Both the position numbers and the translations under genes were made by a program. The notes under the pieces are model-generated. The model was given only the letters and a program-made list of their open reading frames with translations. It was not told the DNA's origin and made no database searches. A stretch of DNA of 64,000 nt from a virus: the IMG/VR virus record IMGVR_UViG_3300023235_000008, positions 1 through 64,000 of that record; one strand, written 5' to 3'. Below, piece by piece: positions 1 through 64,000 of the stretch; the stretch's first letter is position 1; each line of letters opens with the position of its first letter.

Positions 1-110
1 TCCATATATATGATACAATGGGCCTGATGCCTTTCGTATCGATTAATAGTAATAATAACCCCTTGACAGATTCCATATATATGATACAATGGGCTTGATG
101 CCTGACGTAA
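1..110 (+). promoter_or_regulatory. Two repeated sigma70-type promoters with a conserved start segment
   Basis: Two related units are visible. The second has TTGACA at 63-68, a 16-bp spacer and TACAAT at 85-90. The first has only TGATACAAT at 12-19, because the window edge cuts off any -35. Both are followed by a conserved GGGCYTGATGCCT segment whose ATG (27-29 and 98-100) lies 7-8 nt after the -10, where transcription should begin. Only short open frames follow, so these look like promoters plus start codons of lost leaderless genes. Related units recur at 2400-2880. Confidence 0.6.
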
Positions 111-214
111 TAGTGTGTGATATAGTAGCCTATTGACATACGATGCATTATGGTGTAGAGTAACTATATGACATGCGAAATGGAAATTAATGATTGGGCA
201 CGGCACGTTGGACT

Positions 215-271
215 ATGGACGGTAAACTGCATAGAACCGATGGAAGCATTTTGGTGGACATTGAAACATGA
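215..271 (+). pseudogene. Relic of a DGPA-repeat gene
   Basis: This stretch joins half of one repeat (DGKLHRTDG) to the normal C-terminal coding sequence of the family (EAFWWTLKHD), but in different reading frames, as expected after an internal deletion. It ends in the ATGACTGA overlap used by intact members, so it abuts the next gene exactly as a living neighbour would. Function is presumably lost. Confidence 0.6.
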
Positions 272-873
272 CTGAACCAAGATTTGATGCAAATGGTAGC
301 AAATATTGGTATTTGAATGGTGAACGTCATAGAACAGACGGACCAGCTATTGAATATGCAAATGGCGACAAGTATTGGTATTTGAATGGTGAACGTCATA
401 GAACAGACGGACCAGCTATTGAATATGCAAATGGCGACAAGTATTGGTATATTAATGGCTTACGTCATAGAACTGATGGCCCTGCCATTGTAAATTCAAA
501 TGGCGACAAGTTTTGGTACTTTAATGGTAAACTACATAGAGAAGATGGACCTGCCATTGAATTTGCACATGGCGACAAATATTGGTACTTGAATGGCGAA
601 CGACATCGAGTAGATGGTCCTGCTGTTGAAGATGCAAATGGCACCAAAGCTTGGTATTTGAATGACGAACGACATAGAGAAGATGGACCAGCCATTGAAG
701 AATATGGCAACATGTATTGGTATTTGAATGGTGAACGTCATAGAACAGACGGACCTGCCGTCGAAGCGGCAAATGGCGACAAGTATTGGTATTTGAATGG
801 TTTCTCCGTTCATATGGAAGACGTAATCACTGATCCAAAAGAACAGTTCTGGTGGACATTGAAACATGACTGA
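268..873 (+). CDS. DGPA-repeat protein (YwqK/MORN-like), 7 repeats
   Basis: The 201-residue protein starts MTEPRFDANG and then has seven near-identical 22-23-residue repeats of the type WYLNGERHRTDGPA plus an acidic linker ending in NGDK. It closes with a non-repeat cap (MEDVITDPKEQFWWTLK). No signal peptide or membrane segment is seen. The Trp/Tyr-Asn-Gly turn pattern resembles MORN or YwqK-type beta repeats, which often serve as binding scaffolds, but I do not recognise a function. Its last 8 nt overlap the start of the next member. High DNA identity between repeats points to recent unequal recombination. Confidence 0.75.
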   Translation: MTEPRFDANGSKYWYLNGERHRTDGPAIEYANGDKYWYLNGERHRTDGPAIEYANGDKYWYINGLRHRTDGPAIVNSNGDKFWYFNGKLHREDGPAIEFAHGDKYWYLNGERHRVDGPAVEDANGTKAWYLNDERHREDGPAIEEYGNMYWYLNGERHRTDGPAVEAANGDKYWYLNGFSVHMEDVITDPKEQFWWTLKHD

Positions 874-1117
874 ATATCCAACTGGTGCCAAGTTTTGGTA
901 TATTAATGGCAAACGTCATAGAACAGATGGACCAGCAATCGAATATCCAACTGGTAGCAAACATTGGTATATTAATGGCAAACTACATAGAACAGATGGA
1001 CCTGCCGTTGTACGTGTAGATGGCACCAATGGCTGGTGTTTGAATGGCATACAAGTTACTATGGAAGACGTATTGACTGAACAGGAAGCATTTTGGTGGA
1101 GAATGAAACATGAATGA
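866..1117 (+). CDS. DGPA-repeat protein, 2 repeats
   Basis: The 83-residue paralogue has two complete WYINGKxHRTDGPA repeats and the family cap (VTMEDVLTEQEAFWWRMK). Its start overlaps the previous stop by ATGACTGA and its own end overlaps the next gene by ATGAATGA, implying translational coupling. Repeat number varies freely between paralogues (seven versus two here), so the fold is probably an open-ended solenoid. Function unknown. Confidence 0.7.
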   Translation: MTEYPTGAKFWYINGKRHRTDGPAIEYPTGSKHWYINGKLHRTDGPAVVRVDGTNGWCLNGIQVTMEDVLTEQEAFWWRMKHE

Positions 1118-1340
1118 CGATAAACAATCGTTTTGGGATAGTTTACGTATGCCACCCGACATAAGAAAAAACTGTCTTAACTGTAAGCATTTCGCATTTC
1201 ATAATAATCCCAATATACGCTATACAAATGCTAGGGATAACTGTAACCACCCGACAGCAGGAGTTCGAAAGAAACGGCGGTGCTGGGCAGCAGACAGTGA
1301 TGAAAAACGCCTTTGGAGATATAAACGATTCGTAGAATAA
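1110..1340 (+). CDS. FW-CxNC family small protein
   Basis: This 76-residue protein has the family N-terminus (DDKQSFWDSL) and a CLNC knuckle at residues 22-25. Further Cys and His residues (CNH near 45, C58) could complete a zinc site. The usual C-terminal WEWxG is replaced by LWRYKRF. It is the last gene of the first DGPA-repeat operon and overlaps its neighbour by 8 nt. No function is recognised; a small zinc-binding adaptor or host-targeting protein is only a guess. Confidence 0.65.
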   Translation: MNDDKQSFWDSLRMPPDIRKNCLNCKHFAFHNNPNIRYTNARDNCNHPTAGVRKKRRCWAADSDEKRLWRYKRFVE

Positions 1341-1343
1341 CAC

Positions 1344-1371
1344 TTGACAATATTGTTGTTTTGCGTATAAT
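1344..1371 (+). promoter_or_regulatory. Sigma70-type promoter giving a leaderless transcript
   Basis: TTGACA at 1344-1349, a 16-bp spacer and a perfect TATAAT at 1366-1371. The expected start point, about 7 nt downstream, coincides with the ATG at 1378, leaving no room for a ribosome-binding site. Confidence 0.8.
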
Positions 1372-1377
1372 CTTATT

Positions 1378-2403
1378 ATGAATTATTTTGACCAATCAAT
1401 ACAGCGTGTCGGCTTTGCATGTAAGTATATGCATCCCGACCAATCGCTCACCAAGAAGTTGCTGGAAGACGTTCAGCGACCGTTCAATGGCAAGACCACT
1501 ACTGCTCGTTGGCTTGCTTCACAATCATGCATTGATATAGCCGAACAGCGATTATATGAACTTGCCAAGTTTAACTGTGAATCAGTTATCAATCTTATCA
1601 AATATGTAGCCAGCTTGCCGCCTAATCAGCGTATGTTGCGCATCGGCAGTGACGTTCTACCAATGTATACCCATCCTGATTGGAAATACTTCTATAATAA
1701 TGATGTAAAACATCACGTTTCATCACGACTCAAACAGGCTGGCGACCTTGCACGTGATAATGATGTGCGACTATCAATGCATCCCGGTCAGTTTACCGTG
1801 CTTGCCAGTGACAACCCCGATATTGTAGAAAACTCTATTCGTGAGTTTGAATATCATGCTGACATTGCACGTATGATGGGTTATGGCGAAAACTTCATGG
1901 ACTTCAAAATTAACGTGCATATCTCTGGTCGCAACGGTCCCGATGGCATCGATGCCATTCTACCACGCTTGTCTACAGAAGCACGTAACTGTATCACTAT
2001 CGAGAATGATGAGAATGCGTGGGGTATTGACAGTTCACTTGACCTTGCTAATGACCTAGCACTTGTCCTTGACATACATCATCACTGGTGCCGTGAAGGC
2101 GAATACATACAGCCTACCGACGACCGATTCAAACGTGTCATTGACAGTTGGCGTGGTGTGCGTCCTACCATCCACTATAGCTTATCACGTGAGGATATCC
2201 TTATTGACCATCCTACCGATGTTATGCCCGATATGCCTACGTTGCTTGAGGATGGATACAAGAAACATAAACTACGTGCACACAGTGATATGATGTGGAA
2301 TACAGCGTGTAATCAATGGGCTGAATCATTCTTGCCATATGCTGACATCATGATCGAAGCCAAACATAAAAATCTTGCGTCTAGCGCATTGATTAACACT
2401 TGA
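1378..2403 (+). CDS. uvsE: UV damage endonuclease (UvdE/UvsE family)
   Basis: The 341-residue product matches the UVDE family, TIM-barrel metal-dependent endonucleases that nick 5' of UV photoproducts. Family signatures visible in order are an early GFACKY, LSMHPGQF near residue 140, an EFxYH helix, a IENDEN metal-ligand strand near 206, LDIHHHWC near 232 and a C-terminal EAKHKN. Length is typical. It has its own strong promoter and no Shine-Dalgarno. It probably repairs phage DNA in a sunlit habitat. The stop codon overlaps the -35 of the promoter array that follows. Confidence 0.9.
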   Translation: MNYFDQSIQRVGFACKYMHPDQSLTKKLLEDVQRPFNGKTTTARWLASQSCIDIAEQRLYELAKFNCESVINLIKYVASLPPNQRMLRIGSDVLPMYTHPDWKYFYNNDVKHHVSSRLKQAGDLARDNDVRLSMHPGQFTVLASDNPDIVENSIREFEYHADIARMMGYGENFMDFKINVHISGRNGPDGIDAILPRLSTEARNCITIENDENAWGIDSSLDLANDLALVLDIHHHWCREGEYIQPTDDRFKRVIDSWRGVRPTIHYSLSREDILIDHPTDVMPDMPTLLEDGYKKHKLRAHSDMMWNTACNQWAESFLPYADIMIEAKHKNLASSALINT

Positions 2404-2846
2404 CATAAAGCGTATATGTGTTACAATGACTTTCGTATGGATTAATAGTAATAATAACGCATAAAAACATGTTATAATGGTGGTGATACCCGACCCACCA
2501 ATAATAAAAACAGTGGTATTATAACACATATACTCAATGCTGTCAACCCTTGCCATATATGTGATACAATGGGCTTGATGCCTGACGTATAATCATTCTA
2601 TCACCGTGAAATAAACGCTTGACAAAGTTTCTATGTGTGTTACAATGGACTGATGCCTGCGTAGTAATAATAAAAAAACGGCGTATCACTACCAGTATAA
2701 CACGTTTTCATATACTGTCAAGCAATCTTTTACCTTGACATAAAACATATATGTGTTAGAATGGACTGATGCCTACAGAATCGTTTTCAAATCAAACGTA
2801 TCACTACCAGTATAACACGTTTTCATCCATAGTCAAGTAAAAAGAT
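2400..2846. repeat. Array of convergent-promoter modules
   Basis: This 450-bp gene-free region holds repeated modules. Plus-strand promoters: TTGACA 2400-2405 with TACAAT 2422-2427; TTGACA 2619-2624 with TACAAT 2641-2646; TTGACA 2735-2740 with TAGAAT 2757-2762; and a copy at 2565-2570 whose -35 is damaged. Minus-strand promoters facing them: -35 2541-2546 with -10 2518-2523; 2716-2721 with 2694-2699; 2831-2836 with 2809-2814. Spacers are 16-17 bp. Modules share GGACTGATGCCT after the plus promoter and an exact CACTACCAGTATAACACG block in the last two minus promoters. A TGGTGG/CCACCA hairpin lies at 2480-2502. Confidence 0.7.
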
Positions 2847-2849
2847 TGC

Positions 2850-2878
2850 TTGACACAATGTATACCATATAGCATAAT
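2850..2878 (+). promoter_or_regulatory. Sigma70-type promoter of the second DGPA-repeat operon
   Basis: TTGACA at 2850-2855, 17-bp spacer and CATAAT at 2873-2878. Transcription would start near 2885 and run through about 50 nt containing a relic of a family C-terminus (coding ALFWWKMKT in frame) that ends in the ATGA overlap with the gene at 2934. The relic suggests that a preceding paralogue was deleted. Confidence 0.7.
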
Positions 2879-2933
2879 GAACGTACAATAATATTGAGTG
2901 TAAAAATGCACTGTTCTGGTGGAAGATGAAAAC

Positions 2934-3335
2934 ATGACTGAACCGATATGTCATACTTATGCAAATGGCGACAAGTATTGGTATCTACATGGCAAACTAC
3001 ATAGAACAGATGGACCAGCTGTTGAATATGCAAATGGCGACAAGTATTGGTTATTCAATGGTGAATCGCATAGGGAAGACGGACCAGCCATTGAAGAATC
3101 AAATGGTAGCAAGTGGTGGTTTAAGAATGGCGAAGTTCATAGGGATGACGGACCCGCCATTGAATATACAAATGGCACCAAAGAATGGTATTTGAATGAT
3201 AAACTACATAGAACAGATGGACCTGCCGTTGTACGTGCAAATGACACCGAATGGCGGTTGAATGGCGAACGTGTTACTATGGAAGACGTAATCACCGATC
3301 CAAAAGAACTGTTCTGGTGGAAGATGAAAACATGA
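2934..3335 (+). CDS. DGPA-repeat protein, 4 repeats
   Basis: This is the first of four tandem paralogues. I chose the ATG at 2934 (MTEPICHTY) rather than the upstream ATG at 2919, because two sister genes start with the same MTEPICHTY at an ATGA overlap. The 133 residues hold four repeats and the cap ERVTMEDVITDPKELFWW. Function unknown. Confidence 0.72.
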   Translation: MTEPICHTYANGDKYWYLHGKLHRTDGPAVEYANGDKYWLFNGESHREDGPAIEESNGSKWWFKNGEVHRDDGPAIEYTNGTKEWYLNDKLHRTDGPAVVRANDTEWRLNGERVTMEDVITDPKELFWWKMKT

Positions 3336-3730
3336 CTGAACCGATATGTCATACTTATGAAGATGGCACCAAACGTTGGTATACGAATGATAAACTTCAC
3401 AGAGAAGATGGACCTGCTGTTGAATATGCAAATGGTAGCAAATCTTGGTATCTACATGGCTTACGTCATAGAACAGATGGACCAGCAATCGAATCATATG
3501 GCAACATGTATTGGTATCTACATGGCAAACGTCATAGAGAAGATGGACCTGCTGTCGAAAATGTAAATGGCAACATGTATTGGTATCAATATGGCAAACG
3601 TCATAGAACAGATGGACCTGCTGTCATTTGCACGTACAACACCGAATGGCGGTTGAATGGCGAACGTGTTACTATGGAAGACGTAATCACCGATCCAAAA
3701 GAACTGTTCTGGTGGAAGTTAAGATCATGA
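3332..3730 (+). CDS. DGPA-repeat protein, 4 repeats
   Basis: The start is at the ATGA overlap with the previous stop, giving MTEPICHTYEDG. It has four repeats, one with a QYGK variant, and the same cap as its neighbours. The cap and its DNA are almost identical across the tandem genes while the repeats differ, which fits shuffling by recombination within the array. Confidence 0.72.
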   Translation: MTEPICHTYEDGTKRWYTNDKLHREDGPAVEYANGSKSWYLHGLRHRTDGPAIESYGNMYWYLHGKRHREDGPAVENVNGNMYWYQYGKRHRTDGPAVICTYNTEWRLNGERVTMEDVITDPKELFWWKLRS

Positions 3731-4062
3731 ATAAAAATGGAATGCATACCGATGCAAATGGCACCAAAGCTTGGTACTTTAATGATAAACTTCATAGAAC
3801 AGATGGACCTGCTATTGAAGAATCAAATGGCACCAAAGCTTGGTACTTGAATGGTGAATATCATCGAACAGATGGCCCTGCTATTGAATTTACAAATGGC
3901 GACAAACAATGGTTCAAGAATGGCAAACGTCATAGAACAGATGGACCTGCCATTGAGTTTGCTAATGGCAACAAGTATTGGTATTTGAATGGCGAACGTG
4001 TTACTATGGAAGACGTAATCACCGATCCAAAAGAACTGTTCTGGTGGAAGATGAAAACATGA
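3727..4062 (+). CDS. DGPA-repeat protein, 3 repeats
   Basis: This member starts MNKNGMHTDANG at an ATGA overlap, so its N-terminus differs from its two MTEPICH sisters. Three repeats precede the cap. The MNK start resembles the first codons of FW-CxNC genes, a hint that 5' ends have been exchanged between the two families. Confidence 0.72.
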   Translation: MNKNGMHTDANGTKAWYFNDKLHRTDGPAIEESNGTKAWYLNGEYHRTDGPAIEFTNGDKQWFKNGKRHRTDGPAIEFANGNKYWYLNGERVTMEDVITDPKELFWWKMKT

Positions 4063-4322
4063 CTGAACCGATATGTCATACTTATGAAGATGGCACCAAA
4101 TCTTGGTATTTGAATGATAAACTACATAGAACAGATGGCCCTGCCGTCGAATATGCAAATGGCACCAAACGTTGGTACTTGAATGATAAACTACATAGAA
4201 CAGATGGACCAGCTGTTGTACGTGCAAATGACACCGAATGGCGGTTGTATGGCGAACGTGTTACTATGGAAGACGTAATCACCGATCCAAAAGAACAGTT
4301 CTGGTGGAAACTAATATCTTGA
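4059..4322 (+). CDS. DGPA-repeat protein, 2 repeats
   Basis: Last of the tandem set: MTEPICHTYEDG, two repeats and the cap with EQFWWKLIS. The start is at the ATGA overlap. The codons for its last residues overlap the -35 of the next promoter (4319-4324), so the operon and the following gene are packed without spacer. Confidence 0.72.
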   Translation: MTEPICHTYEDGTKSWYLNDKLHRTDGPAVEYANGTKRWYLNDKLHRTDGPAVVRANDTEWRLYGERVTMEDVITDPKEQFWWKLIS

Positions 4323-4346
4323 CATTACTACATTATATGATATATT
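4319..4346 (+). promoter_or_regulatory. Sigma70-type promoter, leaderless geometry
   Basis: TTGACA at 4319-4324, 16-bp spacer, TATATT at 4341-4346. The ATG at 4352 lies 6 nt after the -10, at the predicted start point. Confidence 0.7.
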
Positions 4347-4351
4347 AAATC

Positions 4352-4954
4352 ATGATGATGAAAAAACACACAATCAGTGTAATAGCATTACTAACAGCAT
4401 ATGCCGTAGGTAGCACACTATTGCACATATACCCCGAAAAACCAATGGTCCTCGTGCCCGCACCCATATCACCCGTATACGTAGAAATCCTCCCCGAACT
4501 ATATCCATGGGAAGATGCAAACGGAACACTACTAGACTGTAGTAAAGAACGTAGCGAACGTATCGCATTGGCTTGTAACATATACCATGAAGCACGTTCC
4601 GAAAGCCTACGTGGACAAGTAGCAGTGGCATTAGTAACACGTAATCGTGTCCTTTCAAAGAAATACCCCAATACATATGAAGAAGTGGTATGGGATATCA
4701 GACGTTCAGCTAAAACAAAACGTAAAGTGGCACAGTTCTCTTGGGCACTAGATGGTAAACACGATAGGGTATATGAACAACAAGCGTGGCGAACAGCTTG
4801 GGAAATCGCAGGGGATATATTAGCCAATAAATATACAGACTTTACAGAAGGTGCACTATGGTATCATACCAAAGCAGTTAATCCACGATGGAATAAACGT
4901 TTCAATGTTTCTACTATCATTGGGGATCATATCTTCTATGTCACACGAAACTGA
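4352..4954 (+). CDS. SleB-like cell wall hydrolase
   Basis: The 200-residue protein has an N-terminal hydrophobic segment (residues 6-26, signal peptide or anchor) followed by a Hydrolase_2/SleB domain. Recognisable elements are LACNIYHEARSES with the catalytic-type Glu near residue 79, GQVAVALVTRNRV, a FSW segment, and ALWYHTKAVNP near the C-terminus. SleB enzymes are peptidoglycan lytic transglycosylases or hydrolases. In a phage this could serve lysis or wall remodelling; no holin is seen next to it. It has a leaderless promoter of its own, apart from the late structural genes. Confidence 0.85.
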   Translation: MMMKKHTISVIALLTAYAVGSTLLHIYPEKPMVLVPAPISPVYVEILPELYPWEDANGTLLDCSKERSERIALACNIYHEARSESLRGQVAVALVTRNRVLSKKYPNTYEEVVWDIRRSAKTKRKVAQFSWALDGKHDRVYEQQAWRTAWEIAGDILANKYTDFTEGALWYHTKAVNPRWNKRFNVSTIIGDHIFYVTRN

Positions 4955-5074
4955 TACAAAACTTGGCGGAAAGAAAATGGTCAACTTCATAGAGAAGATG
5001 GTCCAGCCGCTTATCCATATGATAACTGGGAATGGAATAAAATGACTGACAAAGAACATGGTATTTTGGAATAA
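4955..5074 (+). pseudogene. Relic fusing a DGPA half-repeat to FW-CxNC ends
   Basis: In frame with the SleB stop codon, the sequence reads KENGQLHREDGPAAYPYDN, then WEWNK (an FW-CxNC C-terminus), then MTDKEHGILE and a stop, a frameshifted FW-CxNC N-terminus. It is a composite of pieces from both families and is presumably not functional. Confidence 0.6.
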
Positions 5075-5219
5075 GTTACGTGAACCTATCAAAAAAGGGT
5101 GTTTCAATTGTCGGTATGAGAGAACCATACAAAAAAGTATGTATGAAAAAGATTCTAAAATGATGAATAACCCTGTTTATCCAGATGATAACTGGGAATG
5201 GAATGGCAAATGTGAATAA
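5058..5219 (+). pseudogene. Frameshifted FW-CxNC gene
   Basis: The open frame reads MVFWNKLREPIKKGCFNCRY and ends DDNWEWNGKCE (53 residues). The expected MTDKE start is in another frame because of a short insertion just before TTTTGG. The second Cys pair is missing. The same insertion occurs in the next relic (5225), so the frameshift predates a duplication. Translation from the ATG at 5058 remains possible. Confidence 0.55.
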
Positions 5220-5224
5220 AGAAG

Positions 5225-5345
5225 ATGGTATTTTGGAATAAGTTACGTGAACCAGTTGACAACTGGGAATGGAATGGCAAATGATATAGTATTACGTGTG
5301 GTAAATGTCATGAACGCCCGACACGTATACTGGGAATGGAATAAA
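5225..5345 (+). pseudogene. Two further FW-CxNC fragments
   Basis: 5225-5284 encodes MVFWNKLREPVDNWEWNGK, an N-terminus joined directly to a C-terminus by deletion of the Cys core. It is followed by a fragment containing CGKCHERP, matching the CGKCHEHDPE of the gene at 22286, and an out-of-frame WEWNK end. These are decay products. Confidence 0.55.
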
Positions 5346-5347
5346 CA

Positions 5348-5376
5348 TTGACAACATTAGTAATAACTGCTAGTAT
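5348..5376 (+). promoter_or_regulatory. Sigma70-type promoter, leaderless geometry
   Basis: TTGACA 5348-5353, 17-bp spacer, TAGTAT 5371-5376, ATG at 5383 exactly 7 nt after the -10. Confidence 0.7.
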
Positions 5377-5382
5377 ACATTA

Positions 5383-5544
5383 ATGAATAAAGAAAAGTTT
5401 TGGAAGTCATTAAGTCATAACTGTGCTAATAACAGTCGAGGATACAATCAATCAGTGTATTGCAAAATCAAATCGTGCACTTCGTCGGCAAGTATGAGGG
5501 AGTATGGTGAAGTGTTTTGGGAATGGGATGGAAATGACGGATAA
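5383..5544 (+). CDS. FW-CxNC family small protein, incomplete knuckle
   Basis: 53 residues: MNKEKFWKSL, a single Cys where CxNC is expected (NCANN), two more Cys (YCKIKSC) and a C-terminal FWEWDGN. Loss of one knuckle Cys suggests weakened zinc binding. It keeps a promoter and an 11-nt overlap with the next gene, so it is probably still expressed. Confidence 0.55.
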   Translation: MNKEKFWKSLSHNCANNSRGYNQSVYCKIKSCTSSASMREYGEVFWEWDGNDG

Positions 5545-5779
5545 AGAAAAGTTTTGGAAAACGTTACGTGAACCGTCTGAGAAATCATGTAAAAACTGTA
5601 AATGGCGATATGATATAAAATCAGTTAAACTGAATGAAGATGGTTCGGAATGCACTTCAGAGGATTACGACCATATTGGTGATATTTGTGAAGCGTGTAC
5701 AATGAATAGGCACATCAGGAGTAATAATGACACATCGAATGTTATCCTGCCTAAATGGCAATGGAATAATAAACATTGA
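5534..5779 (+). CDS. FW-CxNC family small protein
   Basis: 81 residues beginning MTDKEKFWKTLREP, with CKNC at 19-22, a second Cys group (CEAC) and the C-terminal variant PKWQWNN. The start at 5534 lies inside the end of the previous gene; the family N-terminus makes it clear. Function not recognised. Confidence 0.65.
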   Translation: MTDKEKFWKTLREPSEKSCKNCKWRYDIKSVKLNEDGSECTSEDYDHIGDICEACTMNRHIRSNNDTSNVILPKWQWNNKH

Positions 5780-6000
5780 CAACACCATGGAATAAAGATT
5801 AAGTGAACCTAATAAAAAAGGTTGCTTTAACTGTCGGTTCGGACTACTTATATTGTCGTAAATGCGAACAATCAGGGTTATTCATCATTTCTGTATCCAG
5901 ACAACTGGGAATGGGATGGTTTGGCATAATCTGAAATGTCCTACTAATCGTACAGTTGGCGTGGTTGATGCACGTTGAATTGATCGTTTTGCGTATTAGG
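5780..6000 (+). pseudogene. Decayed FW-CxNC gene
   Basis: No intact frame is present. Fragments in different frames spell EPNKKGCFNCRF, CRKCEQSG and an out-of-frame WEWDG-type end, so this was a family member with a CFNC knuckle and a second Cys pair. The tail (about 5930-6000) holds nothing I recognise. Confidence 0.5.
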
Positions 6001-6001
6001 A

Positions 6002-6288
6002 ATGGAATGGCGTGACGTAATGAAAGCCTTTTTTAAATTATTTAGAGAACTAAACGGACGTTATACTAATTACAATGGTCATAGAACTGACGGGCCATCT
6101 ATTGAACGTGTTACTATGGAAGATGGAATCATGAATGATGATGTTGTATGTGTGACAGATTCATATGGCAATAAGGCTTGGTATTTGAATGGCTTATGCT
6201 ATTGATTGTTAATGGCATCAATGACTGGTATTTACATGATAAAGAATATGATGTATTATCTGGGAAGGAAGCAATTGGGTATTGACGT
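6002..6288 (+). pseudogene. Remnants of DGPA-repeat genes
   Basis: An open frame of 67 codons contains broken pieces: GHRTDGPSIERVTMED (half repeat fused to the cap), then MNDDVV and SYGNKAWYLNG before a stop, then in another frame NGINDWYLHDKEYDVLSG. Repeat spacing is lost and the FWW cap is absent. The gene is probably dead, although 6002-6205 could still be translated. Confidence 0.5.
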
Positions 6289-6519
6289 ATGACTGATGAT
6301 AAGGAAGAGTTTTGGAAGTCATTGACTACTATGCCTGTTATTGAGCGTTCCTGTGATAACTGTCGTTGGTTTAATGGTAAGTTTTGTATTGAGCCTATAT
6401 CTCTCCGCAATGACATTACGACTTGTATGTATGTTTATAGCGATGTTGATTATGATTCTGCGTATGTTAGTTATACTGGTTACAGTTTACCTAAATGGGA
6501 GCGTCGGGAGAATGATTGA
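6289..6519 (+). CDS. FW-CxNC family small protein
   Basis: 76 residues: MTDDKEEFWKSL, CDNC at 22-25, one more Cys soon after (FCIEP), and a C-terminus YSLPKWERREN in place of WEWxG. The YDSAYVSYTGYSLPKW end is shared with the product at 7625. It overlaps the next DGPA gene by 8 nt. Confidence 0.62.
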   Translation: MTDDKEEFWKSLTTMPVIERSCDNCRWFNGKFCIEPISLRNDITTCMYVYSDVDYDSAYVSYTGYSLPKWERREND

Positions 6520-6841
6520 ATGTAAGACTGATGATGCTGGCAACAAGTTTTGGTTTTTGAATGGTGAATATCATAGGGAAGACGGACCAGCTATTGAGTT
6601 TGCTAATGGCGACACGGTATGGTATATTAATGGCGAACGTCATAGGGAAGATGGTCCTGCTATTGAGTTTGCTAATGGCGACAAGTTTTGGTATAATCAT
6701 GACAATCGACATAGGGAAGATGGACCAGCTATTGAGTTTGCTAATGGCAACAAGTCTTGGTATTTACATGGTAAAGAAGTTACTGTGTATGATGTATTGA
6801 CTGATCCGAGAGAACAGTTTTGGTGGAAGATGAAATCATGA
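6512..6841 (+). CDS. DGPA-repeat protein, 3 repeats
   Basis: I place the start at 6512 (MIECKTDDAGNKFW), inside the previous stop region; an earlier in-frame ATG would add an unrelated hydrophobic stretch read from the other gene's frame. Three repeats with HREDGPAIEFANGD precede the cap (VYDVLTDPREQFWWKMK). 109 residues, function unknown. Confidence 0.7.
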   Translation: MIECKTDDAGNKFWFLNGEYHREDGPAIEFANGDTVWYINGERHREDGPAIEFANGDKFWYNHDNRHREDGPAIEFANGNKSWYLHGKEVTVYDVLTDPREQFWWKMKS

Positions 6842-7005
6842 TTGAAAAAGAATCTATAGACCGGTTTGGCAACAAGTCGTGGCATGTGGGTGTGAAGCGT
6901 CATAGAGAAGTGGTGCCCGGTAGCGAAGCGACTGTTCGTTTTCAGAACAACATATGGCGTTCCCCGCTTTCCTGTTGTGTATCACATTTGGGAAGGCAAG
7001 TGTAA
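6838..7005 (+). pseudogene. Truncated DGPA-repeat gene
   Basis: It begins at an ATGA overlap: MIEKESIDRFGNKSWH and VKRHREV, a recognisable half-repeat, then runs into unrelated sequence (SPLSCCVSHLGRQV) without the cap. It was most likely cut by a frameshift or deletion after the first repeat. Confidence 0.5.
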
Positions 7006-7118
7006 TGTCTAAGTTCAAGGTTGGAGAAAGAGTAAGAATTGGCAGGTATAAAACATATCTACAAAATGAAATGGATGGTGTGTATGAAGGCGGGTGGGTT
7101 GTTGAACCGGAGATATAA
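7005..7118 (+). CDS. Small hypothetical protein
   Basis: 37 residues (MSKFKVGERVRIGRYK...GGWVVEPEI) starting in a TAATG overlap with the preceding relic. The VGERVRI and GGWVV pattern resembles a short SH3/KOW-like barrel strand pair, too little for a family call. Confidence 0.4.
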   Translation: MSKFKVGERVRIGRYKTYLQNEMDGVYEGGWVVEPEI

Positions 7119-7165
7119 TCCAACCTGTAGATACTGGATATGAAGAAATTATCAAAAGGAAAATA

Positions 7166-7363
7166 ATGATGTCTGATATGAAACCAAGAAAATTTCGACA
7201 CTGTATTTCACGAGTCTTTATTGACGGCGATGCGTGTATTACGGATGGTGTGATTACCGAGGTTGATGGAAACCAAGTTACTTTTCAAACCTACCCTGAT
7301 TGCGGCGATCCTGTTAAGATGTTCACGGTACATGAGATGTTATCTTATATTCGAAGTGAGTGA
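7166..7363 (+). CDS. Small hypothetical protein
   Basis: 65 residues with a convincing Shine-Dalgarno (AAAAGGA) before two adjacent ATGs (7166 and 7169). The product (KFRHCISRVFIDGDACITDG...VKMFTVHEMLSYIRSE) looks like a small beta-rich cytoplasmic protein. I do not recognise it. It is one of few genes in this zone outside the two expanded families. Confidence 0.55.
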   Translation: MMSDMKPRKFRHCISRVFIDGDACITDGVITEVDGNQVTFQTYPDCGDPVKMFTVHEMLSYIRSE

Positions 7364-7403
7364 AGAACGTATCGTTGCAACGGTAGGACTTTGATCCTAA
7401 TCC

Positions 7404-7432
7404 TTGACATATAGTAATTGTTATGATATGGT
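7404..7432 (+). promoter_or_regulatory. Sigma70-type promoter, leaderless geometry
   Basis: TTGACA 7404-7409, 17-bp spacer, TATGGT 7427-7432, ATG at 7439 seven nt after the -10. Confidence 0.65.
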
Positions 7433-7438
7433 TATGTT

Positions 7439-7603
7439 ATGAATGACAAAGAAGAATTTTGGAAAGCATTGAAGTCACCTATACGTGAGTGTAAAAACTG
7501 TGCTGTTATACATTCGTATGGTATGTCTACATTAACTAACAAGTATTGTCGTGAGTATTGTATCTCATGCGATAATTTCAGTAAGTGGATATCTGATGAA
7601 TAA
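7439..7603 (+). CDS. FW-CxNC family small protein
   Basis: 54 residues: MNDKEEFWKALKSP, CKNC at 18-21 and three more Cys at 37, 41 and 44, enough for a four-ligand zinc site. The WEWxG end is degenerate (KWISDE). It is transcribed from its own leaderless promoter. Confidence 0.6.
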   Translation: MNDKEEFWKALKSPIRECKNCAVIHSYGMSTLTNKYCREYCISCDNFSKWISDE

Positions 7604-7624
7604 TAAAGAATATCGGATGCGGTA

Positions 7625-7834
7625 ATGGTTCTGAAGCACAAGGCTGAAGCCCCTGAATGGTTAATAGCGCATGGTGCTAATATTTGGTTAATTGATTATG
7701 ACGACACTGACGATGAAACTATATTTCGTCCTATACTTAAAGCTATTGGTCAGGACGATGAAGGAATATTTGATCCGGCGTATGTTAACTATGAAGGACG
7801 TAGTTTACCTATGTGGAAGGCACGTGATGAGTAA
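7625..7834 (+). CDS. Hypothetical protein sharing an FW-CxNC-type C-terminus
   Basis: 69 residues without a knuckle or FW motif. Its C-terminus (FDPAYVNYEGRSLPMWKARDE) matches that of the protein at 6289. A stray MNNKEYRMR start lies just upstream in another frame. It is probably a rearranged family gene with a replaced N-terminal half (AEAPEWLIAHGANIW). It overlaps the next start by 8 nt. Confidence 0.45.
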   Translation: MVLKHKAEAPEWLIAHGANIWLIDYDDTDDETIFRPILKAIGQDDEGIFDPAYVNYEGRSLPMWKARDE

Positions 7835-8015
7835 GCAGGAATTTTGGAATGATTTGCGGTCGGTGCCATTATCTGACCGTGATTGTAATAACTGTTTATA
7901 TTACACACGTAATACCACGCAGAGTTGGCTTAATTGTATATATTGTGTCCAAGATGCTAAAGATAGTAAAAAGCCTGTTGGTGCTTCGTCTGGTAGTTAT
8001 TGGAAACCAAAATGA
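7827..8015 (+). CDS. FW-CxNC family small protein
   Basis: 62 residues: MSKQEFWNDL, CNNC at 20-23, a second pair CIYC near 37-40, C-terminus SYWKPK. The two CxxC pairs make a zinc ribbon plausible. Start chosen by the family N-terminus. Confidence 0.62.
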   Translation: MSKQEFWNDLRSVPLSDRDCNNCLYYTRNTTQSWLNCIYCVQDAKDSKKPVGASSGSYWKPK

Positions 8016-8196
8016 GTAAGCAGGAATTTTGGGATGCACACAACCAACACAAAGGGGTTGTGATAACTGTAAGTATAATAAAAGAATAAATGGGGGGATT
8101 TACTCAGTATGTAAGCGACCAAACCAAGTCTACGCCTGTGTTGGATTTTATGGAAAAAAATCGCAATGGGAATGGGATGGTAAGAACTATGGGTAA
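8012..8196 (+). pseudogene. Frameshifted FW-CxNC gene
   Basis: It starts MSKQEFWDA, then the frame is lost. The shifted frame continues PTQRGCDNCKY, CKRP and SQWEWDGKNYG to the stop at 8194-8196. All family landmarks are present in two frames, so the break is recent or a sequence error. Confidence 0.6.
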
Positions 8197-8204
8197 GATA
8201 AATA
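8197..8204 (+). promoter_or_regulatory. T4-type late promoter
   Basis: GATAAATA, 7 nt upstream of the ATG at 8212. No Shine-Dalgarno precedes that gene, so its late mRNA would be nearly leaderless. Confidence 0.55.
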
Positions 8205-8211
8205 CATTATA

Positions 8212-9441
8212 ATGTTATTAAATGATTTACTATTAGAATATAAAGAAGGCAAGAACCAGCACCTTCATCACGTTGAAGACATTGTATTTCACGAGGGTAA
8301 TGCTGGTGCACGTATTGCATTAAACTATATTGATAGCGTTCGTCAACTATTAGCACAGGGTGGTAACAGGCACGAAAGCATATCGGTTAAGTGGGATGGT
8401 GCGCCAGCTATTATATGTGGCATTGATCCTGCTGACGGTGAGTTTTTTGTTGGCACGAAGAGTGTATTCAATAAGACTGGTGGCAAGTTGATTAAGTCAC
8501 GTTCTGATTTAAAGAAGTATGGTTACGAGGGTGAGTTAGCAAACAAACTTATGTTAGCATTGACGCATTTATCCAAGTTAGGCATCACTGGTGTGTTACA
8601 GGGTGATATGATGTATACCCGAGATGATCTTGAGACAAAGACATTTGGTGGTGAAGAATACCTTATGTTTCAGCCTAATACGATTACGTATGCTGTTCCT
8701 ATTAATAGCGACGTTGCGAAGACTATGCGTAGATCGAAGATTGGTATTGTATTTCACACACGTTACAGTGGCGACAGCATTGGTGAAATGACGGCGGAAT
8801 TTGGTGCTAGTATTTCGGGATTGAATAGTGTATCGGATGTATGGTATGATGATGCATCTTACAAGGATTTGACTGGCATTGCATCATTAACCAAGGCGGA
8901 GAACGATAAACTTATCAGTGATATAGCGGCTACCAAACGTGCTATTAAGATTGCGAAGTTTGATGCATTGAAGAGTCAATATAGTCCATTGCTTATGACG
9001 TTTGTTAATAGTCGTATTCGTAAGGGTGATGATCAGGTTGCACATCCGCATGATTTTGCAGAAGGTTTCACTAAATGGTATGCGGCACGATTGATGCATG
9101 AGATTAGCAAATTAAAGAATCAAGACCCTGATGCGAAGCCTGTTCAGAATCGTATGAAGAAGATTGAAGAACAGAAGGAATACATGAAGCGTAATTTTAA
9201 GGGTATTATTGCTGGGTTAATGGTTTACAAGGATTTGATTGTTTTAAAGAATCAGTTATTAAACAAACTGAATAAGATTGATACGATGAAAAGTTTAGTA
9301 AAGACGGATGATGGTTACAAGGTAGTTAATCCCGAGGGGTTTGTTGCTATTGGTGCCGCTGGTGGGGCGATTAAATTAGTTGATCGTATGAGCTTTTCTA
9401 AAATGAATTTTGATGCAGCAAAAGACTGGAAAAAGACGTGA
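8212..9441 (+). CDS. KxDG-motif protein, possible nucleotidyltransferase/ligase-like
   Basis: 409 residues. The sequence VKWDGAPA near residue 61 fits the lysine-nucleotidyl motif KxDG of the DNA/RNA ligase and capping-enzyme superfamily. GVLQGDMMY and EYLMFQPN further on could be later motifs, and KIGIVFHTRY resembles the family's motif IV region. Related proteins occur in T4-like marine phages without a firm function. The gene overlaps by GTGA an HxGH nucleotidyltransferase, suggesting a joint nucleotide-transfer pathway such as RNA repair or NAD metabolism. The ligase assignment is inference from one strong and several weak motifs. Confidence 0.6.
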   Translation: MLLNDLLLEYKEGKNQHLHHVEDIVFHEGNAGARIALNYIDSVRQLLAQGGNRHESISVKWDGAPAIICGIDPADGEFFVGTKSVFNKTGGKLIKSRSDLKKYGYEGELANKLMLALTHLSKLGITGVLQGDMMYTRDDLETKTFGGEEYLMFQPNTITYAVPINSDVAKTMRRSKIGIVFHTRYSGDSIGEMTAEFGASISGLNSVSDVWYDDASYKDLTGIASLTKAENDKLISDIAATKRAIKIAKFDALKSQYSPLLMTFVNSRIRKGDDQVAHPHDFAEGFTKWYAARLMHEISKLKNQDPDAKPVQNRMKKIEEQKEYMKRNFKGIIAGLMVYKDLIVLKNQLLNKLNKIDTMKSLVKTDDGYKVVNPEGFVAIGAAGGAIKLVDRMSFSKMNFDAAKDWKKT

Positions 9442-10064
9442 GTGACGTTTCGCATTTACGCAAACTAATGAGTTCGGTTGATAAGCCGAAGCGTATTGTT
9501 GCGATTTATCCGGGACGTTTTCAGCCATTTCATTTGGGACACGCAGCAGTATATAATATTGCGAAAGAGAAATACGGTGAATGTTATATTGCTACGTCTG
9601 GTAGTTTAGATATAAAATCGCCATTTACATCGGAACACAAGCGAATAATGATGATGCGTTCTGGTATTCCTATTGATAAGATTGCGGTATGTCGTCAGCC
9701 TTATATGCCTATTGAAATATTACAGAACTTTAATCCGCAATATGATTCTGTTGTATTTTTCATCGGTGAGAAGGATATGGCATCTGATCCACGTTTTCAA
9801 TTTAAACCCACTAAGTCTGGTAAGCCTAGTTATTTCCAGCCTTGGGTAAATGATGATACGCTTGATACTTTTAATAATCAGGGATACATACGTGTTGTGC
9901 CTACGATTGATTTTACTGTAAATGGACAGTTGATGCGTTCTGCCAGTGAATTCCGTAGCATGTTTGCGAAGGCGGATAATGCTGCACAGACGGTGATGGT
10001 AACAGATATGTATGGTGTATATGACGGACAAATCCATAATATTATGAAAAACCGCTTGACATAA
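9438..10064 (+). CDS. HxGH-family nucleotidyltransferase (NMNAT-like)
   Basis: 208 residues starting at a GTG inside the previous stop (GTGA). The signature GRFQPFHLGH (residues 27-36) is the ATP-binding motif of the cytidylyltransferase/NMNAT superfamily. A C-terminal SASEFRSMF matches the usual ISxTxIR-type motif position. Members transfer AMP or CMP to a phosphate; the substrate cannot be read here. Co-transcribed with the KxDG protein. Confidence 0.75.
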   Translation: MSDVSHLRKLMSSVDKPKRIVAIYPGRFQPFHLGHAAVYNIAKEKYGECYIATSGSLDIKSPFTSEHKRIMMMRSGIPIDKIAVCRQPYMPIEILQNFNPQYDSVVFFIGEKDMASDPRFQFKPTKSGKPSYFQPWVNDDTLDTFNNQGYIRVVPTIDFTVNGQLMRSASEFRSMFAKADNAAQTVMVTDMYGVYDGQIHNIMKNRLT

Positions 10065-10083
10065 TTTCAAAAATAGCTATACT
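10056..10083 (+). promoter_or_regulatory. Sigma70-type promoter, leaderless geometry
   Basis: TTGACA 10056-10061 overlapping the end of the preceding gene, 16-bp spacer, TATACT 10078-10083, ATG at 10090 seven nt later. Confidence 0.75.
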
Positions 10084-10089
10084 ACAAGT

Positions 10090-10767
10090 ATGGCAAATTT
10101 ACACCCCGACGCAAACTTTATTACGGAACTTTCATTATTACTTGATTCGGTAAACGAACAGTATGTTGCTTTTTTGTCTGACAATAACAATGTTGATGAC
10201 CCGACTGAACTTGCTGATATTATGAACAGTATGTTTGAAGTGTATGATATGGATCATATCTACGTAGACGTTGGTTCAGCGACGTGTGTAACTGCGGTTG
10301 ATTGGTATATCCAGAATGCTGTTGTTGATGGTGATGGAGAGATAACGATTATGCTAGACCCATCGTCAATTAACGGTTATTGGGGTCCAGCAACTTTTAA
10401 AGATGTTGTCTTAAAGACGCTTGAACACGAAGACATTCATATGCGCCAGCGGGATCGCATGGGTGTTAATAAGTATAACAGCATTCCGAGCGGTTATATG
10501 AAGGGTGTTTTGAAAGCAGCCGAAACTGGTAATCAAAATGATATGAAGCGTATGTATTTTCGTGATCCACAGGAGTTGATGGCGCACGGACACGATATAT
10601 ATCGTGAGTTACAGCGTTTAGATAATCCACAGGAAGCGTTACGTAATCCAGAGAGTTTTCGTAATGATTTACCAACGTATGATAAGCATCGTGCGATTTT
10701 CCCACCAAATGCAAAACCATTGCAGCGGTTGTTAGGGTATGCTGCACGTTATTTCGAGTATGCATAA
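10090..10767 (+). CDS. Putative HExxH metallopeptidase
   Basis: 225 residues. HEDIH near residue 117 fits the HExxH zinc motif, and a glutamate in DPQELMAHG about 40 residues later is a candidate third ligand, as in gluzincins. No signal peptide, so a cytoplasmic or virion role is likely. The family is not otherwise recognised; the two landmarks are the only evidence for catalysis. It has its own leaderless promoter and is coupled by TAATG to a DGPA-repeat gene. Confidence 0.55.
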   Translation: MANLHPDANFITELSLLLDSVNEQYVAFLSDNNNVDDPTELADIMNSMFEVYDMDHIYVDVGSATCVTAVDWYIQNAVVDGDGEITIMLDPSSINGYWGPATFKDVVLKTLEHEDIHMRQRDRMGVNKYNSIPSGYMKGVLKAAETGNQNDMKRMYFRDPQELMAHGHDIYRELQRLDNPQEALRNPESFRNDLPTYDKHRAIFPPNAKPLQRLLGYAARYFEYA

Positions 10768-11030
10768 TGAGTGAACTCGACGCAGATATATTTGGTAACA
10801 AGTTTTGGTGGATGGATGATAAACTTCACAGAGAAGATGGACCTGCTGTTGAATATCCAAATGGCAACAAGTTTTGGTATCTTGATGATAAACTTCACAG
10901 AGAAGATGGACCTGCTGTTGAATATCCAAATGGCAACAAGTTTTGGTATCTTCATGGACATGAAGTTACTATGGAAGATGTTATAACCGATCCAAAAGAA
11001 CGATTTTGGTGGAGAATGAAAAGTGACTGA
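10767..11030 (+). CDS. DGPA-repeat protein, 2 repeats
   Basis: 87 residues: MSELDADIFGNKFWWM, two almost identical KLHREDGPAVEYPNGNK repeats and the cap VTMEDVITDPKERFWWRMK. The two repeats are nearly identical at DNA level, a recent duplication. Start in a TAATG overlap with the metallopeptidase-like gene, away from the main arrays, showing the family has dispersed. Confidence 0.7.
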   Translation: MSELDADIFGNKFWWMDDKLHREDGPAVEYPNGNKFWYLDDKLHREDGPAVEYPNGNKFWYLHGHEVTMEDVITDPKERFWWRMKSD

Positions 11031-11043
11031 AAGGATATAACAA

Positions 11044-11199
11044 ATGTGGTCGAATAGTAACGAAATCAAAATACATGATACGCCAACACCGAGAGGCGGA
11101 TATATCCGTGGGTATGTAGCCAAGTGGAAAGGTCATACTGAAACGATGGAAGGCACATCACGCAAGACGTATTGGACGTGGCGCATTGATATTAAGTGA
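11044..11199 (+). CDS. Small hypothetical protein
   Basis: 51 residues (MWSNSNEIKIHDTPTPRGGY...TYWTWRIDIK) with an AAGGA Shine-Dalgarno. The pattern suggests a small beta sheet. Not recognised. Confidence 0.5.
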   Translation: MWSNSNEIKIHDTPTPRGGYIRGYVAKWKGHTETMEGTSRKTYWTWRIDIK

Positions 11200-11351
11200 G
11201 TAGCGGTGTGCGTATTCAGAACTTTGGTGAAGGTCGCAATGATTCGACACCGATGGCACAATCACGGCATCATGGTTCAAAGAAACGTGCGGTTGATGAT
11301 ATGCGATCCGCGATGAATGAAATGAAACTATTATCTTGTTGTAAATTTTAG
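11196..11351 (+). CDS. Small basic hypothetical protein, GTG start
   Basis: 51 residues from a GTG in a GTGA overlap with the preceding stop (VSSGVRIQNFGEG...KKRAVDDMRSAM). Basic middle and C-terminal CCKF. Unknown; support is the overlap and open frame only. Confidence 0.4.
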   Translation: MSSGVRIQNFGEGRNDSTPMAQSRHHGSKKRAVDDMRSAMNEMKLLSCCKF

Positions 11352-11353
11352 AC

Positions 11354-11381
11354 TTGACATCTACGTTGGATGTGGTATTGT
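11354..11381 (+). promoter_or_regulatory. Sigma70-type promoter
   Basis: TTGACA 11354-11359, 16-bp spacer, TATTGT 11376-11381. Here a normal leader with AAGGAG precedes the ATG at 11413. Confidence 0.65.
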
Positions 11382-11412
11382 GTATGTATCAGATTAATCA
11401 AGGAGAGATATT

Positions 11413-11634
11413 ATGGGTATGACATTTGCACCTGACACATCATTCAACTGGTCACAGCCACGTGAAGTTAGCACAAACTGTGCCAATGCCGCTATCACGA
11501 TTGTTGAGTTCGGCAAGCTGGGCTGGAAAGCATTTATTAACGATGGCGTTCCATTCTTTTCAGAGCCTATGCCAAAAGCCGAGTTGATTCGTCACCTTGA
11601 ATCATCCTTTCCCTTTACGGTGAAAGTACGATGA
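11413..11634 (+). CDS. Hypothetical protein
   Basis: 73 residues (MGMTFAPDTSFNWSQPREV...SSFPFTVKVR) with a good AAGGAG site. No family recognised. Overlaps the next gene by ATGA. Confidence 0.55.
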   Translation: MGMTFAPDTSFNWSQPREVSTNCANAAITIVEFGKLGWKAFINDGVPFFSEPMPKAELIRHLESSFPFTVKVR

Positions 11635-11819
11635 CCCTTTTTATTCGAGCGTGTCAAATCCGCAAATCCTGTAAGACAACAGAGCAAGAGCTTACTGCTC
11701 TAAGATACGCAATGTTGGCGATGGAACGGGAATTAACCACAGTCGGACACGGATTTTTTGCAGATCATGAGACACATATCCGCATTCTGCGAAAATATAG
11801 AACATTACTAGTTGACTGA
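11631..11819 (+). CDS. Hypothetical protein
   Basis: 62 residues, start at an ATGA overlap. Helical and charged (KTTEQELTALRYAMLAMERE), possibly a short coiled coil. Unknown. Confidence 0.5.
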   Translation: MTLFIRACQIRKSCKTTEQELTALRYAMLAMERELTTVGHGFFADHETHIRILRKYRTLLVD

Positions 11820-11840
11820 ATACTATATGTGTGTTATATA
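11812..11840 (+). promoter_or_regulatory. Probable sigma70-type promoter
   Basis: TTGACT 11812-11817 at the end of the preceding gene, 17-bp spacer, TATATA 11835-11840. A leader with AAAGGCGAG precedes the ATG at 11870. Confidence 0.5.
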
Positions 11841-11869
11841 TAATCATAATCAATGAAAGGCGAGATGAC

Positions 11870-12031
11870 ATGAAGTTTTACACATATAATGCAGATTTTT
11901 CCGATGGTAAGAAAATGACCATGGAGACAGGCGCAAAGATTACGGAAGCAAAACGTAGCATGGCGTTCGAAGCAGCAAGTCGTGGCACTAAACTGATGAA
12001 GTTTGTGAAGGTAAGTGAACGGAATTTATGA
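11870..12031 (+). CDS. Hypothetical protein
   Basis: 53 residues (MKFYTYNADFSDGKKMTMET...KLMKFVKVSERNL). I chose the ATG at 11870 because an AAAGGCGAG site lies in front of it; the longer frame from 11831 would begin inside the promoter. Coupled by ATGA to the phosphatase-like gene. Unknown. Confidence 0.5.
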   Translation: MKFYTYNADFSDGKKMTMETGAKITEAKRSMAFEAASRGTKLMKFVKVSERNL

Positions 12032-12504
12032 AAAAGCTATTATCAATTAAAGTTACTTCAAAACTATTCGCTAAGTCCGAAGCAGAGGACTGGGCGAATC
12101 ATGCTGTATCTTTAGTTGATCCCGGACATAGTGTCCCTGAGTTTGATTGTCGGCATCATGTCGGTTTCTTTGAAGATCACGAAGATGCTAATGACAGCAA
12201 TGCACCTGTTTTAAATGACGTTGCCGCCGCATTGGATTTTGGTTTAAAGTTTGAAGATGGTGATAATGTATTGGTTCATTGTCATGGTGGGATTTGTCGT
12301 TCTACTGCGATGGCTATGCTGTTTCACATTCAAGCAGGGTTTACGCCCAAAGAAGCATTGAAGCGTGTTGAACGCAACCGTCCACAAATGTGGCCAAATA
12401 CTTTAGTAGTCGCATTAGGTGATGAAATATTAGGATTAGATGGCGCAGCTATTCGTGCGCTTGATGATTTCATTGAAGAAAACGATGGCAAAATTGTCTG
12501 GTAG
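12028..12504 (+). CDS. Protein tyrosine / dual-specificity phosphatase-like
   Basis: 158 residues. HCHGGICRS near residues 84-92 matches the HCx5R(S/T) P-loop of cysteine phosphatases, with catalytic Cys and Arg present. The following helix (GFTPKEALKRVERNRPQMWPN) resembles phage and bacterial DSP-like enzymes. Substrate unknown: a host phosphoprotein or an RNA 5' phosphate are both possible. In a short ATGA-coupled operon. Confidence 0.75.
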   Translation: MKKLLSIKVTSKLFAKSEAEDWANHAVSLVDPGHSVPEFDCRHHVGFFEDHEDANDSNAPVLNDVAAALDFGLKFEDGDNVLVHCHGGICRSTAMAMLFHIQAGFTPKEALKRVERNRPQMWPNTLVVALGDEILGLDGAAIRALDDFIEENDGKIVW

Positions 12505-12513
12505 GAGATAGAA

Positions 12514-12723
12514 ATGATGACGATTGAAAAACTAATTGAGTTATACGAAAAAGAGTTGGTTGATAATAAAAACTATATCAAGACTTTATATGATGACGAA
12601 GATGCAGAAGAACTAGCTGCCGCATACTCTGAAAAAGAGATGTTGAATCGTATCATTCAAGACTTGAAAAGGGTTAACCAACCAACGAGATGGACTGAGG
12701 GCGAGTTAGGTCTGGAGTATTAA
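12514..12723 (+). CDS. Hypothetical acidic helical protein
   Basis: 69 residues, Shine-Dalgarno TAGGAG, start MMTIEKLIELYEKELVDNK. Mostly amphipathic helix, strongly acidic (YDDEDAEEL). No family recognised. Confidence 0.5.
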   Translation: MMTIEKLIELYEKELVDNKNYIKTLYDDEDAEELAAAYSEKEMLNRIIQDLKRVNQPTRWTEGELGLEY

Positions 12724-12974
12724 TGAAAATCCGTGAACACTATTCGGTTCGTATCATTGACTTTGTGTGTGACCGTGATGAAAAAGAAATCATTCATGAT
12801 ATGATTTCGGATATCATTATGGACGACAAAATCGCAAGGGTAGTTCGTTCTGGGCCGCTTGTTGATGGTAATAAGATTATGCCCGGTAAGTTTCATTACA
12901 TCGTTCACATTGATAGTGAAGCTGCTGACGCCTTTATAAAATCCCTTAAAAAAATGGCAAATACCTTTGAGTGA
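12723..12974 (+). CDS. Hypothetical protein
   Basis: 83 residues, start overlapping the previous TAA by one base (TAATG). Alternating beta and helix (YSVRIIDFVCDRDEKEIIHD...FHYIVHIDSEAADAFIKSL), possibly a small ferredoxin-like fold. Unknown. Confidence 0.5.
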   Translation: MKIREHYSVRIIDFVCDRDEKEIIHDMISDIIMDDKIARVVRSGPLVDGNKIMPGKFHYIVHIDSEAADAFIKSLKKMANTFE

Positions 12975-13308
12975 AAAAGATAATTTTTGGAATGCGTTGC
13001 GAATGCCACATGATTTGGATAGGCATTGTGTGAACTGTGCCGTCCCGCCACTTGCCGAGAATGGCATAAGCACGGGTTATTATGGATGCGTGATATCTGA
13101 ATCCTGCACAGCGCCACACCGATGCGTATTGCATCCAACAGAAACTGTGTTAACCAACGATAAAAATAATATAATATCTAGTGTAGAGGAATATATTGAA
13201 TATCAGTTAGCTGCATGGGAAGAAACGGTGAAAACATTCCCAAGCAAGAAGCCACCCGGCACAATACCATTTGAAAACTATTGGGAATGGAATGGCGATG
13301 ATGATTAA
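12967..13308 (+). CDS. FW-CxNC family protein, long form, TTG start
   Basis: 113 residues. The start appears to be TTG (LSEKDNFWNALRMP read as Met), set by the family N-terminus and an 8-nt overlap with the previous gene. CVNC is near 22-25; more Cys (YYGC, ESCTAPHRC) follow, then an inserted helix, then NYWEWNGDDD. It is longer than its paralogues by about 40 residues. Confidence 0.6.
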   Translation: MSEKDNFWNALRMPHDLDRHCVNCAVPPLAENGISTGYYGCVISESCTAPHRCVLHPTETVLTNDKNNIISSVEEYIEYQLAAWEETVKTFPSKKPPGTIPFENYWEWNGDDD

Positions 13309-13331
13309 TAAAACCATATCAAGTGTAAAAC

Positions 13332-13339
13332 GATAAATA
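13332..13339 (+). promoter_or_regulatory. T4-type late promoter
   Basis: GATAAATA ending 4 nt before the ATG at 13344, with no Shine-Dalgarno, so the late transcript would start at or next to the start codon. Confidence 0.6.
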
Positions 13340-13343
13340 TCAT

Positions 13344-14903
13344 ATGCGTAGTACACTAGTTATGGGTTGGATGTCCCTTGCAATGTCCTTATTGATTGCG
13401 GGTTGTGCCGCCTATTTTAGTATCACCGGATTGGCGGCACTATTTGCGGCTGCGCTTGTGCCTGTTATTATTATGGCAACAGTTCTTGAGTTTGGTAAAG
13501 TAAGCGCAACCTTCTTTCTACACCGATTCTGGGATGATTTGCCCGGTCAGTTAAAATACCCCCTTACGATAATGGTCGTTATTCTTATGGTTATTACCAG
13601 TATGGGTATCTTTGGTTTCTTATCAAAAGGTCACCTAGAACAAGAAGCACCAGCTGAAATAGGTGGGTTACAGATTGAACGAATTGACCAACAAATCAAT
13701 CGTGAGAAGGATACCATTTCACGCCAAGAGGAACGTTTATTGCGATTACAAGGCATTGTCGATGCGCTTATTAAGTATGACCGCATACGTGGAGCAGATG
13801 GCGCAGATGCCACACTTGAAAAGCAACAGCCAGAACGTAAAGTGATTCAAACAAGCGTCGATGAAGCATACGAACGCATTAATACCCTACAAGAAAAAAG
13901 ATTACCATTGCAATCAGAGGTAAGTAGTATTGAAGCCAAGCTTGGACCTATCAAATACGTAGCTGAGTTGTTTGGCTATGACTTGGTTACTGATCCTGAT
14001 GGTAAGGGCAAGGCTGTTCGTATTGTTATTGTTATGTTTATGCTGGCATTTGACCCATTGGCTATTTGGCTTGTTATGGCGGCGGATTGGGCATTTATGC
14101 GCCACCGTAAAGAACGTGATGCATTTAATGATGAAGAAATAAAAGAAATAAAGGAAATTGAATATAAACTTGTTGGCGATGTAACGGAACTTGAAACCGC
14201 ACTTGTTGATGTTTATAATGAATTGGAGGAAAAAGAAATGGAACTTAAAGAATATATGGCAGTCCTAGAAGAATTGGGACGCATCATTGACGAGAAACCA
14301 ACCGAGGTTGAAAAGATTATTGAGATTGAAGATACAGCAAAGATTGAAGAAATGAATGCTGATATCAATGGTTTAACTAGTTTAAAGCATTCTATGGAAC
14401 AAGAGCTTGATACCCTGCGTTCCAGTTTGCTAACGAAAGAACAAGTTACGACAGAACTACAACAAGCGTTAGGAGAAATCCGCAATCAACTTAATATGAT
14501 TCAGCAAGAAAATAATACGCTTCGTAAAGAGATTGATGCACGTGATGGTGCTGTGCTTAACCTAAACAAGAAGTATAATCTTGTTGAAAAAATCCCCGGT
14601 ATGCTTGCCCGTCCTGACAGCGTAGCTAAAAACACACCGTCATTCGGCACCGAGTTTCCAGCATCCCCAACATTAGACCAGACATTTTTACGTGTTGATG
14701 AAATGCCAAGTAAACTATATCGTTATGATGGTTCACGTTGGTTGGAAGTTATCAAAGACGAAAGTGTTTTGTATGATGAAAAGTATCTACAGCACCTTAT
14801 CAGTGAACTTGGTGATGGCAAAGTCGCACTTGACGATTTAAGTCATAAGGAACAATCTGAGATTCAGAGCTTATTGAGTAAAGAGGATGTTCTTGGAAGA
14901 TAA
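13344..14903 (+). CDS. Membrane protein with long coiled coil
   Basis: 519 residues. Hydrophobic segments lie at about 5-55 (two adjacent), 75-95 and 230-255. Between and after them are long charged heptad-like stretches (DEEIKEIKEIEYKL, LEEKEMELKEYMAVLEEL, MEQELDTLRSSL) typical of coiled coil. The C-terminal part (FLRVDEMPSKLYRYDGSRW) resembles a small receptor- or tail-type module. Large proteins of this design are common in T4-like marine phages but their role is unknown. Late promoter in front. Confidence 0.55.
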   Translation: MRSTLVMGWMSLAMSLLIAGCAAYFSITGLAALFAAALVPVIIMATVLEFGKVSATFFLHRFWDDLPGQLKYPLTIMVVILMVITSMGIFGFLSKGHLEQEAPAEIGGLQIERIDQQINREKDTISRQEERLLRLQGIVDALIKYDRIRGADGADATLEKQQPERKVIQTSVDEAYERINTLQEKRLPLQSEVSSIEAKLGPIKYVAELFGYDLVTDPDGKGKAVRIVIVMFMLAFDPLAIWLVMAADWAFMRHRKERDAFNDEEIKEIKEIEYKLVGDVTELETALVDVYNELEEKEMELKEYMAVLEELGRIIDEKPTEVEKIIEIEDTAKIEEMNADINGLTSLKHSMEQELDTLRSSLLTKEQVTTELQQALGEIRNQLNMIQQENNTLRKEIDARDGAVLNLNKKYNLVEKIPGMLARPDSVAKNTPSFGTEFPASPTLDQTFLRVDEMPSKLYRYDGSRWLEVIKDESVLYDEKYLQHLISELGDGKVALDDLSHKEQSEIQSLLSKEDVLGR

Positions 14904-15270
14904 TATTACGATTGTAACTTCACCTAACTATTTTTACGGCGACCAGCCTAGTCTGATGCTATTCGATGTATCGGGCGCTGATATTAAACTTATAATCGAA
15001 CTTATAATGGAAGCTAATCTTGTAATGAGCCTTCATTTATGTTATAATGGTAAATCCGATAGGGAATGGTTACTAAATACCGCAAGGCAATGCGACCGTG
15101 TGATAGTTAATTTAGAAAATCATACCCTAATCAAAGGATTTATATTGAATCATAAGAACGTTTCGTACTATAATAGTGATAATGATATTACGTCATTGAA
15201 CACCAACGAGTTAACCGATCCCCTAGATTATATAATGAGGTTTGTAAATGAGCAAAGACAAAGACAGTGA
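14887..15270 (+). CDS. Hypothetical protein
   Basis: 127 residues, overlapping the previous gene by 17 nt and clpX by 23 nt. The text (ITIVTSPNYFYGDQPSLMLF, REWLLNTARQCDRVIVNLEN) suggests an alpha/beta fold with a nucleoside- or TIR-like look, but no family is certain. Overlaps on both sides imply tight coupling with ClpX. Confidence 0.5.
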   Translation: MFLEDNITIVTSPNYFYGDQPSLMLFDVSGADIKLIIELIMEANLVMSLHLCYNGKSDREWLLNTARQCDRVIVNLENHTLIKGFILNHKNVSYYNSDNDITSLNTNELTDPLDYIMRFVNEQRQRQ

Positions 15271-16504
15271 TAAGACTAAAAACTTAGAATGTGATTTCTG
15301 CGGCAAGAATCGAAATGAAGTAGATAAACTCATTGTCGGTAATGAAACAAGCATTTGTAACGAATGTGTTGATCTTTGTCACGACATATTAGAAGATGAT
15401 CGTTATGCTAAGATAAAGAAATCTCTTATCAGCAAGGATCATCTTAATCCCATCATGATTAAAGCACACCTTGACCAATACGTAGTGTCACAAGACAATG
15501 CTAAAATCGCATTAAGTGTAGCCGTAGCCAATCATTTTAAACGTATCAATCACCCACCAAAAGACTTGAAAATCGAAAAATCAAACATTATGATTGCAGG
15601 TCCGACTGGCAATGGTAAGACGATGCTGGCACGTGCTATTGCAGAGTATCTTGAAGTTCCATTCGTTATCACCGATGCGACAACCTTAACCGAGGCGGGT
15701 TATGTCGGTGATGATGTAGAAAGTATCGTGTCACGATTGTTACATGTTGCTGGTGGTGACATAGAAAAGGCACAGAATGGTATTATCTTTATCGATGAGA
15801 TTGATAAGATTGCACGTAAAGGTGAAAATGCCAGTATTACACGTGATGTTAGTGGAGAAGGCGTTCAGCAAGCATTATTGAAGCTTGTAGAAGGCACTGA
15901 GTGTCGCATTGCCCCGCAAGGTGGACGCAAGCATCCCGGTCAGGATATGGTGAGCGTGGATACACATAACATTTTATTCATTGTTAGTGGAGCATTTGTT
16001 GGCTTGGATAAACTTATTGCTAAACGTCAGAAGCCTACATCAATCGGCTTTGGTGCGTCAGTAAACAAGATGGATGAAGATAATACGCATCTATTGGACC
16101 AAGTTGAGCCACACGATTTTGTAGACTTTGGGCTTATCCCTGAGTTCACAGGTAGATTTCCTGTATTCACAAATGTCCAGCGTTTAACAAGTGAGCAACT
16201 TGTTCATATTATGACCGATACAAAGAACAGTATTGTTGAGCAGTATCAATATTACTTTGATTTACAAGGTGTGTCGCTTGAGTTCACTGAATCCGCATTA
16301 ATGGCTATTGCTGAAAAGGCGGTTACATTGGATACGGGTGCACGTGGCTTGAAGAAGATTATCGAAGATGTTCTATTACATCATCAGTATAATCTATATA
16401 CATATGCTGAAGAAGGTGTGAAAAAACTTATTGTAACTGATGACACAATCATGTATAATGATAGAGTAAAGTTTGTTTATGCTGATAAAGAAGCAAACGA
16501 ATAA
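15248..16504 (+). CDS. clpX: ATP-dependent Clp protease unfoldase subunit ClpX
   Basis: 418 residues, full length for the family. Visible are the N-terminal zinc-binding domain (CDFCGKN...CNEC), Walker A GPTGNGKT, pore loop GYVGDD, Walker [10 protein letters not shown], the RKH loop region GGRKHP, the arginine-finger region PEFTGRFPV and the sensor-2 segment TGARGLKK. A complete phage ClpX could replace or redirect the host unfoldase; a ClpS adaptor gene is 3 kb downstream. No ClpP gene is in the window, so it must use host ClpP or act alone. Confidence 0.95.
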
Positions 16505-16519
16505 CCGGATAGGAAAAAA

Positions 16520-16771
16520 ATGAGAGAGTTTAAAGGAACAAGAATCGACGTTCGTAGTCGTCACGGCGATACGGAAGAACAGCGTGGTCGTGCTATTACA
16601 AATGCGATGCGCAAGTTCAAGAAGATGGTACAGAATGAGAATATCATTCAAGATTATCGTGAAGCACAGTTTTACGAAAAGCCAACAGATAAGCGTCGTC
16701 GTAGAAAGGCAGCAGCCATTCGCCGTTGTCAGAAAGCTGCACAAGAAGCAACATTGGAAAGAGGCTGGTGA
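16520..16771 (+). CDS. rpsU: Ribosomal protein bS21
   Basis: 83 residues. The core AMRKFKKMVQ...REAQFYEKPTDKRRRRK followed by an Ala/Arg-rich helix is the bS21 signature (compare the YEKPT and RKxAxxR segments of the family). It has about 27 extra N-terminal residues compared with Escherichia coli S21. bS21 sits near the anti-Shine-Dalgarno on the 30S platform and affects initiation. Phage copies are known from marine phages and are thought to exchange into host ribosomes. Shine-Dalgarno AGGA precedes it. Confidence 0.92.
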   Translation: MREFKGTRIDVRSRHGDTEEQRGRAITNAMRKFKKMVQNENIIQDYREAQFYEKPTDKRRRRKAAAIRRCQKAAQEATLERGW

Positions 16772-17022
16772 TGAAAACATTAATCGCAGTAGTGGCATTA
16801 GTAGCCCTTTCGGGTTGTGCTAATAACTTTCCGTTTACTAACGTAGGCGGAACGACAGAGTATGAATATATTGGTTGTCATAAGGTTGATACGCCATCTA
16901 CCGAAGGTGTCTATCAGTTTGGACCACTTGGTGTTCATCCACGTTATGTAGGCAATCGTGTATTCTTTAAGCAGAAGAGTGCTGATGGCACGGTAGCCGA
17001 TACAAACTTGGAAAAATGCTAA
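16771..17022 (+). CDS. Small lipoprotein
   Basis: 83 residues, starting at 16771 in a TGATG overlap. The N-terminus MKTLIAVVALVALSGCANN is a lipoprotein signal with lipobox LSGC. The mature part has two more Cys (GCHK and the C-terminal KC) that could form a disulphide. Unknown; it could modify the host envelope, for example in superinfection exclusion. Confidence 0.65.
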   Translation: MKTLIAVVALVALSGCANNFPFTNVGGTTEYEYIGCHKVDTPSTEGVYQFGPLGVHPRYVGNRVFFKQKSADGTVADTNLEKC

Positions 17023-17132
17023 TCGAACAATATAGATGTTTGCAATGCAATCATCAATATACTGGTCCAGCGGGACCAACTGGATGTCCTGTGTGTGACC
17101 ATATATATGTTAAATGGGAGAGTTACAAATGA
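17016..17132 (+). CDS. Tiny zinc-ribbon protein
   Basis: 38 residues from an ATG overlapping the lipoprotein stop: MLIEQYRCLQCNHQYTGPAG...CPVCDH. Two CxxC pairs 16 residues apart are a minimal rubredoxin-like zinc ribbon. Role unknown. Confidence 0.55.
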   Translation: MLIEQYRCLQCNHQYTGPAGPTGCPVCDHIYVKWESYK

Positions 17133-17191
17133 CATTCGTAATCGGATTTCTAGTCGGATATTGTGTTCATTGGTTAATATTTGGTAATTGA
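17129..17191 (+). CDS. Possible tiny membrane peptide
   Basis: 20 residues (MTFVIGFLVGYCVHWLIFGN), almost entirely hydrophobic, start in an ATGA overlap with the zinc-ribbon gene. The coupling is the only support for translation. Confidence 0.35.
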   Translation: MTFVIGFLVGYCVHWLIFGN

Positions 17192-17365
17192 ATATTGTGT
17201 TCACAACTGGCTAAGATAAATAATGATGACAACGTGCCATTACGGGCGTTGCAATCGAGGCTTTGGAACATTGTGCCAGCGTAGCAAATCAAGTTCCATT
17301 TTAGTAGGTGCCAAATGGTTTGGGCTTACACACATTACTTGCTTATAACAAAGGAGTATAGCAAA
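17192..17365 (+). promoter_or_regulatory. hsp20 leader with late promoter and RBS hairpin
   Basis: GATAAATA at 17215-17222 is a late-promoter candidate. The leader contains a GGAAC/GTTCC pairing and, next to the gene, a hairpin: TTGCTTATA (17339-17347) pairs with TATAGCAA (17357-17364), putting AAGGAG in the loop and the stem against the ATG at 17366. This may modulate initiation. Confidence 0.45.
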
Positions 17366-17803
17366 ATGAAAACTACACTATCACGCAGAAACTTACCTAA
17401 CTTTCTTGGATTCGACAGTATTTTTAATGAACTGGAACGTGCATCGGGAACTGTTCAATCAACGGCGGGTTATCCGCCATATAACGTAATCAGCGAAAAC
17501 GAAAATGCCTACACGGTTGAAGTCGCAGTAGCTGGTTTCGGGAAAGATGAGGTAACGCTTGAAGAACACAATGGTGAACTTATTATCCGTGGTGTCCTTC
17601 AGAATGAATCAGAATCGGATGAACAACGTAACTATCTACACAAAGGTATTTCAAACCGTAAGTTTGAACGCATCTTTAGACTGGCTGAACACGTTCAAGT
17701 GGCTGGCGCAGTTGTAGAAAATGGTATGTTAACGATTAAGTTGGTTCGTGAGGTTCCCGAAGAACTACAACCACGTACCATTAAGATTGAATACAAAGGA
17801 TAA
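17366..17803 (+). CDS. hsp20: Small heat shock protein Hsp20
   Basis: 145 residues. Start set by AAAGGAG and the IbpA-like N-terminus LPNFLGFDSIFNEL. The alpha-crystallin domain spans about 40-135: PPYNVISENENAYTVEVAVA, then the fragment KGISNRKFERIFRL and the C-terminal core NGMLTIKL. Hsp20 proteins hold unfolding proteins in soluble form. The gene is common in T4-like marine phages, where it may protect scaffolding or virion proteins. Followed by a strong terminator. Confidence 0.93.
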   Translation: MKTTLSRRNLPNFLGFDSIFNELERASGTVQSTAGYPPYNVISENENAYTVEVAVAGFGKDEVTLEEHNGELIIRGVLQNESESDEQRNYLHKGISNRKFERIFRLAEHVQVAGAVVENGMLTIKLVREVPEELQPRTIKIEYKG

Positions 17804-17822
17804 TCCGTTAGCGAAAATAATG

Positions 17823-17857
17823 AGGGACAGGTGTAAAAGCCTGTCCCTTTTCCTTTT
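17823..17857 (+). terminator. Intrinsic terminator after hsp20
   Basis: A 9-bp stem AGGGACAGG / CCTGTCCCT with an 8-nt loop, followed by a T-rich tract. Confidence 0.85.
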
Positions 17858-17858
17858 G

Positions 17859-17866
17859 TATAAATA
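17859..17866 (+). promoter_or_regulatory. T4-type late promoter
   Basis: Perfect TATAAATA directly after the terminator T tract, 28 nt upstream of the next ATG at 17895. Confidence 0.75.
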
Positions 17867-17894
17867 CATTATATATGTACATTAAGGACTAGTT

Positions 17895-18374
17895 ATGCAA
17901 AACAATATTCTATTGAAATGGTGGATTCAAACCGTAGTGGTTATGTTCGGTGCCGTTATGGCATCACATCTTGGATGGTGGGAAGCCTTATGGTATGCTG
18001 ACCAAACCAAGATTTCAATGGTAATCATTGCTGTATATCTATTTGCGACCATATCGTGTGGCATCATTGCTAAAAGAAAAGATACTAAGTTTCTGGATAG
18101 ACAAGGCGAGTATGTATGGTTTTCATGTGATGCAATGCTAACGCTTGGAATGATCGGAACGGTTGCTGGTTTTATTATGTTATTTGGCGATGCATTTACT
18201 AACATTGATGTAGAAAATACCGAGAACTTACAGGCTGTTATTGTTGATATGGCAGTGGGTATCGGCACAGCATTAACCACTACGCTTATGGGTCTTATTG
18301 GATACTTGTTAACCAAGCTTCAAATACAGGTTATTGAAAGCAGTTGGGAAGACGATGAAGTATCAGAGAAATAA
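17895..18374 (+). CDS. MotA/TolQ/ExbB-like membrane protein
   Basis: 159 residues with four hydrophobic segments (about 12-30, 40-60, 80-100, 120-145). LTLGMIGTVAGFIMLF and AVGIGTALTTTLMGLIG match the conserved proton-channel helices of TolQ/ExbB/MotA proteins. Members use proton motive force with a TolR/ExbD/MotB partner, which the next gene resembles. In a phage this may act on the envelope or be part of a virion-associated or lysis function. Late promoter in front. Confidence 0.7.
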   Translation: MQNNILLKWWIQTVVVMFGAVMASHLGWWEALWYADQTKISMVIIAVYLFATISCGIIAKRKDTKFLDRQGEYVWFSCDAMLTLGMIGTVAGFIMLFGDAFTNIDVENTENLQAVIVDMAVGIGTALTTTLMGLIGYLLTKLQIQVIESSWEDDEVSEK

Positions 18375-19011
18375 GCGATCAGGAACAGTCGTTGGCTTCA
18401 ATGACTTACTATTCAATCTATTAATCAGTTTTGTTTGTTTGTTTATTATTGCATTCATCATGATGAATCCCCCTACTAAAAAGAAATCGATTGATCCAAA
18501 GGCTGAGTATATGATTACTATGACGTGGCCAGATGGTGACACGAATGACATTGACCTATGGGCAAAAAATACCCATGGCGCTGTTAGCTTTCGTGCACGT
18601 GATAATGAAACGATGCATCTTGACCGTGATGATCTCGGACAAACGAATGACAAGCTTGTATTGGATGGTGTCGAAGTTGTAAATCCTATGAATACTGAGG
18701 CTATTGCTATTCGCCAAACAATAGAAGGCGAGTATACTATTAGCATTCATTGGTATTCAACGAAAGATGATAGCCTAGACGTTGTGCCTGTCGAGATTGA
18801 AGTGATACGTATAAATCCATATAGACTTATGGCTAAGAGAACTGTTATAATGACAATAGTAGGTCAAGAACAAACGGCGTTTAAGTTTACAATGAGTGGC
18901 ATGGGATTGGCAAAGGCATTTACTACTGAACAAGAGGAATGGGTTACTGAGCAGGTAGCGAAGTTTCGCAGTGATGCCATCGTACACGAGACACCCGACA
19001 CAGGAAATTAA
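18358..19011 (+). CDS. TolR/ExbD-like partner protein
   Basis: 217 residues from the ATG at 18358, overlapping the previous gene by 17 nt. A single N-terminal membrane helix (NDLLFNLLISFVCLFIIAFI) with an Asp before it recalls ExbD/TolR. The periplasmic part is beta-rich (YMITMTWPDGDTNDIDLW, GEYTISIHWY) and looks like a PPC or DUF-type sandwich rather than the normal TolR domain. Assignment rests on the helix and on pairing with the TolQ-like gene. Confidence 0.55.
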   Translation, partial: KYQRNKRSGTVVGFNDLLFNLLISFVCLFIIAFIMMNPPTKKKSIDPKAEYMITMTWPDGDTNDIDLWAKNTHGAVSFRARDNETMHLDRDDLGQTNDKLVLDGVEVVNPMNTEAIAIRQTIEGEYTISIHWYSTKDDSLDVVPVEIEVIRINPYRLMAKRTVIMTIVGQEQTAFKFTMSGMGLAKAFTTEQEEWVTEQVAKFRSDAIVHETPDTGN

Positions 19012-19500
19012 ATGGAATTCTTTTTAACAACGACAGGCGCATTGGTTAGTATTTGGGTTGCATTAACTATTGTATTTTTAATGCTGGTAGCTAAGTCAAC
19101 CTTAACATTAACTAGAAAAATGACGATTGTACCATTGACATTCCTACTTCTGTATGTTACTATAAGTGATACAATAAATCTATTCGGATATCCTTATGAT
19201 GGTTATCCAGTAGGTGAATTTCAAATCGTGTCACATCGTGTGGACGAAACAAAGACTATTGTGTTATGGGTTCGGAATGATGATGGTGATCGTCTGTATC
19301 GTTTCCCATATGATGAAAATGCGAAAAAGGCACTTGATGCTGCTAAGAAGAAAGCTGACAAAGGTGTGCGACAGATGGGTAAGTTTGAACGTTCAAACAA
19401 ATCCAAAGGAAATAAGAACCAAGGCATGTCACGTGACAGTGAAAACTCTTTAAAAGTATATGATTTTCCACATCAACAACGTATTCCTAAAAACCAATGA
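19012..19500 (+). CDS. Membrane protein of the TolQ/TolR-like module
   Basis: 162 residues starting immediately after the previous TAA. Two N-terminal hydrophobic segments (about 8-27 and 39-52), then a soluble domain with a Lys/Ala-rich helix (AKKALDAAKKKADKG) and a basic polar tail. Unknown, but the absence of spacing makes it the third gene of the module. Confidence 0.5.
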   Translation: MEFFLTTTGALVSIWVALTIVFLMLVAKSTLTLTRKMTIVPLTFLLLYVTISDTINLFGYPYDGYPVGEFQIVSHRVDETKTIVLWVRNDDGDRLYRFPYDENAKKALDAAKKKADKGVRQMGKFERSNKSKGNKNQGMSRDSENSLKVYDFPHQQRIPKNQ

Positions 19501-19507
19501 GGTAATA

Positions 19508-19810
19508 ATGACTGATTCAGATATTGCGATTGCTACAAAAACGAAGGTAAGAGTTAAAGAACCTTCTATGTTCAACGTGATTTATTTAAACGACGATGCA
19601 ACAACAATGCAGTTCGTTATCGATACGCTTATGCGTCATTTTGATTATGATGATGAACGTGCGATTACTAAGATGGCTGAAATCCACGAAGAAGATTCCG
19701 CGGTTGTCGCCACGCTACCATACGAGATTGCCGAACAGAAAGGCGTCGAAGTAACACTTGAAGCCCGTGCGCTTGGTTTTCCACTTCAAGTCAAAGTAGA
19801 GCCATCGTGA
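19508..19810 (+). CDS. clpS: ATP-dependent Clp protease adaptor ClpS
   Basis: 100 residues from the ATG with GAGGTAA in front. FNVIYLNDDATTMQFV is the ClpS signature containing the N-degron pocket residues (NDD with the following Thr/Met), and MAEIHEEDSAVV matches the conserved helix. ClpS delivers N-end-rule substrates to ClpAP. Together with phage ClpX this suggests steering of host proteolysis. Family length is normal. Confidence 0.9.
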   Translation: MTDSDIAIATKTKVRVKEPSMFNVIYLNDDATTMQFVIDTLMRHFDYDDERAITKMAEIHEEDSAVVATLPYEIAEQKGVEVTLEARALGFPLQVKVEPS

Positions 19811-20004
19811 TGGATAGTTATATGGATGAAGCCTGTAAGAATGCAGCAAAGGCTTATCTAAAAACGTGTTCATCTGGCGGTATGCCAGACAAAGAAGTTG
19901 AGGTGGTTCAGAAGCACGTTGATGCAATGGGTGACTTACATTACTTTGCGATGAATATTGCAGAAGCCTTGAAAGAAAATGGATACAAGGTGGTGAAAGC
20001 ATGA
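19810..20004 (+). CDS. Hypothetical helical protein
   Basis: 64 residues; either GTG at 19807 or ATG at 19810 could start it, and the ATG overlaps the ClpS stop by one base. MDEACKNAAKAYLKTCSSGG and DLHYFAMNIAEALKENGY are amphipathic helices. Unknown. Confidence 0.5.
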   Translation: MDSYMDEACKNAAKAYLKTCSSGGMPDKEVEVVQKHVDAMGDLHYFAMNIAEALKENGYKVVKA

Positions 20005-20525
20005 AATGTATAAATTTATGGGCGGGTCCGGGCGCAGGTAAGTCCACTACTGCTTCGGGTCTTTTCTTCGAAATGAAGACAAGGGATATGGAAGTTGAAC
20101 TTGTCACCGAATATGCTAAGAAACTTGTGTGGCAAAAGCGACATAACACTCTTAAAGATCAGTTATATGTGACTGCCAAACAGAACAGTCGTATGATGGT
20201 ATTGCAGGATCAAGTGAACTGGTGTATTACTGACTCGCCATTGTTATTGGGGCTGTATTATATGCCGAATTATCATCCACTGACATTTCCGACATTTGCA
20301 TTAGAACTTTTTAATTCGTATGACAATCTAAACATTTGGATTAATCGAACTAAAAAATATAATCCAAACGGTCGTAATCAGAACGAACAAGAAGCACGTC
20401 AGGCTGACGATGATATCAAACAACTTCTTATTGACAATAATCTTCCGTTTGTTGAAGTTGATGGCGATGCAATGGCACCGAAGCGTATATTGGAAACTGT
20501 TTTAGCACAAGGAAAATACACATGA
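20001..20525 (+). CDS. P-loop kinase / AAA-type ATPase (NadR-like)
   Basis: 174 residues. Walker A GPGAGKST at residues 9-16 and a Walker-B-like CITDSPLLLGLYY near 75. INRTKKYNPNGRNQNEQEAR resembles the lid of nucleoside-type kinases. It looks like the AAA_28/NadR kinase group found in T4-like phages. The substrate is not apparent. ATGA overlaps on both sides. Confidence 0.7.
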   Translation: MKCINLWAGPGAGKSTTASGLFFEMKTRDMEVELVTEYAKKLVWQKRHNTLKDQLYVTAKQNSRMMVLQDQVNWCITDSPLLLGLYYMPNYHPLTFPTFALELFNSYDNLNIWINRTKKYNPNGRNQNEQEARQADDDIKQLLIDNNLPFVEVDGDAMAPKRILETVLAQGKYT

Positions 20526-20710
20526 TTTACTGTTTATACTTTACTCTTATTTCATCAGCATTGGTGATGGTCACATCGATTGTTAGTTGTCTTATTTTAG
20601 GAATAATTCCAATGTCGATGATGTCGGTGCATATCTTATTGATGATGCTATTGATGGGTGCGCTTTCATATCATATCAGGGATTTAGCTGATGAGGAAAT
20701 GAATAAATGA
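20522..20710 (+). CDS. Small membrane protein
   Basis: 62 residues with two hydrophobic segments (residues 2-30 and 35-50), no signal cleavage site. Coupled by ATGA to both neighbours. Unknown. Confidence 0.5.
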   Translation: MIYCLYFTLISSALVMVTSIVSCLILGIIPMSMMSVHILLMMLLMGALSYHIRDLADEEMNK

Positions 20711-21063
20711 AAGTAGTATACGGTGAAGATGTAAGCGAAATGTTTGGCGACAAGTATATCGTGCTTGAACTTGACACGTTTATGGTAGAAGGCGAAGAAC
20801 TCCCGGCGTGGTCAGTAATCAGTGCAGAAAATATTAGTCTTGGTGATTTACCACAAATGGACCATTGGAAAGAGTTTCACGCCAAGATGATTAATGGCTA
20901 CAAAACACAGCAATGGAACTTTGTATTGGATTGTGTATCTAATCTTCGTGGTAAATGGGGAGGAGAGATAGATTCATTTTATGACCATATGGAACAACGT
21001 GTGAAAGAGTTGCAGTTAAGTGTTCCTGACCATTGGACGCCTGTTATCCATCGCAATGGATAA
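20707..21063 (+). CDS. Hypothetical protein
   Basis: 118 residues (MKVVYGEDVSEMFGDKYIVL...HWTPVIHRNG). YKTQQWNFVLDCVSNLRGKW and DSFYDHMEQRV look like helices. Resembles uncharacterised T4-like phage proteins. Overlaps an FW-CxNC gene by 8 nt. Confidence 0.55.
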   Translation: MKVVYGEDVSEMFGDKYIVLELDTFMVEGEELPAWSVISAENISLGDLPQMDHWKEFHAKMINGYKTQQWNFVLDCVSNLRGKWGGEIDSFYDHMEQRVKELQLSVPDHWTPVIHRNG

Positions 21064-21262
21064 AGAAGAGTTCTGGGAAGCGTTAAAAAGTAATCAAGAT
21101 TGCGAGGACTGTCGGTTCGCAAAGATATACCGAACGCTTGATGATAACAATCCAGATCATTTTCAAGTGTTTTGTCACGAGAAAAGCCAAATATTTCAAA
21201 ATCACTATGTTCCTGAGAAATGTAAGATGTGGAAGATAAGAAGATATGAGCTATTGGAATGA
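21056..21262 (+). CDS. FW-CxNC family small protein
   Basis: 68 residues from the ATG at 21056: MDKEEFWEALKSN, CEDC at 16-19, later FCHEKS and KCKMWK. The C-terminus lacks WEWxG (MWKIRRYELLE). The start is fixed by the family N-terminus and the 8-nt overlap. Confidence 0.6.
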   Translation: MDKEEFWEALKSNQDCEDCRFAKIYRTLDDNNPDHFQVFCHEKSQIFQNHYVPEKCKMWKIRRYELLE

Positions 21263-21459
21263 ATAAGGATGCATTTTGGGAAGCGTTAAGTCTGCCATCG
21301 CCGTGGTTATAGCAACTGCAAGCATTTTAATACATCATATGTATATATTACATCAGTGATAACTCGTGTATCTGCACAGAACTAATGGATAAAGACTCCG
21401 CTACGACATGTAAGTACGGACACCCATGGTTACGCCAATGGGAACGGGATGGAAAATGA
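21259..21459 (+). pseudogene. Frameshifted FW-CxNC gene
   Basis: MNKDAFWEALSLPSPWL ends at a premature stop. The next frame gives RGYSNCKHFN and a third ends CKYGHPWLRQWERDGK. All landmarks are recoverable, so at least two small indels broke it. Confidence 0.6.
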
Positions 21460-21480
21460 CGAAAATACCTAAATATATGT

Positions 21481-22047
21481 ATGTACGAGAAACTTATTAT
21501 TTGGGTAATCATTACGTTAGTGCCCCTTATTCCGACCTATGTAACCCACAAGGTGTTGCAAAGTAATAGCTCGTTCAAAAACACTAGCCAAGGCATTAAA
21601 CTAGGTGGCTCAATCGCCGCCTATTTTATTTTATTGGGCGTAGCTTTCACATCATACAATAATATGTATAGTGATCCATTAGAGCCTATTCGGCACGATC
21701 TTGAAGGTAACTGGATTTGCAATGGTACAATAATAAACTCCCTTAATGAAGATAAAGTAAACACAACCATTGAAAGCGCACTATCCATTAATATGAATAG
21801 CGGCGGAAAGCTGTCATTAACTGGACAAGTCATAGATTCAAATAAGTTTTGGCAAGCCGAAGAAGTTATTGTAACGCCAAAGAAACTAATCTTTATCTTT
21901 CAAACACCTACCCAAGCAACAGGCATCACGTGGTTATCATTTAGCTATCAGGACGATACTATCAAAGCATTGTTCGGCACTTGGGTAATCACGGGACAGA
22001 TTGGACGAGGCTCCCTTAGTTGTTTCCGTGCCGTCAACCCACAATAA
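21481..22047 (+). CDS. Membrane-anchored hypothetical protein
   Basis: 188 residues with two N-terminal hydrophobic segments (about 6-23 and 41-59) and a soluble C-terminal beta-rich domain containing two Cys (WICNG, LSCFR) that could pair. A late-promoter-like CCTAAATA lies just upstream and there is no Shine-Dalgarno. Unknown; an envelope-modifying protein is possible. Confidence 0.5.
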   Translation: MYEKLIIWVIITLVPLIPTYVTHKVLQSNSSFKNTSQGIKLGGSIAAYFILLGVAFTSYNNMYSDPLEPIRHDLEGNWICNGTIINSLNEDKVNTTIESALSINMNSGGKLSLTGQVIDSNKFWQAEEVIVTPKKLIFIFQTPTQATGITWLSFSYQDDTIKALFGTWVITGQIGRGSLSCFRAVNPQ

Positions 22048-22054
22048 TAACCCC

Positions 22055-22083
22055 TTGACATAATCAATCTATTCTGTTATCTT
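22055..22083 (+). promoter_or_regulatory. Sigma70-type promoter, leaderless geometry
   Basis: TTGACA 22055-22060, 17-bp spacer, TATCTT 22078-22083, ATG at 22090 seven nt later. It drives a run of FW-CxNC genes. Confidence 0.65.
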
Positions 22084-22089
22084 TTATCA

Positions 22090-22293
22090 ATGAATAAAAA
22101 AGAACACCAGTTTTGGAATATTTTAACCAATCCGATACCAGAACCTCGTTGTTCTAACTGTAGACACCGAGAGTATTTTAATGATACATGCTATCGTCTA
22201 CGTGAAACTGGCGAAGAAGAATGCGCTATATTTCTTATTAATGTGGTCCAAACTTATCCTTTTTGGGAATGGGATGGAACTTTTGATGAATAA
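22090..22293 (+). CDS. FW-CxNC family small protein
   Basis: 67 residues: MNKKEHQFWNIL, CSNC near 21-24, TCYRL and ECAIF, and FWEWDGTFDE at the end. It opens an operon of five family or family-like genes (22090-23873). The stop overlaps the next start by 8 nt. Confidence 0.65.
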   Translation: MNKKEHQFWNILTNPIPEPRCSNCRHREYFNDTCYRLRETGEEECAIFLINVVQTYPFWEWDGTFDE

Positions 22294-22489
22294 GAATGAG
22301 TTTATCAAGGCTTTATCTGAACCGTATGATAAAAGTTGTCTGAACTGTAAGTTTGCCAGACGGTCTGGCACAATGCCAGAGGATGGATATAATAACAAGT
22401 GTGGGAAGTGTCACGAACACGATCCAGAAATGATAAATAAACCTGACCTGTATCCAGAAGACAACTGGGAATGGAACGGCGACAAATGA
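22286..22489 (+). CDS. FW-CxNC family small protein
   Basis: 67 residues from 22286: MNKNEFIKALSEP (Phe but no Trp after it), CLNC, a second knuckle CGKCHEHDPE, and NWEWNGDK. Two complete CxxC pairs support zinc binding. Very similar to the product at 23048, including CHEHDPE. Confidence 0.68.
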   Translation: MNKNEFIKALSEPYDKSCLNCKFARRSGTMPEDGYNNKCGKCHEHDPEMINKPDLYPEDNWEWNGDK

Positions 22490-22713
22490 ATAAAGATAAA
22501 GAACAGTTTTGGGAATCAATGGTATCGCCTGAAATCGGGTGCGGCACATGTAAGCACTTAGAACCAGATGGTGCCGAAAGTTGTGGGAGGGTGCTACTAC
22601 AGGACGAGGATGAATGCATTGTTGTATCCCGCATGGTGAGTGACAGTCACCCGAAGAGTATATACCCACATTGGGAATGGGATGGAGTTAACACAGAGGA
22701 CAATGACCGATGA
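22486..22713 (+). CDS. FW-CxNC family small protein
   Basis: 75 residues from 22486 (ATGA overlap): MNKDKEQFWESM, CGTC, SCGR and ECIV, and HWEWDGVN. Start fixed by the family motif; the longer upstream frame belongs to the neighbour's end. Confidence 0.65.
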   Translation: MNKDKEQFWESMVSPEIGCGTCKHLEPDGAESCGRVLLQDEDECIVVSRMVSDSHPKSIYPHWEWDGVNTEDNDR

Positions 22714-23051
22714 TATGTAAAGAAGATTTTATATTTGGATTAACGGCTTCAAGTAATGACATTGAATTCGAGAAACGGCGTCGTGAATATGCCAAAAAAT
22801 ATAAAAGGGCGAAGAGAAATGCGCTGAAAGAGTTTAAAGACACACCTACCAAAGCGCTTCTCAATATGCGATATGGTTATTTTAGGAATGAGTATAGTGA
22901 TGATGATGAATATCATAGTCGGGAAGGTGTATCCGATGCGGTGTATGAGATTCTAAGCACCCGAGAGCACATTCCGAACAAACTTGAAGGCAAACGTGCC
23001 CGTCAAGCAAAGGCGAAAATGGGTAGACATAAAGGAAGACGTGATAAATGA
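22710..23051 (+). CDS. Basic hypothetical protein
   Basis: 113 residues starting at an ATGA overlap. Highly basic (EKRRREYAKKYKRAKRNALK and the C-terminal RARQAKAKMGRHKGRRDK), which suggests nucleic-acid binding. It is not an FW-CxNC member although it sits between two of them. Unknown. Confidence 0.5.
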   Translation: MICKEDFIFGLTASSNDIEFEKRRREYAKKYKRAKRNALKEFKDTPTKALLNMRYGYFRNEYSDDDEYHSREGVSDAVYEILSTREHIPNKLEGKRARQAKAKMGRHKGRRDK

Positions 23052-23218
23052 ATAAGACTGAGTTTATCAATGCGTTAAGTGAGCCTACTAAAAAAGGTTG
23101 CTTTAATTGCAAGTTCAAATACGAGAATTGGTGTGTGACGTGTCACGAACACGATCCAGAAATTATGGCAACCCTTAGTTATCAAGAAGATAACTGGGAA
23201 TGGAACGGCGACAAATGA
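23048..23218 (+). CDS. FW-CxNC family small protein
   Basis: 56 residues: MNKTEFINALSEP, CFNC at 18-21, CVTCHEHDPE, NWEWNGDK. Among the most compact complete members and a good reference for the family. ATGA overlaps on both sides. Confidence 0.65.
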   Translation: MNKTEFINALSEPTKKGCFNCKFKYENWCVTCHEHDPEIMATLSYQEDNWEWNGDK

Positions 23219-23703
23219 ATAAAGAAAAGTTTTGGGAAGCATTGCAAGCACCGATACGCCGTGATTATTGGAATACCGAAGAGTTCGGACTTGAACTTGA
23301 AAAATGGTTTGGGTATTCTAATCTACGGGAAGCCGAACATCATCATACTTTTAACAGTATTATAAAACGGTTTCCTAACCTTCCGTCATACATTGATCGT
23401 ATTAATATTGAAAATGAACAGCGGGCTGAACAACGGCGGCGTGATTATGACACGTGGACTAGAAAGAATGTAACACTTGTTGAAGTAGATATGCTTGCTG
23501 GTGGAAAAGATAGCCATCCTGATATCAAAACAGATAGTACACAATATCTTGCGCTGATTGGTGGAGGGTTTGTTGCTGGAACGTTTAGTAAGGTTAACGA
23601 GAAGGGTAGACTAAACTTTTGGGGTGGCTATAACCAACAGTATGATAAACCGGGATATAACAGCAGCGACTGGCAAAAACTATGGGAAATCGTAACCAAA
23701 TGA
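23215..23703 (+). CDS. Chimera: FW N-terminus on an unrelated domain
   Basis: 162 residues from 23215. It begins MNKEKFWEALQAP exactly like the FW-CxNC family, then continues with an unrelated sequence without CxNC or WEWxG: a charged helical part (ENEQRAEQRRRDYDTW) and a beta-rich end (TQYLALIGGGFVAGTFSKV). The N-terminal 13 residues therefore behave as a portable module. Function unknown. Confidence 0.6.
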   Translation: MNKEKFWEALQAPIRRDYWNTEEFGLELEKWFGYSNLREAEHHHTFNSIIKRFPNLPSYIDRINIENEQRAEQRRRDYDTWTRKNVTLVEVDMLAGGKDSHPDIKTDSTQYLALIGGGFVAGTFSKVNEKGRLNFWGGYNQQYDKPGYNSSDWQKLWEIVTK

Positions 23704-23873
23704 ATAAAGATAAAGAACTGTTTTGGAAGCGACTATCATTTGAAAAGAGTTGTAATAACTGCTTTTATTCACGTGCGTGTATATCACGATTTATGCCAAA
23801 ACCCGTAACTTGTTCACCTACCCGATTAAATGAATGGGTATGGAATAAAAAGACTTACACGAAAATGAAATGA
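23700..23873 (+). CDS. FW-CxNC family small protein
   Basis: 57 residues from an ATGA overlap at 23700: MNKDKELFWKRL, CNNC, AC and TC further on, and EWVWNKK as a variant end. Followed by a 9-codon stub (MTEKDLSYV) at 23870 that looks like a DGPA-family start without a body. Confidence 0.62.
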   Translation: MNKDKELFWKRLSFEKSCNNCFYSRACISRFMPKPVTCSPTRLNEWVWNKKTYTKMK

Positions 23874-23906
23874 CTGAAAAGGATTTATCTTATGTCTAAA
23901 AAAGAC

Positions 23907-23935
23907 TTGACTTAACTTATTGTCCATGTTACTTT
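23907..23935 (+). promoter_or_regulatory. Probable sigma70-type promoter
   Basis: TTGACT 23907-23912, 17-bp spacer, TACTTT 23930-23935. An AAGGAAAAGGAA leader precedes the ATG at 23965. Confidence 0.5.
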
Positions 23936-23964
23936 AATGAACAATAAGGAAAAGGAATACACAC

Positions 23965-24183
23965 ATGGTAAACGGTTTTGAAGTAGGTCAGAAAGTTACT
24001 TGGTCAAGCGCAGCTGGTCAGTTGGTTGGAACCATCAAAAGTTTCAACAAGGCCAAGAATGCAGCACATAATATGATTGATTGGGTGACGATTAGTTGCC
24101 CTACCCCGATGAACCCAAATCGTACTGCGCACTTCGCAGCAACAAAAAGCTATTTTGCACAGCTTAAAGTTCAAGCAATATGA
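23965..24183 (+). CDS. Hypothetical protein
   Basis: 72 residues with a strong ribosome-binding region. VGQKVTWSSAAGQLVGTIKS looks like a small SH3/KOW-type barrel of the kind seen in DUF2945 or hypervirulence-type proteins; confidence in the fold is low. Coupled by ATGA to a membrane protein gene. Confidence 0.5.
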   Translation: MVNGFEVGQKVTWSSAAGQLVGTIKSFNKAKNAAHNMIDWVTISCPTPMNPNRTAHFAATKSYFAQLKVQAI

Positions 24184-24377
24184 TCTGGTTAATTTTAGGT
24201 CTGACGACTTGGACAGTTGCATCTGTCGTTTTCTTCTTTTGGTCTTGGGAGACTAAAGGTAAATGCGGCGGACCCGATCCGTGGTACGTTTGGGTCTTTA
24301 TGTTGCCGTCATTTGCACTGGCGACTATTATTGGACTGGGTTTTTCGTTAATAGAGATGGTAAAGAAAGGAAAATAA
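24180..24377 (+). CDS. Small membrane protein
   Basis: 65 residues with two membrane helices (about 3-22 and 38-58) joined by a polar loop with GKCGGPDPWYVW. Unknown. Confidence 0.5.
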   Translation: MIWLILGLTTWTVASVVFFFWSWETKGKCGGPDPWYVWVFMLPSFALATIIGLGFSLIEMVKKGK

Positions 24378-24378
24378 A

Positions 24379-24792
24379 ATGACTGAAACACTACCGACGC
24401 TATACATTCTGATGCGGAATGACATGGAAAGCATGAACGCTGGCAAAGCAATGGCGCAAGCTAGTCACGCAAGTAACGCTTTCGTAAAACATGCTAACGA
24501 AGCGTTGCCTGACTTCAATCTTGGTCAATTGTTTCCGCAATGGAAATTGGAAACCGAACAAGGTTTCGGCACTGTTCTGGTTCTAGCTGTTAACGAAAAG
24601 CAGATGCGCCAAGCTGTAGAAACTTCTGAAGTTATGGGTTTGGTTTCTGGTGTTGTTCACGATCCAACCTACCCTCTACGGGATGGTGACACGACACACT
24701 TCCTGCCAGTTGATACGTGTGCTTATGTTTTCGCAGATCGTGCTAACCCGATGGTTAAAGCAGTTCTGGGCAACTTTCCACTTCACCCTTAA
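24379..24792 (+). CDS. PTH2-like peptidyl-tRNA hydrolase
   Basis: 137 residues. NAGKAMAQASHASNAF near residues 22-37 matches the GKxxAQxxHA core of the Pth2 family, whose Lys and His contribute to catalysis. VLAVNEKQMRQAV corresponds to the second conserved region. Family members release tRNA from stalled peptidyl-tRNA. It may rescue ribosomes or recycle tRNA during infection, in line with the other translation genes here. Confidence 0.75.
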   Translation: MTETLPTLYILMRNDMESMNAGKAMAQASHASNAFVKHANEALPDFNLGQLFPQWKLETEQGFGTVLVLAVNEKQMRQAVETSEVMGLVSGVVHDPTYPLRDGDTTHFLPVDTCAYVFADRANPMVKAVLGNFPLHP

Positions 24793-24814
24793 AACACCAT
24801 AAGGAATAAATACC

Positions 24815-25049
24815 ATGTTATACCAACGAGATATTTTCAAAGGCACGACAATCCAACTAACGACCAAACCCTTCAAAAACTGGGAAGGCGGTGGGCACAG
24901 TCCATCAAACCTTTACGCCTGTAACTGAAGTTGTTGAGTTAGACGATTACAACTTACGGCAGGTGATTAAAGTTACACCGATTGTGATGCGAACTGGTAA
25001 TTTTCCTGACCCGAAATGTCCATACACATCTTACGTAGTGGAGTATTAA
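24815..25049 (+). pseudogene. Frameshifted hypothetical gene
   Basis: The frame from ATG 24815 (MLYQRDIFKGTTIQLTTKPF) stops at 24928. An overlapping frame from about 24891 continues VHQTFTPVTEVVELDDYN...SYVVEY to 25049. Together they read like one small beta-rich protein broken near GGAAGGCGGTGGG. It could be a real shift site or an indel. Confidence 0.45.
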
Positions 25050-25053
25050 AAAA

Positions 25054-27568
25054 ATGATAGATGATTTAGTGGTACAGTACAGGGAATCAAATGGTGGAGA
25101 AAGCAACGGACAACACATTACTAGTAGTATCCATGATGGTCGCATTGATCAAATGGTGGAGAAAGCAACGGACAACACATTACTAGTAGTATCCATGATG
25201 GTCGCATTGATGACAATGACAATCCTCGGGATATTATCAACAGCGACAACCCAGACGAAATCCGTAGCGATGGACCCGCCAGAGGGACGATACGAGAGAC
25301 TGGTGGAAGTACGGGAACAGATGGTTCCGAACTCAGTGGCGACACTGGAAATGTTAAACGAGAAACAATCACAGATGGAGAACAAGTAAATGGAAACCCT
25401 AGCACTAGCGGCACCACTAATGACGGTGGCGATACTACAAGCACAGGAAGCACTACCGACGACGACACTGGAACAGATGAAGGTGAAGATGGAGACACAA
25501 CTGGAAACGGTGACGGTGGGGGCGACGATCCATCTTCTGGCGATGGTGATGGTTCTGGCACCAGCAATGGCAGTCTAACTGTAACAGTAACCACACGCAC
25601 ATATAGTGAAACAGAAACAGGCGATCCAGTGCTGGTTGATACTAGCACTGACGCCGTTTCGTCACGTTCTAATGACCTTGAAAACAATCGTGAAGTTGTT
25701 ACAACCGATACAACTACCACTAACACATACGAAACCACTGTAACTACAACACAATACGAAGTTGAAGTAACTACTATTACTGATGCAGATGGTAACGTGG
25801 TAAGCATGACTGAATCTGACCCGACAGTTACTAGCCAAGATTCTACCGTTGACCAAACGAGTGATGCAAGTGTTAACAGTGAAACATCATACGAAGAACC
25901 TACATACGAGACAACGCAGCAAGTCGAAACCGTAACGGTTGTAAGTGATCCTGTTACCGAAACCACGTATGAAGACGTAACTTCACGTACCAACGATTTA
26001 GAAAACAATGAAGAAGATGTAACCGTTACTAGAAATTATACGGACGAAACTTCTGTTGATAAACACGTGAAGTAGAACACGTTGATACTTTCACAACCTT
26101 TGAGAATGCGGCGGTAACGGTTGAATATGTTCAAGACGTTAACGTGGTTGTCGGTGATCCTGTGGTTGATGTTCAATCAGAAACATATACTGAGCGTGAG
26201 ATTGATTACGACAATGACCGTGAAAAACTTTCAACATATGAAGATACCACTACAACCACAACGATAACAACCACTACGACCACAACCACTACGCCTGTGT
26301 ATACTGTGACGTATTCAGATGGAACAACGGAAACAGAATATGGCAATCCTGCCGCTGATGTGGTGAGTAGTGATAACGTGACGGTTGATACAAATGTTGA
26401 AGCAATCAATACAGATTACGAATATCCAGAGATTGTTACCACAAATGATACTGTAACGTCAACTGATGTTACTGACCCTGCTGTTACGACCACGTATGAA
26501 GATGTGACTGTTACTGTTCAAAATGAAGATGGAACGACAACTGAAGTCACCACACGTGAGTTCACTGACACAACATCGGTTACAACGACTGTAACAAATA
26601 CAACGACACCAACAACCACGTTGACCTATTCCGATGGAACAACTGAAACGGTGGTTGGTGATCCGATTATTACTACCGAAACAACAACAGATGAAACATT
26701 CATTGAACGTGATGAAATCATTGACCAAGACACAACACCATTCGCTGATGAAGATGCCTTTACTGGTGTAGAAGATCAAGCTACGCAGTTTTACCTTGAT
26801 GATATTCTTGAAAATGATTATGATCTTGATGGTGATGTATTGGATTTGGTATCGTTTGATCAGCCATCTAACGGCACATTGACATACGATGCTAACGAAC
26901 AACTGTTTACATTTACGCCTGACGAGAATTGGAATGGCGAGACATCATTTGGATATACAATCACTGACGGTGACGATGAAGTAAGTTCAACAGTGAACCT
27001 AACGACTGAAGATGATTTAACTGATGAAGGTGAAGAAAACTACGAAGACCCTAATGGCGGTGGATCGGGACACGGTTCAGGTTCAGGAAGTGGATCAGGG
27101 TCTGGTTCAGGACATGGAAAGGATTCTGGCTCTGGAAAAGATAAAGATACTGGTTCAGGTTCGGGTCATGGAAAGGATTCTGGTTCTGGAAAAGGCAAGG
27201 ATAAAGATGGCAAAGATAACGACGATTCAGGACACGGAAAAGGTGGCTCAAAATCTGGAAGCGGTTCTGGGAAAGGAAGCGGCGAAGGCAAAGATTCGGG
27301 AATGGAAAAGAACGATGGGTCTGCTGAAGGCGATGCGAAGGATTCGCAAAAGAACGATGAAGAAGCCGACTTCGTATTTGGATTAGAACGTGATGGTGAT
27401 GTTCAAAACGATTGGGTGAATGCTGAAGCATCTGATGAAAGCAACGGCAATGGATGGACAGATCATACACCTACAGAAGATGATGATACAATGAACTGGG
27501 GCGATGGCGAAAGTAAAGTTGACCTGCCAGATGATTTACACGACTACGATAATAACCATAATTACTAA
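25054..27568 (+). pseudogene. Fragmented Thr/Asp-rich surface protein with cadherin-like domain
   Basis: Three open pieces (25054-25389, a frame running to 26075, and 26144-27568) form one gene. The first break is a 62-bp duplication that shifts frame. The second is at AAA 26061-26063, where restoring one A joins the frames. The restored product would be about 800 residues: Gly/Ser/Asp/Thr-rich start, repeated TTTVT-type beta segments with TYSDGTTET and SDPT/GDP motifs, a VCBS/tandem-95-like domain (DILENDYDLDGDVLDL, PDENWNGETSFGYTITDG) and a GSGSGHGKDSGSGK-type tail. Such architecture suits an adhesin or fibre. Confidence 0.65.
25087..25210 (+). repeat. Exact 62-bp tandem duplication
   Basis: Units 25087-25148 and 25149-25210 are identical. 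Because 62 is not a multiple of three, the second copy throws the gene out of frame; deleting one copy would restore it. Confidence 0.9.
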
Positions 27569-27602
27569 ACAAAGACTTATTTGATACTAAGAAAAATGAT
27601 GA

Positions 27603-27878
27603 TTAATCATCACACCAACGTATAACACCGTATTGCACTTCGGCAATGGCTTCATCTGGTGTGATATCAAACCATTCACCTGATACCCTAGTGTGACGGT
27701 TTGCTTTGTGTATTTCTGATTCTATAAGGCGAACTTGTTTCTCTGGCACTTCCGCATAATAATGTATTTTTAGTTTAGTGGGATTACCTGTCTGTAGTGC
27801 AGCTAACCTTGTATCAACATCATTGCTGAACCCTATTTTTTGTGGTCCATCCACGCCACCTATTACATATATAAACAT
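27603..27878 (-). CDS. T5orf172 / MUG113 GIY-YIG-like nuclease domain protein
   Basis: 91 residues. YVIGGVDGPQKIGFSNDVDTR near the N-terminus and TRVSGEWFDITPDEA near the C-terminus are the two halves of the T5orf172 (MUG113) subgroup of GIY-YIG domains. The domain is complete but free-standing. Possibly a homing-type or repair nuclease. It overlaps the next minus-strand gene by one base. Confidence 0.75.
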   Translation of the reverse strand: MFIYVIGGVDGPQKIGFSNDVDTRLAALQTGNPTKLKIHYYAEVPEKQVRLIESEIHKANRHTRVSGEWFDITPDEAIAEVQYGVIRWCDD

Positions 27879-28954
27879 TACGAATAGACTGCCCGTTGAT
27901 AGTTAACTATTAGTTCTTGGAGGATACTATCTTCGAACTCTCCGTAAAATAGATTGTTATTATGCTCTAGGATAGGTTTCATATCATGATACATTGTGTG
28001 TAGATCATCCATAGATAATGAGTTGACATACTTTACAACTTCTGCGATCATATCAAGTCTGCGGCGTGGGTTAAGTTCAAGGTCATAACTTTCATCCCAC
28101 CATTTGTCAAATGACTGGAAGCCATATCGTTTCAAATAAGCTAATGAACCGGGTGTTGATGTTAATACGAATGGACGTTGTAGTGCGATGGGTTTGAATA
28201 TCTTTTCCGTTAAGTGATTGAATTTCTCATAAAAAACTGTTTCGTTTACTACATGAAGGAATGATTTAGATTGCGTGACCCAATCAATCTCAAAACTTGT
28301 ATTTGGGATAGGATTATCTAAGTGATCATACCGATATGGGAAGCTTGCTTTACGCACAGATGCCTTTTGATGTTCGTTTAAAAAGCAGTATTGGTTATCC
28401 AATATTTCGTCAATGGTTTTGTTGCTGAATGGACATATATCTGAGCAGCTTACTTGATTGGTATGTGGGTCGGGCAGGATGCTTGATAGATACAAACGAT
28501 AATCTCGCATACCTTCTATGATACGACTTGAACTGTTATACTTATATTCAAAGGTGTCGAATGGTTTATAATGTCTATAGTTTCTATACCACCGTAATGC
28601 TAAATATCCTTGAAAGAAAAAATAAACTGTTTCGAACGACCCGCACCCTTCAAATGTTTGCTTATAGTCATTGTTGTAATCACTAATAAGGATTAGTTTC
28701 TTCTTGGAACCTCTCGCAGTTCTCAGTTGTGGTATTTTATCATATGAAAAGTTTGGTTCATTGGCGGCGAATATATTTATAAAGGATGACTTTACACTAT
28801 TCGCCGAATGACTCACCTGAATGTCTAAATAACAATCGGTAACCGTGCCGGGGTCTTCAAAATATACATTTTTATATATGCCAAACCCATTTTTATATAG
28901 AAATTCAGCTATGGAAATGCTATAATTAAGAACATCATACAAAGGACACTCCAA
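27878..28954 (-). CDS. Glycosyltransferase-like protein
   Basis: 358 residues, apparent TTG start (no ATG fits). The C-terminal third, LTEKIFKPIALQRPFVLTS followed by YGFQSFDKWWDESYD, matches a motif of phage and fucosyltransferase-like glycosyltransferases, where it belongs to the sugar-nucleotide site. The N-terminal half is not recognised. Only one base separates its start from the divergently read ugd gene. Probably glycosylates a phage or host surface component. Confidence 0.6.
   Translation of the reverse strand: MECPLYDVLNYSISIAEFLYKNGFGIYKNVYFEDPGTVTDCYLDIQVSHSANSVKSSFINIFAANEPNFSYDKIPQLRTARGSKKKLILISDYNNDYKQTFEGCGSFETVYFFFQGYLALRWYRNYRHYKPFDTFEYKYNSSSRIIEGMRDYRLYLSSILPDPHTNQVSCSDICPFSNKTIDEILDNQYCFLNEHQKASVRKASFPYRYDHLDNPIPNTSFEIDWVTQSKSFLHVVNETVFYEKFNHLTEKIFKPIALQRPFVLTSTPGSLAYLKRYGFQSFDKWWDESYDLELNPRRRLDMIAEVVKYVNSLSMDDLHTMYHDMKPILEHNNNLFYGEFEDSILQELIVNYQRAVYS
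28916..28926 (+). promoter_or_regulatory. Extended -10 promoter of the split ugd gene
   Basis: TGCTATAAT ends at 28926, inside the divergent gene, with no clear -35. An AAAGGA site precedes the ATG at 28956. Confidence 0.5.
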
Positions 28955-28955
28955 T

Positions 28956-30029
28956 ATGAAAATATCGTTTATAGGGCTTGGTAAACTTGGTTTGCCGTGC
29001 GCTGAAGAAATTGCTAAAAAAGGTCATACTGTTACCGGTTATGATATCCAAGGGTTCAAGTCAGATTTGGTTACTAGTGTGGAATCAATCAAAGATTTAA
29101 TACACCACGACTACAGTAACCGCCCTGATATTTTATTTATCGCAGTTCCAACACCCCACGAAGAATCTTATGATGGTCGATACCCAACTGCGCATTTGCC
29201 ACCAAAAGATTTTGACTACACCATTGTTAAAGATGTGATGAAAGAAGTTAATCGTTATAGTAATCGCCAGACACTGGTGGTCCTTGTATCGACCGTGCTA
29301 CCCGGCACAGTTCGCCGTGAGCTTATTGATGTGATTCCACGTAATCGCTTTGTATACAATCCATACCTAATCGCTATGGGAACAGTTGGATGGGATATGG
29401 TCAATCCAGAAATGGTAATGATTGGTACTAAAGATGGCGATGAAACAACTGAAGCACGAGAGTTGATTGATTTCTATGAAACCGTTATGGATAATGACCC
29501 ACGTTATGTTGTCGGAACATGGGATGAAATGGAATGCGTGAAGATTTTCTACAATACATTCATTTCTACAAAAATCGGTCTTGTGAATATGATTCAAGAC
29601 GTTGCTGAAAAGCAAGGCAATATCAATGTTGATGTAGTTACAGATGCCATTGCGCATTCAACACACCGTATTATGTCACCTATGTATATGAAGGCTGGCA
29701 TGGGCGATGGGGGTGCTTGTGTTAAATCTGACTTTAAAATTAATGTAAATGACGCACATATTGAAATCAGCGAGTTATATAACACATTTAACGACACTGA
29801 ATATTATATCGTAGATTCAATGAATTGGGCAGGAACAAAGAAAGACCAAAAGAAAATTGCCGATGTTACTATGCGAGAATATAGCGGCCCATTGTATACT
29901 TTTACTACCGAATCTGGAAAGAAAATATCAGTTACAAAAGATCATTTAATTCCAGTAGAACGAAAAAGAAAACGAATTATTATAAAGGCAGAAGACATCA
30001 AAGAAACAGATAAATTATTTATTTTATAG
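28956..30029 (+). CDS. ugd: UDP-glucose 6-dehydrogenase N-half fused to N-intein
   Basis: 357 residues. Residues 1-254 are the N-terminal part of a UDP-glucose/GDP-mannose dehydrogenase: Rossmann GLGKLGLP at 7-14, VPTP near 70, STVLPGT near 113, and MGDGGA at the end. Residue 255 (codon 29718-29720) is Cys1 of an intein: the last 103 residues show a block-B motif VTKDHLIPV (TxxH) and a typical N-intein end AEDIKETDKLFIL, then a stop. The catalytic Cys of the dehydrogenase is missing here and is supplied by the product of 30897. Product must trans-splice to be active. Confidence 0.88.
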   Translation: MKISFIGLGKLGLPCAEEIAKKGHTVTGYDIQGFKSDLVTSVESIKDLIHHDYSNRPDILFIAVPTPHEESYDGRYPTAHLPPKDFDYTIVKDVMKEVNRYSNRQTLVVLVSTVLPGTVRRELIDVIPRNRFVYNPYLIAMGTVGWDMVNPEMVMIGTKDGDETTEARELIDFYETVMDNDPRYVVGTWDEMECVKIFYNTFISTKIGLVNMIQDVAEKQGNINVDVVTDAIAHSTHRIMSPMYMKAGMGDGGACVKSDFKINVNDAHIEISELYNTFNDTEYYIVDSMNWAGTKKDQKKIADVTMREYSGPLYTFTTESGKKISVTKDHLIPVERKRKRIIIKAEDIKETDKLFIL

Positions 30030-30058
30030 GTGATAACGGTACTTGTTATGTATTTTTG

Positions 30059-30066
30059 TATAAATA
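30059..30066 (+). promoter_or_regulatory. T4-type late promoter of the endonuclease gene
   Basis: Perfect TATAAATA after a short ATAAC/GTTAT hairpin and T tract. AGGAGAT precedes the ATG at 30085. The nuclease is thus separately expressed from the dehydrogenase. Confidence 0.7.
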
Positions 30067-30084
30067 AAGTATAGGAGATACATA

Positions 30085-30900
30085 ATGATAGTAGAAGAAT
30101 TTAGACGAAAATATTCATGGATAGATAAGAAAAAAAACAAGACTGTTTATTGTAGTACAAAGATGATCCGATTGAAATGCGACAAATGCGATCTAATACA
30201 CGAACGAGATTTATCACATTACACCAAGATGACAAAGGTTGATCTGTTTGACAAGGATTATTGTAATAAATGTTGGCGGTCGATATTAAACAACCGTCCG
30301 GAGAAAATAAAAAAGATGTCAGACGCATTAAAAAAGGTGTGGAGTGACCCAAAAAAACGACAGGAAATGTCAATAATGATGAAAAATATTTGTGCTAAAA
30401 CTGGAAGAATGATTGGAGATAATAACCCAATGAAAAATCCAGAAACACAAAAAAAGGTAGGAAAAACCCGTTCAGAACGAATGACAAAAGAAGAAAGAAA
30501 GAAATATTCATTAGGATCAAAAAAAGCATGGGAGGACGGAAAATATATAGGCGCTAATACAACAGGAAAATGTGTTTGGCATGATTACGTCCATTCGAAT
30601 GGTGAATTGTACAAAGTTCAAGGAACATGGGAATTAGCATTTATTAAATGGTTAGATAGAAACAATATGACATTTAGTTGTCATATAGGACGTATCCCTT
30701 ATGTGGATGCAAATGGTAAAGAACGAAATTATTATCCTGATTTTTATGTGAATGAATGGAAGTGCTATATAGATGTTAAATCTGATTACTGGCACAGCAA
30801 AGAACCAACCAAGTTTGATCTACTAAAAGAACAACACCCAAATAATCCAATTAAATTATTATTTAAACGAGATTTAGAAAACTTAGGAATTAAAATATGA
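30085..30900 (+). CDS. Vsr/PD-(D/E)XK-like homing endonuclease
   Basis: 271 residues. In order: a zinc knuckle pair (CDKC at 32-35, CNKC at 60-63), a NUMOD-like DNA-binding segment (GDNNPMKNPETQKK), a basic helical stretch, then a nuclease domain with GTWELAFIKWLD, NYYPDFYV and YIDVKSDYW, the PD...DxK core of Vsr-type enzymes. Free-standing endonucleases of this type inserted between split-intein halves are known as fractured-gene homing endonucleases. Its stop overlaps the start of the C-intein gene by ATGA. Confidence 0.85.
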   Translation: MIVEEFRRKYSWIDKKKNKTVYCSTKMIRLKCDKCDLIHERDLSHYTKMTKVDLFDKDYCNKCWRSILNNRPEKIKKMSDALKKVWSDPKKRQEMSIMMKNICAKTGRMIGDNNPMKNPETQKKVGKTRSERMTKEERKKYSLGSKKAWEDGKYIGANTTGKCVWHDYVHSNGELYKVQGTWELAFIKWLDRNNMTFSCHIGRIPYVDANGKERNYYPDFYVNEWKCYIDVKSDYWHSKEPTKFDLLKEQHPNNPIKLLFKRDLENLGIKI

Positions 30901-31418
30901 CAACTGAACGAATTACAAATATTGAAATAACTGAATACAATGGTGATGTTTACAATTTAGAAGTGGAACCCAATCATGAAAATAAAGATGATCAATTTTA
31001 TATGTGTGCTGACACTGGAATCGTAATTCATAATTGTCACCCACGTGACAACATTGCTTTACGTTGGATGGCAAAAGACCTAAATCTTGGCTACGATTTG
31101 TTTGATGCGGTAATGAATGCCCGTGAACAACAAGCCAAGAATATGGCAGACAAACTAGTTAGTTACAATCTACCTGTTGTGATTATGGGCAAAAGTTATA
31201 AGCCCGGTGTGGATTACGAAGATGGGTCAAGTTCTATTCTTGTTGGATCATATATTGATGATGTGCAATATGATGTAATCCTTGACGAACCTGCTGTATA
31301 TCTAATGGCACATCCGCAAGATACGTTTAACGAAGGCGCAGAAGATTCTGTGGTTGTTGACCCTTGGCGTCAAGTACGTTCACAACATAAGACATATTGG
31401 TATGGAAATACTAGATGA
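30897..31418 (+). CDS. ugd: C-intein fused to UDP-glucose 6-dehydrogenase C-half
   Basis: 173 residues. Residues 1-46 form the C-intein: VYNLEVEPNH (block F) and GIVIHN (block G with terminal Asn). The +1 residue is Cys (codon 31035-31037). The following 127 residues (CHPRDNIALRWMAKDLNLGY) continue the dehydrogenase. Splicing would give GGACHPRD, the GGxCxPxD active site with its nucleophilic Cys, in a 381-residue enzyme. The Cys +1 is therefore both splicing residue and catalytic residue. Confidence 0.88.
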   Translation: MTTERITNIEITEYNGDVYNLEVEPNHENKDDQFYMCADTGIVIHNCHPRDNIALRWMAKDLNLGYDLFDAVMNAREQQAKNMADKLVSYNLPVVIMGKSYKPGVDYEDGSSSILVGSYIDDVQYDVILDEPAVYLMAHPQDTFNEGAEDSVVVDPWRQVRSQHKTYWYGNTR

Positions 31419-31612
31419 ATAAGGATGAGTTTTGGCGAGCATTGACAATCCCGCCAAATGATCAACGAACATGTTCGAACTGTATTAAGAAGAATGGTCT
31501 TGAATGCTTTATTCAAGATTTGGACATGGCGCATTGGCCAGAAAACAAGTATTGTTCACGTGGATTGCATCTTGACAATAGCGTTGATAAATGGGAATGG
31601 AATGGCGAATGA
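31415..31612 (+). CDS. FW-CxNC family small protein
   Basis: 65 residues in an ATGA overlap after ugd: MNKDEFWRALTIP, CSNC, ECFI, YCSRG, KWEWNGE. It also overlaps the SGNH gene by 4 nt, so it sits as a cassette between two metabolic genes. Confidence 0.66.
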   Translation: MNKDEFWRALTIPPNDQRTCSNCIKKNGLECFIQDLDMAHWPENKYCSRGLHLDNSVDKWEWNGE

Positions 31613-32355
31613 AACTAATAGCTGGTGGATGTAGCCTGATACAAGGCGCAGAGTTACAAAATACTGATAATACGTGGACTGGAAATATTGCCGAACGCCG
31701 TGGATTTGAGTATATCAACGAAGGCTATCCCGGCGCAGGTAACAGATATATCGCCAAACGCATTATTGATAGGGTATCAACGATAGACGACAATGTTGCG
31801 GTAATAGTTCAATGGTCATATCTTTCACGCTATGATTACATTTGTTCATTTGATACTAAAGAGCAGAATAGTCCTTGGTATACCCTAACACCCGCACACC
31901 TAAACTTGTCTGATAAAACGGTAGCATCGTGCTTTGGCGATGAGTATGTTCAACGCATCAAAAACTTCGGCACCGACAAGTGGGCAGAAGTTGAATATCG
32001 TATGCTTGATAGTATGAATGAACTTGACAACACACTTACACAAATCCTATTGCTACAGGAATATTTGAATAATAGAAACATCCCGTATATGTTTTCTTGT
32101 GCTGAACGATGGAACGATTTCAAACATTGGAATACATTAAAGAATAATGGTCCATCTATTTGTAGAAGTCTATACGACAGCATTGACTGGAATAAGTTTA
32201 AATGGTTTCCGCACGATTATGGCGACACAGGATTTGTATATTGGGCTAATGCACACAACTTTGAAAAGGGGCAATACGGACACCCTCTTGAAGAAGCACA
32301 TGTTGCCGCTGCTGACATTATGGAACCACATTTTATGGAGATTCTAAATGAGTAA
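31609..32355 (+). CDS. SGNH/GDSL-like hydrolase
   Basis: 248 residues from 31609. The N-terminal GGCSLIQG fits block I (catalytic Ser), GYPGAGNRYIAKR supplies the Gly/Asn of later blocks, and GHPLEEAHVAAADIM near the C-terminus carries the catalytic-type His. Similar proteins occur in T4-like marine phages. Likely an esterase or deacetylase acting on a glycan or surface polymer in the sugar cluster. Confidence 0.65.
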   Translation: MKLIAGGCSLIQGAELQNTDNTWTGNIAERRGFEYINEGYPGAGNRYIAKRIIDRVSTIDDNVAVIVQWSYLSRYDYICSFDTKEQNSPWYTLTPAHLNLSDKTVASCFGDEYVQRIKNFGTDKWAEVEYRMLDSMNELDNTLTQILLLQEYLNNRNIPYMFSCAERWNDFKHWNTLKNNGPSICRSLYDSIDWNKFKWFPHDYGDTGFVYWANAHNFEKGQYGHPLEEAHVAAADIMEPHFMEILNE

Positions 32356-32572
32356 GGAAAAGTTCTGGAAGTTATTGGCTGGTCCAACTGAAAAGTCTTG
32401 TATGAACTGTCAGTTTAAAGGCGATTATGTTACTGTTAAATGCAGTATTGATGAAAGCCCGTTTTGGGGAAATGGCAAATGGCTATGCTATAACAGAGAT
32501 GTATTGGACCACACTACATATGAACTTATTCATTATAAACAACAATGGGAATGGGATGGTGAAAGAGAATGA
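32348..32572 (+). CDS. FW-CxNC family small protein
   Basis: 74 residues: MSKEKFWKLLAGP, CMNC near 18-21, KCSI, LCYN, QQWEWDGERE. Overlaps the SGNH gene by 8 nt and the aminotransferase-like gene by 4 nt. Confidence 0.66.
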   Translation: MSKEKFWKLLAGPTEKSCMNCQFKGDYVTVKCSIDESPFWGNGKWLCYNRDVLDHTTYELIHYKQQWEWDGERE

Positions 32573-33183
32573 TTATAGAAGATTATGAAAACCCGTTTGA
32601 CGCATTATTAGATTTTGAGGATATGCTGTCGGAATATACTGGCGCACCTTATGTGGTGTTAACAGATTGTTGCACACACGCATTGGAACTGTGCTTACGG
32701 CACGAATATACAATGTGGGATGTCACATTGCCAGCCCGAACATATCTAAGTATTCCGATGATGTTAAAAAAGATTAACAAGAACTATTTCTTTAAGGATA
32801 TTGATTGGGAAGAAGATGGCGAATACGATGTCATTCCAAGTGTATACGATTCGGCAAGATTATTTGAAGAAGGAATGTTCCGTCCACGTGAAAAGCAATG
32901 CCTTAGTTTTGGGCACGGAAAACCATTGCAAATCGGCGCAGGTGGTGCTATACTATTAGATAACGCTGACGACTACGCTACCTTAAAACGTATGGCATAT
33001 GATGGTCGTAACATTCATACCTATGATAAATGGGCTGACCAAAATGTATTTGATATTGGTTATCATTATCATATGCGTCCTGAATGGGCAATAAAAGGTA
33101 TGCGGATGTTGGATGATGGTGATATCAAATCCCCGCCGCCATTCAACTATCCTGATTTGCGAGATATAACTATCAATGGATGA
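32569..33183 (+). CDS. DegT/DnrJ-like aminotransferase, short
   Basis: 204 residues. GAPYVVLTDCCTHALELCL corresponds to the substrate/PLP-phosphate region, WDVTLPARTYLS to the next conserved strand, and CLSFGHGKPLQIGAGGAIL carries the expected PLP lysine. Normal members have about 370-400 residues, so the small C-terminal domain is missing; it may still act with a partner or be degenerate. Probably makes an amino sugar with the adjacent enzymes. Confidence 0.65.
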   Translation: MIIEDYENPFDALLDFEDMLSEYTGAPYVVLTDCCTHALELCLRHEYTMWDVTLPARTYLSIPMMLKKINKNYFFKDIDWEEDGEYDVIPSVYDSARLFEEGMFRPREKQCLSFGHGKPLQIGAGGAILLDNADDYATLKRMAYDGRNIHTYDKWADQNVFDIGYHYHMRPEWAIKGMRMLDDGDIKSPPPFNYPDLRDITING

Positions 33184-33412
33184 CAGTAAACAAGAGTTTT
33201 GGAATGCGCTAACCCAGCCAACAAAAAGAACGTGTGATAACTGTTTCTTTAACGAAGCTACGGTTAGCACCACATCGTGTTCATTGCGGGCTGGATTAAT
33301 GTGCGATGTTCATAATGATTATATTTACTCATCGGTTGCAAACACAAGTAGCAGACCTTTTAACACGTATAAAGCAAAAAGATTATGGGAATGGGATAGA
33401 AAAAATGCATAA
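33176..33412 (+). CDS. FW-CxNC family small protein
   Basis: 78 residues: MDDSKQEFWNALTQP, CDNC, two further Cys (TSCSL, LMCDV) and RLWEWDRK. Overlaps both neighbours by 8 nt. Confidence 0.65.
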   Translation: MDDSKQEFWNALTQPTKRTCDNCFFNEATVSTTSCSLRAGLMCDVHNDYIYSSVANTSSRPFNTYKAKRLWEWDRKNA

Positions 33413-33911
33413 AATAGAAAAGATGACACCGTTTTGGGACGATGAATATAAGTTTTTAGATTATCAACGAGAAGCATTCAATGACCCTGAGTTGTTGAAT
33501 CAATGGAAGAAAGACGGTTATACCCACAAATACTATGTAGGCAAGATGGCTGATTTCCGCAAGGAACAACCGTCTTGGAATAACCTAGTCAAAGAACATT
33601 TCCGTCATTGGAATGATGTTGGAACAAGTTATTATGTGATGGAAACAGGCGTTATTCTACCAGAACACGCAGACCTGTACGCACGATATAAACAGGCTTA
33701 CGAGTTATGGCACAACGAGAATATTAATCGTGCAGTGATCTTCTTAGAGGATCGAAAGCCGGGACACATCTTTGAGATTGATGGCGAATGTCTTAACTGG
33801 AAAGCTGGTGATTATGTCGTTTGGCAGAACGATAATAAGCATTCTGCCGCAAACATCGGGATTGAACCCCGATATACATTACAGGTGACAGGATGGACCA
33901 AAGCGACTTAA
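33405..33911 (+). CDS. Cupin/2-oxoglutarate-oxygenase-like protein
   Basis: 168 residues from 33405. VILPEHADLY and the segment PGHIFEIDGECLNWKAGDYV with NDNKHSAANIG form a double-stranded beta-helix pattern, as in aspartyl-hydroxylase-like or PKHD-type phage proteins. His residues at the expected places (PEHAD, NKHSA) could bind iron, but the full HxD...H set is not certain. Role in the sugar cluster unknown. Confidence 0.55.
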   Translation: MHKIEKMTPFWDDEYKFLDYQREAFNDPELLNQWKKDGYTHKYYVGKMADFRKEQPSWNNLVKEHFRHWNDVGTSYYVMETGVILPEHADLYARYKQAYELWHNENINRAVIFLEDRKPGHIFEIDGECLNWKAGDYVVWQNDNKHSAANIGIEPRYTLQVTGWTKAT

Positions 33912-33912
33912 A

Positions 33913-34152
33913 ATGAATAAAGAAAAGTTTTGGAAAGCATTGCGTGAACCAACACACCATAACTGCCGTAACTGTAAACATCTTGATCATTTTGCGAATA
34001 TGGGTATGGGAAATTACTCTGTTGTGTGTGACACCAAATCTGAAAATGGTCGTATGCTAGACCCTGATTGTGCTAGCATTTCACACCCAATCAGTGGAGC
34101 CACCCGAGCATTATATAAAGATAATTGGGAATGGAATGGAAAAGATGAATAA
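33913..34152 (+). CDS. FW-CxNC family small protein
   Basis: 79 residues: MNKEKFWKALREP, CRNCKH near 18-23, VCDT, DCAS and NWEWNGKDE. A clean full-length member that begins one base after the previous stop and overlaps the next gene by 8 nt. Confidence 0.68.
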   Translation: MNKEKFWKALREPTHHNCRNCKHLDHFANMGMGNYSVVCDTKSENGRMLDPDCASISHPISGATRALYKDNWEWNGKDE

Positions 34153-34345
34153 AGATAAAGAACTGTTTTGGGAAGAACTCTGCGCCGACCCACCAGAACC
34201 AAAACCATATATAGTATCATATTACGATGATGGACATCACGTAGAGGTAGAATATTCGGATGGAAGTATTAGTGCGTGGGGCAAAGATATAGAAGAAGAA
34301 CTGATGCGATTGTTGGTAACCGAGATTGAAGATGATAGTAAATAG
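34145..34345 (+). CDS. Chimera: FW N-terminus on an unrelated small domain
   Basis: 66 residues from 34145: MNKDKELFWEELCADPPEP then a different body (YIVSYYDDGHHVEVEYSDGS, IEEELMRLLVTEIEDD) with no knuckle. Second example of the FW module joined to a new domain (compare 23215). Unknown. Confidence 0.58.
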   Translation: MNKDKELFWEELCADPPEPKPYIVSYYDDGHHVEVEYSDGSISAWGKDIEEELMRLLVTEIEDDSK

Positions 34346-35351
34346 CAATAACGAATGGGATAAGTTACATGATGTGGTGGTTGGTGTATCCAACTTTGCC
34401 CGTTTCCCTACCGAAGACCCTTTATTCAGTATGCAATCCATCACTACTAAATGGAAAGAAACATCGTTGCCACAAGGAAACTTTGATAAGAAAGTTAAAA
34501 CTAAGGCGACCGAGAACCTTATGGATATCGTTCTTCGTCTTGAGCAATATGGAATCAAAACACGAGTCCCAGCGAAACTTGACTACCGTGAAACACATAA
34601 CAACTACTATTGGGAAACCGACGGTATGTATGGCTATTGTCCACGTGACGTTCTACTAGTAGTCGGCAACCGTGTCATTGAAACACCAATGGCGTATAGA
34701 AGCCGTTGGTATGAGTTCCAAGGATACGAACACATTAAACGAGATGCAATAAAGGATGGGGCAGTATGGTTCAGTGCACCTAAACCAGCATTATTCGATG
34801 ATGATTTCAAACTTGACCACGACAATAACAAGATGATACTTACCGAAGACTATCCTATCTTCGACGCAGCAAACGTATGCAGGGTGAATGATGATCTACT
34901 ATACCTTGTAAGTGAGACAGGTAACTATCGTGGCGGCGAATGGTTACAGCAAATGCTACCTGATAAGACCGTTCATATTCTTGATAACCTATATAGTTAT
35001 GCTCATATCGATAGCACTATTTGTCCGCTTAAAGAAGGATTGGTTATGCTTAATGCCAATCGTGTAAATGAAAGCAACTGCCCGAAGGTCTTTAAGGATT
35101 GGGAAAAGATTTACATTACCGAAGAAGAAGTTGTGGCACAATATTTCAAAGACTACCCGTATGCGTCTAAGTGGATTGCATTGAACTTATTGGTTATTGA
35201 GCCGGGTTTGGTGTTGATGGAATCAGGACAACCATACATTAAAAAACGACTTGAAGCGCACGGCATTGAGGTTATTGACACGCCAATGGATATGGCACGA
35301 ACACTTGGTGGAGGGATTCATTGTTGCACACTTGACTTACATCGTAGCTAA
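34332..35351 (+). CDS. Glycine amidinotransferase-like (pentein family)
   Basis: 339 residues from the ATG at 34332 (a TTG six bases earlier is possible). CPRDVLLVVGNRVIETPM, the DDxF/HIDST (HxDxxF-like) region and the C-terminal GGGIHCCTLDL with the nucleophilic Cys identify an amidinotransferase of the pentein fold. Such enzymes move an amidino group from arginine to an amine. It may modify an amino sugar made by the upstream genes or change host arginine metabolism. Confidence 0.78.
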   Translation: MIVNSNNEWDKLHDVVVGVSNFARFPTEDPLFSMQSITTKWKETSLPQGNFDKKVKTKATENLMDIVLRLEQYGIKTRVPAKLDYRETHNNYYWETDGMYGYCPRDVLLVVGNRVIETPMAYRSRWYEFQGYEHIKRDAIKDGAVWFSAPKPALFDDDFKLDHDNNKMILTEDYPIFDAANVCRVNDDLLYLVSETGNYRGGEWLQQMLPDKTVHILDNLYSYAHIDSTICPLKEGLVMLNANRVNESNCPKVFKDWEKIYITEEEVVAQYFKDYPYASKWIALNLLVIEPGLVLMESGQPYIKKRLEAHGIEVIDTPMDMARTLGGGIHCCTLDLHRS

Positions 35352-35383
35352 ATACAGTAGCGGTATAAGGAATAATAATAATA

Positions 35384-36073
35384 ATGAACACTACCGAATT
35401 TACGGCAATTGCTGTAGACTTTACATCTATTACTGATGTTGCAAAGTTAAGTGAACTTGCTGCTATCAAAACGCATATGGTATTGTCCGTTATCAAACAG
35501 GATTTTACTACCGTGCTGAGTGTTGGCAATAGCCTTGTTGCCTATGGTCTTGCTGACCTTGGGTATAAGGTATATATAATTGATGACCGATTATTTCTAC
35601 ATAAAAATATTGTGTATATTACAGAACCTACCCAGAAATACGATTTGGTATTGGCTATGGATCAAGCCACCACGTATTGCGATAGTAACGATAAACAACA
35701 AGCCAAGGTTAAACTATTTGCCAGCTACACTAAAAAATATTTTGTGACCACAGTGATGGATTATAAAAATACCACTAATAGGATTTTTGAAGAACCATTT
35801 TATATCAAAACTGGTAATGACGAACGAGTGGTATTGCATCATCGCAAATGGGATAATAATGATCGACAGGCGTGGACACATTACACTTACATTACTGACG
35901 AAAATCATGTAACCACAATGCATGGACCATATAATAGACGAACGATGTATTTCAAACAGCTTGCCAAGTTCTTATTTGACAACGGTGTAAAAAAATATAA
36001 TGTCCATAAAGAACCCTTATATAAGGGTGTATATAGTAAAACATTTCAACATATTGTTACGGCGGAGTTTTAA
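35384..36073 (+). CDS. Hypothetical protein, Rossmann-like N-terminus
   Basis: 229 residues. TTVLSVGNSLVAYGLADLGYKVYIIDD could be the nucleotide-binding loop of a methyltransferase-like or Rossmann fold. The C-terminal part (RRTMYFKQLAKFLFDNGVKKY) is not recognised. GCTAAATA about 30 nt upstream is a weak late-promoter candidate; the leader has AAGGA. Confidence 0.5.
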   Translation: MNTTEFTAIAVDFTSITDVAKLSELAAIKTHMVLSVIKQDFTTVLSVGNSLVAYGLADLGYKVYIIDDRLFLHKNIVYITEPTQKYDLVLAMDQATTYCDSNDKQQAKVKLFASYTKKYFVTTVMDYKNTTNRIFEEPFYIKTGNDERVVLHHRKWDNNDRQAWTHYTYITDENHVTTMHGPYNRRTMYFKQLAKFLFDNGVKKYNVHKEPLYKGVYSKTFQHIVTAEF

Positions 36074-36076
36074 TAG

Positions 36077-36084
36077 GATAAATA
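36077..36084 (+). promoter_or_regulatory. T4-type late promoter
   Basis: GATAAATA, 7 nt before the ATG at 36092 and without a Shine-Dalgarno. Confidence 0.5.
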
Positions 36085-36091
36085 TATATTG

Positions 36092-36370
36092 ATGAAGGTA
36101 CGCATAAGTCAAGTCAAAAATCACGCACAAAAGTTCAAGTGCTGGCTAGATGCCGGAACCCACTATTATTATGGTCGTTCATACGTTGACCACACCAATC
36201 TTACCCCCGAAATGATTAAAACCGAATCCGATATCGAAGTTTATCTCAAACAACAAGAAGCAGATTTCGTAAAAACCCACACAGTAGGATGCCTACCCGA
36301 ATGGGTTATTGATTTCAAAAGCCCTAAAGATATTATGTACTTCTCATTAAAATGGGTTGACAACCGATAG
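36092..36370 (+). CDS. Hypothetical protein
   Basis: 92 residues (MKVRISQVKNHAQKFKCW...DIMYFSLKWVDNR); a TTG three bases earlier is an alternative start. Mixed alpha/beta, no family recognised. Confidence 0.5.
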   Translation: MKVRISQVKNHAQKFKCWLDAGTHYYYGRSYVDHTNLTPEMIKTESDIEVYLKQQEADFVKTHTVGCLPEWVIDFKSPKDIMYFSLKWVDNR

Positions 36371-36407
36371 ATTTCTACGTATACTCTGTAAAGATAAGGA
36401 GATACAA

Positions 36408-36608
36408 ATGATTACCACCCCTATAACTCTAGCATTATTGTTAATGATTGTGACCAGCATGATTCGTGTTTTGATGAATGGGGAAAATGGCAGCAATATT
36501 GATAAGATTATGGCGATGGCGATGACCCTCGCGCCGCTAATGGTAGTCACTGGCATGGTGTTTATATCCTATGTCGTCTTCAACTTCATTTCCGCACTGA
36601 TCGGCTAA
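36408..36608 (+). CDS. Small membrane protein
   Basis: 66 residues with a good AAGGAG site and two membrane helices (about 5-24 and 38-62). A holin-like size and topology, but no motif supports that. Overlaps the next start by one base. Confidence 0.5.
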   Translation: MITTPITLALLLMIVTSMIRVLMNGENGSNIDKIMAMAMTLAPLMVVTGMVFISYVVFNFISALIG

Positions 36609-36898
36609 TGAACAAACAACAATTTTTCAAGGCCCTCTCAGAACCCACTGTAAAAGCCAAACGAATGAATAAAGAAGAATTCTGGCAAGCATTGAGTCAA
36701 CCTATATTTCACAGGCACACTTGCGCCTCTTGTAAATACGCCGAGCATGGTAATCCTAAAGGATGGGGGGCGGACCATGACCAGACGTACGATTACAAAC
36801 CCTGTATGGTGTGCCAAACCACGCCCCCGAACGATCTAATGCATAAAGACAATGCATGGGAATGGGATGGTAAAACTATGCCTGATGATGAGTATTAA
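36608..36898 (+). CDS. FW-CxNC family protein with doubled N-terminus
   Basis: 96 residues beginning MNKQQFFKALSEPTVKAKR and then a second start-like MNKEEFWQALSQP at residue 20 (36665). CASC, a Gly/Asp-rich loop, PCMVC and AWEWDGK follow. It appears to be one gene's first codons fused in frame to another gene; translation could begin at either Met. Confidence 0.62.
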   Translation: MNKQQFFKALSEPTVKAKRMNKEEFWQALSQPIFHRHTCASCKYAEHGNPKGWGADHDQTYDYKPCMVCQTTPPNDLMHKDNAWEWDGKTMPDDEY

Positions 36899-36899
36899 T

Positions 36900-37127
36900 A
36901 TGAATAGCGAAAAAGAAGAGTTCTGGAATACATTGACCGATCCTGTATTTAAGGCTTATGGATGTGGAACCTGCAAATATAAAGAAAATGTCACGAAGAA
37001 GGGGGAGTGTCGGCACCCCGATAATATACGGTATGATGTTTGCAATTCATGGATTCATCCATCCATGACTAACAATAATCTATGGGCGTGGGATGGTGAA
37101 ACCTATCACGATTATGAGTATGAATAA
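36900..37127 (+). CDS. FW-CxNC family small protein
   Basis: 75 residues from 36900: MNSEKEEFWNTLTDPVF, CGTCKY, ECRHPDNI, VCNSW, LWAWDGETY. Closest to the next gene, including the KExEEFWNTLT start and HPD motif, so the pair is a recent duplication. Confidence 0.65.
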   Translation: MNSEKEEFWNTLTDPVFKAYGCGTCKYKENVTKKGECRHPDNIRYDVCNSWIHPSMTNNNLWAWDGETYHDYEYE

Positions 37128-37332
37128 AGAAAAAGAAGAGTTCTGGAATACATTGACTGAGCCTGTATTTAATGAATATGGATGCAATACATGTAAATAT
37201 GAGAGTGGGATTGGATGCTCCCATCCCGACATTGCCGGGACAAGCCTACTGTCCAGATGCACATCCTACAAGCATCCCTCTACCACCTCTTATAACCAAT
37301 GGGAATGGGATGGCAAAACCTATAATGAATAA
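37120..37332 (+). CDS. FW-CxNC family small protein
   Basis: 70 residues from 37120: MNKEKEEFWNTLTEPVF, CNTCKY, GCSHPDI, RCTSYKH, QWEWDGKTY. Overlaps its duplicate by 8 nt. Convergent with the sbmA-like gene, only 3 nt away. Confidence 0.66.
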   Translation: MNKEKEEFWNTLTEPVFNEYGCNTCKYESGIGCSHPDIAGTSLLSRCTSYKHPSTTSYNQWEWDGKTYNE

Positions 37333-37335
37333 TCG

Positions 37336-38295
37336 TTAAGAAATGTTTTCTTCAAACTCTTTTAGTCGTTTCCATATACTTCGTAGTTCTGTTATCTGTG
37401 TCCAGTTTTCTATGGGCAAACTAAACGCCTGATACACCTTCTGAAATGCATTGGACACTTGAACCAGCGTTCCCAATAAGATGGCACCGGTGAACAGGCT
37501 AGGCCCCATAACGAGGTAAGGTGCAATGACCATAAACTGCCCTAGTATATTTGTCCATAGATCAAAGTAACCATAATGATTAAATAGTCTTTGATAGTTT
37601 ACCTTAATGCCACTGAATAGATCAATCAATGTTTCTTCGTAGCCGTATCGTAGTTTGTCATCCTCTGCATACACCAACTCTTTACGGAACCGTGCTTCTA
37701 CCCTTTGGTTATTGTATTCAAGACCGGGAAGGAACCATCCAACAAACCATGAAACAATAATGCCACCAAAACTAACAGCAATGGCAAGCCATACAAGACT
37801 ACCGGGAATACTGGCAAATGGCTCAATACTCACCCCTCCGGAAAGTGTCCAAAGGATTGGAATAAAAGCAATGACCATCATAAATGCCCGAACAACTTGT
37901 AGCCCGAGCGTTTCAACGATCCGGGCGAAGCGATACGTATCTTCTTGAATACGCTGACTGGCACCTTCTATCTCCCTCATAACCAGCCGCCATCGTGGGA
38001 TGTAACTGAATGTTATTGCCTCACGCCATCGCATAGCATACATTCTGGTGAACCAGTTTGTCACCGTAACGACAGCGACATATGGCATCGCAAGATAAAA
38101 GAATGTCATCAGGCTATCCCAAAACTCTTGAATATCATGCTCAGTTGCCTTTTGTAAAATATTATAGAATGAACCATACCATTCATTTATTTGAACTGTA
38201 AGATACACTTGGAAAGATAATGAGACGAAGAGTAGTAATAAACCACCCCAAGCCCATAGACGCCATTGCGGTGAGCAGAAAAACGATTTTATCAT
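37336..38295 (-). CDS. sbmA: SbmA/BacA-family peptide transporter
   Basis: 319 residues. RWREAITFSYIPRWRLVMRE, IEGASQRIQEDTYRFARIVE, LPGLEYNNQRVEARFRKELV and YAEDDKLRYG align by eye with SbmA/BacA signatures, and LRSIWKRLKEFE matches the C-terminal end. About seven hydrophobic segments are visible. SbmA imports peptides and antibiotics by proton symport; BacA is needed for alphaproteobacterial symbiosis. It lacks the first roughly 80 residues (two helices) of the Escherichia coli protein but covers the conserved domain. Late promoter 4 nt upstream. Confidence 0.85.
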   Translation of the reverse strand: MIKSFFCSPQWRLWAWGGLLLLFVSLSFQVYLTVQINEWYGSFYNILQKATEHDIQEFWDSLMTFFYLAMPYVAVVTVTNWFTRMYAMRWREAITFSYIPRWRLVMREIEGASQRIQEDTYRFARIVETLGLQVVRAFMMVIAFIPILWTLSGGVSIEPFASIPGSLVWLAIAVSFGGIIVSWFVGWFLPGLEYNNQRVEARFRKELVYAEDDKLRYGYEETLIDLFSGIKVNYQRLFNHYGYFDLWTNILGQFMVIAPYLVMGPSLFTGAILLGTLVQVSNAFQKVYQAFSLPIENWTQITELRSIWKRLKEFEENIS

Positions 38296-38299
38296 ACCG

Positions 38300-38307
38300 T
38301 ATTTATA
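38300..38307 (-). promoter_or_regulatory. T4-type late promoter of the sbmA-like gene
   Basis: Perfect TATAAATA on the minus strand, 4 nt before the ATG at 38295, with no Shine-Dalgarno. Confidence 0.7.
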
Positions 38308-38394
38308 AAAGTTTTGACCCCTGTGAGGAAAAGTGATACAATAAGATGTAGCAATCCGGTTACGCTCATAAATTATGGTTACTACCGTTTTGTT

Positions 38395-38850
38395 CTACTT
38401 GCCTATATATATGTAGGTTCGTAAAAAGTTTAATAACTCCGCATCAGGATGAGGCATAGCACCATTATGTATCATATGTGCAAATATTAGTTTTCCTAGT
38501 TGCTGCTGTAATTTTACAAATTCAGGGTCAGCTTTTTTCCCCTTTCGTTTACTTCCGCCACCCGCCGTGCTGTTATATCCATCACCATGGAATGTATTGT
38601 ATTCATTGATGAAGTGAGGTTCCATTGTGTTCAAAGTATGATCTTCGTCGAGGCTTTGGTAGATGGTTTCAACAATGAAGTTTTCAGGACCATGCTTCAC
38701 AATAGCTGCTTGGAACAGTGATTTCCCCCCACGATTTGCGGCTACTTTGTGTGATGACCATCTATGCTGCGGTGAATATGATGTAAATCCTATATAAGAT
38801 TTGTTGTTGATTTGATTGGTGATTTTATATATAGTATAAATATTTGACAT
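38395..38850 (-). CDS. GIY-YIG homing endonuclease
   Basis: 151 residues. YTIYKITNQINNKSYIGFT (GIY-YIG), HRWSSHK with the catalytic Arg, and EPHFINEYNTFHGDGYNSTAGG complete the nuclease domain. A basic segment (GGGSKRKGKKADPEF) follows. Resembles seg-type free-standing endonucleases of T4-like phages. Its leader is shared with the HNH gene at 60337. Confidence 0.88.
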   Translation of the reverse strand: MSNIYTIYKITNQINNKSYIGFTSYSPQHRWSSHKVAANRGGKSLFQAAIVKHGPENFIVETIYQSLDEDHTLNTMEPHFINEYNTFHGDGYNSTAGGGSKRKGKKADPEFVKLQQQLGKLIFAHMIHNGAMPHPDAELLNFLRTYIYIGK

Positions 38851-38857
38851 TGCTGAT

Positions 38858-39286
38858 GCTCCTTTAAAGCGTTAGAGTAAGTGGATATTTCAGTATCGTG
38901 ACTTACATCTTTATTTAGCTATGTTCCCGCCGCAATGCTGCATAGCAACATCAACATGGTGATTTGATAGACTTACCTACTAAATAATGTTATAATAAGA
39001 ACAATGAAAACACATTAACACTTTAACAACACGTAGGAGAGACAAAATGTTTGGTTTAAAGAAGAAGCATCCGCAACAGCGGGATTACGATACGTATCTT
39101 CGCACAGAATTTCGTGAAGAATACAAGCACCACCAGAAGCCATCACCGGCATATCTGTATGGTATGCGTTTTTTCTGGTAGGGGATATAACTATGAATTT
39201 ATTTAATGGAATCATTTCGCTATTTAAGCGCAAAGAAATGACAGATACGAGTTATATCTTGACTTACTCTAACGCTTTAAAGGAGC
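38858..39286. repeat. 24-bp inverted repeat flanking an intergenic segment
   Basis: 38858-38881 is the exact reverse complement of 39263-39286. On the minus strand the left copy is the 5' leader of the GIY-YIG gene and includes AAAGGAG. The right copy lies within 39193-39357. A similar leader precedes the HNH gene at 60304-60336. The intervening 38890-39040 is gene-free with an AT-rich TTATAATAAG element. Confidence 0.8.
39047..39181 (+). CDS. Small basic hypothetical protein
   Basis: 44 residues (MFGLKKKHPQQRDYDTYLRT...LYGMRFFW) with a TAGGAGA site. Possibly a nucleic-acid-binding peptide. First of four short genes that share a similar start pattern. Confidence 0.5.
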   Translation: MFGLKKKHPQQRDYDTYLRTEFREEYKHHQKPSPAYLYGMRFFW

Positions 39287-39357
39287 CAAGGACATTTATG
39301 ATCTTGAGCATCGTGAGAATGCTTGGAAAAGAGGCAAGAGACTATGAATATATTTAA
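39193..39357 (+). pseudogene. Small gene disrupted at the repeat copy
   Basis: The frame starts MNLFNGIISLFKRKEMTDTS, passes through the 24-bp repeat (LTYSNALKEP) and then reads atypical sequence. In a neighbouring frame YDLEHRENAWKRGKRL looks like a natural C-terminus. I infer that insertion or loss of endonuclease-linked DNA at the repeat broke the gene. Confidence 0.45.
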
Positions 39358-39484
39358 AAGAATTGGTGGATACTTCATTAGTGAGGAATTCATTCAAGCC
39401 CGTACACGTACAGCATTGTCACGTGCGGGTATTACAAGAGAACGACTAGAACAACTCAAACAGGAGAGAATTAAGAATGTTTAA
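39344..39484 (+). CDS. Small hypothetical protein
   Basis: 46 residues (MNIFKRIGGYFISEEFIQAR...LKQERIKNV), amphipathic and basic. The MNIFKRI start resembles MNLFNGI of the preceding gene. Unknown. Confidence 0.45.
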   Translation: MNIFKRIGGYFISEEFIQARTRTALSRAGITRERLEQLKQERIKNV

Positions 39485-39650
39485 ATTAGAAGATATGCAA
39501 AAAGCTTTCACACCCGAAGGTTTCGTAACAGCAATGGAAAAGATGCAGAGCAACTATTTCAGTGCGATTGAACAAGGTCTTGAAGCACAGCGCAAAGCTG
39601 CAAAAGAAGGTCTTATTGCATTCAAGAAGGTATCTGCACAAAGCAAATAA
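39477..39650 (+). CDS. Small helical protein
   Basis: 57 residues: MFKLEDMQKAFTPEGFVTAM...AQRKAAKEGLIAFKKV. One long amphipathic helix. The pattern faintly recalls phasin N-termini, but the similarity is too weak to name it. GGAGAG precedes the start. The gene is followed by a terminator. Confidence 0.5.
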   Translation: MFKLEDMQKAFTPEGFVTAMEKMQSNYFSAIEQGLEAQRKAAKEGLIAFKKVSAQSK

Positions 39651-39653
39651 GTC

Positions 39654-39708
39654 TTGACAACACCACATCAAAAGCCCTATACTAGTATATAAACTGGTAT
39701 GGGCTTTT
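39654..39708 (+). terminator. Terminator with embedded promoter
   Basis: Hairpin AAAAGCCC (39670-39677) / GGGCTTTT (39701-39708), extended inside by ATACTAG/CTGGTAT, with a run of T. A promoter is superposed: TTGACA 39654-39659 and TATACT 39678-39683 (18-bp spacer), so the -10 lies in the hairpin's left arm and RNA would start in its loop. Confidence 0.75.
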
Positions 39709-39725
39709 TTTATGGAGAATACTAA

Positions 39726-40007
39726 ATGAAACTACCTATAAACTATACGAGAATCGGTGCACGCGAGCGTCGTGAAGTCCGTGAAGAATACATTCGCATT
39801 CAAGACGGAAAATGTTGGTGGTGTGAGAACGCACTTACCGATAATCCTACCACTGAGATTATGGATACAGATGTTAATCGTCGGTTATTCCCGCCGAACT
39901 TCTTTAAGCATCCTGTTCACTTACAGCATGATCATGATACTGGTATGACCGAAGGTGCGGTTCATGCCAGATGCAATGCAGTAATGTGGCAATACCACGG
40001 GAAATGA
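39726..40007 (+). CDS. Endonuclease VII-like HNH nuclease
   Basis: 93 residues. CWWCEN, then LQHDHDTGMTEGAVHARCNAVM fits the recombination endonuclease VII group (CxxC, DHDH, ARCN zinc and catalytic residues). GGAGAATACTAA precedes the start. T4 endo VII resolves branched DNA before packaging; this short version could be that or an HNH homing nuclease. Confidence 0.75.
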   Translation: MKLPINYTRIGARERREVREEYIRIQDGKCWWCENALTDNPTTEIMDTDVNRRLFPPNFFKHPVHLQHDHDTGMTEGAVHARCNAVMWQYHGK

Positions 40008-40195
40008 ACGACAGGGAAAAGTTTTGGCAGGATTTATCAAAGCCGCCGTTGAATAGACGAGGTTGCCGCAACTGTATTCATTTCGCTTCATCGGGTTTAC
40101 TAAGCGATTGTATGAATCCAGTGGGCATGACAATATGTAGTGGGGGGCGTGACGAGTATTGGGAGTGGAATGGCGAACATTGTTATGGACGATAA
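40004..40195 (+). CDS. FW-CxNC family small protein
   Basis: 63 residues from an ATGA overlap at 40004: MNDREKFWQDLSKPP, CRNCIHF, DCMNP, ICSGG, YWEWNGEH. The start is set by the family motif. Confidence 0.65.
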   Translation: MNDREKFWQDLSKPPLNRRGCRNCIHFASSGLLSDCMNPVGMTICSGGRDEYWEWNGEHCYGR

Positions 40196-40314
40196 AGAAA
40201 AGTTTTGGCAGGATTTATGCAAACGCACAGATTTATTGTAAAAAACAGATGGGTCAACGCATAACTACAACATGCGAACCATGTATGTGGGAATGGGATG
40301 GAATAAGGGAATGA
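40185..40314 (+). pseudogene. Frameshifted FW-CxNC gene
   Basis: MDDKEKFWQDLCKRTDLL ends early. In another frame IYCKKQMGQRITTTCEPCMWEWDG runs to 40314. The N-terminus nearly copies the previous gene, so this is a decayed duplicate. Confidence 0.55.
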
Positions 40315-40316
40315 AC

Positions 40317-40382
40317 ATGAAAAAAATAGAAGGTGACAAGTTCTTTTGGGCAACATTAAAAGGGGAATTTGATGAGATATAA
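40317..40382 (+). CDS. Tiny FW-motif peptide
   Basis: 21 residues (MKKIEGDKFFWATLKGEFDEI), essentially just the FW motif, overlapping the purS start. Either a relic or evidence that the motif alone is useful. Confidence 0.35.
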   Translation: MKKIEGDKFFWATLKGEFDEI

Positions 40383-40587
40383 AATAACGACAACATTACG
40401 TGACGGTATTCGTGACAATGCTGGCGTGGCTGTAACCAATGCCCTACACGGTATGGGATTCGATATGCTAAAAAGCACCCGCATCGGTAAGGTATTTTAC
40501 ATTGAAACAGATGATGATATTAACGAGATTGTTAAACACATTGTCAATCCAGTTATGGAGGATTTTACCATTGAAAAACAAGACTAA
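40372..40587 (+). CDS. purS: Phosphoribosylformylglycinamidine synthase subunit PurS
   Basis: 71 residues from ATG 40372. MRYKITTTLRDGIRDNAGVA, ALHGMGFDML, GKVFYIE and NPVMEDFTIE match PurS along its whole length. PurS is the small subunit that couples PurL and PurQ in purine synthesis. No purL or purQ is in this window, so it would act with host subunits; lone purS genes are known in T4-like cyanophages. Confidence 0.88.
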   Translation: MRYKITTTLRDGIRDNAGVAVTNALHGMGFDMLKSTRIGKVFYIETDDDINEIVKHIVNPVMEDFTIEKQD

Positions 40588-40807
40588 GAAAGAAAAGTTT
40601 TGGGAAGCATTGCATATGCCACAAAATAAGAACTGTAGTACCTGCATATATGACGGCGATCCTACCTATAACAAAGATCATATGTATTCTGAACCAGATG
40701 GACCCTGCTTTCATCCTACTCGCACCGAAGATGAGGGGTGTTCTTTAGGTAGACCCGCCTCGAATAACTCTTTCCCGTTTTGGAAATGGGATGGGGTATC
40801 GACATAA
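40571..40807 (+). CDS. FW-CxNC family protein, TTG start
   Basis: 78 residues; TTG at 40571 is the best start (LKNKTKKEKFWEALHMP read as Met), overlapping purS by 17 nt. CSTC, PCFHPTR, GCSLG and FWKWDG follow. The start is inferred from the motif. Confidence 0.58.
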   Translation: MKNKTKKEKFWEALHMPQNKNCSTCIYDGDPTYNKDHMYSEPDGPCFHPTRTEDEGCSLGRPASNNSFPFWKWDGVST

Positions 40808-40813
40808 TAAAAC

Positions 40814-40871
40814 CTTAACAAATGTGTAACAAAACCTTAAATTGCAAGTATATAAATATTTGTGATATAAT
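40814..40871 (+). promoter_or_regulatory. Putative Pho box, late promoter and extended -10 of pstS
   Basis: Three 8-mers at 11-bp spacing: CTTAACAA (40814), TGTAACAA (40825), CTTAAATT (40836). This fits tandem Pho boxes in which PhoB/SphR-type regulators bind 11-bp-spaced repeats. Then TATAAATA (40851-40858), a perfect late promoter, and TGATATAAT with TATAAT at 40866-40871 preceded by TG. An AAAGGA site precedes the ATG at 40902. The gene could be both host-phosphate-responsive and late-expressed. Confidence 0.6.
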
Positions 40872-40901
40872 AAGGAATAATCATTTAAAGGAAATCAACA
40901 A

Positions 40902-41906
40902 ATGAAACTAAATCTACTAGCCGTCGCCGCAACGGCATTTTTGCTTGTGGCAACAACTGCTGAAGCACGTGACCAAATTCGCATCGTAGGCAGTTCTACC
41001 GTTTACCCATTTTCAACTACCGTTGCTGAATCATTCGGCAATACAACCTCCTTCAAAACACCAGTCGTCGAATCTACGGGATCAGGCGGCGGCTTGAAAC
41101 TATTTTGCAGTGGTGTTGGAACACAATTCCCAGACATTACGAACGCATCAAGACAAATCAAACCTTCTGAAATCAAACTATGCGCAAAGAACGGCGTGAC
41201 TGATGTAACCGAGGTTTTAGTTGGCTTTGATGGTATTGCTATCGCTAACGCAAAGGGAGCAACACATCTTGACTTAACCGTTCGTGATTTATTCTTGGCT
41301 TTAGCTAAGTTTATTCCTGATGCAAATGGCGAGTTAATCGCTAATCCAAATGAAACATGGAATGACATTGGTATTAACTTACCAGAAATTAAGATTGAAA
41401 TATTAGGACCGCCACCAACGTCAGGTACACGAGATGCGTTCCTTGAATTGGTTATGGAAAAAGGCGCAAAGACATTCCCTTCATTGAAAGAACTTCGCAA
41501 GACAGATAAGAAAAAGTTCAAAGCAGTAGCACATGGTCTACGTGAAGATGGTGCTTATGTAGAAGCTGGCGAGAACGACAACTTGATTGTTCAAAAGCTA
41601 TCGGCTAATAAGAATGCTGTTGGTATCTTTGGATTTAGCTTTCTAGAGAATAACAGTGATAAGGTTCAAGGTTCACACATCAATGGTGTGTTGCCAACAT
41701 TTGAAAACATCTCTGATGGTTCTTATCCAGTGTCTAGGTCATTGTTCTTTTATGTGAAAGAACAGCACGTTGGCAGTATAGCTGGTATTGAAGAATATGT
41801 TAGTGAGTTTATCAGTGAAAAGGCAACGGGTGAATACGGATATCTTTCTGATAAGGGTCTTATCCCGGCACCAGAAGGAACTGTTCGAAAACGAAAAGTT
41901 AAATAA
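40902..41906 (+). CDS. pstS: Phosphate ABC transporter substrate-binding protein PstS
   Basis: 334 residues. Signal peptide MKLNLLAVAATAFLLVATTAEA. The mature protein begins RD-QIRIVGSSTVYPF with ESTGSGGG soon after; both loops contact phosphate in PstS. GPPPTSGTRDAFLEL is the third phosphate loop (SGTRxxF). Phage PstS is thought to raise phosphate uptake of P-starved hosts. Followed by a terminator. Confidence 0.92.
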   Translation: MKLNLLAVAATAFLLVATTAEARDQIRIVGSSTVYPFSTTVAESFGNTTSFKTPVVESTGSGGGLKLFCSGVGTQFPDITNASRQIKPSEIKLCAKNGVTDVTEVLVGFDGIAIANAKGATHLDLTVRDLFLALAKFIPDANGELIANPNETWNDIGINLPEIKIEILGPPPTSGTRDAFLELVMEKGAKTFPSLKELRKTDKKKFKAVAHGLREDGAYVEAGENDNLIVQKLSANKNAVGIFGFSFLENNSDKVQGSHINGVLPTFENISDGSYPVSRSLFFYVKEQHVGSIAGIEEYVSEFISEKATGEYGYLSDKGLIPAPEGTVRKRKVK

Positions 41907-41923
41907 TCATATACGATATAAGG

Positions 41924-41962
41924 AAATAGGGGCTTGACAGTCCCTATTTTTTTGCGTATACT
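41924..41962 (+). terminator. pstS terminator fused to the next promoter
   Basis: Stem AAATAGGG (41924-41931) / CCCTATTT (41942-41949) with a T run. TTGACA (41934-41939) lies in the loop and TATACT (41957-41962) follows after 17 bp, so one short element ends one transcript and starts the next. Confidence 0.75.
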
Positions 41963-41992
41963 CCATAATAATAAATGAAATGGAGATTTAGA

Positions 41993-42295
41993 ATGTTTGT
42001 AATTAAAGATATAATGAGCGGGAAATACTTGATTACAAGTAACGCTAATACGGCTGATCCAAAAAATATTGAATTAGCAAAAAGATACGAAAATGAAAAA
42101 GGTGCTGAAAAGGCTAGAAAATATCACCAAGATCGTGCCGATAAAAATGTGGCGAGTGGAAAGAAGTTGTATGAGCTATATGTTCGTGACGGCGACCAAT
42201 CCAACGCCGATTGCGTTAAAAATTGGAAAGATCGGGAACAGGAATGGAAAGTGGTTGAAGTCCAATCCATTACAGTAGAAGTGAGGACTGTGTAA
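41993..42295 (+). CDS. Hypothetical protein
   Basis: 100 residues from 41993, where TGGAGATTT gives a plausible site (an ATG at 41975 is an alternative). MFVIKDIMSGKYLITSNANT, a basic helix and EWKVVEVQSITVEVRTV. Unknown. Confidence 0.5.
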   Translation: MFVIKDIMSGKYLITSNANTADPKNIELAKRYENEKGAEKARKYHQDRADKNVASGKKLYELYVRDGDQSNADCVKNWKDREQEWKVVEVQSITVEVRTV

Positions 42296-42296
42296 T

Positions 42297-42431
42297 ATGC
42301 TAGGAATAGCTTGTGTAGCAGGACTATTGATTTTCAATACGACAGCATTTAATCCAGATACAATATTTGCCATTAAACTTGATAAGGGAGACATAAGAGT
42401 TAGTTGTGTATGGCACAAAAAAACTTCTTGA
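42297..42431 (+). CDS. Small exported or membrane protein
   Basis: 44 residues with a hydrophobic N-terminus (MLGIACVAGLLIFNTTAF) and a short polar tail. Starts 1 nt after the previous stop. Its stop overlaps the next -35. Confidence 0.45.
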   Translation: MLGIACVAGLLIFNTTAFNPDTIFAIKLDKGDIRVSCVWHKKTS

Positions 42432-42455
42432 CATTCATACCGATTCTGCTATTAT
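42428..42455 (+). promoter_or_regulatory. Sigma70-type promoter
   Basis: TTGACA 42428-42433, 16-bp spacer, TATTAT 42450-42455. GGGAGAA precedes the ATG at 42484. Confidence 0.65.
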
Positions 42456-42483
42456 GTATAAGTAATCAATAGGGAGAACCCAA

Positions 42484-42708
42484 ATGAAAGTTACCGTTTT
42501 TATCACCGCCGCACAGAACGCAAAGTTCTTTGACAATGCATTGAACACCAGCGAAGGTTTCGCTGAGTTGTCCCGAGTTGTTCGCAATGTTGTGACCAAT
42601 GAAGACGGTGCACTTATCGCCGAAGCAACTGTCAACGGTCGCAATGTTCCAGTGATTTCAAACTACGGCGACACCGAGTTCTACGACCTTAACGCAGAAG
42701 CGATGTAA
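42484..42708 (+). CDS. Hypothetical protein
   Basis: 74 residues (MKVTVFITAAQNAKFFDNALN...GDTEFYDLNAEAM), alpha/beta, good ribosome site. Overlaps the phosphoesterase gene by one base (TAATG). Unknown. Confidence 0.5.
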   Translation: MKVTVFITAAQNAKFFDNALNTSEGFAELSRVVRNVVTNEDGALIAEATVNGRNVPVISNYGDTEFYDLNAEAM

Positions 42709-43460
42709 TGAAAATACGCTTACTCAGTGACGTTCATCTCGAATTTGACAATACTCCAATGGAGTTTTGTGACGCACTTTACAACCCAAACTGGAATGGG
42801 GCAGATGTGCTTGTTCTGGCGGGGGATATCACTACTAAAAGCCGTGTGCAATGGATTGTGGAAATGTCTAAACATTTTCCGCACGTTGTCTATGTATACG
42901 GCAATCATGAGTTTTATAAGAGTAACTTTGATAGCGTGAAACGTCATACTGTCGAAAGTCTACCAAGTAATGTGCATGTCCTTGATGATAGTTCAGTGAT
43001 GCTGGATGGTGTAAATTTCCACGGCTGCACATTGTGGTCTGATTTTAATAAAGGCGATCCACTTACGTATCACGCTGCACAATCGTCGATGAATGATTAC
43101 AGGCAAATCCGTGACGAGAAGTATTCGATTATTAAACCACAGGGTATTCACACCAGACATAACGTGTCAAAGATGTTCCTTGCTGATAACGTTAAGGAAG
43201 GCGACGTGGTTGTAACGCATCACGCACCAACGTATAAGAGTATTCACGCAAGATTCCGAGGCGATAAGTTGTCTGGATGTTATGCCAGTGATTTGTCTGA
43301 CCTTATATTGGACACGAAACCGGCATTATTCTGCCACGGTCACGTTCACGATTCATTTGATTATATGGTCGGCGACACACGTGTGGTATGTAATCCGAGA
43401 GGTTACAAAGGGAGCGAACTTAATCCTAACTTTGACGAGGATTTGACAGTAGAGATATGA
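42708..43460 (+). CDS. Calcineurin-like metallophosphoesterase
   Basis: 250 residues with all five blocks of the family: SDVHLEF, LAGDIT, YGNHEFY, THHAPTY and CHGHVHDSFDY. These bind two metals and cleave phosphoesters. Phage versions may act on nucleotides, RNA 2',3'-cyclic ends or proteins; the substrate is not evident. ATGA overlap with the next gene. Confidence 0.88.
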   Translation: MKIRLLSDVHLEFDNTPMEFCDALYNPNWNGADVLVLAGDITTKSRVQWIVEMSKHFPHVVYVYGNHEFYKSNFDSVKRHTVESLPSNVHVLDDSSVMLDGVNFHGCTLWSDFNKGDPLTYHAAQSSMNDYRQIRDEKYSIIKPQGIHTRHNVSKMFLADNVKEGDVVVTHHAPTYKSIHARFRGDKLSGCYASDLSDLILDTKPALFCHGHVHDSFDYMVGDTRVVCNPRGYKGSELNPNFDEDLTVEI

Positions 43461-43810
43461 ACGGCGAACTACGATATTTATCAGACTCAAATATATTCCG
43501 GTTGGATTACTATGAGTATGTCGCATCGGATCGTGAAGAAAGAATACAGCACGTTCGTGAAGATTTGGAGTTCATTTTTCGCTACGCATCGACCGCAGAC
43601 ATAGAAATGTTTGGGGTTGACAAAGCCGAAGTATATAATCGTCGTGTAACGATTTCTAATATGGACGGGTTTGAAAAAATACTGGTTGCATATCTAACAG
43701 AATGTGCTGATGTTCAAATCGATGATATTGATTTCGTAATAGATGACGAAAAATCCCGAATGTTCTTTGACCTATCGGCTGACTATAAAAAAGTGGAGTA
43801 TTGGAAATGA
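43457..43810 (+). CDS. Hypothetical acidic protein
   Basis: 117 residues (MNGELRYLSDSNIFRLDYYE...DYKKVEYWK), acidic, coupled by ATGA on both sides. Unknown. Confidence 0.5.
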   Translation: MNGELRYLSDSNIFRLDYYEYVASDREERIQHVREDLEFIFRYASTADIEMFGVDKAEVYNRRVTISNMDGFEKILVAYLTECADVQIDDIDFVIDDEKSRMFFDLSADYKKVEYWK

Positions 43811-44172
43811 AAACTATTGTTGTAACCATTACAATGGCTGCAATCGTTTTAACGGGTTGTGTGCGTGAGTTATCAAGTTACGAGCGACAACTTCAGTGGG
43901 AAGAAAACCAACCAAAATCGTGGGCTGGCAAGACTGGTCAAAAGGGTAGGGACTTTCAGATGTGGCAATTCCGTAAACGTTGCGAAACGGCATACAGTTA
44001 TGAATGCCTTGAACTTGATATTCATGGTGACCGCAGCGTACGTGAGGCACCGCCACCACCAGCACGAACAGGCAACAAGCGCATCTACAGCATTTGTGAT
44101 GGTGGCGTATGTGTCACTGAAAAGATTTGTTATGATTTGGTTAATGGAACAGAGGAATGTGTCCGTGAGTAA
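43807..44172 (+). CDS. Lipoprotein
   Basis: 121 residues from 43807. MKTIVVTITMAAIVLTGCVRE gives a lipobox LTGC. The mature part carries several Cys (KRCETAYSYEC, ICDGGVCVTEKIC) that probably form disulphides in the periplasm, plus a PPPP linker. Unknown function; envelope location is likely. Confidence 0.65.
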   Translation: MKTIVVTITMAAIVLTGCVRELSSYERQLQWEENQPKSWAGKTGQKGRDFQMWQFRKRCETAYSYECLELDIHGDRSVREAPPPPARTGNKRIYSICDGGVCVTEKICYDLVNGTEECVRE

Positions 44173-44554
44173 AAAATCAAAAGCGTGGGAATCTTCGTAT
44201 GATCCCGATAAACAAAACAAGCGTGATGTTCCCAGCTGGTGGTTGGGGGTGGATCAGCGAACGATAGTTAATGACTGGGAGCCTAACATCATAACGGCAG
44301 ATTATGACGAGTTTATAGAAATCCTTGAATACTGTAAGAAGAATAAGATTGGTATTAAAAACTGGCAATATGCGAGGATTGGCGGCAGACAAGGTGACAA
44401 GTTTATAGAACTCCTTGAAAAATGTAAGAAGAATAAGATTGGTATTAGAAAATGGCAATATCCGATGCTTGATGGCGGCAGACAAGGTTTTATCATTCGA
44501 TTGAAAAAACAACGTGACCTTTTTGCTGTAAATCTTACACTAAGACAATCATAA
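44165..44554 (+). CDS. Hypothetical protein with internal repeat, GTG start
   Basis: 129 residues; GTG at 44165 (8-nt overlap with the previous stop) or 44159. A duplicated unit of about 34 residues, DEFIEILEYCKKNKIGIKNW / DKFIELLEKCKKNKIGIRKW, is the main feature. Unknown. Confidence 0.5.
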   Translation: MSKKSKAWESSYDPDKQNKRDVPSWWLGVDQRTIVNDWEPNIITADYDEFIEILEYCKKNKIGIKNWQYARIGGRQGDKFIELLEKCKKNKIGIRKWQYPMLDGGRQGFIIRLKKQRDLFAVNLTLRQS

Positions 44555-44559
44555 TAATG

Positions 44560-44588
44560 TTGACTAACCCTTCCTAATGTAGTATAAT
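44560..44588 (+). promoter_or_regulatory. Sigma70-type promoter
   Basis: TTGACT 44560-44565, 17-bp spacer, TATAAT 44583-44588. A leader with AGGAGAA precedes the ATG at 44628. Confidence 0.75.
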
Positions 44589-44627
44589 AGTTCATTGAGT
44601 TAAACCAACCTTTATAGGAGAAATAGT

Positions 44628-44798
44628 ATGGATGCTTTTGAAAAAGAACTACACGACGCTGCCGACGAGGCTATCTTCGGACTTCAACTAGACCACGATG
44701 CTGCTGTTCGGTTTGTTAGAAACAATGTTGACAACACCGAAGACTATCAAGCAGAAGCCGCAGTGAACCGTTTATTGACTGGCACATCACCACTATGA
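44628..44798 (+). CDS. Small acidic hypothetical protein
   Basis: 56 residues (MDAFEKELHDAADEAIFGLQ...NRLLTGTSPL) with a good TAGGAG site. Acidic and helical. Overlaps the nucleotidyltransferase gene by ATGA. Confidence 0.55.
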   Translation: MDAFEKELHDAADEAIFGLQLDHDAAVRFVRNNVDNTEDYQAEAAVNRLLTGTSPL

Positions 44799-45346
44799 AA
44801 GAGTTAACACATCTTGGGGGGATCACTGTATCCCCCCAACAAGCCCACGTATTCTATTATGTTAGACCAGACTTTGAAAAAGGTCCGTGGGTAGCGGGCG
44901 GTGCCATTAGGCAACTACTACAATGCAGAACAGTTAAGTCGGATTTTGATGTATATTGTTCTAGTCAAGAGCAATCAAAAATCATTGCGGATCGACTAAC
45001 CGACGCTGGGTTCAGCGTAGCCTTTGATTCCGAGAACGCAGTCACATACCGTGCGGATGATATTGATGTCCAACTTATCAAGAAGCAGTGGTTTCAAAAT
45101 CCACTTGATGTAGTTAATGACTTTGATTTCGCACAAGCCCAACTTATTTCAGATGGCTATTCGGCGTGGGGCAATCCTGATTGGAACGAAGACGACATTG
45201 ACATTGTGAGCTACCGTCCGAAATCGATTCTGAAACGCCTTGTGAAATATTATGCATACGGCTACAAGATTAAACAGGAAACACTTACAAAGCTTTCCGC
45301 AGATTCTGATTTACAATATGATTTTCGCAATGATCCGGGGTATTAA
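44795..45346 (+). CDS. Pol-beta-type nucleotidyltransferase-like protein
   Basis: 183 residues. WVAGGAIRQLLQ...SDFDVYCSS fits the GGxxR and DxD core of CCA-adding/poly(A)-polymerase-type nucleotidyltransferases, and DDIDVQLI supplies a third acidic residue. The RNA-binding head-to-tail domains are absent. May be a free-standing transferase; the substrate is unknown. Confidence 0.65.
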   Translation: MKELTHLGGITVSPQQAHVFYYVRPDFEKGPWVAGGAIRQLLQCRTVKSDFDVYCSSQEQSKIIADRLTDAGFSVAFDSENAVTYRADDIDVQLIKKQWFQNPLDVVNDFDFAQAQLISDGYSAWGNPDWNEDDIDIVSYRPKSILKRLVKYYAYGYKIKQETLTKLSADSDLQYDFRNDPGY

Positions 45347-45348
45347 TT

Positions 45349-45927
45349 ATGGCATTTAATATTAATGTATCACTACCAGATTCAGATTCAGATAACGATT
45401 CGAGTAGCTTTGTGCCAATCGATTCAATGTGGAAAAAGGAATCGATGTGGGCATCACTATCCGAGCAACCTACTATGGTCACCTTGGATGTCAAAGGTGT
45501 AGAACATCTTTATGTATTAACAAAAACACGTATGTTCACGCATCGCACATTTGTGGCATTGGTATCTGATTACCGTTGGTTTATCCGTCCTACACCATTG
45601 ATGAAGGAAGCATTGTTTGATGACGCTGCCAACAATCATTTGGTCGGCAGTAAGTATACTGAATCTTGTGAAAGTGTTTATCATAGTTGGTGGTCGCAAA
45701 CCAAGCGTGAGTTTGCATTCAACTGCAAAAAATGGATTGATTCATATCCCGATAATACTGAAGCAGATATTTTGGCTTTTCTTGATCCATCAAACTCACA
45801 GTTCACACAGAAAAGTGATAAGTTGCGGTCAGATGGTATAGCATCAAGTTGGACATTACTTAATAGTATATCAAAAAAGAAGAAAGCAAACTATGCAGCT
45901 ATTAGTGAAATTGAAATAGAGTTCTAA
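45349..45927 (+). CDS. Hypothetical protein
   Basis: 192 residues. Ser/Asp-rich N-terminus (PDSDSDNDSSSF), then a mixed domain (YVLTKTRMFTHRTFVALVSD, YHSWWSQTKREFAFNCKKW). Not recognised. Overlaps the next gene by one base. Confidence 0.5.
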   Translation: MAFNINVSLPDSDSDNDSSSFVPIDSMWKKESMWASLSEQPTMVTLDVKGVEHLYVLTKTRMFTHRTFVALVSDYRWFIRPTPLMKEALFDDAANNHLVGSKYTESCESVYHSWWSQTKREFAFNCKKWIDSYPDNTEADILAFLDPSNSQFTQKSDKLRSDGIASSWTLLNSISKKKKANYAAISEIEIEF

Positions 45928-46163
45928 TGGATCAAAAAAAATGCCCTAGATGTGAAATCGAACAGGAAATAGCCACCGAATTCTTCTTTATTAAAGCCAC
46001 TGGATATTACCAATCTTGGTGTAAGTCCTGTATGCGAGAAGTGTCGGCTATTAAATATAAAGAGCGTAAGCAAAAAGAAAAAGAAGAAAAAACAGACCCA
46101 AAAAAAATATTTGCGGATATTCTAGAAAGAAAACGATTGACAACAGACGACGATAATGTATAA
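45927..46163 (+). CDS. Zinc-finger protein with charged helix
   Basis: 78 residues. CPRCEIEQ at 6-9 and WCKSCMRE near 32-35 form a four-Cys site as at the start of many HNH nucleases, but no HNH follows; a long Lys/Glu helix does. Possibly a truncated HNH gene or a DNA-binding protein. Confidence 0.6.
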   Translation: MDQKKCPRCEIEQEIATEFFFIKATGYYQSWCKSCMREVSAIKYKERKQKEKEEKTDPKKIFADILERKRLTTDDDNV

Positions 46164-46284
46164 TGATGATAATGTAACTGAACCAGAATCTGACGAGGAA
46201 GAAATGAAAAAAGACGAACGCATCGAAAACATTTGCGGCATTTTACTGATTGTCGTGCCACTTGTATTTATGTTGCTATCATGA
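46156..46284 (+). CDS. Small C-terminally anchored membrane protein
   Basis: 42 residues: acidic start (MYNDDNVTEPESDEEEMKK) and a C-terminal membrane helix (ICGILLIVVPLVFMLLS). Overlaps both neighbours. Confidence 0.45.
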   Translation: MYNDDNVTEPESDEEEMKKDERIENICGILLIVVPLVFMLLS

Positions 46285-46592
46285 AGATCGCAGCAGCATT
46301 GCTAGTAGTAGCAACCCTTGCGGGATGTTCTTCTACCCATCGTATGGATATTTATGACCTTCGTTATATGAAGATTGATTGTGCAAATAAAGAAGCGCAA
46401 ATCAAGTTTCTTGAAACGCAAATGTCAACCGAATGGGATCGTTTATCTGCAACCTACCATACACGTGGAATGCTTAGTGGATTGATGGGGGCTATCAACG
46501 GCACCTATACACAACAGAAGGCACTCGCTGATCGTGAATATGATAAGATTGCTAAAAATTTGATTTGGGATTTAAGAACCCAATGCCCGTAA
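46281..46592 (+). CDS. Lipoprotein
   Basis: 103 residues from an ATGA overlap at 46281. MKIAAALLVVATLAGCSST gives lipobox LAGC. The mature part is helical (ANKEAQIKFLETQMSTEWDR), and a Gly segment (GMLSGLMGAING) could be a membrane-associated loop. Unknown. Confidence 0.62.
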   Translation: MKIAAALLVVATLAGCSSTHRMDIYDLRYMKIDCANKEAQIKFLETQMSTEWDRLSATYHTRGMLSGLMGAINGTYTQQKALADREYDKIAKNLIWDLRTQCP

Positions 46593-46611
46593 CTTTTAAA
46601 GGAAACACACC

Positions 46612-46896
46612 ATGAGTGATAAAAATGTAGACTACCTTAGTGAACTATTACCGCTAATTAATTATGCGTATCACCCTATGCCGAAGTTTGAATTCACTTT
46701 TCAATTTCCAGTAGGCGACAGCACGGTTTCATTCGCTATTCCTGCCGATGATTTGGGCATGGATGATGATACGTTTCAAGCAACCGACGATCAGTTAAAG
46801 ATTGCGGCGACTATTGCTATCGCTAAGTTTGAACATTTTGTTGAACGTGAAAGCGGACGCCTAACCAATCAGTTATTTAAAGAGACTGAACTATGA
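46612..46896 (+). CDS. Hypothetical protein
   Basis: 94 residues with an AAAGGAA site. MPKFEFTFQFPVGDSTVSFA and LKIAATIAIAKFEHFVE. Unknown. Confidence 0.5.
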   Translation: MSDKNVDYLSELLPLINYAYHPMPKFEFTFQFPVGDSTVSFAIPADDLGMDDDTFQATDDQLKIAATIAIAKFEHFVERESGRLTNQLFKETEL

Positions 46897-46946
46897 CATC
46901 AAAGAGGCGAGTTGAAGTCACAAATTTGGACCAATTTTACGGATGA
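46893..46946 (+). CDS. Possible 17-residue coupling peptide
   Basis: MTSKRRVEVTNLDQFYG, start in ATGA with the previous gene and stop in ATGA with the next. Its likely role, if translated, is to pass ribosomes to the exported protein at 46943. Confidence 0.3.
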   Translation: MTSKRRVEVTNLDQFYG

Positions 46947-47491
46947 TATTCCCAATGGCGAAAATCTTAAAGTATAGTATTCTTGCAAGTGTCTTGTTTG
47001 CTACACCTGTAGCTGCCGAGTGCGTCTTAAAAGAAACCACTAATGCAAAGCAACTAGGCACTATTGAAAGCGTTCGTAACATTACAAAGAACGTTGTTCC
47101 GTGGCGTGAAAACAAGCAGAAGTGTATGGTTTCATTCGAGGCACAAGTCGATGGCAACTGGCATCAGGGTCTTGGGTCTTATGTATTCCATAAAGATGAA
47201 GGCAAAGCGTGTGCAGTGGCATATGAAACTGGTAAAAAGTTAATGCTTGAAGAGTTATATCCACAACAAATCCGTAGCAAGGCTGAACTTGTTTGTGATG
47301 ATTCAAATAAAGAAAAGGATTTAACTGGTTTAGAAGGCTTATCTAAAATCAGTGGCAATAGATTTGTATACCAAGGAAAAACGTGCGACCGCTATTTTGA
47401 AACCGTAGTAGAAGGTCGTGACCTATATCAATGGACTGTCATTATGTGTCAACTACGCCCAAACCGTTGGGTTGAAATGGATCGTTACTAA
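46943..47491 (+). CDS. Exported hypothetical protein
   Basis: 182 residues from 46943 (ATGA coupled; Met 46955 is an alternative). Signal peptide MAKILKYSILASVLF with cleavage after AAA/VAAEC. The mature protein has several Cys (ECVL, KCMV, ACAV, VCDD, TCDRYF, MCQL), suggesting disulphides in the periplasm. Unknown. Confidence 0.58.
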   Translation: MIFPMAKILKYSILASVLFATPVAAECVLKETTNAKQLGTIESVRNITKNVVPWRENKQKCMVSFEAQVDGNWHQGLGSYVFHKDEGKACAVAYETGKKLMLEELYPQQIRSKAELVCDDSNKEKDLTGLEGLSKISGNRFVYQGKTCDRYFETVVEGRDLYQWTVIMCQLRPNRWVEMDRY

Positions 47492-47492
47492 A

Positions 47493-47729
47493 ATGTCACT
47501 ATCATCAGCATATCGTGCTAAATTCATTGTATCCATTTATGAAGAAGACGGGGTATCTAGGGTATCCGTTGACAAGAATAGACAAGGCAGGACAGGTAAT
47601 CTTGATCCAGTTGCATATCCACCCGACGAGTTGAAAATGCTTTGGAAGATGTTTATCGGATTAAAGAATGATCCAAAATACAAAGATGCATATGATAAGT
47701 TAAAGTTCATGTATGAGTTAAGTGAATGA
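47493..47729 (+). CDS. Hypothetical protein, paralogue of 47726
   Basis: 78 residues. VYPPDELKML-type core and the C-terminal NDPKYKDAYDKLKFMYELSE are shared with the next gene. Start at 47493, 1 nt after the previous stop; the longer frame overlaps the exported protein and is unlikely. Confidence 0.52.
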   Translation: MSLSSAYRAKFIVSIYEEDGVSRVSVDKNRQGRTGNLDPVAYPPDELKMLWKMFIGLKNDPKYKDAYDKLKFMYELSE

Positions 47730-48040
47730 ACGGAATCAAATCAGGTGCAATGAACGTCATTTCTGGCGGCACTGGCAAAGGTAAATCAGTTATAGATACA
47801 ATGATGCATTCTGACGTTATTATTTCTATACGGCATGGCTTTGGTGATGATGCTTGGGAAGGGCGACGGGTATGTATTGAGAAGAATCGATATACTGGCG
47901 AATGCGGTGTATTACCATCAGAAACTTGTGATCCTGCTGAACTTGATATGTTATTGAAACTGTATTTTTATCTAAAAGACGATCCGAAATACAAAAATGC
48001 ATATGACAAGTTAAAATTTATTTATGAACTAAGTGAATAA
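47726..48040 (+). CDS. P-loop-tagged paralogue of 47493
   Basis: 104 residues. The first 30 (MNGIKSGAMNVISGGTGKGK) form a strand and Walker A (GGTGKGKS) with no room for a full ATPase; the rest duplicates the preceding protein. It may be a fusion of a P-loop start with the small domain. Nucleotide binding is uncertain. Confidence 0.5.
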   Translation: MNGIKSGAMNVISGGTGKGKSVIDTMMHSDVIISIRHGFGDDAWEGRRVCIEKNRYTGECGVLPSETCDPAELDMLLKLYFYLKDDPKYKNAYDKLKFIYELSE

Positions 48041-48055
48041 AAGACTTGACATAAC

Positions 48056-48085
48056 GATACCAATGTGTGTATAATGATTACAGTT
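48056..48085 (+). promoter_or_regulatory. Sigma70-type promoter
   Basis: TTGACA 48056-48061, 18-bp spacer, perfect TATAAT 48080-48085. AGAGGATATC precedes the ATG at 48114. Confidence 0.75.
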
Positions 48086-48113
48086 AAACTTTAACAATAA
48101 AGAGGATATCACT

Positions 48114-48710
48114 ATGAATACTAAACTTCTATCGGCAGTTGCCGGTGTAATGTTCTTGGCTGGATGTGCGGCAGACCCCGGTTCGCCAGAAGCCCGTTAT
48201 CAAGCCTATCTTGACGCACAAGAAGCGAAACAAGAAGCCATTCAAGAACAGGTAGACAATATTCCAGACTGGTTTATTGATCCACCACAGAGCAATATCG
48301 CTGTATATACAGTGGGTTCGGGTGCATCCAAAAGTCTGGATATGTCCCTTACCAAAGCAACCCTATCGGCAAAACGTCAGCTTGCAGACCGCATGGCTGG
48401 TGAGTTGAGCGAAGTTATTCGTGAGTTTGCCACCGAGATTGGGTCCAGCGATGATCCAACGGTCTTTGAAGAAATGGAACGGGCGACCAAAAACGTTGTT
48501 CGTAACACTGCGGTATACGGTTATCGTATTGCCAACAAAGAAATCGTAGCTAAATCGGGTGGGGTGTATCAAACATATATCCTATTGGAATACGGTGACG
48601 AAGAAATCAATAAAGTATTGAAACGTGTTATTCAACAGCAACAGCTTGCTGAACGTGATAAGCGTAAAGCTTCTTTGTATAAAGAGCTTGAAAAACAAGT
48701 AGCACAATAA
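48114..48710 (+). CDS. LPP20-family lipoprotein
   Basis: 198 residues. MNTKLLSAVAGVMFLAGCAA gives lipobox LAGC. Then VDNIPDWFIDPPQSN, YTVGSGASKSLDMSLTKATL and AKRQLADRMAGELS match the LPP20 domain (PDWF, SKSLxxA, AR-type helix). A Glu/Arg-rich C-terminal helix follows. Outer membrane location is likely. Its own strong promoter and terminator mark it as an independent unit. Confidence 0.78.
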   Translation: MNTKLLSAVAGVMFLAGCAADPGSPEARYQAYLDAQEAKQEAIQEQVDNIPDWFIDPPQSNIAVYTVGSGASKSLDMSLTKATLSAKRQLADRMAGELSEVIREFATEIGSSDDPTVFEEMERATKNVVRNTAVYGYRIANKEIVAKSGGVYQTYILLEYGDEEINKVLKRVIQQQQLAERDKRKASLYKELEKQVAQ

Positions 48711-48730
48711 CGAACATTGATATATTAGAA

Positions 48731-48761
48731 AAGGGCGGTTCCTACGGGTGCCGTCCTTTTT
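48731..48761 (+). terminator. Intrinsic terminator
   Basis: AAGGGCGG pairs with CCGTCCTT (one G-T pair) around a 12-nt loop, followed by T5. Confidence 0.8.
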
Positions 48762-48762
48762 G

Positions 48763-48770
48763 TATAAATA
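48763..48770 (+). promoter_or_regulatory. T4-type late promoter
   Basis: Perfect TATAAATA immediately after the terminator, 21 nt before the ATG at 48792, which is preceded by GAGGATT. Confidence 0.75.
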
Positions 48771-48791
48771 ACATATCAGTGAGGATTTAGA

Positions 48792-49697
48792 ATGCGCATA
48801 TCAGAAATAGCTGTCGGCGAAGCACCTATTAGTGACTATCAGACAATAAGCGATGAACCATCCAGTCAGCGGGGTGACCCAACGGCTATCAGTAAAGACC
48901 CAGAAGCATTTGCAAAGCGGTCATCAAGTTTCACTGATAAACGTGATCGTGTTCTTACAACGAATCCAAAAGCAGTTCAGCAGTTAAAGAAAAAGTGGGA
49001 AAAGATTGGCGAAGATGTATATGTTTATGTGGTTAATAGCAAAGAAGCAAGGGATCACACAGAGGTCGGCGTAGTAACTCGTGAATGGCTTGAGACACAA
49101 ATGCCAGCCATTGCCCCACACATTCCACAACACGAAGACGGTATTACTATTTTATACACAAACAACAAGGGTGCCGAGAAGGTTCCTATGACGCCTTGGA
49201 TTATGGCACATCGTCTTGCACACGCAATGGCACGTGGCAAATGGCAAGGTGGTAGGGACATCAATGAATATAGTGAAGCCGAGCGTTCCATTAACGATAC
49301 CGTTGCCGATATTTTAAAGACAAGTTATGGGTATACGCCGCCATCTACTGATAAATATGGAAATGACAGAACATCGACGGTAAGATATGAAAAGATACGT
49401 AAAAAGTTTTTTGAAGAGATTGGCACCTTTCGTTCGGCAAGAAATAAAAAACTTCGTGCTGATTTCGAGTTTTTGAATGAAGTCATTGCACAATACATTA
49501 TCACTGGAAAAATAACATTTAATCCGATTCCGCAGAAAATCATTTTAACGAAGGCTTGGGGTAATGACGCAGATGGGATTTATCTTCGCAATGATGAAGA
49601 TATGTCAAATCAAATGATTCAAACATTATCACGTGACCTTGAATATTATGTAGAAAATATGTTTAGCCAATCTATTGGCCGCATATTTGTGATGTAA
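48792..49697 (+). CDS. Hypothetical protein with degenerate zinc-peptidase motif
   Basis: 301 residues, start MRISEIAVGEAP. The MRIxEx start recurs in neighbouring late genes (49697, 50215, 59563). PWIMAHRLAHAMARGKWQG contains HRLAH where HExxH would be expected, so if it is a metallopeptidase relative it is probably inactive. The rest is charged and unrecognised. Possibly a virion or late accessory protein. Confidence 0.5.
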   Translation: MRISEIAVGEAPISDYQTISDEPSSQRGDPTAISKDPEAFAKRSSSFTDKRDRVLTTNPKAVQQLKKKWEKIGEDVYVYVVNSKEARDHTEVGVVTREWLETQMPAIAPHIPQHEDGITILYTNNKGAEKVPMTPWIMAHRLAHAMARGKWQGGRDINEYSEAERSINDTVADILKTSYGYTPPSTDKYGNDRTSTVRYEKIRKKFFEEIGTFRSARNKKLRADFEFLNEVIAQYIITGKITFNPIPQKIILTKAWGNDADGIYLRNDEDMSNQMIQTLSRDLEYYVENMFSQSIGRIFVM

Positions 49698-50053
49698 TGC
49701 GTATATTCGAGTTTGACCAAAAAGAGATTCCATCCTTGAAGTTCTATAGTGGCGTCACAGATTCACACTCTGGACAGACAAACGGTGTGTTGTGGGCATA
49801 TGACCCGACAAAATACCAACGAGGCTTCGATGCAAAACAAGTCGAAGGACCGGGCATCTATGGTTACATCGAATGGGTAAGTTATCAGGGCGAAACCCAG
49901 ATTCAAATGATTGAGGTATTGCCAGAGTTCCGTCGCAAGAGCATTGGATCACAAATGGTCAAGGCACTTAATGGCAGCACATCCGACAATGTTGTGTGGA
50001 GTGGCACCACCGATGATGGTGAGAATCTACGTAAGTCTATAGAAAAACTTTAA
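49697..50053 (+). CDS. GNAT-like acetyltransferase
   Basis: 118 residues, start in a TAATG overlap. IQMIEVLPEFRRKSIGSQMV is the acetyl-CoA-binding motif A (RxxGxG-like: RRKSIGS) of GNAT enzymes. Short but the core is present. Target unknown. Confidence 0.62.
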   Translation: MRIFEFDQKEIPSLKFYSGVTDSHSGQTNGVLWAYDPTKYQRGFDAKQVEGPGIYGYIEWVSYQGETQIQMIEVLPEFRRKSIGSQMVKALNGSTSDNVVWSGTTDDGENLRKSIEKL

Positions 50054-50063
50054 CCGCCGTTTT

Positions 50064-50071
50064 TATAAATA
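50064..50071 (+). promoter_or_regulatory. T4-type late promoter
   Basis: Perfect TATAAATA, 5 nt before the ATG at 50077, again a leaderless arrangement. Confidence 0.65.
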
Positions 50072-50076
50072 TTCTT

Positions 50077-51405
50077 ATGAAACCTGTACAGGAATGCGAA
50101 CGTTTACTTGACCAACTATCACTCGCTATTGATAATGGTTTGCCCGAAACTTATATAAATACCTTGACAGTTAAGATCAGTATGGTAGTATCACATTATG
50201 AGAGCAAACACATTATGAGAGCAAACGAATTCACCGAGGCGAAAATGAGCCAGTCAAAGTTTCAGCATCTATTGACACCAGCAGTAACGCATCTTGACGA
50301 TGTTATGCGTAAAGGCGGTTTTGAAATCCGTATTGTCGGCGGTGCAGTCCGTGACTTGGTATTAGGTAAAGACCCCAAAGACATTGATATGGCGACAGAC
50401 GCCACCCCTGATCAAATGATTGAAGTGTTTGACCGTGCGGGTATCTCGTGGGTGCCTACAGGCTTAGAACACGGCACGTTGACCGTTGTATTGGACGGTG
50501 AGCCTATTGAAATCACAACCTTGCGTATCGATTCAGAAACTGATGGTCGCCACGCTGATGTAGAGTTTACCACAGATTGGAAAGTTGATGCTGAACGCCG
50601 TGACTTGACGTTCAACGCTATGTCAATGGACTTGGATGGTAACCTGTTTGACTACTTCGGTGGTGTTGAAGACTTGAAGGCTGGTAAGGCTAAGTTTGTT
50701 GGCGATGCTGGTCAGCGTATGGAAGAAGACTTCCTGCGTATCCTGCGCTTCTTCCGTTTTCAAGGCCGTATGCCTACCCCGCAATGGGATAAAGAAACAT
50801 TGTCCAAAGTCGCCGAAAAGGCAGAAGGATTGACTGGTATCTCCGGTGAGCGTGTATGGATGGAATTGACTAAAATCCTGTCAGGTAATCACGCCGAAGA
50901 AATCTTGAAGATGATGGATAATACTGGTGTGGCAGATGCTATCGGATTGCCGATGAATAACTTGAATGAATTTACTCGTGTAAAGCAAATCACTAACAAT
51001 TACAACCTACTGGCAGCATCGTTGGTTGACGATATGAATCAATTGAAGACACTACGAAAGCGTTGGAAGTTTAGCAATAACGAAAATGATATGATTGAAT
51101 TCATTGTTGCTAACCGTGACATCAATATCACAGTAGAAAATGCAAAGCGTTTGATGTCTAAACCAAAGGCACAACCAAGCAAGATTCGTGCAGTATTGCA
51201 CTACCAAGGCAAAAGTAAATTGGCGAATTCATTGAAGCGTTGGAAAGCACCAGAATTTCCCGTCACTGGAAAAGACCTGTTGGCAACTGGTATGACATCC
51301 GGCAAAGAAATGGGTGCGGCGTTGGCAGCAATGCGTAAGCGTTGGGAAGACAGTGACTTTACGTTGAGTAAAGATCAGTTAATCCAACAAAAAAACCCAG
51401 CATAA
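50077..51405 (+). CDS. cca: CCA-adding enzyme / poly(A)-polymerase family
   Basis: 442 residues. The catalytic domain begins near residue 85: FEIRIVGGAVRDLVLGKDPK, DIDMATDATP (GGxVRD and DxD), RRDLTFNAM, then DFLRILRFFRF. These are the class II tRNA nucleotidyltransferase motifs. It would repair or mature tRNA 3' ends. The first 46 residues may be a separate short ORF joined by a 17-bp duplication (50192-50225); a Met at 50215 (MRANEFTEAK) is the likely original start. Confidence 0.88.
   Translation: MKPVQECERLLDQLSLAIDNGLPETYINTLTVKISMVVSHYESKHIMRANEFTEAKMSQSKFQHLLTPAVTHLDDVMRKGGFEIRIVGGAVRDLVLGKDPKDIDMATDATPDQMIEVFDRAGISWVPTGLEHGTLTVVLDGEPIEITTLRIDSETDGRHADVEFTTDWKVDAERRDLTFNAMSMDLDGNLFDYFGGVEDLKAGKAKFVGDAGQRMEEDFLRILRFFRFQGRMPTPQWDKETLSKVAEKAEGLTGISGERVWMELTKILSGNHAEEILKMMDNTGVADAIGLPMNNLNEFTRVKQITNNYNLLAASLVDDMNQLKTLRKRWKFSNNENDMIEFIVANRDINITVENAKRLMSKPKAQPSKIRAVLHYQGKSKLANSLKRWKAPEFPVTGKDLLATGMTSGKEMGAALAAMRKRWEDSDFTLSKDQLIQQKNPA
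50192..50225 (+). repeat. Exact 17-bp tandem duplication
   Basis: Units 50192-50208 and 50209-50225 (CACATTATGAGAGCAAA) are identical. Each contains an ATG; the duplication changes frame and links the upstream ORF to the CCA-enzyme gene. Confidence 0.85.
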
Positions 51406-51416
51406 AAGCTGGGTTT
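51391..51416. terminator. Bidirectional intrinsic terminator
   Basis: Perfect 10-bp stem AAAACCCAGC / GCTGGGTTTT with a 6-nt loop that contains the cca stop codon. A run on the left and T run on the right serve convergent transcripts. Confidence 0.88.
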
Positions 51417-51442
51417 TCGTTAATCTAATCCTTTAAACTATA

Positions 51443-51646
51443 TTAAATCATCATTGCTTCTGCTTCTGATTTTAGTTCTGTCTCGTTAGTAGCTTTGGAA
51501 CGAGAAGCGATAGTTTCATTATCGCCGGGAAGAAGATCAACTTTCGATTTGATATATTCTTTCAAACGGTCAGTAGTGATGTACCCATTGTTAGCTTTGA
51601 TTGCTTCAATGGCATATGGCTCAAGTTCTGCTTCTGTGTGATACAT
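51443..51646 (-). CDS. Small hypothetical protein downstream of the methylase
   Basis: 67 residues (MYHTEAELEPYAIEAIKANN...KSEAEAMMI). The helix pattern with ITTDRLKEYIKSKV could be a winged-helix piece. It has its own promoter on the minus strand (TTGACA at 51696-51701, about 16 bp, TAATAT) and AAAGGAG before the ATG. It may be an accessory or regulator of the restriction-modification genes, but nothing proves it. Confidence 0.55.
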   Translation of the reverse strand: MYHTEAELEPYAIEAIKANNGYITTDRLKEYIKSKVDLLPGDNETIASRSKATNETELKSEAEAMMI

Positions 51647-51704
51647 AATAACTCCTTTGTGTTTAAGTTAGTATATTACCATACCTAGTATATATGTCAA
51701 GCTA

Positions 51705-52565
51705 TTATTCAAACAATGATGAAAACCTGTCATCTTTTGAGTTGTACATAAGAATCTCAGTAGCTTTCTTTGCTTCGTGACCGCCTTCGACCACCTTGCG
51801 ACGACCGGCAGTATATGTGACTGGGAACCTATGAACTCTAGCTGCCCTATTATCAAAGAACCCGTCGCCAGAATCCCGATTACACAACCATACGTTATAA
51901 TTATTCTCTACAACGCCAATGAGTTTTTCGGTTTCACTATCGGCGAATGCCGCATTATAATCGGCGAACGAATTACGATATGGTGGATCATAGAATGTAA
52001 AATCAGATATTGGAACATTAGACCAATCCCCACACGTGATCACGATATTCTTATTAGATAATAGTGTGTGCCAACATTCCATAACTTCTCTATCATATAC
52101 CGCAGTTGTTTGGGTTAGTAACCCACTCGGTGTGCCATAGCGATTATTGGTGTTTTTGTTAATTTGCCATATACCATTAAACCCGGTCTTCATAAGAAAA
52201 TACAAAGTTGCCGCTTCTTCTGGCATTGACCACTTCTGATAATCATATGCGTGTTCCTGTCGAATATCATAGTAGTATTTTTTACGATCTTCTTTGGATA
52301 ACGGAAGGTATTTCGCTTCGTATGCGTTAATGGTATTCGTAAACTCGCTGTAGTTATTCTTAATCGCAATGTAAATGTTTATCAATGATTGGTTAATGTC
52401 ATTGATATAACAAGTTTTTGGATCATAGCGTTTAATGACGTGTAAAAACATAGCTCCGCCACCAAAGAAGGGTTCGGAGTATGTTTTTACACCATTCGGA
52501 AAGAATGGCTGGTAATGCTTGAGCATTTTGTTCTTGCCGCCAGCCCATATGTATAATGGTTTCAC
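51705..52565 (-). CDS. dam: DNA adenine methyltransferase, Dam/D12 class
   Basis: 286 residues. WAGGKNKML (motif X), SEPFFGGGAMF (motif I) and TFYDPPYRNS (motif IV DPPY) identify a D12-class N6-adenine methyltransferase such as Dam or M.EcoRV/M.MboI-type enzymes. MKTGFNGIW is also typical. It overlaps the nuclease gene start-to-stop by ATGA, so it should methylate the same site that nuclease cuts. Recognition sequence cannot be read. Confidence 0.9.
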   Translation of the reverse strand: MKPLYIWAGGKNKMLKHYQPFFPNGVKTYSEPFFGGGAMFLHVIKRYDPKTCYINDINQSLINIYIAIKNNYSEFTNTINAYEAKYLPLSKEDRKKYYYDIRQEHAYDYQKWSMPEEAATLYFLMKTGFNGIWQINKNTNNRYGTPSGLLTQTTAVYDREVMECWHTLLSNKNIVITCGDWSNVPISDFTFYDPPYRNSFADYNAAFADSETEKLIGVVENNYNVWLCNRDSGDGFFDNRAARVHRFPVTYTAGRRKVVEGGHEAKKATEILMYNSKDDRFSSLFE

Positions 52566-53110
52566 TGTTTTAATGCCTTTTCGATAATACTATTAACGTA
52601 TTCTTGTGTGAACCCTTCTTCGTGACCGAAGAAAGAACTGCCTTTTGTATACAGTTCATTCCACACACGGGTGTCTTTAAACACAGCTTCGTCAATAGCC
52701 AACGCTACGTTGAATGTGCGATACATGGTTGACTTTGGTAGAGTACCTGTGCCGCTACAAAAAGTAACATACATAACGTCTGGATTTATATGCTGTGCAA
52801 CCGCCCGATTTTTAAACCAACGCTCACATGCATTTCCTACTGGACCTTGTTTCTTTGCTTCGGCAACCAATACTAGTTGGTCATCCTTATCGAACCACAT
52901 CCCGCCATCGGGTGACATACCAACGCATCCATCTTTGCCAAAGATGCCATTGCCAGTGATTGAAGATTTGCATGTATATCCTTCAATGGTCATGGACTTT
53001 GTATTCTTTAACATTTCGTCCAGTCTTTTAGAATCCGTGTCGTATGCTGTAGTTCCCGCTTGAATACCGCCACGGAAGTCCTTATTGTAAGTGCTTAATA
53101 CTTTTGTCAT
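52562..53110 (-). CDS. EcoRI-like type II restriction endonuclease
   Basis: 182 residues. PDGGMWFDKDDQLVLVAEAK is very close to the EcoRI active-site region, with Asp in PDGG and the Glu-Ala-Lys triad end. GNACERWFKNRAVA resembles EcoRI's GNAIERSHKN segment. EcoRI has about 277 residues, so this is a shorter family member lacking some arms. AAAGG lies before the ATG. It forms a complete R-M pair with the downstream methylase. Confidence 0.82.
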   Translation of the reverse strand: MTKVLSTYNKDFRGGIQAGTTAYDTDSKRLDEMLKNTKSMTIEGYTCKSSITGNGIFGKDGCVGMSPDGGMWFDKDDQLVLVAEAKKQGPVGNACERWFKNRAVAQHINPDVMYVTFCSGTGTLPKSTMYRTFNVALAIDEAVFKDTRVWNELYTKGSSFFGHEEGFTQEYVNSIIEKALKQ

Positions 53111-53130
53111 TTATTTATCCTTTCCAAAAA

Positions 53131-53216
53131 TGATTGACATTATTGATTTAATAGATTACACTTCATTTAACAATGATTGACATCATTGATTTAATAGATT
53201 ACACTTCATTTAACAA
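53131..53216 (+). repeat. Tandem 43-bp duplication carrying two promoters
   Basis: Units 53131-53173 and 53174-53216 differ at one base. Each holds TTGACA (53134, 53177), a 17-bp spacer and TACACT (53157, 53200), so the gene at 53240 has two nearly identical promoters in series. Confidence 0.75.
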
Positions 53217-53239
53217 TTAGGCACATAGGAACCTCGTAA

Positions 53240-53389
53240 ATGTTAGAAGATATCGATCTTGATCTTAAAGAAGTAGAAAAGTTTCTACAAGATGGCGGCG
53301 ATATGGAAGATTTAATTATCTCTGTATTTATTGAATATGGATATGACCCAGAGACAGCCTTTGAAATGGCTAAATCTTATTTTTTATAG
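53240..53389 (+). CDS. Small acidic protein beside the R-M genes
   Basis: 49 residues (MLEDIDLDLKEVEKFLQDGG...MAKSYFL), strongly acidic and helical, with a TAGGAAC site. It is divergent from the endonuclease and has duplicated promoters. Its charge could suit a DNA-mimic or control role, but this is speculation. Confidence 0.5.
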   Translation: MLEDIDLDLKEVEKFLQDGGDMEDLIISVFIEYGYDPETAFEMAKSYFL

Positions 53390-53958
53390 AACTTCGTAAC
53401 ATCTGTAACTAAATTAGCCACATCGGGGTCTGCTAACACGACCGCCAAAAAATCTATTGGTGCCCGAGCGCCAGTGAATGCATATAGTTCTTGTTGGTTA
53501 TCAGAAACAAGGTCTTTTCCGATGTGATAATTTTTCGCTGCTATAGACACAAGTTTTTCTAGCATTCGACTGTCTTGTGTGTGTAATAATGCGCCAAAGC
53601 CCCAAGACGATCCTGATTGATTTCTTCCTCTATATATCGCACCCATATCATTGGATTGTCCAACTTTACTTGCGGTTCCTTCGAACGAGAATTTAATTGG
53701 ATTTTGTATATCTATAATTGGGAAACCGCCACTCGATTCAGATAATCCATATATTAGGTGTCCAGAACCACCGATATAAACACACGGTACATGATACGTT
53801 TTTTCGAATCTACTATGAGATACCCCATAGTGTTCTGTTATACAACTGTTATAATCATCTTGATTAAAATATGGATGATCGCATGGACCTTTTTTATCCA
53901 ACACATTGTAAATTAAGGATTGCGGTAGAAAATTCTTTGTTATTAATTGTTTAGTCAT
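53377..53958 (-). CDS. Hypothetical protein next to the R-M genes
   Basis: 193 residues (MTKQLITKNFLPQSLIYNVL...DVTKFYKK). Contains Gly/Ser segments (YIGGSGHLIYG, GRNQSGSSWGFGALLHTQD). No PD-(D/E)XK or methylase motif seen. An extended -10 (TGGTATAAT on the minus strand near 54000) could drive it. Unknown; position suggests a defence-linked role. Confidence 0.5.
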   Translation of the reverse strand: MTKQLITKNFLPQSLIYNVLDKKGPCDHPYFNQDDYNSCITEHYGVSHSRFEKTYHVPCVYIGGSGHLIYGLSESSGGFPIIDIQNPIKFSFEGTASKVGQSNDMGAIYRGRNQSGSSWGFGALLHTQDSRMLEKLVSIAAKNYHIGKDLVSDNQQELYAFTGARAPIDFLAVVLADPDVANLVTDVTKFYKK

Positions 53959-54091
53959 TAAAATGTCTCTTTCTGTGTGATTGAATTTATAAACTATTAT
54001 ACCATGCGCACAGGTGGTGATTTCAATATAAAAGATTATATAAACATATTGACTATTATTACGAGTATTTGATATAATACATATTTATGGG

Positions 54092-54120
54092 TTGACAATC
54101 TACTGATTTGTGGGTATAGT
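54092..54120 (+). promoter_or_regulatory. Sigma70-type promoter
   Basis: TTGACA 54092-54097, 17-bp spacer, TATAGT 54115-54120; AAGGAAGAG precedes the ATG at 54147. Confidence 0.65.
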
Positions 54121-54146
54121 TACATCATAATGAAAAGGAAGAGAAA

Positions 54147-54305
54147 ATGCAGATTTATATGGACACCAGCGACAACATTAGCGCCAGCGAAATGGCAGCA
54201 TTTATGTCCGAAATCAACTCTATTTTGGTCAACCAAAACCCCAAGCGTGAAGAAGCCGCCCGTATTATTGAAATGAACGGTCAGGCAGCAGAAGCTAATA
54301 AATGA
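54147..54305 (+). CDS. Small hypothetical protein
   Basis: 52 residues (MQIYMDTSDNISASEMAAFM...GQAAEANK) with a strong ribosome site. Helical. Overlaps the next start by ATGA. Unknown. Confidence 0.52.
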   Translation: MQIYMDTSDNISASEMAAFMSEINSILVNQNPKREEAARIIEMNGQAAEANK

Positions 54306-54511
54306 TTTGGTCACTTGTGCTAATATCTGTTTTAACCGGTAATCCTGTCGTAGACTTGAAACCACTTGGTAAGTTTTCTGTATATGGGCATTGTGACCGT
54401 ATGATGCAGAAAATGAATGCGAAACGTGATATATCCGTCAGTTATTTTGACTGCCGCTTGCAGTTACCAAATGGAATCCGTGAAAATAAAGAAAAAATCG
54501 AGGCAAGATAA
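54302..54511 (+). CDS. Small exported protein
   Basis: 69 residues. A short hydrophobic N-terminus (MIWSLVLISVLTGNPVVD) resembles a signal peptide. Two Cys (GHCDR, FDCRL) could pair after export. Unknown. Confidence 0.5.
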   Translation: MIWSLVLISVLTGNPVVDLKPLGKFSVYGHCDRMMQKMNAKRDISVSYFDCRLQLPNGIRENKEKIEAR

Positions 54512-54590
54512 ATACAATATGATCGACTAGAATACTACTATTTGCGAGGTACAACAGCCCATTCAAAGATGCTGTTGACCTCTTTTTTTG
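54507..54590 (+). terminator. Late-promoter octamer followed by a terminator
   Basis: GATAAATA at 54507-54514 overlaps the stop of the preceding gene. Then GAGGT (54546-54550) plus AACAGC (54553-54558) pair with GCTGTT (54571-54576) and ACCTC (54578-54582), followed by T7. If the octamer is active, the product is an RNA of about 70 nt; otherwise this is simply the upstream gene's terminator. Confidence 0.7.
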
Positions 54591-54604
54591 TGCGGAGATG
54601 AAAA

Positions 54605-54769
54605 ATGGATAGTTTAGAATATATCGAAATGACAGGCTGTGAGCGTATTTTACATCGTGTATCAGCAACAAGCGTTAACACACCGTGGGCAGCAGATGCC
54701 GACAAAAACTTAGAGATTGTCAAACAGTTTTTGGCACATCGTTATCAAGAATTAAAGGATAAAACTTAA
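54605..54769 (+). CDS. Small hypothetical protein
   Basis: 54 residues ([20 protein letters not shown]...[10 protein letters not shown]), GGAGATG before the start. Helical; directly upstream of infA with a 2-nt gap. Unknown. Confidence 0.5.
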
Positions 54770-54771
54770 CA

Positions 54772-54993
54772 TTGGCTAAAGAAGAATTGCTAGAATTAGA
54801 GGGTGAAATCATTGACGTTTTACCACAAAGTATGTTTAAAATCAAAGTGGATAATTCGGAACACATAGTTCTGGCATATCTTAGCGGAAAGATGCGCAAG
54901 TTCAAAATCAAGTTGGTATTGGGCGATAAGGTTAAAATCGAAGTGTCACCATATGACGTTTCAAAAGGTCGAGTAACTTATAGGCATAAATGA
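54772..54993 (+). CDS. infA: Translation initiation factor IF-1
   Basis: 73 residues, apparently from a TTG start ([18 protein letters not shown] read as Met). The sequence follows IF-1 from end to end: [43 protein letters not shown], Escherichia coli IF-1 having 72 residues. This OB-fold factor binds the ribosomal A site and sets initiation. A phage copy could bias host ribosomes; with bS21 (16520) it forms a second ribosome-directed gene. No Shine-Dalgarno is seen; it is probably coupled to the gene upstream. Confidence 0.92.
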
Positions 54994-55226
54994 TGGACAA
55001 AGACAAAGATAAAGAACAGTTTTGGGACGATTTAAAAGCACCGTTTGCACCAGAAAACTGCGGGTGTGTTAGTTGCGCCCGTCCAAGTGCAGGTATGATG
55101 ATGTCGCCCAACTTTCTGTATGCATGTGAAATCTGCGGCAATAAACGGTGCCCGCATCACACGCATCATGCACGTGCATGTACTAACAGTAATGAACCGG
55201 GACAAAAAGGAAGTATTTACAAATGA
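54990..55226 (+). CDS. FW-CxNC-related zinc protein
   Basis: 78 residues from ATGATG at 54990 (ATGA overlap with infA): [17 protein letters not shown], then [21 protein letters not shown] and C. The FW start is typical, the Cys/His set is richer than in other members and could bind two zinc ions; WEWxG is absent. Overlaps the IscA-like gene by 4 nt. Confidence 0.6.
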
Positions 55227-55546
55227 TTACAATAACCGAAAATGCTAAAAAGCAGTTTACGACAATGATGGAAGACAATGGATTTGAAGCATTCATTTTC
55301 GGTGCATCTGGTGGTGGATGTGCTGGTTTTAACTATCTTTTAAAAGAAACTAAGTTAGACGATGCCAATGAAGGTGATGAAGTAATCGACTTCGATGGTG
55401 TTAAAATCGTTCTTGATAAGGCTAGCGTATTCGCTGTCGCTGGTACAGAGATTGACTATAAGATTGATGTGATGGGTTCACGCTTTGCGTTTTCAAATCC
55501 TATCGCAACATCATCTTGTGGATGTGCAACGTCATTTAGTATCTGA
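55223..55546 (+). CDS. iscA: A-type iron-sulfur carrier (IscA/HesB family)
   Basis: 107 residues. GASGGGCAGFNYLL carries the first conserved Cys; ATSSCGCATSFSI carries the CGC pair. Length is typical. A-type carriers pass Fe-S clusters to target enzymes. HesB-like genes occur in T4-like marine phages. Overlaps the convergent htrA end by 15 nt. Confidence 0.88.
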   Translation: MITITENAKKQFTTMMEDNGFEAFIFGASGGGCAGFNYLLKETKLDDANEGDEVIDFDGVKIVLDKASVFAVAGTEIDYKIDVMGSRFAFSNPIATSSCGCATSFSI

Positions 55547-56530
55547 CGCTGGTTCCATTAATCCTAGCTGCATATCGATATGCATTACAACTTCATCTCG
55601 CATAATCATTAGCTTGAAATCTTCGTATGGTAACTTGTATTGCAATACGTCGAACAAGTCATCTACGCTTTCGATATTTGCACCATCGGCTTCAATAATA
55701 ACATCGCCTATTTTAACGCCAGCCGTTTCAGCAGCTGAACTAGGTTCAACCATATTGACAAACACCCTACCCAGCGCAGGATTATAGTCAAGTCCTGTGC
55801 CTATCCTTGGTCTATCGATACGTCCATTCTCAATCAACTTCTTAATGACATACAGCGCCAACTTGCTATCCACACTCATGCTCAACCCGTCGCTACCGCC
55901 GTCTTTCGATAGGATTAATGTATTGATAGCGATAACATTACCTGCCATATCCATTAATGGTCCACCGCTATTTCCTTGGTTAATAGACACGTCGCTTTGA
56001 ACTACTGTCTGCCAACCGCTTGATATACGACGATGAATATGACTAACTACGCCTTTTGACACTGTATACATTAATCCACGTGGATGACCCATCGCCCATA
56101 CTTCTTGTCCAGCACGTAGTTTATCACTATCGCCCCATTTCATTGGTATGGTTTTTGGCATACCCTTTTCAACACGCAATACTGCAATATCAGATAGTGC
56201 ATCAGTGCCAATCAATTTTGCTATATGTCGTTTTGTGGAATTTTCAAAACTTATTGTAATGACTTTAGCTTTATCAATCACGTGGTTATTTGTGATGATA
56301 TATTGCCCGTCAATGACGAATCCTGTGCCTACACTGACCGGTTCTCGGTTTGGTTTGTTTTTATTTAGGTATTTGTCCAACGCTGAACCGGGTATTACGC
56401 CTTCTCTCTTGGATTCAACCAAGACGATTGAACTTCTTACATTTTCAACCGTATCCAAAAATTCCTCGTTGCTATGTGCAAATGACTGGAATGGTAGCAA
56501 TAAAATTGCCATTATGATTAATATACGCAT
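55532..56530 (-). CDS. HtrA/DegP-type serine protease with PDZ domain
   Basis: 332 residues from the ATG at 56530 (an in-frame TTG upstream would add 20 residues across the divergent promoter). Signal peptide MRILIIMAILLLPFQSFAHS. Trypsin-like triad: IITNNHVI (His), SDIAVLRV (Asp), GNSGGPLM (Ser). One PDZ domain follows (SAAETAGVKIGDVIIEADG). It would act in the periplasm in protein quality control or virion processing. Late promoter GATAAATA at 56535-56542 on its strand, 4 nt before the ATG. Confidence 0.9.
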   Translation of the reverse strand: MRILIIMAILLLPFQSFAHSNEEFLDTVENVRSSIVLVESKREGVIPGSALDKYLNKNKPNREPVSVGTGFVIDGQYIITNNHVIDKAKVITISFENSTKRHIAKLIGTDALSDIAVLRVEKGMPKTIPMKWGDSDKLRAGQEVWAMGHPRGLMYTVSKGVVSHIHRRISSGWQTVVQSDVSINQGNSGGPLMDMAGNVIAINTLILSKDGGSDGLSMSVDSKLALYVIKKLIENGRIDRPRIGTGLDYNPALGRVFVNMVEPSSAAETAGVKIGDVIIEADGANIESVDDLFDVLQYKLPYEDFKLMIMRDEVVMHIDMQLGLMEPASDTK

Positions 56531-56534
56531 ATTA

Positions 56535-56559
56535 TATTTATCACGGAAAAAGATAAATA
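56535..56559. promoter_or_regulatory. Divergent pair of T4-type late promoters
   Basis: GATAAATA on the minus strand (56535-56542) faces the protease gene; GATAAATA on the plus strand (56552-56559) faces the structural gene at 56579, which also has CAGGAG. Confidence 0.65.
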
Positions 56560-56578
56560 CTAGAAACAGGAGTCTCAC

Positions 56579-57106
56579 ATGGCTAAACAAACTATTGGTA
56601 TCGGCGCAGCAGCAAATGACGGAACGGGCGATGATCTTCGTGTTGCGTTTGATAAAGTAAACGACAACTTTTCGGAAATCTATACCGAGTTAGGCGGCAC
56701 AACGCTTAGTAACCTCAACTTTATAGGTAATACTATTTCTTCAGAAGATTCAAATGGAGCTATTATTCTTGATCCAAACGGAACGGGCAATGTGACTATT
56801 GCCAGCGGTAGTTTGGTTGGTAATGTGACTGGTGCCCTAACTGGTAATGCGGATACGGCAACAACAGCGGCAACAGTAACAACTGCCGCTCAACCAACAA
56901 TCACATCCGTGGGAACATTATCCTCACTTAATATCGGCGCAGACAGATATAATATTTCAACCACATACACCCCAGCATCATCAGTGGGAAGTCCCGGCGA
57001 CACAACAGGCGACGTTGCAGTAGACAATAGTTTCTTCTATTATTGCACGGGTGTATATGATGGTTCGACCGTGATTTGGGTTCGTTCTACGCTGTCCGCT
57101 TTCTAA
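56579..57106 (+). CDS. Virion (fibre or tail) protein
   Basis: 175 residues. The start TIGIGAAANDGTGDDLRVAF followed by KVNDNFSEIYTELGG is characteristic of T4-like marine phage structural proteins. The C-terminus (DNSFFYYCTGVYDGSTVIW) recurs in the product at 60666, marking a shared module. Repetitive Thr/Ala middle part. Late promoter and good ribosome site. Confidence 0.75.
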   Translation: MAKQTIGIGAAANDGTGDDLRVAFDKVNDNFSEIYTELGGTTLSNLNFIGNTISSEDSNGAIILDPNGTGNVTIASGSLVGNVTGALTGNADTATTAATVTTAAQPTITSVGTLSSLNIGADRYNISTTYTPASSVGSPGDTTGDVAVDNSFFYYCTGVYDGSTVIWVRSTLSAF

Positions 57107-57139
57107 GTAAAACTGATAAATACCCTAAAGGGGATATAA

Positions 57140-59566
57140 ATGGGAATTCCAGTATGGGTAACACCAGCAGGTGATTTAGGAAAAATTCAGGAAGCTGAGT
57201 TTTATGACTTTCAGGTTATTGTAGAAGACCCTGAAGCCCCTAGCGACGAATTGCAACCAAGATTTAACTTACAATCAGGAACAATGCCAACTGGTCTACG
57301 TATTACACGAGAAGGTCTGATGGAAGGGCGTCCAAGTTGTGAAATCTTTATTGCAGGTGTTCCTACAAACGTTGGTCAAAATGTAACATCTAGATTTGTC
57401 CTACGTGCGACAAGTTATGATGGTATCGTGAGTGACCGCACATTTGAATTGACTGTTGTGGGACAAGATGACCCCCTTATTCTTACAGCTGACGGAGAAC
57501 TTGGTATATACCGTGATGGGCAATATGTAAATGAACAGATTGTTGCCACCGATGCTGATCCCGACGATACACTTACTTTTAGAATTTTAGATGGTGAATT
57601 ACCACCGGGCGTAACGATTAGTAATGATGGTTATATTACTGGATACATCGAACCTACGCCATTGCTTACGGGAACACCGGGGTTTGATGCCAACGCATTT
57701 GATGTGAATAGCTTTGATTTCCGCACGATTGCGCAAAATAAAAACTTTCAATTCACAGTTGCAGTGACAGATGGTAAATCAACAGTTGCTGGAAATTATA
57801 CAATATACGTGTATGCTGGCAATACATTTACCGCCGACAACGCTGATCTTACCGCAGATATGGCAGGATTTCCGTTTACTACTGACCAAAATTCGCTTCG
57901 TCCACCAGTATTATTAACGGCTGAAGCAGATATTGGAATAGTCACACACGACAACTATTTCGCATACCAATTCACTGGAATGGATTTCGATGGCGATCCA
58001 ATCGAATATAGTCTAGGTGTAGGTGGTGGCGAAGGTTACGATAACGATTTAGGATTCGACGGCGAAATAAACGGATTTGATGTTGGCGATCTTGAACTGC
58101 CGCCGGGTCTTGTTTTGGATTCAACAACAGGTTGGTTATATGGCTATATACCAAATCTAGCAGCAACGCAAACCGAATATACATTCACCGTGCGTGTTCT
58201 TAAAGCAAATGATTCAACATATAAAAGCGATTTTAAATTCTTCACGATGACAATTGTTGGCGATATTCGTTCGATAGTTAACTGGATTACGCCCGAAGAT
58301 ATAGGCACCATTGCCGTGGGTGAAATCAGCACTATTTCTATAGAAGCTACCAATACCTTAAATAAAAATTTACAGTATCGCTTGAAATCAAGATCAAATA
58401 GTAAGTTGCCACAAGGATTAAACCTTAACTTGGATGGACTTATTGTCGGACGACCAGCATTTAAAACGTTTATGATAGATGGCGGAACAACATCATTTGA
58501 TTCCGAGAGCTTCGTTATTAATGAAACCACGTTTGAACGCACATATACATTTACAGTAGAAGCTTTTGATTCCGATGGCGATGTATCTGCTTTTAAAACG
58601 TTTACCATAGTTATTGATCCCGGCGATTTTATTCCGTATGAAAATCTGTGGGCAAAAGCATATCCAAAGGTAGAGCAACGTGACATATGGTCTTCTCTTA
58701 TTAACTCACCCGATGACTTTCCACCAGATTTGATCTATCGCCAGAATGATTATTATTATGGAAAACAGCAGGATATAAGAATCATTCTTAGTACGGGATT
58801 AAACCCTAGTCTTCCTGCTGAAATGATATCGGCAATCGCTAAAAACCATTACAATAAACGTGTTGCATTTGGAGAAATTAAAAAGGCACGAGCAGTTCGT
58901 GACGGCGTGGTTCAGTATGAAGTTGTATATCTTGATGTATTGGATACCGAAGCAAACTCATTAAAACAATCAACAGGATTGAGTATTGATTTTTATGAAA
59001 ACCATAACGATATATGGAGTAATCCTGCGTTAGTATCTGACACAAACCTTACAGGAGACTACGATGGCATTGACGCTGGTGATAGTGATCAACACGTATT
59101 CTATCCAAACTCCTTTGAGAATATGAACCAACAACTATTGGATAACGTAGGGCAACTTGCACTGACTAGTCTTCCACTATGGATGCGTTCTAAACAAGAA
59201 AATGGAAGCATACTTGGATTCACTCCTGCCGTTGTTATTGCATACGTTACACCGGGTTCGGCAGATGAAATCATTTTCAATATTAAACGTCGCACCGATA
59301 TTGACTTGAAAGATATTGAATTTATTATTGACAGATATATCTGGGATAATGATATGACTGTGAACTTTGATATCGCTAATGATGAGTGGGGAACAGAAAC
59401 AGAGACTACGTTTGATCTAAGTGTCAATGCTGCGGATGAAACCTTCTTCGATGGCGGGTCTACACGATTTATAACCGATTCATTCTTGTATAAATCCAGT
59501 CGTGATGATGGCGATTCTTTCTTGAAATTCCCATTGACAAATATTGATAGTAAAATACTAGGTTAA
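57140..59566 (+). CDS. Large virion protein with putative Ig-like (He_PIG) repeats
   Basis: 808 residues, start MGIPVWVTPAGDLGKIQEAE, a start typical of T4-like marine phage structural proteins. At least four copies of the pattern LPxGLxLxxxGxIxGxP are seen (MPTGLRITREGLMEGRP, LPPGVTISNDGYITG, LPPGLVLDSTTGWLYG, LPQGLNLNLDGLIVGRP), as in putative Ig/cadherin-like folds. Probably a baseplate or fibre protein that binds glycans. GGGGAT site and late promoter (GATAAATA 57115-57122) in front. Confidence 0.78.
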   Translation: MGIPVWVTPAGDLGKIQEAEFYDFQVIVEDPEAPSDELQPRFNLQSGTMPTGLRITREGLMEGRPSCEIFIAGVPTNVGQNVTSRFVLRATSYDGIVSDRTFELTVVGQDDPLILTADGELGIYRDGQYVNEQIVATDADPDDTLTFRILDGELPPGVTISNDGYITGYIEPTPLLTGTPGFDANAFDVNSFDFRTIAQNKNFQFTVAVTDGKSTVAGNYTIYVYAGNTFTADNADLTADMAGFPFTTDQNSLRPPVLLTAEADIGIVTHDNYFAYQFTGMDFDGDPIEYSLGVGGGEGYDNDLGFDGEINGFDVGDLELPPGLVLDSTTGWLYGYIPNLAATQTEYTFTVRVLKANDSTYKSDFKFFTMTIVGDIRSIVNWITPEDIGTIAVGEISTISIEATNTLNKNLQYRLKSRSNSKLPQGLNLNLDGLIVGRPAFKTFMIDGGTTSFDSESFVINETTFERTYTFTVEAFDSDGDVSAFKTFTIVIDPGDFIPYENLWAKAYPKVEQRDIWSSLINSPDDFPPDLIYRQNDYYYGKQQDIRIILSTGLNPSLPAEMISAIAKNHYNKRVAFGEIKKARAVRDGVVQYEVVYLDVLDTEANSLKQSTGLSIDFYENHNDIWSNPALVSDTNLTGDYDGIDAGDSDQHVFYPNSFENMNQQLLDNVGQLALTSLPLWMRSKQENGSILGFTPAVVIAYVTPGSADEIIFNIKRRTDIDLKDIEFIIDRYIWDNDMTVNFDIANDEWGTETETTFDLSVNAADETFFDGGSTRFITDSFLYKSSRDDGDSFLKFPLTNIDSKILG

Positions 59567-60237
59567 ATGGATGCTAACCATTTCGTAGCGACAGGATTAT
59601 GCACTGGCGTTTCAGTCCATTGTTTGATAGGCTTCCACATAGTATCGGTAAGCTCTTGACTACGTTCTGGTGTCATCAACGATGAATTATTAACACTGTA
59701 AAAATCCTCATTGCCGAACAACGTCTGGAAGGTTGCTTTGTTTTTCTGGGTGCTAGTCCACGCATCAGTTACAATATCTACCGGAACACGACGATTGCGC
59801 TGGTCATTTCGATCCAATGCTACCTGAAGGTCAGTATTAACAAAAATCATCTTTGTTTCATAGCCCAACGCTTCTAGACGATCTTTAATCTGCGTCGATT
59901 TAGTGATATCGGCAGCTGTGCTATCAATAATCAACCCAAGGCGACCTTCAATGTAGTTACCAAGGCGATTTGCAGTGATGTCTTGTGCTTGCTTACGAAC
60001 AGCATCCCGTTTTTCTGTTTCTTCAGGAGGCATACGTAAACTTAGATTGTTCTTACGCATAAGATATTCAAATACATCATCGCTATTAACTGTTTTAAAT
60101 CCCATTCCCTGTGTGGTTTGGCGGGCAATCATACCTTTTCCTGAACCACCACCGCCAGCAAGGAATATAGCCTTGAAGATGCTCGGATCGTGTGGTCCTT
60201 CGGTTATAATAGTTTCAATGATTTGATTAATTCGCAT
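59563..60237 (-). CDS. Zeta-toxin-like P-loop kinase
   Basis: 224 residues from 60237 with GGAAACACTT in front (the longer frame has no support). Start MRINQIIETIITEGPHDP. Walker A FLAGGGGSGKGMI, then VNSDDVFEYLM and LIIDSTAAD fit zeta-toxin or AAA_33-type kinases. Substrate unknown: UDP-sugar, polynucleotide or protein. Late promoter at 60258-60265 on the minus strand. Its 3' end overlaps the convergent structural gene by 4 nt. Confidence 0.7.
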   Translation of the reverse strand: MRINQIIETIITEGPHDPSIFKAIFLAGGGGSGKGMIARQTTQGMGFKTVNSDDVFEYLMRKNNLSLRMPPEETEKRDAVRKQAQDITANRLGNYIEGRLGLIIDSTAADITKSTQIKDRLEALGYETKMIFVNTDLQVALDRNDQRNRRVPVDIVTDAWTSTQKNKATFQTLFGNEDFYSVNNSSLMTPERSQELTDTMWKPIKQWTETPVHNPVATKWLASI

Positions 60238-60336
60238 AAGTGTTTCCTTATTTGAAGTATTTATCAACATAAATAGAATGTAAGCCACGATGCGACAACA
60301 TCCGCTTACTCTAATACTGAAAAGGAGTATCAGCAA

Positions 60337-60627
60337 ATGTATTTACCCGAAGAAGAAAAGAAAAAAGAAAAACTTGCTGCGTATAAGCGAGAATATCGTA
60401 AAGCCAATAAAGAAAAACTGGCGGCGCAGGATAAGATACGCTATGAAAACAATAAAGAGGAAATAGCAATACGAGGTAAGCAATACCGAGAAAATAATAG
60501 AGAAAAGATTTTAGAACAAAAACACCATGTTGATCATATAATCCCATTACAGGGCGAAACAGTTTGTGGATTGCATGTGCCGTGGAATTTACAAATGATA
60601 ATATTGCCAAAGGCAATAAATTGCTAA
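60337..60627 (+). CDS. HNH homing endonuclease
   Basis: 96 residues. A Lys/Glu-rich helix ([20 protein letters not shown]) precedes the nuclease core [20 protein letters not shown] with WNLQMI, the HNH pattern seen in phage endonucleases. The leader (CTTACTCTAA...AAAAGGAG) is shared with the GIY-YIG gene. Inserted between two late genes. Confidence 0.85.
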
Positions 60628-60634
60628 ATACATG

Positions 60635-60642
60635 TATAAATA
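60635..60642 (+). promoter_or_regulatory. T4-type late promoter
   Basis: Perfect TATAAATA, 23 nt before the ATG at 60666, which has GGAGAT. Confidence 0.75.
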
Positions 60643-60665
60643 CTACAAATGGAGATATATAAAAA

Positions 60666-61394
60666 ATGGCAAGTAACATAAATCCGAACAATATAGACGG
60701 AACTTTCCCAGTTGCCGGACAAGATAATTCATCACAGGGGTTTAGAGATAACGCAACCAATACTAAGAACAACTTTACTGAAGCAAAAACTGAGATTGAA
60801 GACCTTCAAAGTAAGGTAATGCTAAAATCGGCATTGGATGGCACAACGATTGATAACGCTGGTGGCGGTGCGCTTCTTAAAGACTTTGAAATCCGTGACT
60901 TCTCGGAGACACGTCTTGCTAAAGGTTCAACAAGCGGAACGGTTACATTCAACTACACTGAGGGTGGATATCAAACGGTATCATCGAGTGGTTCATTATC
61001 ATTTGCATTTTCAAACTTTCCTGCATCTGGTAAACTTGGACGTATGCGTGTTGAAGTTTCTATCTCTAGCATTGCCCATACGGTTACATTACCGGCTACT
61101 GTTACTGTAGGCACCGCATACATTCAGGGATATGCATCGAATATTATTACGTTTGATGCAACTGGAACATATATTCTAGAATTTACAACCCATGACAGTG
61201 GAGCAGTCATTGCTATCCAAGACTTAACCCGATCTTCGGGTGATCAGGTTGCTCAACGCACACCAGTAAACGTTGGTGTAGCAGGCGACGTTGCAGGCAA
61301 GATTGCCGCAGATGCATCATACGTATATGTATGCACTGGAACATATGATGGTTCGACAGTTATTTGGAAACGTGCTGCGATTAGTGCATACTAA
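60666..61394 (+). CDS. Virion (fibre or tail) protein
   Basis: 242 residues. SNINPNNIDGTFPVAGQDNS and QGFRDNATNTKNNFTEAKTE are typical of T4-like marine phage structural proteins. The C-terminus ASYVYVCTGTYDGSTVIWKR parallels the protein at 56579. Beta-rich middle. Probably a fibre or neck-associated subunit. Confidence 0.75.
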   Translation: MASNINPNNIDGTFPVAGQDNSSQGFRDNATNTKNNFTEAKTEIEDLQSKVMLKSALDGTTIDNAGGGALLKDFEIRDFSETRLAKGSTSGTVTFNYTEGGYQTVSSSGSLSFAFSNFPASGKLGRMRVEVSISSIAHTVTLPATVTVGTAYIQGYASNIITFDATGTYILEFTTHDSGAVIAIQDLTRSSGDQVAQRTPVNVGVAGDVAGKIAADASYVYVCTGTYDGSTVIWKRAAISAY

Positions 61395-61404
61395 GGACTG
61401 AAAA

Positions 61405-62639
61405 ATGTCCAAGGTTCTAGAAGAAGCATACACCTATAGTTATCTACGAGAGACTGAACGTGGTATTGCATTCTATGGAAGTAGTAAGGCACAAGTTCCG
61501 TATCTTATAGTTTTCAACGATGACTGGTACAATTCCAGCACCGTAGAATCGGGCACATTTACCGCTGTTATTTTCAAACCAAAGAAAACCCTTGAACTTT
61601 TATTTTCAAACCAAAGAAAACCCTTGAACTTTTAAAGGTATATCAGCGCCGTGGTAACGATTATGATAGGTCAACCCTCATTAACGTGATTAAGCTTGAA
61701 GACGATCCGTATGCATTGCATTCGATTGATGAAACGGGTTTCTACAAAACAAAAGAGTTAACAAGTCGTGTAGAACTTTTTAAGTATCTCACTGTTGACC
61801 TTAGTATGCCATCCGAGACTTTTGAGCGTTATCTGGGTGATGCACCGACTGACTTTGATGACAATGACTACGTTGCATATCACGATGCCAGAGTATTCTT
61901 TCCTGATAATATCAGAGAATCCGTAAAGAAAAATATGTTATCATTGCTTGATGTCTTTGAAAACCTATTAGATGCAAAAAAACTAAACTTTCTTATTGAT
62001 GATAGTGACATTCGTTTTAGCAAACTTCCCGGCAAAACAATCGGGACATATAATAAGTCTTCCCGTAATATTATCATCCAATATTCTGCTAAGAAAACAC
62101 AGGAAGTAATCTATACAATCATTCACGAATATGGGCATAAATTCTGGTATGAGTATATGACCGATAAACATCATACCCATATCAAAAATATGTTTGAAAA
62201 GATTAAAGGCGTTGAAAAATATAGCAATATTCACCAAAGCACACGTGATGAGTATATGGCAGGTATTATTCCACAACTTAAAGTAGGTCAAGAAGTGCAT
62301 TATCTTGGCAGGAAACGAACATATAAGAGCAACTCCCCGTTTACTATTACAGCCGTATCTTCTGAACAGCTAGTTCTTAATGCTTTACACGGCGGCACAT
62401 TAACGGGAACACCAGCGTTTATTCTTGGTGGAAAATGGAAAATAGAAGGTGTTGATATGAGTCCACCGAAAACCACTGACTACATCAATAAATCAGATTG
62501 GTTTCCGACTAGTTATTCTCAGAAAGATCACGAAGAATGGTTCTGTGAAATATTTTCATTCTATGTAAATAACTCATTGGATGGTAAACCAAAAGAATGG
62601 ATGGAAGGTCTTTTGACCCTTGGAGCAAAAAATGCGTGA
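61405..62639 (+). pseudogene. Virion-associated metallopeptidase-like gene split by duplication
   Basis: Frame 1 (61405-61635) begins MSKVLEEAYTYSYLRETERG. A 32-bp tandem duplication then shifts frame, and the rest continues from 61636 on (ORF from the Met at 61686). Removing one copy gives one protein of about 400 residues. The second part carries YTIIHEYGHKFWYEYM, a full HExxH zinc motif, and a downstream FCEIFSFYV with Glu as possible third ligand. Likely a tail or virion protease; active only if expressed from the second part or after reversion. Confidence 0.65.
61571..61634 (+). repeat. Exact 32-bp tandem duplication
   Basis: Units 61571-61602 and 61603-61634 are identical; 32 is not a multiple of three, so the host gene changes frame. 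Confidence 0.9.
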
Positions 62640-64000
62640 TATATTGAATAAAATAAAACTACTTGAAAATATTCTTATTGAATACTACGACTACAATAAT
62701 GAAGTATTGATGAAACGAATGAACCGAGATAACTCATTCGGTATGTATAAAGATAAGATTGGCGAAGAAGGTGAAAACTGGACCGATTGGCTTGCTGAAC
62801 AAGACCCAACGCAGAATAAAAAATACGTAAACTGGATGATTACCAGATACCTTAAAGGTGGTATTCAACGCCTCGAAGATATCCCATCAAAAATCACACC
62901 AGCATTAACAATCTATGCTAAACTAGCTGTAAAGAAAAAGCTAAATCCAGAACACCGTGATATCAATCGATTTAAAAACTTAGATCAATTCGTTGACGCA
63001 GTTGCTTCCTATACCGAAACAGTAGCGTCGGACGTTCTTTCCAGTAAGAAGGAAAAGAAGGTTAGTATTGAACAGGAAATGTATGCCAGCGGTGATGCTG
63101 AACTTGTATTCAACGACAAAGAATATAAGATAATTATTCCACATTCGCATAAGGCAAGTTGCTATTTCGGTAAAAATACAAAATGGTGCACGACTGCGGC
63201 TGACAATGATAGTTATCACAACCAGTATAGCGCACAGGGACCAATGTATATCATTTTACATAAACCAACGAATTCAAGATGGCAATTCCATTTTGAATCA
63301 AAGCAATATATGGATGAACAGGATCATCAAATTCAGTTGGGAACCTTCTTCGAAGAACATCCAACAATCTTTGATGTATTTCAAGAACGTGATCTATTGC
63401 CACCAAGTTTTACTATTATTCGAGATATACGTAAAGAGGGCGGTGTTACGAAAGACAACCTTAATGTTCTTTACGATGCGCTACGTGATGAAGGTGTCGC
63501 ACCGCATAATTTTCAACAGATGGATAAATCAAGCACTGATACTCGTCAAGATATTATGATTGAAGATTTCAGTGATGTTGCTGATTTTGCAAATGATAAA
63601 CTTAATAGCGATCACCCGGTTCACACATTGATCAATATTATCGAAGACCCAGATATGCTGGGTGAACTAACTGATTTTGAACCAACCGATATTCCCGATG
63701 ATTATTATGCCAAAATGATTGAATTATTGGAACCATATTATCAGGACAAAATCTTTCAGGCGGCGGGTAATACAGACGACCCACAACGTGCATTTTGGAG
63801 ACTTGAAAGAGAAGGACATCGATACTATAATCTTATGATTGATTCTTTTGAAAAAGCATTCAAAATCGGCGAGGGAAGCCAAGATGAGATTATTAAAAAT
63901 CTAAAAGAACGTGCTGTTAAATATATACAATATACTGCTTTTAATCCATCCTCACTTCAAGTGAGGATTGTTAACTATGACAGTGAAATCCAACTTATTG
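62632..64000 (+). CDS. Hypothetical phage protein, incomplete at window end
   Basis: At least 456 residues from the ATG at 62632 (8-nt overlap with the previous stop), open to the window edge. MRDILNKIKLLENILIEYYD, then KASCYFGKNTKWCTTAADND and GPMYIILHKPTNSRWQFHF. The TKWCTxA segment is common in uncharacterised proteins of T4-like phages. Position among structural genes suggests a virion role; no enzymatic motif is certain. Confidence 0.6.
   Translation, partial: MRDILNKIKLLENILIEYYDYNNEVLMKRMNRDNSFGMYKDKIGEEGENWTDWLAEQDPTQNKKYVNWMITRYLKGGIQRLEDIPSKITPALTIYAKLAVKKKLNPEHRDINRFKNLDQFVDAVASYTETVASDVLSSKKEKKVSIEQEMYASGDAELVFNDKEYKIIIPHSHKASCYFGKNTKWCTTAADNDSYHNQYSAQGPMYIILHKPTNSRWQFHFESKQYMDEQDHQIQLGTFFEEHPTIFDVFQERDLLPPSFTIIRDIRKEGGVTKDNLNVLYDALRDEGVAPHNFQQMDKSSTDTRQDIMIEDFSDVADFANDKLNSDHPVHTLINIIEDPDMLGELTDFEPTDIPDDYYAKMIELLEPYYQDKIFQAAGNTDDPQRAFWRLEREGHRYYNLMIDSFEKAFKIGEGSQDEIIKNLKERAVKYIQYTAFNPSSLQVRIVNYDSEIQLI

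What the first reader, a model, noticed from the sequence alone, without database searches (positions are those of the whole stretch)
28956..31418. Fractured UDP-glucose dehydrogenase: split intein plus a free-standing Vsr-like homing endonuclease
Seen directly: the N-half stops 103 residues after an intein Cys1 (codon 29718-29720) with a TxxH block B. A separate nuclease gene follows, then a gene opening with a 46-residue C-intein ending GIVIHN and Cys+1. Joining the exteins restores GGA-CHPRD, the dehydrogenase active site. The +1 Cys is also the catalytic nucleophile, so the enzyme is inactive unless spliced. Known background: fractured genes with split inteins and Vsr-type endonucleases were described in phage metagenomes (e.g. 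gp41, IMPDH, NrdJ). I know of no UDP-glucose dehydrogenase example, so this may be a new insertion site. The endonuclease has its own late promoter, which separates homing from host-gene expression.
Basis: partly seen in the sequence, partly recalled or inferred. Interest (0 to 1): 0.92.

Follow-up and report, generated by a model that had tools for sequence, protein, structure and literature searches.

The report
Phage sugar-enzyme gene split by intein
A phage gene for a nucleotide-sugar dehydrogenase is broken in two at its catalytic cysteine by a split protein-splicing element with a DNA-cutting "homing" gene lodged between the halves, and relatives of this one site show nearly every stage by which such selfish elements arrive, spread, decay and leave split proteins behind.

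Summary
28956-30029 encodes a UGD-family N-half plus a 103-residue N-intein, 30085-30900 a nuclease, and 30897-31418 a 46-residue C-intein plus the C-half; the exteins join to 381 aa across the catalytic Cys, and no other ugd copy was found in the 230-kb record.

(1) The nuclease is a T7-endonuclease-I-type PD-(D/E)XK enzyme, not Vsr-like. (2) The insertion site is not new: an archaeal UGD carries a contiguous LAGLIDADG intein at the same codon, and "udp" inteins are published. (3) The late promoter is plausible and sits in a hairpin hiding the nuclease start, as in T4 I-TevI, but the C-half start overlaps the nuclease stop (ATGA), so nuclease and host-gene expression look linked, not separated.

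What is striking is the site's history. In viral contigs the same codon is found empty, with LAGLIDADG inteins, a contiguous mini-intein, split with our nuclease (23 distinct loci), split with another nuclease, split with nuclease remnants, and split with the nuclease deleted, leaving its last codons. One pair of alleles shares a ~99.5% identical 1.3-kb cassette inside 77%/69% identical genes: recent homing. New variant of Dassa's "fractured genes". Splicing and cutting are untested.

The parts
28956..29717 (+). N-extein: N-terminal 254 aa of a UDP-glucose/GDP-mannose dehydrogenase family protein (NAD-binding and most of the central domain)
   Evidence: Pfam PF03721 2.8e-20, PF00984 3.3e-13; phrog_9148 2.5e-71 for the ORF
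29718..30029 (+). N-intein, 103 aa (Cys1 codon 29718-29720, block B TKDH), with stop codon
   Evidence: PF14890 5.4e-8, TIGR01445 8.3e-9; KlbA intein 5.9e-5
30043..30088 (+). predicted RNA hairpin burying the Shine-Dalgarno AGGAG and the AUG of the nuclease gene
   Evidence: -12.3 kcal/mol, z -2.1; RBS+AUG mean unpaired probability 0.10 in read-through, lowest of 61 ORFs tested; 0.92 in a transcript from the late promoter
30059..30066 (+). T4-type late promoter-like TATAAATA (context TTTGTATAAATA)
   Evidence: the wider motif occurs 4 times in the window against 0.4 expected, three of them 26-36 bp before an ATG ORF
30085..30900 (+). nuclease gene, 271 aa: CxxC...CxxC N-terminal part, GDNNPMK-type motif, C-terminal PD-(D/E)XK domain of T7 endonuclease I type (E183, P218-D219, D230-x-K232)
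30897..31034 (+). C-intein, 46 aa, ending GIVIHN; ATG overlaps the nuclease stop (ATGA); Shine-Dalgarno AGGA lies inside the nuclease's last codons (LGI)
   Evidence: TIGR01443 0.014; conserved in 16 loci aligned; overlap
31035..31418 (+). C-extein: 127 aa starting CHPRD (catalytic Cys and Asp), with stop codon
   Evidence: phrog_9148 9e-22; catalytic-site register with human UGDH

Best explanation
This is a mobile cassette, N-intein + homing endonuclease gene + C-intein, inserted before the catalytic-cysteine codon of a phage nucleotide-sugar dehydrogenase gene. The two ugd half-proteins are made separately; their intein parts associate and trans-splice (Cys1, TxxH, His-Asn, Cys+1), rebuilding the 381-aa enzyme at its active site. 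The nuclease, a zinc-finger-like/NUMOD-like/T7-endonuclease-I-type protein, most likely cuts uninterrupted ugd genes at the GGxC(H/F)P(R/K)D codons during co-infection; repair copies the whole cassette plus a short flanking tract. Its translation is blocked on read-through mRNA by a hairpin over its start and opens on transcripts from a late promoter inside that hairpin. The C-half is translationally coupled to the nuclease, so losing the nuclease cleanly is hard; when it is lost, its last codons survive as the C-half's ribosome-binding site. Shown by sequence: anatomy, families, empty sites, cassette transfer, deletion scars. Inferred: trans-splicing, cutting, timing, coupling.
For: Intein profiles and blocks; the predicted structure of the contiguous 154-aa relative L248 finds almost only intein/Hint folds, including the split inteins PolB1, NrdJ-1, gp41-1 and NpuDnaE. 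78 of the 80 closest ugd loci read straight through GMGD(G/A)G(A/S/G)CHPRD. Homing: L042/L043 versus L099/L101/L102/L125 share a cassette at 99.2-99.5% DNA identity while the ugd flanks are 77% (N) and 69% (C); identity starts at Cys1 and runs 33 bp past Cys+1 in L042/L099; synonymous differences are zero in the cassette against 0.66-0.83 per site in the exteins. L257/L259 show the same, older. Fractured exteins are not one clade (AU p 0.005), whereas their nucleases are (100/99). Nuclease relatives occur at fractured ugd (23 distinct) or just after intact ugd (14 distinct); of 3 others, one (L183) keeps a ugd C-terminal remnant. Intact ugd next to the nuclease has an altered GGxCxPKD motif in 15/16 distinct loci against 12/56 without it (Fisher 1.9e-7). 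Hairpin/promoter matches the arrangement described for T4 I-TevI, segB and Aeh1 mobE (PMC2988022). Stop/start overlap. Deletion scars LGIKL*/ATGA in L246 and L253.
Against: No biochemical data. The hairpin is strong only in the window and L095, moderate in L097, and not clear in other relatives. The target-motif association with phylogenetically independent pairs is all in one direction (about 4 for, 0 against, 3 no difference) but too few for significance (median p 0.125). L094 has Gln for the block B His. The nuclease model found no significant fold match, so its class rests on sequence profiles. The C-intein match is marginal taken alone. Translational coupling is inferred from overlap only.
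Confidence: 0.87

Rival explanations
1. The two halves are not spliced; they associate non-covalently as a two-subunit enzyme (as with Aeh1 NrdA split by mobE), and the intein parts are relics.
For: A gene broken by a homing endonuclease can stay functional as two polypeptides (Aeh1 nrdA, described in PMC2988022). L094 has lost the block B His.
Against: The break lies inside the active site, between GG and the catalytic Cys. Splicing residues are kept in nearly all of the distinct loci. The intein parts have low dN/dS in most comparisons (0.08-0.16 for IN; IC 0.04 in L257/L259, though 0.71 in L107/L108). A contiguous mini-intein relative exists (L248).
Confidence: 0.06
2. The locus is a decaying pseudogene or an assembly artefact.
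For: The window comes from a metagenomic virus record; one relative (L183) has only a ugd remnant next to the nuclease.
Against: The same locus is on four contigs (window plus L081-L083); 23 distinct fractured loci share one architecture; extein and N-intein parts show dN/dS of 0.08-0.15 in the window/L095 pair, with synonymous sites of the nuclease and C-intein saturated.
Confidence: 0.03
3. The nuclease is not the mobility enzyme of this site but a resolvase-like gene (T7 endonuclease I relative) that settled in a pre-split gene; spread is by ordinary recombination.
For: T7 endonuclease I is a Holliday-junction resolvase; HE-less split ugd genes exist (L246, L253, L276).
Against: Cassette identity starts at the intein Cys1 codon and ends shortly after the insertion point, inside otherwise divergent genes. 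The family is tied to ugd in two different arrangements. Split genes without the nuclease carry the nuclease's own last codons. An unrelated homing endonuclease sits in the same place in L270-L275 (phrog_314, 5.6e-12).
Confidence: 0.07

Closest known systems
Fractured genes with split inteins (Dassa et al. 2009, NAR 37:2560; paper not held, content recalled from its abstract)
   Same: Conserved enzyme gene broken in two by a split intein with a free-standing endonuclease gene in between; mainly phage.
   Different: As recalled, those were DNA synthesis/repair enzymes and half carried Vsr-type endonucleases; here a sugar-nucleotide enzyme and a T7-endonuclease-I-type nuclease. Here the empty, contiguous, split, remnant and nuclease-deleted states are all seen at one codon.
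'udp' intein allele of UDP-glucose 6-dehydrogenase in Halobacteria, Methanocaldococcus and others (PMC4071816); contiguous intein in a Methanococci MAG (L238)
   Same: Same host enzyme; for L238 exactly the same insertion codon (GGS/CFPKD).
   Different: Contiguous 454-aa LAGLIDADG intein in L238, not split, cellular archaea.
MIJ3 PolB split intein with an HNH nuclease gene between the halves (PMC6892783)
   Same: Phage gene split by an intein with a free-standing nuclease gene between the halves.
   Different: Different host gene and nuclease family. The window's own phage has a related PolB split intein without a nuclease gene.
T4 I-TevI, segB and Aeh1 mobE regulation (PMC2988022)
   Same: Late promoter placed so that only late transcripts escape a hairpin that hides the nuclease RBS.
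   Different: Here it lies in the gap of a split intein, and a host-gene half follows directly, overlapping the nuclease stop.
Intronless and collaborative homing (free-standing endonuclease beside its target gene; S-PM2 F-CphI/psbA, PMC6083498)
   Same: Relatives of the nuclease sit beside intact ugd genes.
   Different: Own allele seems protected by an altered target motif there, and by the split intein here.

Membership tests
Naturally split intein (class 1) | Cys1, block B TxxH, C-terminal His-Asn, Cys+1 across two ORFs | tested here: met
Naturally split intein (class 1) | Hint fold | tested here: met
   on the contiguous relative L248 (window N-intein in the alignment): top PDB matches are inteins, best E 1.6e-7; not modelled for the split pair itself
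Naturally split intein (class 1) | protein trans-splicing activity | not testable with these tools
   needs co-expression
Fractured gene (Dassa 2009) | conserved enzyme gene split by a split intein with a free-standing endonuclease gene between | tested here: met
Fractured gene (Dassa 2009) | host gene is a DNA synthesis/repair enzyme (true of the loci described, as recalled) | tested here: not met
   UDP-glucose/GDP-mannose dehydrogenase family; descriptive rather than defining
EDxHD / Vsr-type homing endonuclease | match to the Vsr family | tested here: not met
   no Vsr match at E<=0.1 in 20 members
T7 endonuclease I-type PD-(D/E)XK nuclease | profile match and E...PD...(D/E)xK residues in register | tested here: met
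   PDB profile search 1.9e-8; invariant E183, D219, D230, K232 in 20 sequences; below Pfam's curated cut-off
T7 endonuclease I-type PD-(D/E)XK nuclease | fold | tested here: inconclusive
   model pTM 0.46; no Foldseek match with E<=0.001, best are other PD-(D/E)XK enzymes
Homing endonuclease cassette | empty alleles and transfer of the element between divergent alleles at one site | tested here: met
Homing endonuclease cassette | site-specific cleavage of the empty allele | not testable with these tools
   needs purified enzyme
UDP-glucose 6-dehydrogenase | family profile and catalytic Lys, Asn, Cys, Asp | tested here: met
   (relative L009 aligned with human UGDH)
UDP-glucose 6-dehydrogenase | catalytic Glu of the PEFLxEG motif (human E161) | tested here: not met
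   NPYLIAMG in this phage subfamily; substrate is therefore uncertain

The most novel reading that the evidence does not exclude
One nuclease lineage is dedicated to the catalytic-cysteine codon of ugd and lives in two ways: inside a split intein in that codon, or beside an intact ugd protected by a mutated target. Deletion of the nuclease from the first state leaves naturally split (or re-fused) inteins, so this site shows directly how nuclease-free split inteins can arise.
Probability: 0.6. Interest if true: 0.82.

Novelty: new variant of a known kind. Interest (0 to 1): 0.68.

Why it matters
How naturally split inteins arise has been argued mainly from scattered cases. Here one codon of one gene shows empty, LAGLIDADG-intein, mini-intein, split with nuclease (two unrelated nucleases), split with nuclease remnant, and split with nuclease deleted but its last codons kept. 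That makes origin, spread and loss testable with matched alleles. It also extends fractured genes beyond DNA-metabolism enzymes, adds a T7-endonuclease-I-type nuclease to them, and offers many new candidate split inteins with short C-parts for protein engineering.

Tried and rejected
Vsr assignment: rejected. New intein insertion site: rejected (PMC4071816). Genome-wide enrichment of TATAAATA alone: not enriched (10 against 7.2 expected in the window); only the wider GTATAAATA context is. A second intact ugd in the genome: none found. Fold search with the nuclease model: uninformative. A joint alignment of N- and C-intein parts to the contiguous relative misaligned the two Hint halves, so the model was made with N-parts only. 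AU test of {window, L095, L084, L094} exteins as one clade: not rejected (p 0.25), so discordance is claimed only for the whole fractured set. The Dassa 2009 paper is not held. Literature searches for UGD inteins returned only archaeal cases. Near-identity DNA search of phage records: no close isolate. A deletion scar in L276 is ambiguous.

Full report
Observation. The N-half ends with 103 residues that match intein N-terminal profiles (PF14890 5.4e-8; TIGR01445 8.3e-9), the C-half begins with 46 residues that match the C-terminal intein profile weakly (0.014), and the exteins match one UGD phage family on both sides of the break. The 230-kb record holds no other ugd match, and identical protein halves are on three further contigs. 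The record is a T4-type phage: its portal protein matches Portal_T4 at 8.8e-92.

The intein. Cys1, TxxH, His-Asn and Cys+1 are kept in nearly all of the distinct fractured loci; L094 has Gln for the block B His. A relative, L248, has the same element as one continuous 154-aa mini-intein in one ugd ORF; its predicted structure (pLDDT 82.9) retrieves almost only intein/Hint structures, among them the split inteins PolB1, NrdJ-1, gp41-1 and NpuDnaE. The insertion codon is that of a contiguous 454-aa LAGLIDADG intein in the UGD of a Methanococci archaeon (GGS/CFPKD), and 'udp' inteins are published for Halobacteria and methanogens (PMC4071816). So the host gene and site are known to inteins; the split phage form was not found in the papers searched.

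The nuclease. It is not Vsr-like. The profile of 20 relatives finds T7 endonuclease I in the PDB (1.9e-8), and 12 of 20 members match Pfam Phage_endo_I, none Vsr. Glu183, Pro218-Asp219, Asp230 and Lys232 are invariant. The N-terminal part has a CxxC...CxxC pattern and a GD(N/K)N(P/G)MK motif resembling NUMOD3 by eye; Pfam did not confirm this. An AlphaFold model gave no significant fold match, so the class rests on sequence.

Distribution. Of the 80 closest ugd loci in IMG/VR, 78 read uninterrupted through GMGD(G/A)G(A/S/G)CHPRD and two are fractured. Searching with the nuclease gave 90 copies, 40 distinct at 90% identity: 23 in fractured ugd genes of two divergent ugd subfamilies, always before the same Cys; 14 directly downstream of an intact ugd; 3 without a recognised ugd, one of which (L183) has a ugd C-terminal remnant. 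In the nuclease tree a fractured pair (L189, L194) lies within the intact-ugd group (99/95), so the state has changed more than once.

Mobility. The strongest evidence is a pair of alleles: L042/L043 and L099/L101/L102/L125. Their ugd flanks are 77% and 69% identical at the DNA level, but the 1.3-kb cassette is 99.2-99.5% identical. In L042/L099 identity begins at the Cys1 codon and runs 33 bp past Cys+1. Synonymous differences are zero in the intein and nuclease and 0.66-0.83 per site in the exteins. Each allele is on at least two contigs with different IMG prefixes, which speaks against chimeric assembly. L257/L259 show an older case. Fractured exteins are not one clade among empty ones (AU p 0.005). 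N-intein, nuclease and C-intein therefore travel as a unit.

Self-protection. In fractured genes the insertion itself breaks the presumed target. In intact genes with the nuclease next door, the near-universal GGxC(F/L/H)PKD motif is altered in 15 of 16 distinct loci, against 12 of 56 intact relatives without the nuclease (Fisher 1.9e-7). Phylogenetically independent pairs all point the same way but are too few (median p 0.125). My reading: the nuclease cuts ugd here and these alleles are resistant. This is inference.

Life cycle. A scan with the C-intein found further states: contiguous LAGLIDADG inteins in phage ugd (L282, L302-L303, L304); a contiguous mini-intein (L248); split genes with truncated nuclease remnants (L281, L294); split genes with an unrelated homing endonuclease in the same place (L270-L275, phrog_314 5.6e-12; GIY-YIG-like by eye, not confirmed by Pfam); and split genes with the halves only 20-49 bp apart and no nuclease (L246, L253, L276-L279). 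In L246 and L253 the short gap still encodes, in the nuclease frame, LGIKL followed by TGA overlapping the C-half ATG: the last codons of the deleted nuclease, probably kept because they hold the C-half's Shine-Dalgarno sequence. On the intein tree these forms group with split, nuclease-bearing relatives, some with modest support.

Expression. TATAAATA at 30059 lies in a wider motif seen four times in the window against 0.4 expected, three of them 26-36 bp before an ATG ORF. A hairpin at 30043-30088 buries the nuclease RBS and AUG: mean unpaired probability 0.10 in read-through RNA, the lowest of 61 ORFs, and 0.92 in RNA starting at the late promoter; 0.15/0.93 in L095 and 0.28/0.65 in L097. 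This is the arrangement described for T4 I-TevI, segB and Aeh1 mobE (PMC2988022). It is not clear in the other relatives.

Host enzyme. The Lys, Asn, Cys and Asp of UGD catalysis are present, but the Glu of the PEFLxEG motif (human E161) is not: this phage subfamily has NPYLIAMG. 'UDP-glucose dehydrogenase' should be read as family name, not proven activity.

Verdict. A real, very probably functional fractured gene; a new variant of a known kind, with an unusually complete evolutionary series. Trans-splicing, cutting and timing remain to be shown at the bench.

Noticed in passing
L148 3037-4680 (G000:C1 about 103037-104680): The phage's PolB gene is also split, with an intein at YGDTD/S (block G NNILVHN/S) and no nuclease gene in the roughly 100-bp gap; a further break lies between L148 2290 and 3037.
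   Followed up: partly
L154 10634-13576 (G000:C1 220634-223576): T4-type portal protein (Portal_T4 8.8e-92) interrupted by a contiguous intein.
   Followed up: partly
L086 2824-4956, L087: This ugd N-half carries a second, contiguous 355-aa intein (FYN/CYSDD...WQGN/TF) besides the split one.
   Followed up: partly
window 27603-27878, minus strand: Small MUG113/T5orf172 (GIY-YIG-type) nuclease-like ORF close upstream of the fractured gene, on the other strand.
   Followed up: no
L164 2141-2908; L189 2123-2617: A second nuclease-like ORF directly upstream of two fractured ugd genes; the L164 one matches NUMOD3 (5.6e-19).
   Followed up: partly
window 28956-29717 and its viral relatives: This ugd subfamily lacks the catalytic Glu of the PEFLxEG motif (NPYLIAMG), so its substrate or chemistry may differ.
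   Followed up: partly
window 17859 and 48763: Two further exact TTTGTATAAATA sites before ORFs at 17895 and 48792, probable late genes without a PHROGs match.
   Followed up: partly
window 31415-34152: Several short Cys-containing ORFs opening with a similar MN/MS-K(D/E)-(E/K)FW(R/K)(A/L)L...P motif between larger genes (31415, 32348, 33176, 33913), apparently a repeated small gene.
   Followed up: no

Follow-up and report, generated by a model that had tools for sequence, protein, structure and literature searches.

Two overlapping genes in a 64,000-nucleotide stretch of viral DNA (IMG/VR record IMGVR_UViG_3300023235_000008, positions 1 to 64,000; hereafter, the window) encode an EcoRI-like nuclease and a Dam-class methylase, which we interpret from their sequences and genomic context as an active viral type II restriction-modification (R-M) system directed at AATT in host or rival DNA that lacks the modification (estimated probability about 0.8). 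A preliminary description of the window had already suggested that the two genes form one unit, and this view is now supported by profile comparison, by the conserved order of the genes and their joint occurrence, and by how AATT is distributed across genomes.

The window derives from a virus record of 230,059 bp that encodes a T4-type gp23 capsid protein (E 9e-100), which agrees with the earlier assignment to a T4-like genome. Both open reading frames are intact, lie on the minus strand where they had first been placed (Table 1), and run opposite to the flanking plus-strand genes. Their overlap, likely a means of translational coupling, had been given as ATGA; this is the usual form among relatives, whereas the window carries GTGA, with a GTG start for the methylase. 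Upstream of the nuclease gene, tandem 43-bp repeats include a 6-bp dyad and, on the opposite strand, promoter-like hexamers, and represent a possible operator or promoter.

Table 1 Features of the nuclease-methylase cassette and their coordinates in the window.
Feature	Position	Strand	Description
EcoRI-like restriction endonuclease gene	52562..53110	-	182 aa, ATG start; PHROG 2400
D12/Dam-class adenine-N6 DNA methyltransferase gene	51705..52565	-	286 aa, GTG start
GTGA, nuclease stop/methylase start overlap	52562..52565	-	Read from sequence
PDGG, catalytic Asp (residue 68, EcoRI D91)	52901..52912	-	P and D invariant in 42 relatives; aligns with EcoRI PDGG
E-A-K, catalytic Glu84 and Lys86 (EcoRI E111, K113)	52853..52861	-	Alignment of relatives and EcoRI-family comparison
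GNACER, counterpart of the AATT-reading GNAIER of EcoRI (residues 140-145)	52820..52837	-	Alignment, conservation
DPPY catalytic motif, methylase residues 193-196	51978..51989	-	Invariant in 34 relatives
Two tandem copies of a 43-bp unit, dyad AATGATTGACATCATT in one copy	53128..53215	.	Upstream of the nuclease gene

Kinship of the nuclease with EcoRI is evident from both motifs and profiles. The catalytic Asp, Glu, and Lys and the GNAxER segment occur in EcoRI order, as first noted from the window alone, and are invariant across 42 non-redundant relatives, with no loss of catalytic residues; in the window protein, PDGG occupies residues 67-70, the strand VLVAEAKKQG holds E84 and K86, and GNACER spans residues 92-97. 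Such invariance, together with a gene order that is found again in phages far apart in sequence, places the pair far beyond chance. Fourteen residues (P, D, G, G, E, K, Q, G, N, A, E, R, N, and G) are shared without exception by EcoRI homologues and the phage proteins. The AATT core bound by EcoRI is wedged apart by the side chain of A142 and receives hydrogen bonds from N141, A142, and R145 (PMC4081073). When a profile of the 42 relatives was run against every PDB chain, EcoRI was the sole match up to E 5 (best 0.026), aligned at PDGG, EAK, and GNAIER, and hhalign linked the nuclease family to five EcoRI-family plasmid enzymes at 97.5% (E 8e-12), compared to 5% for a MunI-like phage family and 0.0% for an unrelated family used as controls. 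Pfam returned no match to the window nuclease up to E 1, and the 22-bit cut-off of the Pfam EcoRI family (PF02963) was not reached, the best of the 42 relatives attaining only E 0.029; by sequence, we thus file the nuclease as EcoRI-related but outside PF02963 membership. The window protein matches PHROG 2400 (E 3e-25), listed there as "unknown function".

Structure prediction gave a confident nuclease model (pLDDT 84.9, pTM 0.80) with the element order expected of a PD-(D/E)XK fold, namely strand 70-73, strand 79-87 carrying E84 and K86, helix 95-108 starting in GNACER, strand 113-119, and helix 128-144. This agrees with the fold proposed beforehand. A Foldseek search of the PDB yielded nothing below E 0.05, and EcoRI was absent from the top 50. 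The weak PDB matches obtained were mostly to GTPases and were discarded, and the sole significant match among viral models was the S-RIM2 relative of the nuclease.

The Dam-class identity initially given to the DPPY methylase is confirmed by matches to Pfam MethyltransfD12 (PF02086; E 8e-30, 104.8 bits, cut-off 22) and TIGR00571 (dam; 132.4 bits, cut-off 114.85). Its best matches in structure databases are DpnII and Dam, both GATC enzymes, with the DpnII methylase closest, while among the matches listed for the phage collection, the best are in S-RIM2 records (about 55%), followed by others at 32% or less.

Relatives of the nuclease are encoded by 114 viral contigs and, among records of Synechococcus phages, by 65, so that an R-M pair on a T4-like genome is not the oddity it had been taken for. 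None were detected in contigs of bacterial and archaeal genomes with the patterns used, nor in plasmids. Physical linkage of nuclease and methylase, one mark of a type IIP system, was observed in 39 of 46 non-redundant loci, with the methylase downstream and either adjacent (31 loci) or up to 1.4 kb away (8 loci); a 4-bp gene overlap was found in 22 of the 46. Nuclease and methylase protein distances also co-vary (Mantel r 0.63, 0/5000 permutations). Where a gap separates the two genes, the intervening ORFs include DUF6551-like proteins (L008:4639-5682 and L042:1472-2503, ParB-like by eye), with similar-looking inserts in loci L061 and L072, the latter without a Pfam match. In one 190-kb genome (G010), the nuclease stands alone, yet another member of this methylase subfamily, sharing 56% identity with the window enzyme, is encoded 19 kb away; pairing is therefore a property of the genome and not of the locus alone. 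In S-CREM2, the methylase near the nuclease is more distant (32% identity). For a virion protein of this phage annotated as Cas9 (L007:1317-3926), Pfam gave nothing up to E 0.05, and that annotation looks doubtful.

The genomes themselves carry a footprint consistent with the predicted specificity. We estimated AATT observed/expected ratios from a dinucleotide model for 19 nuclease genomes and 18 nuclease-free T4-like cyanophages. All 19 nuclease genomes were depleted (median 0.21, range 0.00-0.56), while the nuclease-free phages had a median of 0.78, with 16 of 18 within 0.73-0.93 (p 9e-7; p 1.6e-6 with one value per clade). AATT ranked first of 136 tetramers under both background models, and although AATT was singled out in light of the EcoRI homology and is in that respect not independent of it, the ranking across all tetramers is unbiased. 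Among phages of the same host, WH7803, the ratio was 0.22 in S-RIM2 and 0.19 in S-BM1, which carry the nuclease, and 0.74-0.87 in the nuclease-free S-RIM8, S-IOM18, S-M1, S-CAM1, and S-PM2. All ten NAATTN contexts were comparably low (0.18-0.34), hence the site is probably the 4-bp AATT itself. Two nuclease-free phages were exceptions, P-RSM1 (HQ634175) at 0.35 and ACG-2014f (KJ019148) at 0.44. In P-RSM1, CAATTG is also missing (0 of 32 expected), and a weak match to the nuclease (E 1e-3) in this phage corresponds to an ORF without any of the motifs and was attributed to chance.

Depletion is complete in one lineage (G007, G008, and G009), in which the nuclease is intact and the contigs contain no AATT at all, with 331 sites expected in G007 and 510 in G008. 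As G007 and G008 are 84-88% identical, this absence has been maintained over time. No D12 methylase was detected in these contigs, which are 74-112 kb fragments of genomes that could encode one elsewhere. The position of the methylase is instead occupied by a 2OG-Fe(II) oxygenase gene (L064:5521-6090 and L076:5521-6090, with a Pfam match for L064). Among methylase-less loci, only this lineage is AATT-free, and a general rule by which such loci would be lower in AATT than paired ones was rejected (pooled 0.24 vs 0.23).

AATT depletion is not exclusive to the EcoRI-like nuclease family, since phages encoding the same methylase subfamily with another or no recognized nuclease are partly low in AATT as well (pooled 0.43). 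In some of these phages, the methylase adjoins MunI-type nucleases (PF11407; 29.7 bits for L283, cut-off 25); L283:4226-4780, L292:2723-3205, and their relatives are MunI-like, with a GNAHER motif. In others (L248, L313, L280, and L273), ORFs of 287-320 aa without a Pfam or PADLOC match are located just upstream of the methylase, and loci of this type, combining the methylase with an uncharacterized protein family of ~290-320 aa, have AATT ratios of 0.07-0.42. This family is a possible non-homologous nuclease partner of the methylase. The association of one methylase subfamily with MunI-type or uncharacterized partners suggests an exchange of nucleases around a methylase that persists with its site.

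Three other explanations were weighed against an R-M system acting at AATT. In the first, which we consider unlikely, the two enzymes recognize different sites: the methylase would be a GATC-type Dam serving anti-restriction or packaging, and the nuclease would act alone on AATT against the host, with the phage relying on AATT loss for its own safety. The structural resemblance of the methylase to GATC enzymes, the AATT-free lineage with no methylase detected, and the divergent S-CREM2 methylase are all compatible with such a division of labor. It leaves unprotected, however, the many AATT sites that other nuclease phages retain (715 in the window phage, 344 in 80 kb of G014, and 166 in 40 kb of G020), and both the pairing of this methylase subfamily with MunI-type nucleases and the conserved translational overlap speak for a common target. 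It is very unlikely, in our estimation, that host restriction systems are what drove the loss of AATT, with the phage pair having another target or decaying. Many palindromes are indeed avoided, and 13 hexameric palindromes are absent from the 230-kb source genome of the window, e.g., AGATCT (49 expected), CGATCG (41), and GGATCC (34), which, judging from the sequence, is a strong footprint of several restriction specificities; AATT-poor genomes without the nuclease, P-RSM1 and ACG-2014f, also exist. Because so many palindromes are avoided, a palindrome count on the window genome alone is uninformative, and only the comparison with nuclease-free phages is informative: on a shared host, phages lacking the nuclease show no shortage of AATT, while low counts of CCGG, AGCT, and GGCC are common to phages with and without it, and the invariance of the catalytic residues argues against decay. 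Finally, a free-standing PD-(D/E)XK homing endonuclease with an incidental methylase neighbor is extremely improbable, for although cyanophages do carry homing endonucleases, such as F-CphI of S-PM2 (PMC6083498), and the cassette opposes its flanking genes, enzymes of that kind have long, rare targets and should not bring about the genome-wide loss of a 4-bp word, the same methylase subfamily follows the nuclease in most loci, and the recognition segment is that of EcoRI, unlike those of known homing enzymes.

Under the favored reading of an R-M system, we infer enzymatic activity, methylation motif, timing, and role as follows. The small nuclease would be a trimmed EcoRI relative, probably dimeric, that reads AATT through GNAxER and cuts both strands, while the coupled Dam-type methylase probably places an N6-methyl group on adenine at that site too. 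Phage DNA, once packaged, would then arrive pre-methylated, so that a nuclease made early could attack the unmethylated host chromosome, contributing to host shut-off and nucleotide supply, as well as the DNA of rival phages, which would at least be vulnerable given the abundance of AATT in phages that share the host but lack the nuclease. One point counts against the R-M reading: unless its methylation is incomplete, a phage that methylates its DNA should have no reason to avoid the site. The site loss suggests either gaps in protection while the DNA replicates or a nuclease older than effective protection. Methylation may lag behind fast replication, so that AATT sites would be lost over evolution. 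With 715 sites remaining, the window phage would still need its methylase, while one lineage seems to have shed the methylase and purged every AATT. We lean, by a little, towards a broader view in which widespread lytic T4-like phages wield an AATT-cutting nuclease offensively, with two interchangeable means of self-protection, i.e., coupled methylation or the total removal of AATT as in the G007/G008/G009 lineage.

Several known systems resemble this pair in part. MluCI is specific for AATT. The EcoRI system shares the PDGG/E-A-K catalytic residues, the GNAIER segment, and a nuclease gene preceding the methylase gene, but the EcoRI nuclease is far longer (277 aa vs 182 aa), is about 21% identical, and contains two inserts missing in the phage protein, one of ~21 residues that separates EAK from GNAIER and one after GSNF; it recognizes GAATTC, where the phage site is probably AATT, and its partner belongs to the EcoRI_methylase family (PF13651) and not to the D12 class. 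The combination of an EcoRI-type nuclease with a D12 methylase thus differs from classical EcoRI, as had been pointed out, but it has a bacterial precedent on the Paracoccus marcusii plasmid pCP157_17, where an EcoRI-family nuclease gene (PF02963, 60 bits) overlaps a D12 methylase gene (PF02086, 67 bits). That system is plasmid-borne, with the methylase gene first, a distant nuclease of 238 aa, and a methylase without BLAST-detectable similarity to that of the phage. MunI (CAATTG) reads the same AATT core, and its phage counterparts share the methylase subfamily, yet the window nuclease is nearer to EcoRI than to the MunI-like family. Chlorella virus PBCV-1 encodes the type II R-M systems CviAI and CviAII, with m6A methylases and 4-bp sites, GATC and CATG (PMC7248222); it is a eukaryotic algal virus with other sites, and these sites have been detected as m6A-methylated, whereas AATT is largely purged in the nuclease phages.

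What is already known comprises the Paracoccus plasmid pairing, chlorella-virus R-M, and the GenBank label of the S-CREM2 nuclease, "restriction endonuclease EcoRI"; the S-CREM2 paper treats the methylase merely as a DNA-stability gene (PMC10665884). No earlier account of cyanophage R-M or AATT avoidance was found in a library of open-access papers. New here are the recognition of a widespread phage R-M family, the prediction of AATT as its site, backed by whole-genome counts, and a lineage free of AATT, and the function proposed from sequence is new for PHROG 2400.

Restriction enzymes are usually viewed as bacterial weapons against phages, but lytic phages, including marine cyanophages, seem to own one, and the loss of AATT in nuclease-bearing phages suggests a working DNA-cutting weapon as opposed to a defense gene acquired by chance. 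Protein and genomes alike allow the specificity of this nuclease to be read, and cultured phages carrying the system, S-RIM2 and S-BM1, make each step testable. The AATT-free lineage offers a natural experiment, in which a genome lives with a frequent-cutting nuclease and no methylase found. Taken as a whole, these results would give PHROG 2400 a function and provide a handle on how cyanophages may dismantle host DNA or exclude rivals.
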